Source of the DNA: an uncultured Alphaproteobacteria bacterium
GTDB taxonomy: Bacteria; Pseudomonadota; Alphaproteobacteria; RF32; CAG-239
Direction of reading: 5' to 3'
Assembly (NCBI GenBank): GCA_944392295.1
Contig: CALXWE010000013.1
Location: forward strand, 1 to 32,335
DNA length: 32,335 nt
The notes under the pieces are model-generated. The model saw nothing but the letters and a program-made list of their open reading frames with translations, searched no databases and was not told the DNA's origin. Positions 1 to 32,335 of the stretch are shown one piece after another (position 1 is the first letter of the stretch; each line of letters begins with the position of its first letter). A program made the position numbers and the translations under genes.

Positions 1-73
1 TTTAGGGGATGCCAGTGTTAAAGGCTTATAGCCGCATATGAAGAACCCCGCGTTTTACGCGGGGGTTTCTTTT
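1..73. repeat. Left copy of 73-bp terminal inverted repeat
   Basis: Bases 1-73 are a perfect reverse complement of 32259-32331. The identity stops at position 74, where the left copy continues its T-run and the right copy does not. The repeat contains a terminator hairpin at its inner end. Reading in from the edge, positions 2-31 could encode the last nine codons of a gene lying outside the window (L G D A S V K G L, stop TAG at 29-31). I do not recognise that tail. The simplest readings are two copies of the same gene end in opposite orientation, or a contig broken at a repeat. Confidence 0.9.
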
Positions 74-76
74 TTT
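45..76 (+). terminator. Rho-independent terminator inside left repeat
   Basis: A GC-rich hairpin has arms CCCCGCGT and ACGCGGGG around a three-base T loop. It is followed by TTTCTTTTTT. It would end plus-strand transcription entering from outside the window, just before the convergent flavoprotein gene that ends at 82. Confidence 0.85.
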
Positions 77-81
77 AGCCG

Positions 82-1470
82 TTATTCACCGATTTTGATT
101 TTTTCAATCAGTTCTTTTACTGTAGGTATACCGTCACGATATAAAGGATCGGTTGCAAAACGATATACTTGATGTCCGGCAAAAAGCAAGTGATCTTTAA
201 TGCTTCCGCCATGTCCGACTTCGTACAACGTTTTATGGATACAATACGTACGAGGATCAGGAAGCTTTCCGGTTGTACCGTTGGCTCTTGACCATGTCGA
301 GAACTGACATTGCGACAAACAACCGACGCATTCGGCTCTGTCTTGTTTCATTTTCTTCCAATCATCAGGTGTCATAAAGACAACGGTATCATCAGGAGTT
401 TCTTGAATAACACTTAACCCTGCATCAATCTGATTTTGAGCTTTTTGCATATCATCAGGCTTAATGTAAACCTTACGGTGTTCATTAACCTTAAGCTCGT
501 GTGAATATTCGGCATCCGGCTCATTCTTGAAGGAAACTTCACCGTTCTTGCGTTCAATCAACTTTTCCAAAAACGAGTTTTTAATTGCCGAAGAGAAAAA
601 ACCTGTAGGACTGAATTTTTGTAAAATCACATCACCTTTTTTCAAATGCAACATTAAATTCTTCCAAGCATCACTAATTGGGCTTTCTTTAGTAATCATC
701 GGTCTTGTACCAAACTGGAAAGCAACGTCGCCAAGTTCCGGATTATCAATATAATCTTCCCAGTCGCTTAACTTCCAAACACCGCCGGCAATAATAATCG
801 GAGTTTTTTCCAAGCCCAAAGAATTTAAAGTTTTTCGTAGCTCTACCAAACGATTATACGGAGGTTCTGGAGCATCCGGATTTTCAGCATTGGATAAACC
901 ATTATGACCACCGGCCAACCAAGGGTCTTCATACACGACGCCTCCTAAAAATTCCGAACACTTAGAATAGGCTCTTTTCCACAAAACCATAAAAGCGCGA
1001 GCCGAAGATATAATCGGATAATAGTACACTTTAAATTTAGAAGCCAACTCGCCTAAATGATAAGGTAAACCTGCCCCGCAAGTTACTCCATGAATACATC
1101 CTTTACTTCCCTCTAAAATAGCCTCTATCATTCTTTCAGAATCTGCCATTTCCCAAAGCATATTCATATGGATTCGTCCGTTACCCGAAGAAATCTCATA
1201 AGCAAGCTTAGCTTGATCAATACCGCCTTGAATAGCGTATTGTACCATTTCTTCATGACGTTCGGCACGAATTTTTTTTGAGAAACGTTCCAAAATAACA
1301 TTCCCGTTATTATCCAGAGCATCCGGGCTGACACCAGAAAAAGTTCCCACACAATTTTCGTGAGCCCAAGCGCCGGAGCTGTAAGCATTACTGGCATTAA
1401 TACCTTTACCTCCCTCTACCAGAGGCAATACTTCTTTTCCAGATAAAATAATAGAATTAAGCTTTTTCAA
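82..1470 (-). CDS. Nitronate monooxygenase / 2-nitropropane dioxygenase family flavoprotein
   Basis: This is a 462-residue protein resembling the NMO/NPD family of FMN-dependent TIM-barrel oxidoreductases. Visible marks are an internal GVTCGAGLP segment, a GGHNG glycine motif near residue 190, an IIAGGVW phosphate-binding-type strand near 225, and FQFGTRPM near 250. The protein is longer than many family members. Its C-terminal part carries C381-x2-C384-x3-C388 and C410, which could bind metal or an iron-sulfur cluster; that is inference. The start is TTG at 1470, chosen because AAAGGA sits about 8 nt upstream and no better in-frame start follows. No signal peptide is seen, so it is probably cytoplasmic. 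It lies downstream of the kinase triad on the same strand but is separated by a terminator-like hairpin. The true substrate cannot be told from sequence. Confidence 0.8.
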   Translation of the reverse strand: MKKLNSIILSGKEVLPLVEGGKGINASNAYSSGAWAHENCVGTFSGVSPDALDNNGNVILERFSKKIRAERHEEMVQYAIQGGIDQAKLAYEISSGNGRIHMNMLWEMADSERMIEAILEGSKGCIHGVTCGAGLPYHLGELASKFKVYYYPIISSARAFMVLWKRAYSKCSEFLGGVVYEDPWLAGGHNGLSNAENPDAPEPPYNRLVELRKTLNSLGLEKTPIIIAGGVWKLSDWEDYIDNPELGDVAFQFGTRPMITKESPISDAWKNLMLHLKKGDVILQKFSPTGFFSSAIKNSFLEKLIERKNGEVSFKNEPDAEYSHELKVNEHRKVYIKPDDMQKAQNQIDAGLSVIQETPDDTVVFMTPDDWKKMKQDRAECVGCLSQCQFSTWSRANGTTGKLPDPRTYCIHKTLYEVGHGGSIKDHLLFAGHQVYRFATDPLYRDGIPTVKELIEKIKIGE

Positions 1471-1492
1471 TTTTTTAATCCTTTTATAAAGT

Positions 1493-1533
1493 GTGTAAAA
1501 TAAATCATCCGTATTTATTTACACTTTTTTTTT
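1493..1533 (+). terminator. AT-rich hairpin followed by T-run
   Basis: The arms GTGTAAAATAAAT and ATTTATTTACAC pair with one bulge and are followed by nine T on the plus strand. The stem is weak and no plus-strand gene lies upstream, so it may instead be an operator or mRNA leader structure of the TTG-started flavoprotein gene on the minus strand. Confidence 0.3.
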
Positions 1534-1555
1534 AAAAATAAAAGTAGGCACTATA

Positions 1556-1594
1556 AAAACCTATAGTTTCCTTAAAGAAACTATTTAAGGTTTT
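1556..1594 (-). terminator. Probable terminator of the vWA/PP2C/kinase operon
   Basis: On the minus strand a hairpin with inner arms ATAGTTTC/GAAACTAT and an outer AAACC/GGTTT pairing is followed by a T-rich tail. It lies about 35 nt past the kinase stop. It probably separates the triad from the flavoprotein gene. Confidence 0.5.
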
Positions 1595-1628
1595 CAACGG
1601 TTTCAAAAGATAAAAAATGTTAAAAAAA

Positions 1629-3086
1629 TTATTTTGCCAGCATAAAATCAATTAAAGAAATATCATTTAAAAGGAAAAAAGAAGCTCCCATGGTGATAAT
1701 TGCATAAAATTTAAGCATATTGAGCAAATCTTCATTTTGTAAAAAGGTTACGTGTTTTTTACCGTAATCTGCAGCCATAAACAAACCTTTTATAATCAAT
1801 ACCATAAACAGAATTTGAGCACCATAACCCCCTGCCGTAATAATACTTTGAAGAGGGCGCAATATAAAAGACAAAACTGCAAAAAATAACAAATAGGCAG
1901 CAATACCGACTATAGCGATTTTATTAATGCGCACTTGCTTTTGTTCTTGTTCCCTTTTCAAACGGTCATTAGTTTCTTGAGACAGTTCTGATAATTCCAT
2001 ACCTCTGATTTTAACAGGCATGGCTTTTTCTTCCTTAACGGCAGCTATATTTTGTTTAAATTTTTCCTCTATGGCGCATAAACCGCATCCTTTTGAAGTA
2101 AAGTAAACATGGTCAGGATTTTTTTTACACGATTTTAAGTTTTTAAACAAATATTCCAAATGCTCCTGCCACTGTTTAGCCGTCGGACGTTTTTGCCCTT
2201 TCAAGAAAGCTCTATCGAACATTTCCAAAGTTTTTTTATCAAAATATTCATGCATACTGTATGGATGAGGAGCTTGATAAGAATCCGGCCACAATCCATA
2301 TGCATAATGATATTTTTCTATACGAGCTTGAATGGTAAGCATTTCATCGGTATTTTTTCTGGGAGTACCCGAAAAAGGATGAATACCGTTATTAAGTAAT
2401 TTAAATATTATAACAGCCAGAGCAAACTTATCCTGTTCTTCGCCCATCTCCTCACAGCTTTGTTCCATGCCTTCGGGATATATATATTCTTCGCTGACAA
2501 ACTCCGAAGGATAACGTCCGTTTTCGCCTTTAATTGAAAATCCGTCACAATCAAACATGGCGACCAGCATATTTTCCTTATAGACAGAAACATTAGCCGG
2601 TTTCAAATCAACTATATAATGTCCGCACCTATGAAGAGCCGCTACCATTGAAGCCACATTATAAGCCGCGTACAAACGGTTAGCATAACTTTCTGAAAGT
2701 CCGAGTTTACGTCTTACGGCTTTTTGCATTAAGTGGTCTAAAGATACTGCCTCATCGGTATTAATAAGCGGCATTAAATAGCCGACGCAAAATCCTTCAT
2801 CATCTTCCAAAACAGCTTCCGGCCAAGCAATTTGCACATAAGTTTTATCGTCATATACAATGGGCGGAATATTAGGGCGATTATGCAGCATAGCCTCAAG
2901 TTTTTGCCTATTGGTATAACTTTTGTTACGGTCGTGAAAAATTTTAGCCACCAAATTAGGATGCGAAATATCTTGCAAAATTTTACCAGCGGCTCCGCCT
3001 TTATTTAACACATTGCCGAGTTTTTCCTTTTCAAAATGACCGTCGGCATAAATAGCGTTATAATATAAAAATCCGTTTTCATTCAT
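1629..3086 (-). CDS. Protein kinase-like protein of a TerY-P triad, membrane-anchored
   Basis: The 485-residue protein has an N-terminal Ser/Thr-kinase fold and a C-terminal membrane part. A glycine-rich stretch (GGAAGK, about 30-35), a VAK lysine (K48), a catalytic loop IVDLKPAN (D160, K162, N165) and a DFG-equivalent DCDGF (about 179-183) are all present, so it looks catalytically competent. After the kinase domain a CGLC pair near residue 335 resembles a reduced zinc knuckle. It is followed by a charged linker and about three hydrophobic segments (roughly 395-415, 425-445 and 455-478). The start ATG at 3086 overlaps the PP2C stop as ATGA, implying translational coupling; a GTG at 3101 is the alternative. 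vWA, PP2C and kinase genes in this order match the TerY-P triad described in tellurite-resistance-linked stress systems. The target is unknown. Confidence 0.8.
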   Translation of the reverse strand: MNENGFLYYNAIYADGHFEKEKLGNVLNKGGAAGKILQDISHPNLVAKIFHDRNKSYTNRQKLEAMLHNRPNIPPIVYDDKTYVQIAWPEAVLEDDEGFCVGYLMPLINTDEAVSLDHLMQKAVRRKLGLSESYANRLYAAYNVASMVAALHRCGHYIVDLKPANVSVYKENMLVAMFDCDGFSIKGENGRYPSEFVSEEYIYPEGMEQSCEEMGEEQDKFALAVIIFKLLNNGIHPFSGTPRKNTDEMLTIQARIEKYHYAYGLWPDSYQAPHPYSMHEYFDKKTLEMFDRAFLKGQKRPTAKQWQEHLEYLFKNLKSCKKNPDHVYFTSKGCGLCAIEEKFKQNIAAVKEEKAMPVKIRGMELSELSQETNDRLKREQEQKQVRINKIAIVGIAAYLLFFAVLSFILRPLQSIITAGGYGAQILFMVLIIKGLFMAADYGKKHVTFLQNEDLLNMLKFYAIITMGASFFLLNDISLIDFMLAK

Positions 3087-3832
3087 TTCAATTTCGCCCA
3101 CAAAAGAGTTTTATCGTCCGGATTTATTTTACTGGCCTGAGGAGAAGCCAATGTATTATTAAGAGCCTTCATAGCCTTACCTTTTGACGTCTCGGAAAGC
3201 AAAAAGTTATTTATCGGTTCAATAAAACCGCCTTCCAAGCTTTCAAAATTCTTTTTAAAGGCAAAGCCGGTCACTCCGTCAGTCATCAGCATAATACTTT
3301 GAGCATCATTAAAATGAGTAAAGCGCAAACTGTCTTTCCAATCATCCATAGTATAAAAATAAGTTTCACAAGAGAACAGACCATTTTCCGGCTGAGAAAC
3401 AACAGTACGCAATTTTTGTTCCGATATAGCAACGGCAGCCCCATCGCCGATATGAAAAAATAAGCCTTTTCCGCCCAAACACACACAACCTACTACGGTT
3501 GCCGAAAAATCAACCAAACTGCGTTCACTTTTAGTTTTGTTAAAACGATGGTAGATTAATTTTTGTCTTGCTACTTCCAAAGCCTTAACAACATGTTTTT
3601 CAATATCGGCAAATGTACAAGACGGCAAAATATCGCATAAGGTTTCGCAAACGACTTTCGCCCCTATTTTACCATATTTAGCCGACCCAGCTCCGTCTGA
3701 AACCACGGCCACGACCCTACCGTTACGACAAGCATGAGCAAAACAATCCTGACAAGATTGTTGTTTGGTTTTGTGATACATTCCCTTAACACTGGCGGCG
3801 ATCACCCTTATTTCGGCTTTTTTATTTTTCAT
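3083..3832 (-). CDS. PP2C-family protein phosphatase of a TerY-P triad
   Basis: The 249-residue protein carries the PPM/PP2C metal-site motifs: SDGAGS (D46, G47), FHIGDG (D130, G131) and MTDGVTG (D185, G186). It lacks a signal peptide or membrane segment and should be a cytoplasmic Mn/Mg-dependent Ser/Thr phosphatase, probably opposing the adjacent kinase. ATG at 3832 is preferred and overlaps the end of the vWA gene by 11 bp; TTG at 3844 is an alternative start nearer a GAGGA. The stop overlaps the kinase start by four bases, so all three genes appear to be one translationally coupled operon. The family assignment is firm; the role as antagonist of the neighbouring kinase is inferred from context. 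Confidence 0.83.
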   Translation of the reverse strand: MKNKKAEIRVIAASVKGMYHKTKQQSCQDCFAHACRNGRVVAVVSDGAGSAKYGKIGAKVVCETLCDILPSCTFADIEKHVVKALEVARQKLIYHRFNKTKSERSLVDFSATVVGCVCLGGKGLFFHIGDGAAVAISEQKLRTVVSQPENGLFSCETYFYTMDDWKDSLRFTHFNDAQSIMLMTDGVTGFAFKKNFESLEGGFIEPINNFLLSETSKGKAMKALNNTLASPQASKINPDDKTLLWAKLK

Positions 3833-4508
3833 TCCAAGCGTCAATATCCTCTAATAAATCATTAGCGTTCGGAGCGGCTTTTGATATACATGAAACACTT
3901 CGGCTAAGCCATAAAAAGAACTCGGTAAATTTCAATCCGGTCAAACGTTTAGGCGACATCAAAGAGAATTTGGCCAATTTTTCCAAATTTGCACCCTGAG
4001 TACCCACGGCATGAATAATAACTTTTTTGTTCTGCTGAGCATAGCGGCACTTTTCAGCAGCCTGTTCCCAGCCATAATCGGTAGGTTCGCCATCGCTTAT
4101 CAAAAATATCCACGGACGTTTAAAAGTAACACCGCAGCTGTCATACAGGCATTTTTGCTCTTCAATTTTTTGCAAAGCAAGCTCCATAGCCTTACCCAAA
4201 GGAGTAAGTCCACCGGCTTCCATTGTAGGAGCCGTAAAATTCATAGCATCAACCCAATCGGAACTAACCACAGCCTCATCTTTACCGCAGGCTTTAATAA
4301 TAAGCAGCTGCACCCGAGAGCTGGCATCAATATCAGCCTTTAATTCTTGCTCAAGAGCGCTTAAACCGGCATTAAGCTGTTTAATCGGTTCACCACGCAT
4401 AGAACCGGAGCAATCCAAAACCAGAACGCAAGGCGTTCTTTCATTAGCGTTATCGGCAAATTCTACATACGGAATAATATCATCTTGTACATTTTTATTA
4501 TTTTCCAT
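3822..4508 (-). CDS. TerY-like von Willebrand factor A domain protein
   Basis: The 228-residue protein is essentially a single vWA domain with a complete MIDAS site: DCSGS (D32, S34, S36), T102 in GGLTPLG, and D139 in ISDGEPTD. The segment PCVLVLDCSGSMRGEPI is characteristic of TerY-type vWA proteins. The start ATG at 4508 has GGGG about 7 nt upstream and is preferred over an in-frame TTG at 4514. It is the first gene of the triad, with the PP2C gene overlapping its 3' end. TerY-type vWA proteins are thought to act as metal-dependent scaffolds for the partner phosphatase and kinase. No terC, terD or terZ gene is visible in this window. Confidence 0.83.
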   Translation of the reverse strand: MENNKNVQDDIIPYVEFADNANERTPCVLVLDCSGSMRGEPIKQLNAGLSALEQELKADIDASSRVQLLIIKACGKDEAVVSSDWVDAMNFTAPTMEAGGLTPLGKAMELALQKIEEQKCLYDSCGVTFKRPWIFLISDGEPTDYGWEQAAEKCRYAQQNKKVIIHAVGTQGANLEKLAKFSLMSPKRLTGLKFTEFFLWLSRSVSCISKAAPNANDLLEDIDAWNEK

Positions 4509-4526
4509 AATCAATCCCCAAAAGCA

Positions 4527-4661
4527 TTAATGTTGCGGATACGAATGCGGATATCCGCTTCCTTCAATCGGCATCGGATTTGAAACCTTACCGCAGGCAG
4601 CAACAGCCAGCACCATCACCGACAAACAAAATATAGCAAAAACTTTTGAAAAATATCTCAT
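4527..4661 (-). CDS. Small LptM/YifL-like lipoprotein
   Basis: This is a 44-residue ORF with a positively charged start, a hydrophobic stretch and a lipobox ending V-A-A-C (C23). The short mature part begins CGKVSNPMP and continues to a GYPHSYP tail. That layout fits the small lipoproteins of the LptM (YifL) type, which in proteobacteria often lie next to lysA and in alphaproteobacteria carry a similar Y-P-x-x-Y-P tail. In Escherichia coli LptM assists assembly of the LPS translocon LptDE. It is divergent from the tlpA-like gene and lies 18 nt upstream of the vWA gene, so it may share a transcript with the triad. The usual neighbours argH and lysA are absent. The family call is from composition and layout, not alignment. 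Confidence 0.7.
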   Translation of the reverse strand: MRYFSKVFAIFCLSVMVLAVAACGKVSNPMPIEGSGYPHSYPQH

Positions 4662-4755
4662 TTGTTAACCTTTTAATGTTATTTAAGACTCATTACCGTA
4701 TGATTATATCCAAAACTGTTATAAATACAAAACAAAATTGAGGATTTTAACAGGC

Positions 4756-5286
4756 ATGTTTAAGCGTATATTTGCAATAGTATTAATTTTAACTATATTT
4801 CAAATCTGTGGTTCATTTGCCAAAGATGCCGTTAACATCTATTCAAAACCACGTCAAGTTCCCATCCATAAAATCATTCACGAAAGCGGTAAGAGTTATT
4901 TATTATCCGACTTTAAAGGAAAATTTATCGTTGCCGTATTTTGGTCAAGAGATTGCGGACCGTGCATAGCCGAATTAAAGAGTTTAAATACGTTTTACAA
5001 CAAGACCAAAGACAGTACTATAAAGCTGTTAATAATATCCGATAATGAAGAATGGAAAAGCGTCATTGAACAAAAAAGATTTTTAAAACGCTATGGGGCG
5101 CCCGACCTAGAATTTTACGTTGACGAACACGGACAAGTTTCATCAGATTTAGGAATATTTACCAGTCCGCATACTGTTTTAATCAACACCAAAGGCGAAG
5201 AGATAGGTCGTATCCGAGGCAGTGCCGATTGGGGCGATGAAAAAGTTATAAAATATATAAAAAATCTGCAAGAAAAATACGGATAA
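4756..5286 (+). CDS. TlpA-like thiol:disulfide oxidoreductase
   Basis: The 176-residue protein has an N-terminal signal or anchor (hydrophobic residues 5-20, then FAKDA). A thioredoxin-fold redoxin domain follows, with a CGPC active site at C67-C70 preceded by VFWSRD, and a cis-proline-type TSPHTVL segment near 135. This is the TlpA/ResE-like layout of periplasmic reductants that serve cytochrome maturation or periplasmic thiol homeostasis. ATG at 4756 is preferred over an upstream TTG at 4738 because the signal peptide begins right after it. It is divergent from the LptM-like gene, an arrangement that resembles the tlpA/argH junction of other alphaproteobacteria. Its partner substrates are not evident. 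The cysteine-rich secreted protein encoded just downstream is a tempting but unproven client. Confidence 0.85.
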   Translation: MFKRIFAIVLILTIFQICGSFAKDAVNIYSKPRQVPIHKIIHESGKSYLLSDFKGKFIVAVFWSRDCGPCIAELKSLNTFYNKTKDSTIKLLIISDNEEWKSVIEQKRFLKRYGAPDLEFYVDEHGQVSSDLGIFTSPHTVLINTKGEEIGRIRGSADWGDEKVIKYIKNLQEKYG

Positions 5287-5313
5287 ATTACATAATACAA
5301 AGACTAAAAAATC

Positions 5314-5341
5314 TTGACGATTACGGTTTACATGCTATAAT
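5314..5341 (+). promoter_or_regulatory. Strong sigma-70-type promoter
   Basis: TTGACG (5314-5319) and TATAAT (5336-5341) are separated by 16 bp. They lie 35 nt before the start of the cysteine-rich secreted protein, giving a short leader with AAGGG before the ATG. Confidence 0.75.
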
Positions 5342-5375
5342 TTTAATATGTAGGTAATTTTAAGGGTTGATTGCC

Positions 5376-7055
5376 ATGTACAAAATATTAGCGATGATAG
5401 GTATAATTGCCTCAATTTTAGCTCCATCTTCAAGCAATGCCAAGATATGCTTTTTGCCAGGTATGCTGGCCGGAGACGGTTGCCTGGGAGATTCGTGGAC
5501 AATCGGCAACTTATGTTCTGATTACACTTACACAACGCCGTGCCCCTCAGGATATGACCAATCGACCTGTTTAAATAACGGAAAGACTTATTACAAATGC
5601 ACTTGCCGCAGTGATGCCGTAAGCAGCGAACTTGGTTCAAAATATATATGTGAAAAATCCTACGATGCCGAATGCGGATGTTCTCCGCAAGATACCGTCT
5701 GCAACCGTGACATATATCCGTATGAAGGTTGCGGTCAGTACCATGGCACAACGCCGAGCTCCGATTACTGCAAAAGCCCTAAAGACGGCAAGATATACTA
5801 TAAAAGCTGCGATTGTTCAACCTCAGCTTATCCCTATACCTGTGATGAGACAGGGCTAAAAGAGCCAAGTGGCACCGACTACTGCGAAGACGTGAGCGGC
5901 CAAACACACTATCCTTTCTGCCTATGTGAAGATAACTGGACAACATCACCCTGCAGCGAACGAGTTGACGGCTGCACCGAATTATCCGACAGTATATATA
6001 ACGGGCTTGACACATGTTATTTATGCTCTGCTGAAAAATGCCCGGAGAGTAACCAGCTTAACCTTGACTATTACTGGTGTGCTTCTGCCGTATCCGATTG
6101 CGCGGCATTAGGATATACATATACGGCAGACGGTAATTGCCCCAATGGTTCTGAGGGATTAAAATGTCCGTTTGACACCAACTACTCATTCTGCCCATCA
6201 AGGTGCAAAAACGGCACTTTTGACACATATGACGAGTGTGATATGGCAGGCTACGGATACTGCACGTTAAACCCTGACACCAACTGTTGGGAAAACGGAA
6301 CCCCGACTTGCAGTGATGGTTTGGTTGCCAGTGTTGAAGAATGCGGTGATGAGGACGGATGGTCAATTGAATGGGTAGATAACTGCGGTCGTTGCATCTG
6401 TACCGATACGTGTGTTGATAAAGTACTTCCGAGCCATGCTACCGCCATTTACTCTTCGTGTACATCATGTAACGGCACGCGTCAGATTCTATCAGATTTT
6501 AAGTGCGAATACGGTTATGAAAAAAACGGCAACAGCTGCACGGTACGAAGCTGCGAAGTAGGCGATGTTTACCTTATTGACGGCACCTGTGAAAAAGGCG
6601 CCGGCGTATCAGAAAGCCAATTTTCTTACATAAACAATGCTAAAAGCATTGTCGGGGTTGTTATCACCGCCGGTTCTACCACCAGCTGCGGCGTTCTGCC
6701 CCTTGACTATGCATATAACCCTGCACAAAGCATAATTTCACCCGTACAGTATGACGTAACCTCTTGGTATCCGTTTCAATCTGACGGTAACAATACTTAC
6801 GCTTCTAATAGCATAGTCGGAGCCGGCAAGTGGACAATGCCTACATATACGCAGCTTCAGAGTGTACACAATAACTACGACTTGTTATTGCAAGTATACG
6901 AGAACCTAGGATTTGCCGGTTCCTATTCTCTTGGCATGTGTAAAGACTTATGGCTGTCTGACGGCAGGTCTTATAACATATCAACCGGAGAATATGCATC
7001 AGGACCGGCTTGTACCAAGCCGGTGCTGAAGAGCGGCAGAACATCTATACAGTAA
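5376..7055 (+). CDS. Large cysteine-rich secreted protein with DUF1566-like C-terminus
   Basis: The 559-residue protein begins with a signal peptide that probably ends at S-N-A (residues 20-22). Residues 23 to about 410 are extremely rich in Cys, Tyr, Gly, Asp and Asn. Three related units are visible at about 56-77, 119-147 and 156-184, each ending G-x-x-(Y/H)-Y-x-x-C-x-C, and further Cys pairs follow. From about 415 the sequence changes: a hydrophobic VGVVI strand and a WTMPT motif (486-490) followed by a Q-L helix resemble the DUF1566/Lcl_C (lectin-like) domain found in surface proteins. The start ATG at 5376 has AAGGG 9 nt upstream; the in-frame TTG at 5367 has no spacing. It has its own promoter and a terminator follows. 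It is probably secreted or surface exposed, with many disulfides. The function is unknown. Confidence 0.8.
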   Translation: MYKILAMIGIIASILAPSSSNAKICFLPGMLAGDGCLGDSWTIGNLCSDYTYTTPCPSGYDQSTCLNNGKTYYKCTCRSDAVSSELGSKYICEKSYDAECGCSPQDTVCNRDIYPYEGCGQYHGTTPSSDYCKSPKDGKIYYKSCDCSTSAYPYTCDETGLKEPSGTDYCEDVSGQTHYPFCLCEDNWTTSPCSERVDGCTELSDSIYNGLDTCYLCSAEKCPESNQLNLDYYWCASAVSDCAALGYTYTADGNCPNGSEGLKCPFDTNYSFCPSRCKNGTFDTYDECDMAGYGYCTLNPDTNCWENGTPTCSDGLVASVEECGDEDGWSIEWVDNCGRCICTDTCVDKVLPSHATAIYSSCTSCNGTRQILSDFKCEYGYEKNGNSCTVRSCEVGDVYLIDGTCEKGAGVSESQFSYINNAKSIVGVVITAGSTTSCGVLPLDYAYNPAQSIISPVQYDVTSWYPFQSDGNNTYASNSIVGAGKWTMPTYTQLQSVHNNYDLLLQVYENLGFAGSYSLGMCKDLWLSDGRSYNISTGEYASGPACTKPVLKSGRTSIQ

Positions 7056-7068
7056 GTATTATCACTTC

Positions 7069-7100
7069 AAAACGGCGGAAAGGTTATTTTCCGCCGTTTT
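7069..7100 (+). terminator. Terminator after the cysteine-rich protein
   Basis: Perfect 13-bp arms AAAACGGCGGAAA and TTTCCGCCGTTTT enclose a six-base loop. The stem begins 14 nt after the stop codon and ends in a T-run. Confidence 0.85.
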
Positions 7101-7444
7101 GGTATGAATAAATATATTATACCTCGGCTGACCTACTCTCAGCTCGTTTAATAGAATTTCATTTCATATAAGCAATAAGTATAATTAACTTACAACCAGC
7201 ACTGACGACATAATAAAATTATGATTAATGGCAAAAACCGTTTACTCGCAGATTTATTTATAATAAGCCACCAAAAATGCCAATATTTTGCTTTGTACAA
7301 TCGTTAAGTCCCGATGTTGGCAATAGGCAAAACAATCATCCATGAACACAATTTATACGGTTTTAATGCCTATGTAGCACAATATTTGGGTTTCTGTTGC
7401 TTCCTTATCAAGTAAACAAATTTTACGTATCAGAGATAATAAGA
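7101..7444. other. Intergenic stretch with no recognised feature
   Basis: About 340 bp lie between two convergent terminators. Only very short ORFs without ribosome binding sites occur, the longest noted being 28 codons from 7221. I see no tRNA-like fold or repeat. It may be decayed sequence or hold an unrecognised small RNA. Confidence 0.5.
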
Positions 7445-7476
7445 AAGCCCCGAACACGGTTAAGTGTTCGGGGCTT
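7445..7476 (-). terminator. Terminator of the RND efflux operon
   Basis: Perfect arms AAGCCCCGAACAC and GTGTTCGGGGCTT enclose a six-base loop. The stem lies 15 nt beyond the RND pump stop and a T-rich tail follows on the minus strand. Confidence 0.85.
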
Positions 7477-7491
7477 AGCAAGGACTAAAGT

Positions 7492-10400
7492 TTATTTTTT
7501 AGTCTTTTCTTTTTCTTGAGCGGGATGCTCCTGCTTTTCAGCATGAGGATGATAGTAACGCTCCGTAATGGTTTGTACCAAAACGTACAATAACGGAATT
7601 ACTATCAAACCGGCAGCAGTACCCAGCAACATTCCGTAAAATACCGGCACACCGATAGCAATACGGCTGCTGGCTCCGGCACCGGTTGCTACAATCAACG
7701 GCCAAATACCCAAAATAAAGGTAAAGGCAGTCATGAGCACGGCACGGAAACGTTCACGGGTTGCAATAACCGCAGATTTTTCGATTGATGTTCCTTTAAC
7801 ACGTTCATCACGCGCGAACTCAACAATCAAGATTGCGTTTTTACAAGCCAAACCTACCAAAAGTACCAAACCCAACTGGGCATAAATACTAAGAGGCATA
7901 GCTGTAATAAACAATCCGAGCTGAGCACCCAACATAGCAACCGTTACAGACATCAAAACTGACAGAGGCAGCATCCAGCTTTCGTATTGAGCAACCAAGA
8001 ATAAATAAGCAAACAAAATAGCCAAGGCAATCAAATATCCTACCTGTCCGCTGCTCTTCTTCTCTTGCAAGCTCATGCCAGACCACTCATAGCTATAACC
8101 TTCCGGTAAAGCTTCCTGAGCCAATTTTTCCATAGCAGCCATAGCTTGTCCGCTACTTACCGAAGAGTTGGCCATAGCCGTAATGGCTGCACTCGGGTAT
8201 TGATTATAACGATCAATGCTTCTGGGAGCCTGAATAATTTTAATATCAATCAAACTTCCCAAAGGCACCATTTTGCCATCGGTACTTTGCACATAAAGCT
8301 TATTGATGCTCTCAATATCTTTACGATATTTCCAGTCAGCCTGTATCATAACTCTGTTTACTTGGGTGCCGATGTTAATATCATTAACATATCCGGAACC
8401 AAGGTAATTTTGCAGTACCGAATAAATATTGCTTACCGGCACATTCATAACCTCAGCCTTTTCTTTGTTAATTTCGATATAGGCATGCGGAGTTTGAGCC
8501 GTATAGGTTGAGAAAGCATAACTAATCTCGGGCAACTGCACAGCCTTACCGATAAAGCTCTTCATTACGGCTTCAAGTTTTTTAGGATCGGTATCATCCA
8601 AAGACTGCAATCTAAAGTCCATACCGCCGGTAGTTCCCAAACCCGGAATAGCCGGAAATTCAAAAAGGTTAATTTCGGCATCGGGGATTTGTGAAAACTT
8701 AGCCTTTAAGCGGTTTAAGATGGTCGTTGAATATTCCGAATCTTCTTTACGCTCATTCCAAGGTTTCAAGCTGGCAATAGCAAAAGCTACGTTTTCACCT
8801 TGTCCGGAAAGCATACTAAAGCCTTGAATAACCATAACCGAATCAACGCTCTTTTCTTCTTTAAGCATCGGCAAAATTTCTTGCATAACTCTGTCAACAC
8901 GAGGCTGAGTAGCACCTTCAGGAAGTTGAATATTAGTTAAAATAACACCCTGGTCTTCATCAGGAATAAATGATGTATAACTCATTTTCAAAAACGCCCA
9001 GTTAAAGAAAATAAGTAATCCTAAGAACAAAGCAATAACGCTTATTTTACGAGCAAAATATCCAACTATTGCCAAATAACGATTACGGCTTTTATCAACG
9101 ACTTTATTAAACCATAACAAAGGACCACTTGTAACCGGTTTCAGCGGGCGCAAAATAGTTGAGCACAAAGCCGGAGACAACGTTAAAGCGTTAATTGCCG
9201 AGAACAATACCGCAAAGGAAATTGAAACAGCAAATTGTTGATAAATTCTACCCGTAATACCTCCCAAAAAGGCAATCGGCACGAAAATAGCCATCAACAC
9301 CAAAGTTGTTGCCACAATAGCGCTTGAAACCTGTTCCATAGACTTTAATGCAGCCTCTTTAGGGGTTAAGTGTTCTTCTTCCATCAAGGTCAGCACACGT
9401 TCAACCACCACGATAGCGTCATCCACAACCAGACCCACGGCCAAAACCAAACCGAACAACGTCAAGATGTTTAAGCTGTAGCCCAAAGCCAACATAACGG
9501 CAAAAGTCGCAAACAACGACACCGGAATAGCAATAGACGGCACCAAAGTTGAACGCCAATCCTGCAAGAATATGTAGCAAACAAATACTACCAATACGAA
9601 GGTCAACACCAATGTCCAAACCACTTCTTCAATTGAAGCGGAAATATATTCGGTAGCATCATAGAACATCGTAACCTCAAAGTCATCAGGATAGAATTGC
9701 GACAACCTATCCAATTCTGCCCTTAATGCTTCCATAGCTTGCAGAGCGTTAGCACCTGACAAAGTATTTAACGATATAGCTACCGACGGAGCATTATCGC
9801 GCTCTGATTTAACCATATAGCTTTCAGAACCGATTTCAACTCTGGCAATATCTTTTAAGCGAACCAAACCGCCGTCTTCTTCGGTTCTGACAATGATGTT
9901 TTCAAAATCTTTAGCCTCATTTAAACGACCTTGCGTTTGCAGAGAATACATCATCTGCTGCGAACCATCACCCGGCATAGCGCCTACCGAACCCAAAGAC
10001 GGTTGATAGTTTTGACTTTCAATAGCAGATCTTACAGCCGAAATTGAAATATTTAAGGCTGTAATTTTATCGGCATCAAGCCAAACTCTCATGCTAAGAG
10101 GAGAAGCGTGAACACTTACATCGCCCACGCCGTAAACACGGCTCAAGTTGTTTTTAATGTTATTTTCCACATAGTTACTCAAGAAATTTACATCATGAGT
10201 ACCATTAGGTGATCTAATATTTAAAAATCCCAAAATATCAGATGAACGACGTTTAACACTGATACCGTTTTGTTGTACTTCGGTAGGAAGTTTGGTAACG
10301 GCTTGTTGTACACGGTTTTGTACCTTAACCTGAGCCATATCCGGGTCGGTACCAACCTCAAAACTAACCGACAGGCTGTAATCACCTGAGTTAGAAGAGG

Positions 10401-10644
10401 TTGAATCCATGTAAAGCATATCTTCAACACCGTTTACCTCTTGCTCAATCGGAATACCGATTGTATTAGCTACCACCTCGGCACTGGCACCGGTATACGA
10501 TGCCGAAACATACACTTGAGGAGGCGTAATTTCCGGATACAAAGAAATCGGCAACGAAAACAGTGAAATTACACCGGCAATCGTCATCACAATAGCGATA
10601 ACGATTGCAAAACGCGGTCTTTCAATAAATATTTTTGAAAACAT
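7492..10644 (-). CDS. RND multidrug efflux pump, AcrB/HAE1 family inner-membrane subunit
   Basis: The 1050-residue protein has the full RND layout. An N-terminal anchor (MFSKIFIERPRFA) is followed by a periplasmic porter half, then a TM4 segment with the proton-relay pair in VGLVVDDAIVVVE near residue 405. A second periplasmic half follows, and then the C-terminal TM bundle with GLACKNAILIVEFA. The length matches AcrB/MexB. It should export amphiphilic drugs from periplasm or membrane by proton antiport, as a trimer with the adaptor encoded two bases upstream. GAGGAG lies within the last codons of the adaptor gene, so translation is probably coupled. The C-terminal tail is Lys/Glu rich. No outer-membrane channel gene is in the operon; the TolC-like lipoprotein at 25716 is a possible partner. 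The actual substrates cannot be told from sequence. Confidence 0.93.
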   Translation of the reverse strand: MFSKIFIERPRFAIVIAIVMTIAGVISLFSLPISLYPEITPPQVYVSASYTGASAEVVANTIGIPIEQEVNGVEDMLYMDSTSSNSGDYSLSVSFEVGTDPDMAQVKVQNRVQQAVTKLPTEVQQNGISVKRRSSDILGFLNIRSPNGTHDVNFLSNYVENNIKNNLSRVYGVGDVSVHASPLSMRVWLDADKITALNISISAVRSAIESQNYQPSLGSVGAMPGDGSQQMMYSLQTQGRLNEAKDFENIIVRTEEDGGLVRLKDIARVEIGSESYMVKSERDNAPSVAISLNTLSGANALQAMEALRAELDRLSQFYPDDFEVTMFYDATEYISASIEEVVWTLVLTFVLVVFVCYIFLQDWRSTLVPSIAIPVSLFATFAVMLALGYSLNILTLFGLVLAVGLVVDDAIVVVERVLTLMEEEHLTPKEAALKSMEQVSSAIVATTLVLMAIFVPIAFLGGITGRIYQQFAVSISFAVLFSAINALTLSPALCSTILRPLKPVTSGPLLWFNKVVDKSRNRYLAIVGYFARKISVIALFLGLLIFFNWAFLKMSYTSFIPDEDQGVILTNIQLPEGATQPRVDRVMQEILPMLKEEKSVDSVMVIQGFSMLSGQGENVAFAIASLKPWNERKEDSEYSTTILNRLKAKFSQIPDAEINLFEFPAIPGLGTTGGMDFRLQSLDDTDPKKLEAVMKSFIGKAVQLPEISYAFSTYTAQTPHAYIEINKEKAEVMNVPVSNIYSVLQNYLGSGYVNDINIGTQVNRVMIQADWKYRKDIESINKLYVQSTDGKMVPLGSLIDIKIIQAPRSIDRYNQYPSAAITAMANSSVSSGQAMAAMEKLAQEALPEGYSYEWSGMSLQEKKSSGQVGYLIALAILFAYLFLVAQYESWMLPLSVLMSVTVAMLGAQLGLFITAMPLSIYAQLGLVLLVGLACKNAILIVEFARDERVKGTSIEKSAVIATRERFRAVLMTAFTFILGIWPLIVATGAGASSRIAIGVPVFYGMLLGTAAGLIVIPLLYVLVQTITERYYHPHAEKQEHPAQEKEKTKK

Positions 10645-10646
10645 AG

Positions 10647-11819
10647 TTATTTATTCTCCTCTTGGTCAACTGAAGATTGCACCAAAGCCGATTTAACCTT
10701 GCTGCCGTTTTGAACTTTTTGTAAACCTTGAACAATAACTTTATCACCGGCAGACAAACCTTTTTTAACGACTTGAGTTGAACCGATAACATCGCCCAAA
10801 ACCAAACGACGTTCTTCAACAACATCGTCATTATTAACCACAAAGGTATAAAAGCCGTGTTCATCCTGAGCCAATGAAGCTTGCGGAATAACTACGCTAA
10901 TATCAGGCTCACCTTTAATTAACGAAATTTGCACATAGTTACCGGGAAGCAATTTTTCATCGACATTAGCAAAATCGCTGTAGATAGAAACAGTAGCTGT
11001 ATCAGTGCTGACTTCATTATCGGCAAAACGCGAAGTAAAGTCTTCCATTAAAACGTTACCGTCAGGCAAAATAATTTTAGCCTTCATATCAACATCGGTA
11101 TCTGCTTCATACTGGTTTTTCAAATTTAAAAACTCTTTATCGGTCAAAGAGAAAGTAACTCGAACCGGACTTACTTGAACAATTTTAGCCAACACCTGAG
11201 CCGAAGCTGTAACATAGTTACCCTTTGTTACCAAAGCCTTACCTATATATCCGCTGATAGGAGCCTTAACAGTTGTGTAATCCATATCAATTTTAGCCAG
11301 TTCCAAATTAGCTTCAGCCTGCTGAACAGCAGCTTTACCTTGCAAGTAAGCACTTTCTGCGGCATCAAACGTTGCTTTTGAAGCAATATTTTGCTTACTT
11401 AAAGTAATTTGACGTTTATAGTTTCTTTCGGCTTCCGTCAAGTTAGCTTTAGCACTGGCAAGTTCGGCTTCACGTAATTTAACGGTTGCCTTATAACGAT
11501 CTTGATCAATAATGAACAAATCATCACCGGCTTTAACAAAGCTACCTTCTTTAAACAAAACTTCATCAACCGTACCACTAACCTGCGGCTGCAAATTAAC
11601 GCTGTTAATTGCCTCGACGTGCGCGATATGACTATCCACTTTAGTTACATCTTGCGACTTAACTTCCTGTACCAAAACATAAGGTTCTCCTTGTTGTCCG
11701 CCAGCTCCGTTATAGTTGGGGCTCAAGCGGGCTTTCAAATACCAACCTATACCTACACAAACCAAAAACCACGCTACATTTTTAATAATCACGCTTTTCT
11801 TAGGCTTACTTACTCGCAT
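10647..11819 (-). CDS. RND efflux periplasmic adaptor (HlyD/AcrA family)
   Basis: This is a 390-residue membrane fusion protein. An N-terminal hydrophobic anchor (about residues 11-27) replaces the lipobox of AcrA. A lipoyl-like half (VNLQPQVSGTVDEVLFKEGSFVKAGD), an alpha-hairpin (about 105-170), the second lipoyl half (VKAPISGYIGKALV) and a beta-barrel/MP domain follow in the usual order. It bridges the pump and an outer-membrane channel. The start ATG at 11819 has AAAGGA 6 nt upstream and overlaps the end of the TetR gene by 14 bp. The operon order regulator, adaptor, pump on one strand suggests autoregulated co-expression. Confidence 0.92.
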   Translation of the reverse strand: MRVSKPKKSVIIKNVAWFLVCVGIGWYLKARLSPNYNGAGGQQGEPYVLVQEVKSQDVTKVDSHIAHVEAINSVNLQPQVSGTVDEVLFKEGSFVKAGDDLFIIDQDRYKATVKLREAELASAKANLTEAERNYKRQITLSKQNIASKATFDAAESAYLQGKAAVQQAEANLELAKIDMDYTTVKAPISGYIGKALVTKGNYVTASAQVLAKIVQVSPVRVTFSLTDKEFLNLKNQYEADTDVDMKAKIILPDGNVLMEDFTSRFADNEVSTDTATVSIYSDFANVDEKLLPGNYVQISLIKGEPDISVVIPQASLAQDEHGFYTFVVNNDDVVEERRLVLGDVIGSTQVVKKGLSAGDKVIVQGLQKVQNGSKVKSALVQSSVDQEENK

Positions 11820-12438
11820 TTTCTATCCTTTCCATTTTTAGTCCGTTAAAAATTAAATTCAAACTTTCTTTAATCATTACTTCTACATCTATATCACAGC
11901 GTTTACTCAAAACACCGTCCATTATGCCGCTCCAAGAGCTGATTATTATATGTGAAAGTATATTCACATCAACATTTTTATCAATTTCGCCGCTTTTTTG
12001 CAAACATAATAACGATTCTTGCATTTTCATAAACCAGTATTGTTTATTTTTTGCCACCTGTGGCTTTATCTTAGTAATAATAGCCTCCGACCATTCCATT
12101 TGGCATATTAAGAAAAAACCAACCTTATAATTATTCTCATTGTTTAACATAAAATGAATATGATGCAAAAAATAACTTATTATATCATCAAAACTCTGTA
12201 TTACGGGTTGTCTTTCTTCAATATACGCCCGCTGTTTTTCAAAATAATCATTAATAATGGCAGCAATCAGATCAGGTTTATTTCTAAAATGCCAATAGAC
12301 GGCTCCCTTAGTCAGATTAATCCGTTTAGCAATTTCATCAAAGGTAGTTTTGGAGTAACCTTTTTCATAAAAGGTATCCATTGCCGACTGTAAAATTGCC
12401 TGACGGGTTACTTCTGCTTCTTCTTTTGTTTTTCTCAT
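11806..12438 (-). CDS. TetR/AcrR-family repressor of the efflux operon
   Basis: The 210-residue protein has a classic TetR N-terminal HTH: ILQSAMDTFYEKGY, then TTFDEIAKRINLTKGAVYWHF and the NKPDL turn (about residues 14-58). The long helical C-terminal half resembles the AcrR/TtgR ligand-binding domain. The start ATG has AAAGG 7 nt upstream. It is the first gene of the efflux operon, so it likely represses its own promoter and the pump until a ligand binds. A perfect 8-bp inverted repeat 45 nt upstream of the start is the likely operator. The identity of the inducer is unknown. Confidence 0.92.
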   Translation of the reverse strand: MRKTKEEAEVTRQAILQSAMDTFYEKGYSKTTFDEIAKRINLTKGAVYWHFRNKPDLIAAIINDYFEKQRAYIEERQPVIQSFDDIISYFLHHIHFMLNNENNYKVGFFLICQMEWSEAIITKIKPQVAKNKQYWFMKMQESLLCLQKSGEIDKNVDVNILSHIIISSWSGIMDGVLSKRCDIDVEVMIKESLNLIFNGLKMERIENASK

Positions 12439-12482
12439 TTTTAGACCTTTAAAACAGTTCGTTATCCCATCAAATGTTTAAC

Positions 12483-12500
12483 ATACATACGAGTATGTAT
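12483..12500. promoter_or_regulatory. Putative AcrR-type operator
   Basis: ATACATAC-GA-GTATGTAT is a perfect inverted repeat with a 2-bp centre. The half-site resembles the TACATACAT half-site of the E. coli acrR/acrA operator. On the minus strand a TTGATT element and T/A-rich spacer precede it, so it would cover the -10 region of the efflux-operon promoter. Confidence 0.7.
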
Positions 12501-12573
12501 AATAAAAAAAATTTAAAATCAAGATTTATAACCATAACAAATGATGATTTTACAAGATAAAACAATAAAAAAG

Positions 12574-13137
12574 CTAAAAGACATCAACTTCATCGAGCAC
12601 TGCTTCAAAGCCACCGCCTTGCGGTGAACAAATATAAGCTCCGATGGCCACTTTTTCTGTTTTTGGCTCCATATAAAACTGGCGCAAGCGTATAAAATTT
12701 TCGCCGTCAACAGAATAAAAGGCTACATAATCATCACCGCGACGCACAATTTTATACCACAAGCATTCAAGGTTTTCAAAGACAGGAACGCCTGCCCAAT
12801 CAGAAACTCCATTGATTGTCAAACAACTACCAAGTTCCGAATTATCTTGCGATTCGCACATAATTGATGCTTTAAACCAATTTTTAGCGTCGGCTCTTAA
12901 CATAATTCCGCATTGATTAAAGTGTTCCGGCGCGTTAAAACGCCACTTTACCACAGAGATAAAATCTCCATTTTTAAGAGTAAAAAAGAAATGACCGTCA
13001 TCTTTGGCAAATCCGTGCTGTTCACTTTGCCAGAAGTCAGTACGCTCCCAAGGAGTAACCGTCATTTCATGTCCGCCGAAAGTAACGTTTTTCGGTTCAT
13101 TATACCATTCAAAGTCTTTAATATTTTCCAGTATCAT
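12574..13137 (-). CDS. DUF1349-family protein (concanavalin-like beta sandwich)
   Basis: The 187-residue protein has no signal peptide. The pattern of W-x-x-E-P near the start, FFF/W strands, GIMLRAD near 77, DNSELGSCLTI, a WYKI strand and a C-terminal GAYICSPQGGGFEA fits DUF1349 proteins, which include Bacillus YesU and adopt a jelly-roll fold. Family members are often linked to carbohydrate metabolism, but the biochemical activity is not established. Its ATG shares one base with the stop of the dnaJ-like gene (TAATG), so it is co-translated with it. No clear terminator follows. The role is unknown. Confidence 0.75.
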   Translation of the reverse strand: MILENIKDFEWYNEPKNVTFGGHEMTVTPWERTDFWQSEQHGFAKDDGHFFFTLKNGDFISVVKWRFNAPEHFNQCGIMLRADAKNWFKASIMCESQDNSELGSCLTINGVSDWAGVPVFENLECLWYKIVRRGDDYVAFYSVDGENFIRLRQFYMEPKTEKVAIGAYICSPQGGGFEAVLDEVDVF

Positions 13138-14075
13138 TAAAAAGTCCTGACTGCGGTATCGGTCATTTCCAACAAGGCCTTTTCCAGATCTTTATCGGGA
13201 TTTTGCGGGGTCATAATTTTAATGGTAATTATCTCATCGCCCTGAGCAGTTTTCGATTTAATGCCTTTACCTTTCAAGCGCAGCTTTTCACCGCTTGAAG
13301 AATAAGGCGGAACCGTAACTTTAACTTTACCCGTCAAAGTCGGAACCGTAATTTTTGCACCTAATACAGCTTCTTTAATGCTTATCGGTAAATCAAGCAA
13401 TATATTCAAACCCTCAGCCTTAAAATAAGGGTGTGGCAAAACGTTAACAGTGATCAAAGCGTCACCGTTTTCACCTCCGTTTGGGCTTACATAACCCTGC
13501 CCCTTTAAGCGAAGCGTCTGCCCGCTTTCGGTACCGGCCGGAATTTTAACATTAAGAGTTTTACCGTTCAGTGAAATACCTTTTTCAGTGCCAAGTGCAG
13601 CTTCCAAAAAGCCTACGTTCATATTATACGACGCATCTTGACCTTTTTCTGGAGCATTATATGCAAAGCCTCCGCGTTTAGAACCTCTGGTAAATTGCGA
13701 CATAATATCATCGCCGAAAATAGATGAAAAATCAAAACCACCGGCACCTCCAAACGGATTTCCGGCGCTTGACGAATAAGTTCTGTAAGATCCTCCTCCA
13801 AACGGATTACCTTCAAATCCACCGTTAAATCCGGCGCCGAAACCCGTTGGCTTACCTTCGGCATCTATTTCATTGTTATCATATTTTTTACGCTTTTCTT
13901 TATCACCCAAAATATCATATGCAGCAGAGACCTCTTTAAATTTATCTGCGGCATTTTTATCATCTTTATTTAAATCGGGGTGATATTTACGAGCCAACTT
14001 TCTGTAAGCAGACTTAATCTCGGCTTCAGTTGCCGATTTTGCGACACCCAAAACGTCATATAAATTTTTACTCAT
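13137..14075 (-). CDS. DnaJ-like type II co-chaperone (CbpA-like)
   Basis: The 312-residue protein starts with a complete J domain (about 4-70) containing HPD at 32-34. A Gly/Phe-rich linker follows (about 75-135), and then the two DnaJ C-terminal beta domains (about 145-300) with the [22 protein letters not shown] signature. The four CxxCxGxG zinc motifs of DnaJ itself are absent, which makes it a CbpA/type II J protein. It should stimulate DnaK ATPase in the cytoplasm; no dnaK or grpE is nearby. The start ATG has AAAGG 8 nt upstream. It precedes a DUF1349 gene with a one-base overlap and follows a group of small envelope protein genes on the same strand. Confidence 0.9.
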
Positions 14076-14127
14076 TTCAAAAGCCTTTAAAAACCTTACA
14101 CAAATTCTAAAGGTTTATATAGGAAAT

Positions 14128-14448
14128 TTAGTCCTCTATTGCAAGACTTACGCAGTCAAAAGTTGCTCGGCGTAAATTATTACGGTACAAAACAACCTCT
14201 TTTAAATAGGCTTGTTTTCCGCTTACGGCATCGCAATATTCTGCTGCCAGCGGAGCCAATTCATCAATTCTGATATCTTTGTATTCATAAGTAACAAAAT
14301 CTGCAGACCGTGCTTTAACAGCCACATTCTGCCTATAACGCTCGGCATCATCTTGATAGTAACTACCGCTGACCTTAGACGGCTCATTAAGCGTTGAACA
14401 ACCAGACAAACATGCAAACACGAGCGCGCTCAAAATAACTTTTTTCAT
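14128..14448 (-). CDS. Small lipoprotein of unknown function
   Basis: The 106-residue protein has a lipobox L-S-G-C (Cys at 17) after a short hydrophobic signal, so it should be an outer or inner membrane-anchored periplasmic lipoprotein. The mature part holds two further cysteines (AEYCDAV and TFDCVS) that could form a disulfide, and is otherwise charged. Its ATG directly abuts the stop of the gene before it, with AAAGGA inside that gene's last codons, so the two are coupled. I do not recognise the family. Confidence 0.75.
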   Translation of the reverse strand: MKKVILSALVFACLSGCSTLNEPSKVSGSYYQDDAERYRQNVAVKARSADFVTYEYKDIRIDELAPLAAEYCDAVSGKQAYLKEVVLYRNNLRRATFDCVSLAIED

Positions 14449-14613
14449 TTAATTTCCTTTTTCTCTTCCGGCTGAAATCGGAATAACTTTAGCGTTGTCA
14501 TTACCGCGAACATCTTCTTGCAAACACTCGTCTGCATTTTGTTCACTTTTCATTTTTACGACCCTTTTCTTCATGTCTTCAATAGAAGGTCCGAAACGAT
14601 CATACAAGCTCAT
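14449..14613 (-). CDS. Small hypothetical protein
   Basis: This 54-residue hydrophilic protein starts at ATG 14613, chosen because AGGAG lies 7 nt upstream; an upstream in-frame extension to 14646 lacks such a site. The sequence begins MSLYDRFGPSIEDMKKRV and ends in a KVIPISAGREKGN tail. No domain is recognised. It is followed without gap by the lipoprotein gene and follows a small secreted protein gene, suggesting one transcript. Confidence 0.6.
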   Translation of the reverse strand: MSLYDRFGPSIEDMKKRVVKMKSEQNADECLQEDVRGNDNAKVIPISAGREKGN

Positions 14614-14670
14614 AGGTTTTCTCCTTTGCCGGTCATTATAACACAAAACAACTCATTTAAGCAACATAAA

Positions 14671-14979
14671 TTACTTCAGTTCATTATAAATTTCTTTACC
14701 GGCTTTTTTCAAAATTTCATAAACTCTTTTATTTTCACTATTTTTAGATTTGCGATTATCAAGTTTATTAAGCATTTTTCTGAGCTTTTTATTAAATCGT
14801 TCATCTTGTCGCAACTCATCAACTTCATCCAGATTCTCTTCATCGTTAATTTTGTAATCAATAACAGCCTTCAGGGTTGCCAGATATGCAGCATCCATTT
14901 GTGATGCATATTGCGCTTGAGTAGGCTTAGCCACAACACAAACCAAGAACAAAGCTAAAAAAAACGGCAGATATCTCAT
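14671..14979 (-). CDS. Small secreted helical protein, unknown function
   Basis: The 102-residue protein has a clear signal peptide that probably ends at T-Q-A (about residue 22). The mature part is highly charged, Lys/Glu/Asn rich and predicted helical, without cysteine. AAGGAG lies 6 nt before the ATG. It is the first gene of the minus-strand series that runs to the dnaJ-like gene and is divergent from the ELM1-family gene. It is probably periplasmic. No family is recognised. Confidence 0.7.
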   Translation of the reverse strand: MRYLPFFLALFLVCVVAKPTQAQYASQMDAAYLATLKAVIDYKINDEENLDEVDELRQDERFNKKLRKMLNKLDNRKSKNSENKRVYEILKKAGKEIYNELK

Positions 14980-14989
14980 GTATTTCTCC

Positions 14990-15019
14990 TTGACCTTACA
15001 AAAAGATATGGTGTACTAT
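14990..15019 (+). promoter_or_regulatory. Putative promoter of the ELM1-family gene
   Basis: TTGACC (14990-14995) and TACTAT (15014-15019) are spaced 18 bp, 34 nt before the ATG at 15053. It overlaps the leader of the divergent small secreted protein gene. Confidence 0.5.
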
Positions 15020-15052
15020 ACTCTAAAATTCAATTTTAGGAAAGAACTTTTT

Positions 15053-16021
15053 ATGAAAAAAACTTTATGGGTTTTATTAGATAGTCGCACCGGCAGTGTC
15101 GGTCAGGCTCGTGGTATTATGCAACAACTCAATCCTGCAGAATATGAAATTACGGAAAAAACTTTAAGTTACACCAAATTATCTGGTTTGCCCAACTTTT
15201 TGCGTGGCAAGACACTTATCGGATTAACCCCTGAAAGTAAATCGCAAATAAGTTCTCCGTTCCCTGATTTGGTATTATCTACCAGTCGTCGTACGGTTCC
15301 CGTAGCTCGTTTTATCAAGAAGCAAAATCCCAAGACCAAACTCATTCAAATTATGCATCCCGGACGAACCGGTTTGAAAGAGTTCGATTTGGTTTTAGTT
15401 CCCGAACATGATAAAAATAAGACATCTTATTCTAACATTCGCTATATAGTTGGTGCTCCGCACCGCGTTACCGAAAAAGTTCTTAACGAAAACAAAGCCA
15501 AATGGGAGCCGGTTTTCAGCGATTTGCCCAAACCATGGACAGCCGTAGTTATCGGCGGAGCCATTAAGAACAAAGAATTTTCTTTAGAAAATGCTGCCGA
15601 GCTCGGTAAAAAGATTAAAGAGTTAAAGCAATCCATCGGCGGTTCGATTTTGGTAACCACCTCGCGTCGTACCGGAGCCAAAGCTGAAAAGCTTATTATG
15701 GATACCCTAAAAGATGTTCCTGCATACACATTTTTGTGGGGTGATAAAAAAGAAAATCCGTATATGGGCTATTTAGCCTGCGCCGACAATATCGTCGTAA
15801 CCGGCGATTCGGTATCAATGTGTTGTGAGGCTTGCGGTACCGGCAGACCTGTATTTATCTTTACCGGCAGACACTGGCTCACCCGTAAACATATTCGCTT
15901 TATAGCTTCATTATACAAGAACGGTTATGCCGCAGCTTTAAAGGCTTATAACTTAAACTTTAAGCCCAAAGCCAAGCTCAATGCCGCCGTTGATGCCGCA
16001 AAATTAATTGATAAGCTCTAG
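15053..16021 (+). CDS. ELM1/GtrOC1-family protein (DUF1022)
   Basis: This 322-residue protein has the ELM1-like (mitochondrial fission ELM1, DUF1022) pattern. It opens with WVLLDSRTGSVGQARG and continues with STSRRTVPVARF, a LIQIMHPG segment, a central IGGAIKNKEFS strand-turn, VTTSRRTG and VTGDSVSMCCEACGTGRPVF near 260-280. The fold is glycosyltransferase-B-like, and many alphaproteobacteria carry one copy. The exact reaction is not established; an envelope sugar-transfer role is suspected. The start is ATG 15053 with AGGA about 10 nt upstream; the longer reading frame from 14978 lacks support. Its TAG stop shares CTAG with the yejB stop on the other strand. Confidence 0.82.
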   Translation: MKKTLWVLLDSRTGSVGQARGIMQQLNPAEYEITEKTLSYTKLSGLPNFLRGKTLIGLTPESKSQISSPFPDLVLSTSRRTVPVARFIKKQNPKTKLIQIMHPGRTGLKEFDLVLVPEHDKNKTSYSNIRYIVGAPHRVTEKVLNENKAKWEPVFSDLPKPWTAVVIGGAIKNKEFSLENAAELGKKIKELKQSIGGSILVTTSRRTGAKAEKLIMDTLKDVPAYTFLWGDKKENPYMGYLACADNIVVTGDSVSMCCEACGTGRPVFIFTGRHWLTRKHIRFIASLYKNGYAAALKAYNLNFKPKAKLNAAVDAAKLIDKL

Positions 16022-17094
16022 ATTTTATCAAAGTTAATTCTGGGATCTACCAAGCAGTAGGTTATATCACTTACAAGCTTTAATACTAAACCTATTAAGG
16101 CAAAGATATATAGTGTGCCGAAAATGACCGGATAATCGCGGGTCATAATTGCTTCATAACCAAGCAAACCCAAACCGTTTAAGGAAAACACCACTTCTAT
16201 AAGCAAGGCTCCCGTAAACAGCATTTTAATAAGCAAAGACGGAAATCCGGCAATAATAATCAGCATGGCATTTCTAAAAACGTGCTTATACAATATGGCT
16301 CTTTCTGATAATCCCTTGGCACGCGCCGTTAAAACATATTGCTTGCTTATTTCATCCAAAAAAGAGTTTTTGGTAAGCATGGTAAGAGAGGCAAACCCGC
16401 CGATAACAATGGATAAAACCGGCAAAGTTATATGCCAAAAATAGTCGCCGATTTTGGCATACCAACTTAAGTCCTGCCAGTTATCGGAAGTTAACCCTCT
16501 TAACGGGAACCACTGTAAATAAACTCCGCCGGCAAAAAATACAATTAAAAACACGGCAAATAAAAACACCGGAACGGCTGAGCCGAAAATAACCGCAAAT
16601 GAAGTAGCCACATCAAACTTTGAACCGTCGGTTAAAGCTTTTTTTATACCAAGCGGTATGGATATAAGGTAAATAATCAAAGTTGACCATAAGCCTAAAG
16701 ATACCGAAACCGGCATTCTTTCTAAAATAAGCTCGCCAACCGTTTTATCTTGATAATAGCTGTGTCCGAAATCAAACAAGGCATAATCTTTTATCATTTT
16801 TAAGTATCGTTGCGGCCAAGGCTTATCAAACCCGAATTGTTTTTCCAACGCCTTAACCAAATCATCTGGCACGCCCTGAGAACCTCTATACTTTTGCATA
16901 TCCGAAGCCTTATGTTGTACTTGAGCCGTGGACGTAAACTGAGCTTTACTGTCGACATTCATTCCCTGATATTTAGCCAGCATATATTCAACCGGTCCGC
17001 CCGGAGAAAGTTGAATAATAGCAAAATTAACCGTTAAAATACCCAATAAGGTGAGTGGAATTAATAAGATGCGTTTTAATATATAGTTTTTCAT
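16018..17094 (-). CDS. yejB: Peptide ABC transporter permease YejB
   Basis: The 358-residue inner-membrane permease starts with the DppB/YejB signature (MKNYILKRILLIPLTLLGI and QLSPGGPVE). The BPD_transp_1 core spans about 140-350, with the EAA-type loop region KGLSERAILYKHVFRNA. The large periplasmic loop with KYRGSQGVP and the QFGFDKPWPQRY stretch is typical of YejB rather than OppB. The start ATG at 17094 overlaps the yejA stop as ATGA. In E. coli YejABEF imports microcin C and peptides. Here yejE and yejF do not follow; the convergent ELM1-family gene ends in the same four bases. The remaining subunits must be elsewhere or missing. Confidence 0.88.
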   Translation of the reverse strand: MKNYILKRILLIPLTLLGILTVNFAIIQLSPGGPVEYMLAKYQGMNVDSKAQFTSTAQVQHKASDMQKYRGSQGVPDDLVKALEKQFGFDKPWPQRYLKMIKDYALFDFGHSYYQDKTVGELILERMPVSVSLGLWSTLIIYLISIPLGIKKALTDGSKFDVATSFAVIFGSAVPVFLFAVFLIVFFAGGVYLQWFPLRGLTSDNWQDLSWYAKIGDYFWHITLPVLSIVIGGFASLTMLTKNSFLDEISKQYVLTARAKGLSERAILYKHVFRNAMLIIIAGFPSLLIKMLFTGALLIEVVFSLNGLGLLGYEAIMTRDYPVIFGTLYIFALIGLVLKLVSDITYCLVDPRINFDKI

Positions 17095-18905
17095 TTTGCC
17101 TCTGCCTCTTTGCTCCACCAGGTAAAGGGTTGATATCCGGTTTTAATATCGGTTTGCGGTATGCCGAATTTATTTTGGTAACCTACCCTATTAAATTTAG
17201 AATACCACTGAAATATAAGATAATACTCCGATAACAAAACTCTATCCAAAGCCTTTAAGTAAGCCTCGTAATGCTGTTTATCCTGAGCGGTTACCACTTT
17301 ATCGATAAGGCTGTCGACCACTGGATTTTTAATTCCCATAATATTATAGCTGCCCTTAACATCGGCACTTTTAGAGCCGAACATTTCCTTTAATTCGTTA
17401 CCGGGCATGGAGCTCATTCTATACGACATAATTGCCACATCAAAATCAAAATTATCCATTCGATTTTTAAATACATTAACTTCTAAATTTCTGAAAGTTG
17501 CCTTAATACCGATTTTTTGCAAATTAGCAATAAACGGCAGCATAACTCTGGTAAAAGTTGAACCGTTAGCCGAGTTGCTTAAAATTTCAAACTCCAGAGG
17601 TTCCCCTGTTTTAAGATTAGTCATTTTACCGTCAACAAAATCGTATCCGGCCTCATTTAAGAGTTTAACGGCTAGCTTTAAGTTTTGACGCAACTTGTAG
17701 GGAGTAGAATTATCGGGAAGTAAAAAGGGCTTATTAAAAACATCATCACTTAAATCATCACGATATTCTTCCAAAATTTCTTTTTCAAGACCGCTCGGTA
17801 AGCCTGTTGCTTCCATATCAGTATTGGTAAAATAGCTGTAAAGACGTTGATATTGCCCGTAAAATAATTTTTCATTAGCCCACTCAAAATTAAACGCCAA
17901 ATCGATGGCGCGTCTGACGCGTTTATCTTGAAACTCAGGACGTCTTAAATTAAAGGCAAAATGCTGTAATATTGCCGGATTATGGTGTTCTATGGCTTTT
18001 TTAATAACCTTACCGCTTTTGACCAAATCGTTATCATAGCCGGTTGCCCAAATTTTGGCGATATACTCTTCTCTAACGTCAATATTGCCTGAAAATAAGG
18101 CCTGCAAAGTAACCGTTGTATCTTGATAATAGTCGATTCTTATTTCATCAAAATTAAAAAAGCCTTTGCGTGAGGGTAAATTTTGCCCCCAATAGTCGGG
18201 ATTGCGCTCCAAGACAATATACTTCCCGGTTTGAAAAGATTTTATTTTATAAGGACCGTTACCCAGCGGAATTTGCAAAGAAGGCTTAGCAAAATCTCTG
18301 TTTTCCCAGTCTTTTTTAGAAAAGATATTAAGCTGCGATAAAATAAGCGGCAGCTCTTTATTTTGCGAATTGGGTTTAAAGATAAAACGAACATGCCGGT
18401 CATTTATTTTTTGAACGCTTTCCACATCGGCATAGTAGACACGATAAATGGGAGCACCTTTTTCAATTAAGGAATTAAAGCTGAAAATAACATCATCGGC
18501 GGTTACCGGCGAGCCGTCGGCAAAACGGGCATTTTCATCCAGAATAAAGCCGACATAACTTTTATCTTCCGGCAGTTCAAACTCTTTAGCGATAAGCGGA
18601 TAAACGGTTGCCACATCATCAAGAGGAGAATAACCCAAAGTATCCCAAATTAAAGAGGCGACTGTGCCTGATGCCGAACCTTTAAATATGAACGGATTGA
18701 AATTATCAAACCCGCCGTATTCAGGCATAACGATTCTTCCTCCTTTGGGAGCGTTTGGATTAACATAATCAAAATGAGTAAAATCTGCCGGATATTTAGC
18801 TTCACCGTAAAGGGCGATTCGGTTCAATGCCGCCTCAGCGGCAAGCGGCAAAAAAAGAAAGCAACACAGTGCGAGTAAAAACTTATTTCTTATAGTTGTC
18901 TTCAT
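17091..18905 (-). CDS. yejA: Peptide ABC transporter substrate-binding protein YejA
   Basis: The 604-residue family 5 extracellular solute-binding protein has a signal peptide ending near A-E-A (about 25). The mature part has the YejA-type opening ALYGEAKYPADFTHFDYVNP and later NPFIFKG, FADGSPVTADDVIFSF and GNGPYKI, all expected SBP_bac_5 elements. It should bind oligopeptides or peptide-like compounds in the periplasm and deliver them to YejB. It overlaps the preceding membrane-protein gene by 23 bp and yejB by 4 bp, so the three are probably one operon. The length matches other YejA proteins. Confidence 0.9.
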   Translation of the reverse strand: MKTTIRNKFLLALCCFLFLPLAAEAALNRIALYGEAKYPADFTHFDYVNPNAPKGGRIVMPEYGGFDNFNPFIFKGSASGTVASLIWDTLGYSPLDDVATVYPLIAKEFELPEDKSYVGFILDENARFADGSPVTADDVIFSFNSLIEKGAPIYRVYYADVESVQKINDRHVRFIFKPNSQNKELPLILSQLNIFSKKDWENRDFAKPSLQIPLGNGPYKIKSFQTGKYIVLERNPDYWGQNLPSRKGFFNFDEIRIDYYQDTTVTLQALFSGNIDVREEYIAKIWATGYDNDLVKSGKVIKKAIEHHNPAILQHFAFNLRRPEFQDKRVRRAIDLAFNFEWANEKLFYGQYQRLYSYFTNTDMEATGLPSGLEKEILEEYRDDLSDDVFNKPFLLPDNSTPYKLRQNLKLAVKLLNEAGYDFVDGKMTNLKTGEPLEFEILSNSANGSTFTRVMLPFIANLQKIGIKATFRNLEVNVFKNRMDNFDFDVAIMSYRMSSMPGNELKEMFGSKSADVKGSYNIMGIKNPVVDSLIDKVVTAQDKQHYEAYLKALDRVLLSEYYLIFQWYSKFNRVGYQNKFGIPQTDIKTGYQPFTWWSKEAEAK

Positions 18906-20112
18906 TCATCCATCCGCCGAACGGGTAGGCAAAATTTTCTTCTTTCTGAGCCGGTTTTGAGCCTTCGGTTTTAGAAACGGCGGCAATACGGCTTTCTTTA
19001 TCGATAACAATTTCCGGCACGGCCGCCTGCAAGGGCTCAATAAAGTTCGGAGTATTTTCATTACTCCATGCCGAACCGTCATCTAAACTGTTTACACTCG
19101 GTTTAACTTCAATTTCGGGCTGAACTATACGTGGGCTTTCCGGTTCAAAAGCAGATATAGGCTCATCTTCAGGAGCTTGTTTACCAAGTTGGTGTTGTTC
19201 CTGAGGAGAGTTCATACTTTTTTGCAAAGCGGCAAAAAACTCATTATCTTCTTTTGTATCATCTGTAGTTTTTTTATGTTTTTTAAACGGATTAATCCGG
19301 CTTAAGAATGATGTTTGTTCATCATCATTTGATGGCGCTTCCATATTAACGATATTAGGGGATACCTCAAAAGTTTTTTCTTCTTCAGGTTCTGGTTCTT
19401 CCTGAACAAGCGGAGTATCCAAAGCATCGGCAACGGGCGCCAAAATGGAATAAACTTTTCCCATAACACCGGTCTCAACAATGGTTATAAACACTCTATC
19501 TCTATCATGTTTTTCAAGCAAAGCATTTAAGTTTTGATAGCGAGCGCAAAACTCTAATAAGGTACCTTTAAATACGGAATCTTTACGGGCTTTTTCAGCC
19601 AGATAAGAGCTAAAATCATCATAATTTTTAGAAGCTTCGACTAACGTTTTAGCGATTGTCCAGCGTTCACCGTTTTTAACTCTGGTCCACAACTGCTCCA
19701 TTTGCATTGATGAAGCGATATTACATCTTTGTACGATATCGGCCAAAATTTCATTCATATCTGCGACAAAGACATCAAACTTATTGACAACAAAACCATC
19801 TTTAATTTCATGTTCGGCATCAAGCATAACTCTTACGACCAAATCGGTATAGTCTTGATTTTTTTTCATTTGATTAAAAAGCTGGGTCAAGCGAGCATCG
19901 GTACTTTTGGTTCGAAAATATTGATTAACAAACCCAAAGACCTGCCAAACGACCCAAATCGGCAGAACCACCAAGCCGGCATACATAGCCAAGACGGTTG
20001 CGGCGACAGAACTTAAATCGGCACCGGCGAGCAAACCGTTAATATACAAAAGGGCATACACCAACCAGATAAGCGATGAAAAGACTGCAATAAAAAATAA
20101 AACTGTCAACAA
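18883..20112 (-). CDS. Unrecognised membrane protein with long acidic tail
   Basis: The 409-residue protein has two N-terminal hydrophobic segments (about 2-24 and 38-62). A helical cytoplasmic-type region follows (about 65-235). The remaining tail is low-complexity, rich in Glu, Asp, Ser and Pro (about 240-400), and contains a basic PFKKHKKTT patch. The start is taken as TTG at 20112 because GGAG lies about 10 nt upstream and the first membrane segment begins at once. It overlaps yejA by 23 bp and is the first gene of that operon. No enzyme motif is seen. It may be a scaffold or stress sensor, but no function can be given. Confidence 0.65.
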   Translation of the reverse strand: MLTVLFFIAVFSSLIWLVYALLYINGLLAGADLSSVAATVLAMYAGLVVLPIWVVWQVFGFVNQYFRTKSTDARLTQLFNQMKKNQDYTDLVVRVMLDAEHEIKDGFVVNKFDVFVADMNEILADIVQRCNIASSMQMEQLWTRVKNGERWTIAKTLVEASKNYDDFSSYLAEKARKDSVFKGTLLEFCARYQNLNALLEKHDRDRVFITIVETGVMGKVYSILAPVADALDTPLVQEEPEPEEEKTFEVSPNIVNMEAPSNDDEQTSFLSRINPFKKHKKTTDDTKEDNEFFAALQKSMNSPQEQHQLGKQAPEDEPISAFEPESPRIVQPEIEVKPSVNSLDDGSAWSNENTPNFIEPLQAAVPEIVIDKESRIAAVSKTEGSKPAQKEENFAYPFGGWMNEDNYKK

Positions 20113-20188
20113 GTTTATCCACTCCGTACATTTAGTAAATCAAGCTTTATAGTATTGAACTTTACAACAGATTTCAATTAAAATAAGG

Positions 20189-20194
20189 TATAAT
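20189..20194 (+). promoter_or_regulatory. Possible -10 box upstream of accA
   Basis: A consensus TATAAT lies 96 nt before the accA start. No convincing -35 box sits at 16-18 bp, though TTTACA occurs 22 bp upstream. Confidence 0.35.
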
Positions 20195-20261
20195 TTACAA
20201 GAAAAAATCAACAATATTAAAATTATTTAGTGAAATTGATAAAAAAAAGTGTTATGAAGGC

Positions 20262-20273
20262 GTTAACGTTAAC
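20262..20273. promoter_or_regulatory. 12-bp perfect palindrome in accA leader
   Basis: GTTAACGTTAAC is its own reverse complement and lies 16 nt before the accA ATG, between the possible promoter and the ribosome binding site. It may be an operator. Confidence 0.35.
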
Positions 20274-20289
20274 TTGAAATGAGGAAAAA

Positions 20290-21264
20290 ATGAATACGGA
20301 TTCCACACAGGTTGTTTTAGATTTTGAAAAGAATATTGTCGAGATTGAAGAAAAGATTGAGCATTTACAAGAGCTTGCCAAAGACGAAGATGTAGACATA
20401 ACCAAAGAGATTAAACGTTTACAGCACAAGCTGACTTATTATTTAAATCGAGCATATCAAAATTTAACAGCCTGGCAAAAGGCTCAAATTGCTCGTCATC
20501 CGGATCGTCCGCATTGTTTAGATTATATCAAAGCCTTAATTCCCGATTTTGTATTACTTTGCGGAGACCGTTGTTTTGGCGACGACGCAGCTATGGTAGC
20601 AGGTATCGGTACATTTGAGGGGATTTCCGTAGTAGTTATCGGTCAAGAAAAAGGCCACGACTTAGAAACCCGTATGAAATACAATTTTGGCATGGCCAAA
20701 CCCGAAGGGTATCGTAAAGCACAAAGATTAATGGATATGGCTTCACGTTTTAACATGCCGGTTTTGAGCTTTGTTGACACGGCAGGAGCATATCCCGGAG
20801 TAGACGCCGAAGCCAGAGGTCAGGCACAAGCCATAGCCTCTTCGATTGAGAAATGCTTTGAGACTAAAGCTCCGATTATTTCCACCATCATCGGCGAAGG
20901 CGGTTCCGGCGGTGCGATTGCCATTGCCACCGCGAATGTAGTTATGATGTTGGAGCATTCGATTTACTCGGTAATTTCGCCTGAAGGATGTGCATCAATT
21001 TTATGGCGCTCATCTGATAAGACCAAAGAAGCAACCGAAGCTTTAAAACTAACGGCACAAGATTTGAAAGCATTGGGAGTCATTGATGAAATTGTTCCCG
21101 AACCGTTAGGCGGCGCGCACCGCAATCCGCAGGTTGTATTTGATAATTTGCGCAAAGCTTTACGTAAACATCTTGAGCATTTGTTACGCTTAAGCGGTGA
21201 TGAATTAAAAAAGCAGCGCACTGCCAAATTTTTAGCAATGACGCGTAACCTGGAAAAGCAATAA
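20290..21264 (+). CDS. accA: Acetyl-CoA carboxylase carboxyltransferase subunit alpha
   Basis: The 324-residue protein matches AccA throughout. It has an N-terminal helical region (FEKNIVEIEEKI), then ARHPDRPHCLDYI, GDDAAMVAGIG, MKYNFGMAKPEGYRKA, VDTAGAYPGVDAE, EGGSGGAIAIA and YSVISPEGCASILW, including the Gly-rich oxyanion and acetyl-CoA binding segments. With AccD it transfers carboxyl from biotin-BCCP to acetyl-CoA, the committed step of fatty acid synthesis. GAGG lies 5 nt before the ATG. It stands alone on the plus strand with its own terminator. A 12-bp palindrome in the leader may control it. Confidence 0.97.
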   Translation: MNTDSTQVVLDFEKNIVEIEEKIEHLQELAKDEDVDITKEIKRLQHKLTYYLNRAYQNLTAWQKAQIARHPDRPHCLDYIKALIPDFVLLCGDRCFGDDAAMVAGIGTFEGISVVVIGQEKGHDLETRMKYNFGMAKPEGYRKAQRLMDMASRFNMPVLSFVDTAGAYPGVDAEARGQAQAIASSIEKCFETKAPIISTIIGEGGSGGAIAIATANVVMMLEHSIYSVISPEGCASILWRSSDKTKEATEALKLTAQDLKALGVIDEIVPEPLGGAHRNPQVVFDNLRKALRKHLEHLLRLSGDELKKQRTAKFLAMTRNLEKQ

Positions 21265-21286
21265 AGTGATGCTACACCTTTACAAG

Positions 21287-21322
21287 AAAGAGAAAGATTT
21301 TAACAATCTTTCTCTTTTTTTT
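21287..21322 (+). terminator. Terminator of accA
   Basis: Perfect 13-bp arms AAAGAGAAAGATT and AATCTTTCTCTTT enclose a five-base loop and run into a T-tract, 22 nt after the stop codon. Confidence 0.85.
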
Positions 21323-21500
21323 CATTAAGCAACAAAAAACTTGCAAAACGCCTCATCAAAAGCCACTTGGCGCAAATATGCCTTATTGCTGCAATTTTTT
21401 CACAAACAAATTGAGTTAAGAGTAGTTAATCAGCCCTACCGTTTTACTCTGCGGCAGATTTTTAATAAAATTTCCGCCTTACTTAAATAACACCTAAATA
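21323..21500. other. Intergenic stretch between accA and clpX terminators
   Basis: Nothing recognised: no ORF with a ribosome binding site, no tRNA-like fold and no repeat. Confidence 0.5.
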
Positions 21501-21502
21501 AA

Positions 21503-21541
21503 AGCCCCAAACTGTTTGGGGCTCAGCCCTCTGAGTTTGGG
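21503..21541 (-). terminator. Terminator of clpX with overlapping alternative hairpin
   Basis: AGCCCCAAA and TTTGGGGCT (21503-21511 and 21515-21523) form a tight hairpin followed by TTTTATTT on the minus strand. A second GTTTGGGG at 21534-21541 could instead pair with the same CCCCAAAC arm. Confidence 0.75.
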
Positions 21542-21566
21542 GTTTATCTATTAGCTTTTTCTAAGG

Positions 21567-22835
21567 CTATGCACTTTTACTATCCGATTTACGAATAAGT
21601 ATCGGTTCACCTTCTTCTTTAACTACTTTTTCATTGACGATAATTTCAGTAACATCTTTTTTATCCGGAATTTCATACATCAAATTCAAAAGCAAACCTT
21701 CCATAATTGCTCTTAAGCCGCGTGCTCCGGTTTTACGCTCAATAGCCTTGTGAGCAATGGCTTTTAAAGCATCATCGGTTACGGTTAATTTAACATCTTC
21801 CATATCAAACAAGGTAACATACTGCTTAAGCAAAGCATTTTTCGGTTCAGTTAATACCTTTATCAAAGCCTGCTCGTCCAAATCATCTAAAGTAGCAATA
21901 ATCGGCAATCTTCCGATAAACTCAGGAATAAGACCGAATTTCAACAAATCTTCCGGCTGAACATCTTTAATAATCTCGCCGATACCCTTGTCTTCTTCAC
22001 TGGCAACCTTCGCCCCGAAACCTATGGAAGTATCTTTGCCGCGGCTGCCGACAATTTTTTCAAGTCCGGCAAAAGCACCGCCGCAAATAAACAAAATATT
22101 AGTTGTATCCACGTGCAAAAACTCTTGCTGCGGATGCTTACGACCACCCTGCGGCGGAACATTTGCCACCGTACCTTCAATAATTTTCAGTAAAGCTTGC
22201 TGTACGCCCTCACCTGACACATCACGTGTAATGGACGGACCGTCTGTCTTGCGGGTAATTTTATCAATTTCATCAATATAAACAATACCGCGCTGAGCCT
22301 TTTCAATATCATAATTGGCAGCTTGTACCAACTTTAATATAATATTTTCAACGTCTTCACCAACATAACCGGCTTCGGTTAAAGTTGTAGCATCAGCAAT
22401 GGCAAACGGCACATCCAAAATTTTTGCCAAAGTTTGCGCCAACAAAGTCTTACCCGAACCCGTGGAGCCGATTAAAATAACGTTTGATTTAGCTACATCA
22501 ACATCTTTATGCTCTTTTTGGCAATTTAAACGTTTGTAGTGGTTATAAACCGCAACTGAGAGCACTTTTTTGGCATAATCTTGCCCGATAACGTATTGAT
22601 CCAAAAATTCCTTTATTTTGGAAGGAGTCGGCAAATTCTCGGCAAAACTACCCATACCCTGAGAGTTGTTTTCTTCTTCTTTGTGCATTTCATCGGAAAC
22701 AATGTTAATGCACACATCAATACATTCATCGCAAATATAAACACCGCGACCGGCAATTAACTTTTTAACCTCATTTTGACTTTTGCCGCAAAACGAACAA
22801 TGCAAAGTTTTATCATCATCTTTTGTATCGGTCAT
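21567..22835 (-). CDS. clpX: ATP-dependent Clp protease ATP-binding subunit ClpX
   Basis: This is a 422-residue AAA+ unfoldase. The N-terminal zinc-binding domain has C13, C16, C35 and C38. Walker A is GSTGSGKT near 120 and Walker B is IVYIDEID near 180. The substrate-gripping pore loop GYVG and the ClpP-binding IGF loop (TSIGFGAKV, about 265-273) are all present. It unfolds tagged proteins and feeds them to ClpP. It lies 8 bp downstream of clpP, in the standard clpP-clpX order. The length matches other alphaproteobacterial ClpX. In Caulobacter ClpXP is central to cell-cycle proteolysis. Confidence 0.98.
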
Positions 22836-22843
22836 AATAACTC

Positions 22844-23470
22844 CTATTTCAAAATTTCCTGACGATTAATGACAATTTCATCAATAAGTCCAAAGTCTTT
22901 AGCTTCTTGAGGGGTCATAAAGTTATCTCTATCCATGGCTTTTTCAATAACCTTAATCGACTGCCCGGTATTTTGAGCATAAATAGCATTCAAACGCTTA
23001 CGTAAATCTAAAATCAAGCGTGCTTGAATTTCAATATCTGAAGCTTGTCCTTGAGCCCCGCCTGAAGGCTGGTGTATCATAATCTGCGAATTAGGAAGAG
23101 AAAAACGCTTACCTTTAGTTCCGCCTGCGAGCAAGAAAGAACCCATTGAACAAGCTTGACCGATACACAGCGTTGCTACATCGCAAGAAATATACTGCAT
23201 AGTATCATACATAGCCATACCCGAGGTAACAACACCCCCCGGAGAATTAATATAAAGATAAATATCTTTTTTCGGATTTTCCGATTCCAGGAACAACAGT
23301 TGAGCACAAACCAGTGCCGAAACCTCGTCGTTAACCTGCCCTGTTAAAAAGATAATTCTTTCTTTCAACAAACGTGAAAAAATATCAAAAGAACGTTCAC
23401 CTCTGGAAGTTTGTTCAATAACCATCGGTACCAGAGTATTATCAAAAACTTCAATTGCAGACTTGCTCAT
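22844..23470 (-). CDS. clpP: ATP-dependent Clp protease proteolytic subunit ClpP
   Basis: The 208-residue serine peptidase of family S14 has an intact triad: S108 in [10 protein letters not shown]133 in MIHQPSGG and D182 in DRDNFM. The INSPGG oxyanion loop lies near 75-80. It forms the double-heptamer chamber and works with ClpX, encoded 8 bp downstream. The upstream region holds an inverted repeat and divergently faces an unrecognised gene. Confidence 0.98.
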
Positions 23471-23512
23471 TAAAATACCTCAAAAAAATTACAAATTCTT
23501 AATGTTTATAAA

Positions 23513-23536
23513 TTACATTTATTCAATAAAATGTAA
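23513..23536. promoter_or_regulatory. Inverted repeat upstream of clpP
   Basis: TTACATTT and AAATGTAA are perfect 8-bp arms with an 8-bp spacer, about 43 nt upstream of the clpP start. It overlaps the likely promoter area of clpP, so it could be an operator. No known regulator is assigned. Confidence 0.35.
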
Positions 23537-23642
23537 ATAAAAATCTTAAAAAGCAAAAAAATCACAATTTTTATGATTTACATATTTGACAAACTTTGTT
23601 AAAATTAAAGGGTGCTTTGTAATAAATTAGGAGAATATTTTA

Positions 23643-24095
23643 ATGTTTGCCCCCAAGAGCTTCAAAAAGCTGCCGTCTACGGCAAGGGAAGTATACTTAA
23701 ACAAACTGCGTCTTGATGAACTTGCGGTTGTTGACATTTTCGAAACAGTCAATTTAAACGGACTGGAAGTATTAAAACATCCCGAGTTTGAAGATTTTTA
23801 CAAAGTAATCAACTCCTTAAGGGTTATGGACGATGAAGGTTGTTATCAACCCCGCCAAACCGAAGATCTCAAAAGAGATATTGTTAAAACCTCAAAACAA
23901 GAGGCTTTTTTAGAGCTTTTATACAACGTTGAAACTCCTGATCGTAATCTCTATTGGGAAACATTAAAAGAAAAGATGATGATAAATCTGGCAAATTTAA
24001 TTTTAGAGCCGGAAGTTCCGACTGACCGCAACTTAAGCGGCCCGGAGATATATCAGGTAAAAGAAGCCTTTAAGCAAATGCTGGCCTCGGCATAA
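23643..24095 (+). CDS. Unrecognised 150-residue cytoplasmic protein
   Basis: The protein has no signal peptide, no membrane segment and one cysteine. It is mostly helical by composition, with alternating Leu/Glu/Lys stretches, and I do not recognise the family. AGGAG lies 9 nt before the ATG. A TTGACA element is present at 23586, but no good -10 follows at standard spacing. It is divergent from clpP and followed by its own hairpin terminator, so it is probably a single-gene unit. The shared upstream region might couple its expression to that of clpP. Confidence 0.7.
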   Translation: MFAPKSFKKLPSTAREVYLNKLRLDELAVVDIFETVNLNGLEVLKHPEFEDFYKVINSLRVMDDEGCYQPRQTEDLKRDIVKTSKQEAFLELLYNVETPDRNLYWETLKEKMMINLANLILEPEVPTDRNLSGPEIYQVKEAFKQMLASA

Positions 24096-24103
24096 TCATA
24101 AAA

Positions 24104-24135
24104 AAACAGACGCCCGTTAAGTAGTACGTCTGTTT
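24104..24135. terminator. Bidirectional hairpin terminator
   Basis: The arms AAACAGACG and CGTCTGTTT enclose a 14-base loop between two convergent genes. The minus-strand side has a good T-run; the plus-strand side is weaker. Confidence 0.6.
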
Positions 24136-24156
24136 ACAAATATCACTTCATTTAAT

Positions 24157-24681
24157 CTATGGTCTTGCTGCTGAAAGAGATGCTTGTTCGCGCATTTTAT
24201 TTTCTGCAATATACTGATTCTCCATAGACTTTAATTCTTTACAAGCTACTTTAGCGGCCATCATATAAAGTAGTGCAGCTTGTCCTGATGGTAAATCTCC
24301 TTTATAGATTTTATTGGAAAGATATACTGGACCGTCGGATATAAATGTATAGCTTTTGCTTTGTTCATCACCAAATGAAATTTTGGTGTTAAGCTTTCCA
24401 CAATCACGTCTCATACCCAGTTTAGCCATTTTATTATCAGGAGAAGTCCCCAAAAATTCAATAGAAGCTTTCTGTCCATTGCTTTTATTTTCTAAAAGCA
24501 CACTAACTTTGCCACCGCCATTTACGGACTCTTTGCCGGATAGTTCTCCCAAATCTAAGGAAACGTTATAATCCTTCAACTTTTTTTCAGCATCCTGTTC
24601 CAATTTTTGACGATAATCCAAAACTTCATTCTGTTTTCCGCCATGCAGCTTACCCAATTTTTCTTTAATTTTCTCAAACAT
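24157..24681 (-). CDS. Unrecognised 174-residue protein
   Basis: The first 40 residues are a charged helix (MFEKIKEKLGKLHGGK onward). They are followed by a Gly/Ser/Lys-rich region with alternating beta-type strands (VSVLLENK, ASIEFLG) and a final helix holding AALLYMMAAKVACKEL. There is no signal peptide or membrane span, and no family is recognised. GGGA lies 6 nt before the ATG and a promoter with a perfect -35 box lies just upstream. It stands alone between terminators. Confidence 0.65.
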   Translation of the reverse strand: MFEKIKEKLGKLHGGKQNEVLDYRQKLEQDAEKKLKDYNVSLDLGELSGKESVNGGGKVSVLLENKSNGQKASIEFLGTSPDNKMAKLGMRRDCGKLNTKISFGDEQSKSYTFISDGPVYLSNKIYKGDLPSGQAALLYMMAAKVACKELKSMENQYIAENKMREQASLSAARP

Positions 24682-24718
24682 ATCGTGTCCCTTTCATGGT
24701 AGGTATATTTATGGACAA

Positions 24719-24748
24719 AGCGTAACACACAAAAAAACATTTTGTCAA
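24719..24748 (-). promoter_or_regulatory. Putative promoter of the 174-residue protein
   Basis: On the minus strand TTGACA (24748-24743) and TACGCT (24724-24719) are spaced 18 bp, leaving a leader of about 30 nt. Confidence 0.5.
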
Positions 24749-24810
24749 ACATTAATTTACATCTCAGATTATTTAAGCTAAGTTTAAGACCTTACTAACT
24801 ACCAATACCA

Positions 24811-25581
24811 TTAATTGCCTTCAGCTCTGCGCCGTGCAGTATCAATGTAAGATTCGGTATCGCCTTCAGCTCCGTGATAAGCCAAAGAATAACTTGTAAC
24901 CAAAAATCCGTAAGGGTTATAAACGGCATCTTCCTTATTGGTAAAGTTAAGTCTGGCGTAAGCTATACGTAAGGTTGCCCGCCAATAATTAATAACCGGA
25001 ACTTTATTTTCCGCCGTTATATCATAAGTTTTAAATTGTACCTGCCATAAGCCTCTTGATAACGGACGTATCCATTCAATTTCAACGTAACGTTCAAGAC
25101 CGATTCTTCTAAATTCGGCAAGACCTGCCTTAGCGTCATAATTAACAAAGTCATCATATATACTGGGAGTTGAATACCAATACAGAGGAGAGTCAGTTCC
25201 CCACTGCTGCAAAGTAGTTTCAAAATCACCGGTAATAGTATAGCGCATGGTAATGTATTTATAGATATGTTCTTCGGTAATTAAATCACTGACCGGAAAA
25301 TTAATTTCTTGTTTTTGTACTTGTTCGATTTGGCTAAAATACTTATTAATACTGTAAAATTCAGGAGTAACGCGTATTAAAGGCAACATCAAATAGATAG
25401 CGCTTGCCAGCATCATATTAAAGCAAATACTTAAACCCGATAAAATAACCAGCAATCTCGAAGTCCACAAATAGCGCCGCTCGGGAAATGCCTCAACATG
25501 TACTCGCTCAGGGAAATAGCCCAATTCATCGGGGCTTTCTTTTTCTTTAAATTTAAAAAGGGTGCGAACAATATCAAACAT
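24811..25581 (-). CDS. VirB8-like inner-membrane protein
   Basis: The 256-residue protein has a cytoplasmic N-tail, a single membrane span (about residues 39-62) and a periplasmic domain. That domain has the VirB8 helix-then-sheet pattern: an ISVSD-like segment (NFPVSDLITEEHIYKYITMR), YYST-type turns near 135 and strands YVEIEWIRPL, LWQVQFKTYD and YWRATLRIAY. VirB8 proteins are assembly factors of type IV secretion machines. No other VirB/Trb/Dot gene is nearby, so this is an orphan. ATG 25581 is preferred (GAGG 12 nt upstream) over TTG at 25599. It is divergent from the TolC-like lipoprotein gene, with which it may share regulation. The fold call is from pattern recognition only. Confidence 0.68.
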   Translation of the reverse strand: MFDIVRTLFKFKEKESPDELGYFPERVHVEAFPERRYLWTSRLLVILSGLSICFNMMLASAIYLMLPLIRVTPEFYSINKYFSQIEQVQKQEINFPVSDLITEEHIYKYITMRYTITGDFETTLQQWGTDSPLYWYSTPSIYDDFVNYDAKAGLAEFRRIGLERYVEIEWIRPLSRGLWQVQFKTYDITAENKVPVINYWRATLRIAYARLNFTNKEDAVYNPYGFLVTSYSLAYHGAEGDTESYIDTARRRAEGN

Positions 25582-25715
25582 ATAATATTTTAACCTCAAT
25601 TTTACATTTATGTATTAATTTATACATCAAAGTTGTATAAAAGCAATTAAATACTGTTATTTTTTAAAAAATAGTATAAGAATATAAAAAACATATGTTT
25701 TTAAGGATATAAAAG

Positions 25716-27605
25716 ATGAAAAAAGTTTTCTGCTTTGCCGCAAGCTTAATGATGTTAGTTTCATGTAATTTACGAAACAACACCAACCAGACAAGTCCTA
25801 ATCCGGCGTATTATTCCGACTGGGACAGAGCCATTCGGATTGATGTTGATATGCAAAATATGTATTTAAACACGCCGCGCAAAATTGAAAGACCGATAGA
25901 TATGTATATGGCCATGGCTCTAGCGTTAAAATATAATTACACTCGCCGCATGGTAAGTTACGAAGAAACATTGCTCAAAGCCGGAAATTCATCTTTTGCT
26001 CAGCTGCAAGAAATTTTAAATAATGCCGGTTACGTCAACACCAACAGCTCGGCACAATTAAGCCCCGATTTAAAGGTTGCCTGGAACATTTTGGATTTAT
26101 CGACCATTTATTATCAAAACAGCGACCCGTCCTTTAAGGCCAACGTTGCCATAGAGCAAAGCCGCAAAGTAATTCATAACATTTTACAAGAGACCAGACT
26201 TTTATACTGGCAAACTTTAACGGCTCAACGCTTACTGCCGGTAATTGATGAAATGACCGAATATATGACACTGGAAGTCGATGAAATGAATGCCACCGCC
26301 AAAGAACTTGCGGCGCAGGGCAAATCACCTTCTCGTGAAGAATTAATAAAAAAACGTAAATATATGGAAGCCGTTAAGAACTTAGCTTCATTAAAGCGCA
26401 CCCTAGAAACTGCGCAAACTCGTTTAGCAAGTTTAATGGGTTTTCACCCGTCGACCGAATTTAAGTTGGTAGGCGCTCAATATGGCAATTTTGAGCTGCC
26501 GGAAATTCGCTCCAATTTAGCCCAAATGGAATGGCTGGCATTATCTAACCGTCCGGAGCTGCGCGTTCACGATTTAATTTCCAGTTCCGAAGATAAAGAA
26601 ATTATCATTCGCCAGTTCCGCCAACAAAACAAAGGTAAATATTCCGCCAATGCCGAAAATAACAAGCAGTGGTCAAAACAAGGCTGTGAAATCGGTATGA
26701 ATGTTATTGAAGAAGTTCGTAAAGAAAACGCGGCAACTCTTGAGTCGCTGCGCCGCCAACGTATGACTTCTTTAATCTTGAACCAAGTATACGTATCATG
26801 GGCACAGTATATGGCCGCTATTGAAGATTATCAAATTAATATGGAAATCGCCAACACTTCTGAGAACATCGCCGAGGACTATACCATTGCCGACGGTTCA
26901 CAGAACGAAACATCTCAGCTTGAGGCCGCCCGCGCCATTGAAGATGAAGTTAAGGCATTTTCATCATACGTTGACGTACAAGAAGCTCTGGGTAACTTAT
27001 ACGCAACCATCGGCTTAGATGCTCTGCCTTATTATATGCTAAATGAAAAACCGTCTAAAATTGCGCTTTACTTACGTTCTTCTATGGAAAAATGGGGCAG
27101 CGGCGACTTTATTCCCGACAATCGTCCTTATTTGATGAATTTACCGGTCAAACGTCCTCCCGTAAATTTATCGTCTTCAACAACATTGCCCGATGTAACG
27201 GTTGATACCGGCGAGCCGATATACATTACCGTACCGTTAGACTTATTTGAAAAAATGGGTTGGAAAGGCAAAATTCAAACCAAAGCCGGCTTAATTGATG
27301 ACAGCCGCTTGCCGAAATGGTTAAATTACAATCAAGATTCCATGACCTTTACCGGCAAGGCTATGCCCAAAGACGGCGGGGTATATCGCATAAAAATTTA
27401 CGGTATAGATGAAAACGGCAATATTGCCTATGCCACATTCAAACTAACCGTACGCGAAATATATGTACCGTCTTTAAGATTAAGAGGCTTAACCGAAGGT
27501 CGTAAGGCAACCGTTTTAAAACGTTGCGTAGGATCACAATGTAAAGATACCTATATCGACCAAACAGAAATCGGAAAAGAAGTTGAAAAAGCTCCTATCT
27601 ATTAA
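25716..27605 (+). CDS. TolC-like outer-membrane lipoprotein with C-terminal cadherin-like domain
   Basis: The 629-residue protein has a lipobox L-V-S-C (C17), so it should be lipid-anchored. Residues about 40-460 resemble the TolC/outer-membrane efflux family, with long helices (QSRKVIHNILQETRLLYWQTLTA, then a heptad-rich second hairpin) repeated in two halves. Residues about 497-580 (PIYITVPLDLF to YATFKLTV, with LPKWLNYN and GVYRIKIYGIDENGN) look like a dystroglycan-type cadherin or Ig-like fold. A basic tail with two cysteines (about 604 and 609) follows. AAGGA lies 8 nt before the ATG. A terminator follows. It could be the channel for the RND pump at 7492-11819, or part of a separate export system with the divergent VirB8-like protein. 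Neither link is proven. Confidence 0.72.
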   Translation: MKKVFCFAASLMMLVSCNLRNNTNQTSPNPAYYSDWDRAIRIDVDMQNMYLNTPRKIERPIDMYMAMALALKYNYTRRMVSYEETLLKAGNSSFAQLQEILNNAGYVNTNSSAQLSPDLKVAWNILDLSTIYYQNSDPSFKANVAIEQSRKVIHNILQETRLLYWQTLTAQRLLPVIDEMTEYMTLEVDEMNATAKELAAQGKSPSREELIKKRKYMEAVKNLASLKRTLETAQTRLASLMGFHPSTEFKLVGAQYGNFELPEIRSNLAQMEWLALSNRPELRVHDLISSSEDKEIIIRQFRQQNKGKYSANAENNKQWSKQGCEIGMNVIEEVRKENAATLESLRRQRMTSLILNQVYVSWAQYMAAIEDYQINMEIANTSENIAEDYTIADGSQNETSQLEAARAIEDEVKAFSSYVDVQEALGNLYATIGLDALPYYMLNEKPSKIALYLRSSMEKWGSGDFIPDNRPYLMNLPVKRPPVNLSSSTTLPDVTVDTGEPIYITVPLDLFEKMGWKGKIQTKAGLIDDSRLPKWLNYNQDSMTFTGKAMPKDGGVYRIKIYGIDENGNIAYATFKLTVREIYVPSLRLRGLTEGRKATVLKRCVGSQCKDTYIDQTEIGKEVEKAPIY

Positions 27606-27625
27606 GAGGAGCATAAGCCTTCAAA

Positions 27626-27652
27626 AAAAGCTCTGCAAAAGCAGAGCTTTTT
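27626..27652. terminator. Bidirectional terminator
   Basis: AAGCTCTGC-AAAA-GCAGAGCTT, flanked by A and T runs, lies between the convergent TolC-like and phosphoesterase genes and can serve both. Confidence 0.85.
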
Positions 27653-27667
27653 TATTATATTAAAGTT

Positions 27668-28453
27668 TTATTTATAAACAATTTGTTCTATTGAAGTAGC
27701 CAAACCGGTACTATCATCAATTGACACAACAATACCATAAACGGTACCATCGCCTTTAGCCGGTATCAAGCGTTCGGAAGGATATTTACGGCACAAACGA
27801 CGAATAGGTTCATCAACTTCAAAACCCAAGACCGAATTATAATCGCCGCACATTCCGACATCGGTAATATAGGCCGTACCATGAGGTAAAATTTTAGCAT
27901 CAGCCGTCGGCACATGGGTATGAGTACCGGCCACAACCGAAACTCTGCCATCCAGATAATAACCGAAAGCAATTTTTTCAGCCGTTGCCTCGGCATGAAT
28001 ATCCACCAAGATTGCCGAGACATTAGCATTTAGGCGATAAGTTTGTAAAAGTTTATCAATAGCCTTAGCCGGACAATCAAGAGCGTCCATAAACACGCGC
28101 CCCATAACCTGAGCCACCAACAACTTTTTGCCGTTAGCCAACTCTACTTCACAAAATCCACGACCTGCAGTACCTTCGGGAAAATTAAGCGGACGCACAA
28201 TTTTTTTACAATCTTCCAAAAACGGAATAATTTCGCGCTGATTCCACACATGATTACCCGTAACCACAGCATCAACACCGGCAGCAAAAAAATCGCGGCA
28301 AATACCCGGCGTAATACCAAAGCCGTGAGCGGCATTTTCGGCATTAACAACCACGGCATCGGGCTTATGTTCGCTTTTAATAAGCGGCATATTTTTCAGC
28401 ACGGCATCACGCCCTGAACGCCCGACGACATCGCCTAAATAAACTACTTTCAT
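27668..28453 (-). CDS. YmdB-type metallophosphoesterase (TIGR00282 family)
   Basis: The 261-residue protein has the TIGR00282/YmdB metal-site series: GDVVGRSGR near residue 6, VVNAENAAHGFG near 34, GNHVWNQ near 65, VDIHAEATAEK near 147 and AGTHTHVPTADAKI near 175. Bacillus YmdB is a di-iron phosphodiesterase active on 2',3'- and 3',5'-cAMP and linked to biofilm and motility decisions. In alphaproteobacteria the gene is common near zapA and 6S RNA. The second of two close ATGs (28453) is chosen because AGGA sits 6 nt upstream; the longer frame to 28495 has no support. Confidence 0.92.
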   Translation of the reverse strand: MKVVYLGDVVGRSGRDAVLKNMPLIKSEHKPDAVVVNAENAAHGFGITPGICRDFFAAGVDAVVTGNHVWNQREIIPFLEDCKKIVRPLNFPEGTAGRGFCEVELANGKKLLVAQVMGRVFMDALDCPAKAIDKLLQTYRLNANVSAILVDIHAEATAEKIAFGYYLDGRVSVVAGTHTHVPTADAKILPHGTAYITDVGMCGDYNSVLGFEVDEPIRRLCRKYPSERLIPAKGDGTVYGIVVSIDDSTGLATSIEQIVYK

Positions 28454-28555
28454 TTTCATTCCTTTGCTTAATAAATTAACTCGGAGTGTAAACAAGCAGT
28501 TTTAATTATGCAAGATAAATTTTATTTATAAAGCCATCAAAATCTTCACACACAA

Positions 28556-28580
28556 AACCCCGCTTTGAGAGCGGGGTTTA
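28556..28580 (-). terminator. Terminator of 6S RNA
   Basis: AACCCCGCT and AGCGGGGTT, with a short loop, lie immediately beyond the 6S RNA closing stem. The minus-strand side continues into TTTTGTGTG. Confidence 0.75.
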
Positions 28581-28737
28581 AAAAGCCGTCTGAACGTTTA
28601 TTACATTTCATATCGAACCGCTTGACCAAGGTGGGTGCCATGTAATCAGACCACGATCTGAACAGAGACAGCTCCCTAAAAATATAACGTTGGCTCGGAT
28701 AGATCATGCGGAATAAGACAGATCAGACAGCCTCTTA
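28580..28737 (-). ncRNA. ssrS: 6S RNA (ssrS), alphaproteobacterial type
   Basis: About 158 nt lie on the minus strand directly downstream of zapA, the standard place for 6S RNA. The ends close by a 9-bp stem: GCTGTCTGA (28731-28723) pairs with TCAGACGGC (28593-28585), with one wobble. Internal blocks typical of the family are present, namely AGGGAGCTG..CTCTG and GGCACCCACC, flanking a large central open region that mimics melted promoter DNA. It should bind sigma-70 RNA polymerase and regulate stationary-phase transcription. A TATAAA box (28753-28748) just upstream, next to the zapA stop, gives a plausible own promoter. Ends are estimates. Confidence 0.88.
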
Positions 28738-28747
28738 TCTTTATGTA

Positions 28748-28753
28748 TTTATA
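28748..28753 (-). promoter_or_regulatory. Likely -10 box of 6S RNA
   Basis: TATAAA on the minus strand sits between the zapA stop codon and the 6S RNA 5' end. A convincing -35 would have to lie inside zapA and is not clear. Confidence 0.45.
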
Positions 28754-29137
28754 CTACAAACTTTCTATTTGATTTGCAAGCATTTTTATTTGCTCTGTGA
28801 CTTGTTTTAGGCTCTTTGCCAACTCATTATCCAAGCCCGTTACATCTGCCTCTTTTTCAACTACTTTTTCAACCACTTTCTCCACAACTTCGCCCGACTT
28901 AGACTGTGAATTTTGCGATAATTGTTCAATTTTTTTATTTGCCTCAAACAGATCATCGGCAACCAACAGCCCAACCATTGCCAAGAGCATGTTTTCATTA
29001 ATATGTCCGCCGCCGGCAGTTAAGAGTTTTGCTTTTTCATCCAGCATACGCGAAAGTTTAATGATACGAACTTCTTGTCCGTCATCACAAGCAATGCCAT
29101 ACTCACGAGAATTAATTGTTATCGTTACCTGAGCCAT
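28754..29137 (-). CDS. zapA: Cell division protein ZapA
   Basis: The 127-residue protein has a ZapA N-terminal domain: VTITINSREYGIACDDGQE, VRIIKLSRMLDEKA and the NENMLLAMVGLLVADDLFEANKKI helix. A C-terminal coiled coil follows. ZapA bundles FtsZ filaments and stabilises the division ring. Between the two parts is a triple V-V-E-K repeat (about 84-95) that probably extends the coiled coil. The gene overlaps the preceding coiled-coil gene by 26 bp and is followed by 6S RNA. The assignment rests on sequence pattern and on this conserved arrangement. Confidence 0.9.
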   Translation of the reverse strand: MAQVTITINSREYGIACDDGQEVRIIKLSRMLDEKAKLLTAGGGHINENMLLAMVGLLVADDLFEANKKIEQLSQNSQSKSGEVVEKVVEKVVEKEADVTGLDNELAKSLKQVTEQIKMLANQIESL

Positions 29138-29375
29138 CTTCGTTTAGCACCATTTCAATTTTTTTAATTACCTCACTCGTTTTTAATGCCGCCGTATTTA
29201 CCGTATTTTGCATAGCTTCCAAACGAGCATTTTTTTCTGCCATATTGGCTTTATAAGACTGCCTCTGTTGAACAATGGCATATTTCTTTTTTTCAATAAT
29301 TTTTTGCAAACCGTCAAGCTCATTTTGTATAGCCTGCAGAGCCTTACTTGTTTGCATAAATTTTTGTTCATCCAT
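29112..29375 (-). CDS. Small coiled-coil protein upstream of zapA (DUF4164-like)
   Basis: This 87-residue protein is nearly all charged heptad-type helix, without signal peptide or cysteine. Alphaproteobacteria often carry a short coiled-coil gene (DUF4164) directly upstream of zapA, and this one overlaps zapA by 26 bp, which implies coupled translation and a role in division. The family name is inferred from position and composition, since little distinctive sequence is present. The ribosome binding site is weak. Confidence 0.68.
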   Translation of the reverse strand: MDEQKFMQTSKALQAIQNELDGLQKIIEKKKYAIVQQRQSYKANMAEKNARLEAMQNTVNTAALKTSEVIKKIEMVLNEDGSGNDNN

Positions 29376-29461
29376 TTACTTTTTGCTTTCTTTATAAAAA
29401 ACGATAATATATAGTTGATAATAAATATTTTATAACACTTTACAAGAAGCAATCAAAGATT

Positions 29462-29980
29462 ATGCAAAATTTTATTGTAAAAATCACCAAACCCGACGAT
29501 TCGTTATTAGATGACAACACTTTACAGTGCTTTATTTTAAGTTCCGCTCTTGATGATAAGTTTATCAATTTTTTTGCCGACAAAGCCAAAAATCTTGATA
29601 AGTTGGTTTTAACCGATAACGTTGAAAGCTGCCTTAAACACAATCTAGACGGAGTAATGATAGATTTATCAAAATCTGAAAACATTGCCGTAGACTATAA
29701 ACAACAGACGGCAGGATTAAAGAAAAAATTCATCGGGGTAATTTGCCGCAACCGCCGCCATGAGGCAATGCTCATAAGCGAATGTGAGCCCGATTTTGTA
29801 ATTTTCAAAGCCTGGAAAGACGGTATAGAAAAGGTAAAAGATTTAACCGATTGGTATGTTGAATTTTTTCTCATTCAATCTGCAGTAATGGCCGCCGAAG
29901 ACGGTGTGGACACCTCGCTTTTCAAGACTGATTTTATAATTATAAACGACGAGCAATACAAAAATTCCAATCATCAGTAA
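29462..29980 (+). CDS. Degenerate ThiE-like (thiamine-phosphate synthase fold) protein
   Basis: The 172-residue protein resembles ThiE only in part. An FIGVICRNRRHEAMLISECEPDFVIF segment aligns with the ThiE G-V-S-x-H-x-x-x-E-A..GADYV region, and LVLTDN..CLKHNLDGVMID with the LxDR..A..GADGVHL region. The active-site lysine/threonine pyrophosphate signatures and the final G-P-V-F-P-T-x-T-K motif are not seen. It is also shorter than usual ThiE (about 200-220). In many alphaproteobacteria thiE lies near efp and a suhB-like gene, the order seen here, which supports homology. It is probably not a working thiamine synthase. Alternatively it is an unrelated TIM-barrel fragment. No strong ribosome binding site is visible. 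Confidence 0.55.
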   Translation: MQNFIVKITKPDDSLLDDNTLQCFILSSALDDKFINFFADKAKNLDKLVLTDNVESCLKHNLDGVMIDLSKSENIAVDYKQQTAGLKKKFIGVICRNRRHEAMLISECEPDFVIFKAWKDGIEKVKDLTDWYVEFFLIQSAVMAAEDGVDTSLFKTDFIIINDEQYKNSNHQ

Positions 29981-30009
29981 TGTAATAAATTTTTGTATGC
30001 ATTTTTTTG

Positions 30010-30038
30010 TTGCCAAAGACAAAAGATTAGAGTATGTT
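30010..30038 (+). promoter_or_regulatory. Putative promoter of efp
   Basis: TTGCCA (30010-30015) and TATGTT (30033-30038) are spaced 17 bp, 55 nt before the efp start. Confidence 0.5.
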
Positions 30039-30093
30039 GCGTTCAAACTTAAAAAAATAATCACATTTAAAATTGTAAATACGGAGATAAAAA

Positions 30094-30657
30094 ATGAAAC
30101 AACTTGCTGGATCAATCAGAATCGGTTGGGTTATTGAATACAAAGGCAAACCCTGGACCATCACTAAAGCACAACACATTAAACCCGGTAAAGGCGGAGC
30201 TTTTATGCAGGTTGAAATGAAAGCTGTTGAAGAAGGAACCAAAACCAACGAACGTTTCCGTACTGAAGATACCGTAGAAAAAATGATGGTAGAAGATAAA
30301 GACTGCCAATTTTTATTTGAAGACGGTAACGGCTTAACCTTTATGGAAAATGAAACCTTTGAACAATTCACCATGCCGGCTGATATTTTAGGCGATTCGC
30401 GTCCATTTTTGACCGATGGTATGCAAGTAATTATTTCACACATCAACGGTCGCCCGATTTCTGTTGAGCTACCTTTACAAGTAACCTGCACGGTAACCGA
30501 TACCGAACCGGTTGTTAAAGGACAAACCGCAGCGTCATCTTATAAACCGGCTATTTTAGATAACGGTGTTCGTATTATGGTACCTCCGTTCATCAACACC
30601 GGCGATAAAATTGTTGTCGGCACTTCTGAGGCAAACTACGTAGAAAGAGCAAAATAA
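30094..30657 (+). CDS. efp: Translation elongation factor P
   Basis: The 187-residue protein has the KOW-like N domain with the conserved modification loop HIKPGKGGAF, in which K33 is the residue that would be beta-lysylated. An OB domain follows (about 65-127), and then the C-terminal domain with the VRIMVPPFINTGDKIVV signature of EF-P. It relieves ribosome stalling at polyproline. GGAG lies 7 nt before the ATG. Its stop overlaps the next ATG by one base (TAATG), so the monophosphatase-like gene is co-translated. No epmA or epmB is in this window. Confidence 0.97.
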   Translation: MKQLAGSIRIGWVIEYKGKPWTITKAQHIKPGKGGAFMQVEMKAVEEGTKTNERFRTEDTVEKMMVEDKDCQFLFEDGNGLTFMENETFEQFTMPADILGDSRPFLTDGMQVIISHINGRPISVELPLQVTCTVTDTEPVVKGQTAASSYKPAILDNGVRIMVPPFINTGDKIVVGTSEANYVERAK

Positions 30658-31457
30658 TGGCTTACATAACTCCTTTACTAACGGCAATAGTTGAAACGGT
30701 AAAGAAATCGGCATCATCTCTTGACCGCGACTTTGCAGAGCTTGAACAACTGCAAAATTCCGTTCGCGGCAACAAGAACTTTGTTTTTAATTCATATTCA
30801 CGTATTGAAAATAATTTAAAGACCGAGTTAGCAAAAATCCGTCACGATTTACCGATATTTACTCCCAACGACAAAGTCGTCGGTTCATCATATTTTGCCG
30901 TAAGCCCCATTGAAGGGTTAATCAACTTCGCACACGGCAACCCTGATTTTGCGGTATCCGTAGCTTTAGTTGAAAATGACATTCCTGTATGTGCGGTAGT
31001 ATACAATCCAGCACGTGATGAAACCTTCTTTGCCGAAAAAGGTAAAGGAGCTTTCAAAGAAGGTTATCGCAATCACGAAAGATTACGCGTTTCATCAACC
31101 AAGGAACTTGAAAGCGCCTTAATTTCAAGTACGGTTGCCGATAAAGACAATCTGGCCGATAACATTAAGCTGCATTCAAACATTATTGCCAAGACCGGCA
31201 ATTTGCGAGTAAGCGGCTGCATTGCTCTTGATTTAGCCTATTTATCGGGTGGCAAGTTTGATGCTTCCGTAAGCTTAAACAACCACTTATGCAGCATCAT
31301 GGGCGGTATTTTACTGGTTAAAGAGGCCGGAGGTTCCATAAGAGCCGTTAAGCAAAAAGATAACCGGATTGAAAACTTAAGCGAAGTTTTCAAAAATGGA
31401 GATTTAATTGCCGTAAACTTTAATTTAAATCAAAAGATTTTTGAAATTTTTAAATAA
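30657..31457 (+). CDS. Inositol monophosphatase-fold protein lacking catalytic residues (SuhB-like)
   Basis: The 266-residue protein aligns with SuhB/IMPase over its length: VGSSYFAVSPIEGLINFAHG, then FAVSVALVENDIPVCAVVYNP and LRVSGCIALDLAYLSGGKFD, then IMGGILLVKEAGG. The metal-binding residues are gone. The usual D-P-x-D-G-T-x-N-F is S83-P-I-E86-G-L88-I-N-F, the W-D of the second motif is C212-S213, and the upstream E-E pair is absent. It is therefore expected to be a pseudoenzyme. The reading frame is intact, and it is coupled to efp by TAATG, so it is likely kept for a non-catalytic role. E. coli SuhB has such a role in rRNA transcription antitermination. Confidence 0.82.
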   Translation: MAYITPLLTAIVETVKKSASSLDRDFAELEQLQNSVRGNKNFVFNSYSRIENNLKTELAKIRHDLPIFTPNDKVVGSSYFAVSPIEGLINFAHGNPDFAVSVALVENDIPVCAVVYNPARDETFFAEKGKGAFKEGYRNHERLRVSSTKELESALISSTVADKDNLADNIKLHSNIIAKTGNLRVSGCIALDLAYLSGGKFDASVSLNNHLCSIMGGILLVKEAGGSIRAVKQKDNRIENLSEVFKNGDLIAVNFNLNQKIFEIFK

Positions 31458-31472
31458 AAGGTAAAAAAACTC

Positions 31473-31501
31473 TTGATAAATTGATTTGATTAAGGTATAA
31501 G
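31473..31501 (+). promoter_or_regulatory. Promoter of rpmE
   Basis: TTGATA (31473-31478) and TATAAG (31496-31501) are spaced 17 bp, 40 nt before the ATG. Confidence 0.7.
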
Positions 31502-31541
31502 GGCTTAAATTTTATAAGATTTAGAAGTTTGGAGATATAAA

Positions 31542-31784
31542 ATGAAAAAAGGAATTCACCCTGATTATCACGAGATTACATATGTGATGACAGATGGAAC
31601 AGAATGCAAAGTAAACACCACCTGGGGCAAAGCCGGTGCTAAAATGAATTTGGAAATTGATCCGAAATCTCATCCGGCATGGACTGGTATTCATCGTATG
31701 GTAGATACCGGCGGTCAGGTTTCTAAGTTTAACAGCAAGTTTGCTGCATTCGGTATTAAAACAGATACTAGTGTTAATAAGTAA
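31542..31784 (+). CDS. rpmE: 50S ribosomal protein L31
   Basis: The 80-residue protein has the bL31 pattern: [18 protein letters not shown], then [17 protein letters not shown] and [11 protein letters not shown]. It lacks the C-x-x-C zinc pairs, as is usual for the alphaproteobacterial zinc-independent form. GGAG lies 7 nt before the ATG, and a consensus promoter and a terminator bracket it as a single-gene unit. Confidence 0.96.
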
Positions 31785-31808
31785 TGCTCAGGTTTTAATT
31801 TGTGTTTT

Positions 31809-31840
31809 AATCCTGCTTTCAACTAAGCAGGATTTTTTTA
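31809..31840 (+). terminator. Terminator of rpmE
   Basis: Perfect 10-bp arms AATCCTGCTT and AAGCAGGATT enclose a six-base loop and run into seven T. Confidence 0.9.
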
Positions 31841-31872
31841 ATGCCCGGCACACGGATTCGCGTGCCGGGCAT
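31841..31872. repeat. GC-rich hairpin without T-tract
   Basis: ATGCCCGGCAC and GTGCCGGGCAT form an 11-bp perfect stem, extended inside by CG/CG across a mismatch. No T-run follows on either strand, so it is not a normal intrinsic terminator. It lies 15 nt beyond the stop of the terminal HTH gene and is more GC-rich than its surroundings. Confidence 0.6.
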
Positions 31873-31886
31873 GGTTCTGCTGCCGG

Positions 31887-32294
31887 TTATGGCACTTCCG
31901 TTTGAGAGGTTGAAGCCGTTTGAAGTAAAGCCTGTTCTTCACTTTCCTCTTCTGCCTCAAGCTCCCCTTCTTCCGGCTCGTATTGTTTCTCGTCTATCAA
32001 TTTAACCGAAAACCATTTCCCGTAGAAATATAACAGTTTTGCCATTTCAAACCACGGCAGATTCCCCGTACGCTCTGATTTTTTTATCCGACATTCCGGA
32101 ATTAATGTTGCCGCCGATACCTTCGAGGCTGATATCCGGTGTTGCGTCCGATAGTCATGCATCCGGTGTAATAGTTGGACATTAAATGATTTTTCACCAC
32201 TTTCGCGTGGCAGCTTCCTTTGCTCATGTTTTTTAACTCCATCTTTGTTTATAAAATTAAAAGAAACCCCCGCGTAAAACGCGGGGTTCTTCAT
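31887..32294 (-). CDS. XRE-like HTH protein, uncertain start, possible frameshift
   Basis: The frame has 135 codons if begun at its only upstream ATG (32294), but that stretch runs through the terminator hairpin of the terminal repeat and is unlikely to be coding. The convincing protein begins around KKHEQRKLPRESG. Its middle (ISASKVSAATLIPECRIKKSE, then FEMAKLLYFYGKW) matches the helix pattern of lambda-repressor/XRE-type DNA-binding domains, and the tail is acidic and Glu rich. An ATG at 32242 is one base out of frame: one extra A in the A6 run at 32229-32234 would give an in-frame start. It is either a frameshifted gene, a sequencing slip, or a gene with an unusual start. No operator or target is visible. 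Confidence 0.5.
   Translation of the reverse strand: MKNPAFYAGVSFNFINKDGVKKHEQRKLPRESGEKSFNVQLLHRMHDYRTQHRISASKVSAATLIPECRIKKSERTGNLPWFEMAKLLYFYGKWFSVKLIDEKQYEPEEGELEAEEESEEQALLQTASTSQTEVP
32258..32288 (-). terminator. Rho-independent terminator inside right repeat
   Basis: Same hairpin as at the left end, read on the minus strand and followed by TTTCTTTTA. It would end transcription from a gene outside the right edge, just before the HTH gene. Confidence 0.8.
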
Positions 32295-32331
32295 ATGCGG
32301 CTATAAGCCTTTAACACTGGCATCCCCTAAA
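32259..32331. repeat. Right copy of 73-bp terminal inverted repeat
   Basis: Perfect reverse complement of 1-73. Four further bases (32332-32335) complete a 77-base end. On the minus strand the possible gene tail reads R L G D A S V K G L, with stop TAG at 32303-32301. Confidence 0.9.
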
Positions 32332-32335
32332 CGGG

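Follow-up and report, generated by a model that had tools for sequence, protein, structure and literature searches.

A SuhB-like protein with a replaced metal site encoded directly behind efp in a lineage of Alphaproteobacteria

Results

The efp–suhB locus

The window, that is, the whole stretch of 32,335 nucleotides that was analyzed, belongs to an alphaproteobacterial genome of 1.43 Mb that is 99% complete. It carries a gene that we take, from its sequence, to be efp (encoding EF-P), which is directly followed by a suhB-like gene (Table 1). A third gene behind this pair is presumably rpmE-like (ribosomal protein bL31), and two reverse-strand ORFs of the window, at 28754–29137 and 27668–28495, presumably encode a ZapA-like protein and a YmdB-type phosphoesterase-like protein, respectively.

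Residues 6–254 of the suhB-like product matched PF00459 (E 2.9e-28) with 99.5 bits, above the curated cut-off, which is 27. This match, which extends along the whole domain, places the protein in the IMPase superfamily, and by this measure the gene at 30657–31457 is a full-length SuhB/IMPase homologue. The AlphaFold2 model (pLDDT 92, pTM 0.91) predicts the same fold as that of the solved IMPase members, and the nearest solved structures are SuhB proteins. The closest solved relative by sequence is SuhB of Bartonella henselae (PDB 3luz, 3lv0; E 4.9e-33); unlike the window protein, 3luz has intact catalytic DPLDGT and WD motifs. SuhB of E. coli, which is both a Nus factor and an IMPase (PDB 6ib7, 6ib8, 6tqn), shares the predicted fold over the whole chain. 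It differs from the window protein in that it keeps all ligands, is not encoded beside efp, and lacks the N-terminal RDFxExxLQ motif. The position directly 3' of efp, this motif, and the position in the tree identify the window protein as an orthologue of the efp-linked SuhB of Alphaproteobacteria.

The first-pass annotation had reported that the suhB-like gene shares a base with efp, and the TAATG overlap bears this out. The same -1 ATG overlap was present in 78 of 89 family orthologues and in all 12 further ones (90 of 101 loci), and would probably couple translation of the suhB-like gene to that of efp. At one family locus (L064, G003), the efp frame stops some 50 bases short of the suhB-like start codon despite the presence of TAATG, which suggests an efp frameshift or an assembly error. 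In 42 of the 101 family loci, an rpmE-like start pattern was recognized in the 1 kb that follows. Three terminator-like sites were observed against a mean of 1.9 in shuffled sequences, and the one behind the rpmE-like gene has the longest stem; this hairpin suggests an efp–suhB–rpmE transcript.

Table 1. Features of the efp–suhB region and genomes with a further IMPase gene
Feature	Position	Strand	Details
efp (EF-P)	30094..30657	+	187 aa; stop TAA 30655-30657
TAATG stop/start overlap	30655..30659	+	one base; last A of the efp TAA is the first base of the suhB-like ATG
SuhB/IMPase-fold protein, putative pseudoenzyme	30657..31457	+	266 aa; ATG at 30657, stop codon ends at 31457
N-terminal motif RDFAELEQLQ	30726..30755	+	residues 24-33; common to intact and ligand-losing copies in Alphaproteobacteria
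P-N in place of the metal ligand pair E67-E68	30864..30869	+	residues 70-71; alignment
Degenerate motif 1, SPIEGLINF	30903..30929	+	residues 83-91; canonical DPxDGTTNF, N90 and F91 kept; alignment
Family-signature hairpin	31056..31091	+	residues 134-145, KEGYRNHERLRV; around KEGxR[NS]HERLRV
C-S in place of W-D of motif 2	31290..31295	+	residues 212-213; alignment
rpmE-like gene (bL31), presumed; probable third gene of the transcript	31542..31784	+	ORF list
Terminator-like hairpin with T run	31809..31834	+	3' of the rpmE-like gene; longest stem, 10 pairs
Genomes with an additional IMPase away from efp: G040, G043, G047, G049, G050, G051, G078, G086			loci L032-L034, L036-L040

Replacement of the metal ligands

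Ligand positions were numbered with the sequence of E. coli K-12 SuhB as a ruler. We take E67, D84, D87, and D212 (E. coli numbering) to be metal ligands, and the positions of the metal site are likewise assumed. None of these four residues, which mark a catalytic IMPase together with the DPxDGT and WD motifs, is present in the window protein. Compared with E. coli SuhB, D44 is replaced by Y47, E67 by P70, E68 by N71, D84 by S83, D87 by E86, T89 by L88, W211 by C212, and D212 by S213. The earlier description of the recognizable ligands as replaced (S83, E86, L88, C212–S213, and no E–E pair) is thus correct in both residues and numbers, and the window protein has presumably lost phosphatase activity.

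The first-pass annotation had also proposed an alignment of relatives. We aligned 101 efp-linked orthologues from 16 genera (89 in a first set and 12 added), hereafter called the family, and found ligand loss in all 101, indicating that the loss is lineage-wide. Total loss of the ligands, which holds for the window protein, does not extend to every relative, since some keep D87, D212, E67, or E68 (68, 20, 10, and 1 of the 101 sequences, respectively). D84, D44, T89, and W211 were retained in none. Serine is the commonest residue at the D84 position (73/101), where S, A, N, C, and T all occur and no acidic residue is fixed, and ten different residues occupy the T89 position across the family. 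The genus of the window is represented by three sequences, and none of them retains any ligand. The replacements vary from genus to genus, which matches the drift expected at a disused site.

These distributions bear on two alternatives. The protein might have remained enzymatic, with a modified metal site or a different chemistry, as the strong purifying selection described below and the frequent retention of D87, and to a lesser extent D212, would allow; this is very unlikely because D84 is lost throughout the family with no acidic substitute fixed, and because the window genus has lost every ligand. Alternatively, the pocket might act as a sensor that binds, but does not cleave, a phosphate ester or a nucleotide and controls a partner. 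The predicted fold is retained, and G87, N90, F91, G217, E223, G225, and G226 are near-invariant in the family. The retained residues, however, look structural, and the phosphate- and metal-binding positions drift widely (five residues at D84 and ten at T89), unlike those of a conserved pocket. We therefore consider a sensor improbable, if less so than an altered enzyme.

The sister family was represented by a single member (G152), which has an intact site and a suhB gene 7 bases behind efp. In the SuhB tree, the 89 family rows are split from all others by a branch with an SH-aLRT of 100 and adjoin G152 (89). A separate observation is that a 65% identical protein (P0062) is publicly labeled Elusimicrobiaceae, which points to a mis-binned contig or a transfer.

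Selection and gene copies

The NG86 estimates of dN/dS covered 34 pairs of relatives, some of them non-independent; 23 pairs were usable (suhB dS 0.05–1.5). The median among the usable pairs was 0.042 for suhB versus 0.010 for efp. The SuhB-like protein is therefore under strong constraint, though weaker than that on EF-P. Of the 153 genomes of the order that were searched, 148 gave a match at E ≤ 0.001, two of these being weak only, and no internal stop was found among the matches listed. A decaying relic held only by its operon position would explain why relatives differ at every ligand position, but is hardly credible given the low dN/dS, the lack of internal stops in those matches, and the spread over 148 of the 153 genomes and 16 genera.

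The first-pass annotation had further suggested looking for a second intact IMPase gene, and no second PF00459 match was found in the window genome. Together with the ligand loss in all 101 orthologues and the constraint on the sequence, the absence of another match there agrees with its description of a fixed pseudoenzyme. A single PF00459 match was present in 101 of the 146 family genomes with a match, a count in which split and missing contigs are unsorted. Eight family genomes had a second match of 169–219 bits, the best efp-linked family copy scoring 152 bits. Seven of these eight second copies were aligned; all seven retain the four acidic ligands, and they group in a single clade. The additional intact IMPase of some family genomes was perhaps separately acquired.

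Distribution of the efp–suhB pair and of ligand loss in the class

We fetched 138 non-family loci from a class-wide draw of 153 genomes and regarded suhB as efp-linked when efp lay upstream on the same strand with a distance of -30 to 400 bases between its end and the start of suhB. By this definition, efp was upstream in 113 of the 138 loci, and all four acidic ligands were present in 125. A separate scan of 72 named non-family loci found efp within 300 bases upstream in 45. In all 72, the four acidic ligands were intact, unlike in the window family. Many catalytic alphaproteobacterial SuhB proteins have both the efp–suhB pair and an RD[FY]xExxxLQ motif in common with the window family. By this distribution, the pair is ancestral in Alphaproteobacteria and mostly of predicted catalytic type, so that proximity to efp is no mark of the dead form; moreover, among the 13 fetched loci with ligand loss, there are four in which suhB does not follow efp. 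The suggestion of the first-pass annotation that the place beside efp points to a non-catalytic role is accordingly not sustained.

The same neighborhood raises the possibility that the protein is a translation-linked factor working with EF-P, as a chaperone, regulator, or modification partner kept at a fixed ratio by the shared mRNA. This would fit the one-base overlap in most family loci, the age of the pair in the class (113/138), and the rpmE-like gene that comes next in the window, followed by the terminator-like hairpin. An interaction is not implied by operon neighborhood, however, and suhB lies away from efp in the four ligand-losing loci mentioned above. E. coli suhB is likewise not beside efp, yet is reported to act in rRNA synthesis (PMC4807359). 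We regard such a partnership as unlikely, although it is the strongest of the alternatives.

Ligand loss was seen in 13 of the 138 fetched loci. The region 3' of efp was then scanned in 18 genomes whose matches were weak, unlinked, or missing; this added eight cases, which are efp-adjacent by design and were left out of the linkage evidence. In total, the ligands were lost in 21 of 146 classified non-family genomes, spread over 19 family labels. Nineteen of these losses are clear, 17 of them without D84, and two are partial (L338 and L363, which retain D84 and D87). Five genomes (G170, G182, G196, G209, and G293) were left out of the 146 as unclassified; in these, either efp gave no match or no SuhB-like neighbor of efp was found, and their best IMPase matches are weak or absent, so that SuhB may be lost or very diverged in them. 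In another genome (G237), the locus L400 contains an ORF of 497 aa from about 2069 with a degenerate SuhB-like domain just behind efp; compared with the usual 230–330 aa, this length suggests a long C-terminal extension.

The number of losses was counted on a tree of EF-P, which lacks the long branches of the dead proteins. This tree, which holds the usable EF-P sequences of 187 of 235 rows and 16 of the 101 family rows, needed 17 changes, at least five of them forced by well-supported branches. A reduced EF-P set (21 loss rows and 71 intact rows drawn at random), which had been stripped beforehand of four loss rows with long branches and kept only five family rows, needed 11 changes and rejected a single clade (AU p = 0.000369). 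The SuhB tree (FastTree), in which long dead branches join, needed only three losses, at least two of them forced. When the active-site columns were omitted and a mixture model was used, the SuhB tree needed six losses for 16 loss rows, 10 of the 21 non-family loss rows being included, with at least one forced. Since the SuhB trees need fewer losses than the EF-P tree, the recurrence may be overstated. It is likely that the ligands were lost several times independently in Alphaproteobacteria, the number not being fixed. The median genome size was 1.4 Mb for the 21 genomes with loss versus 2.9 Mb for the 125 intact ones (Mann–Whitney p 9e-6, uncorrected for kinship).

Surfaces retained in ligand-losing proteins

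Conservation was compared across three groups of sequences: intact (198), ligand-losing outside the family (21), and the family itself (101). The catalytic positions fell to 0–0.2 in both loss groups, except D87 (0.48 in the other ligand-losing sequences and 0.67 in the family). The N-terminal motif consists of R24-D25-F26-x-E28 with L32-Q33 and is absent from E. coli SuhB; its D25 and E28 were present in 99% of the intact, 90% of the other ligand-losing, and 100% of the family sequences. N90 was kept at 1.00 in both loss groups and G131 at 0.95 and 1.00, while F91, R142, G199, and E223 were, like D25 and E28, each kept at 0.90 in the other ligand-losing sequences and 1.00 in the family.

A relaxed pattern of the hairpin at residues 134–145 matched all 101 family sequences but none of the 198 intact or 21 other ligand-losing ones; it was fitted post hoc to 89 family sequences, and the 12 others match too. 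The strict pattern KEG.RN.ER matched 57 of 89 sequences of the family but none of 72 catalytic ones. The KEGxRNHERLRV motif is hardly a pure innovation, since the intact protein of the outgroup G152 has a hairpin of the same length, VTGQRSDTRLRV, of which the family hairpin is a reworking.

NusA and the contact residues of SuhB

For E. coli, PMC6614801 reports that SuhB interacts with NusA and with the RNA of the rRNA leader and helps NusB/E to join the complex, that AR2 is dispensable for entry of SuhB into the complex, and that phosphatase activity is not required for relief of a suhB mutant. We compared these features with those of the family. NusA of the window genome and of G013 both contain the C-terminal repeats AR1 and AR2 (TIGR01954 twice), and the 34 NusA tails compared are alike in appearance. 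G168, which at 0.6 Mb is the smallest of the genomes that carry a dead copy, has no more than a weak AR match. NusA of G170, G182, and G209, where SuhB was not found beside efp, keeps its AR domains as well. Since they occur with and without an efp-adjacent SuhB, co-occurrence lends no support to a Nus role, and as a test of that role it was set aside as uninformative.

K251 and L254, the main residues of E. coli SuhB in contact with AR2, are not conserved, either within the family or among its catalytic alphaproteobacterial relatives, and the window protein has Q259 and F262 in these columns. A lysine lies one column past this contact register in 80% of the family, and a register shift is possible. 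The SSU rRNA gave no match in the window assembly (99% complete), hence there was no boxA site to inspect.

Four genomes with 96–97% estimated completeness (G228, G237, G273, and G274), each with a degenerate SuhB (L396, L400, L389, and L374, respectively), had no convincing NusA. TIGR01953 gave no match in any of the four, and a tailored NusA alignment again gave none in the first three and only a partial one (E 0.0014) in G274; missing contigs or strong divergence could also account for these results. Loss or extreme divergence of NusA would be remarkable in itself, if real. If NusA is truly gone from these genomes, it cannot be the partner of SuhB there. Our confidence in a Nus-like scaffold was therefore lowered from slightly above an even chance to just below it, and that in a partnership with EF-P, which still appears unlikely, was raised a little; efp lies directly upstream in three of the four genomes (L389, L396, and L400).

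Discussion

The SuhB-like protein of the window and its 101 family orthologues have lost metal ligands throughout the lineage while remaining under purifying selection. The combination of a conserved fold, lost catalytic residues, and purifying selection is that of pseudoenzymes generally. Since the metal ligands of the window protein are all replaced while selection persists, the protein is likely to be a non-catalytic scaffold, and among the known roles, a Nus-type role fits best with the same fold, the selection, and the lack of an active site. With close to an even chance, we thus favor a non-catalytic scaffold whose most plausible place of action is the transcription of rRNA and the assembly of ribosomes, the role described for E. 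coli SuhB.

A scaffold of this kind could have arisen as follows. The ancestral alphaproteobacterial SuhB would have served two functions, one of them as a small-molecule phosphatase. In lineages that could dispense with the phosphatase, frequently ones with small genomes, the active site would erode, while surfaces beyond it, namely the RDFxExxLQ helix, N90–F91, and the hairpin ending in R142-x-R144-V145, would stay fixed. The SuhB-like protein would be made in step with EF-P, and perhaps bL31, from one transcript. NusA, RNA polymerase, and the rRNA leader are candidate partners by analogy with E. coli only.

A broader and more tentative proposal, which we think somewhat more likely to fail than to hold, is that alphaproteobacterial SuhB is primarily a non-enzymatic factor of ribosome biogenesis or translation. 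The phosphatase site would then have been dropped many times independently, preferentially in small genomes, and a docking surface centered on the RDFxExxLQ helix and, in the family, the reworked KEGxR[NS]HERLRV hairpin would have remained fixed.

A search of mainly the open literature, with subscription journals mostly outside its reach, found no report of SuhB or an inositol monophosphatase as a pseudoenzyme or of a catalytically inactive SuhB. The same search gave no evidently related report that linked inositol monophosphatase with an operon of efp or elongation factor P. The protein would be a new and probably recurrent pseudoenzyme variant within the known SuhB/IMPase family. Of the seven public names found among the 120 relatives listed, six are inositol monophosphatase. 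Metabolic reconstructions of the small-genome bacteria concerned may therefore assign an activity that has very probably been lost.

SuhB is two-faced, an inositol phosphatase by its chemistry and an rRNA transcription factor by genetics. Lineages that have the protein but no active site would reveal which role has been retained by selection and would mark, residue by residue, the surfaces needed for the non-catalytic role. If the broader proposal above is true, they represent a natural, repeated separation-of-function experiment.
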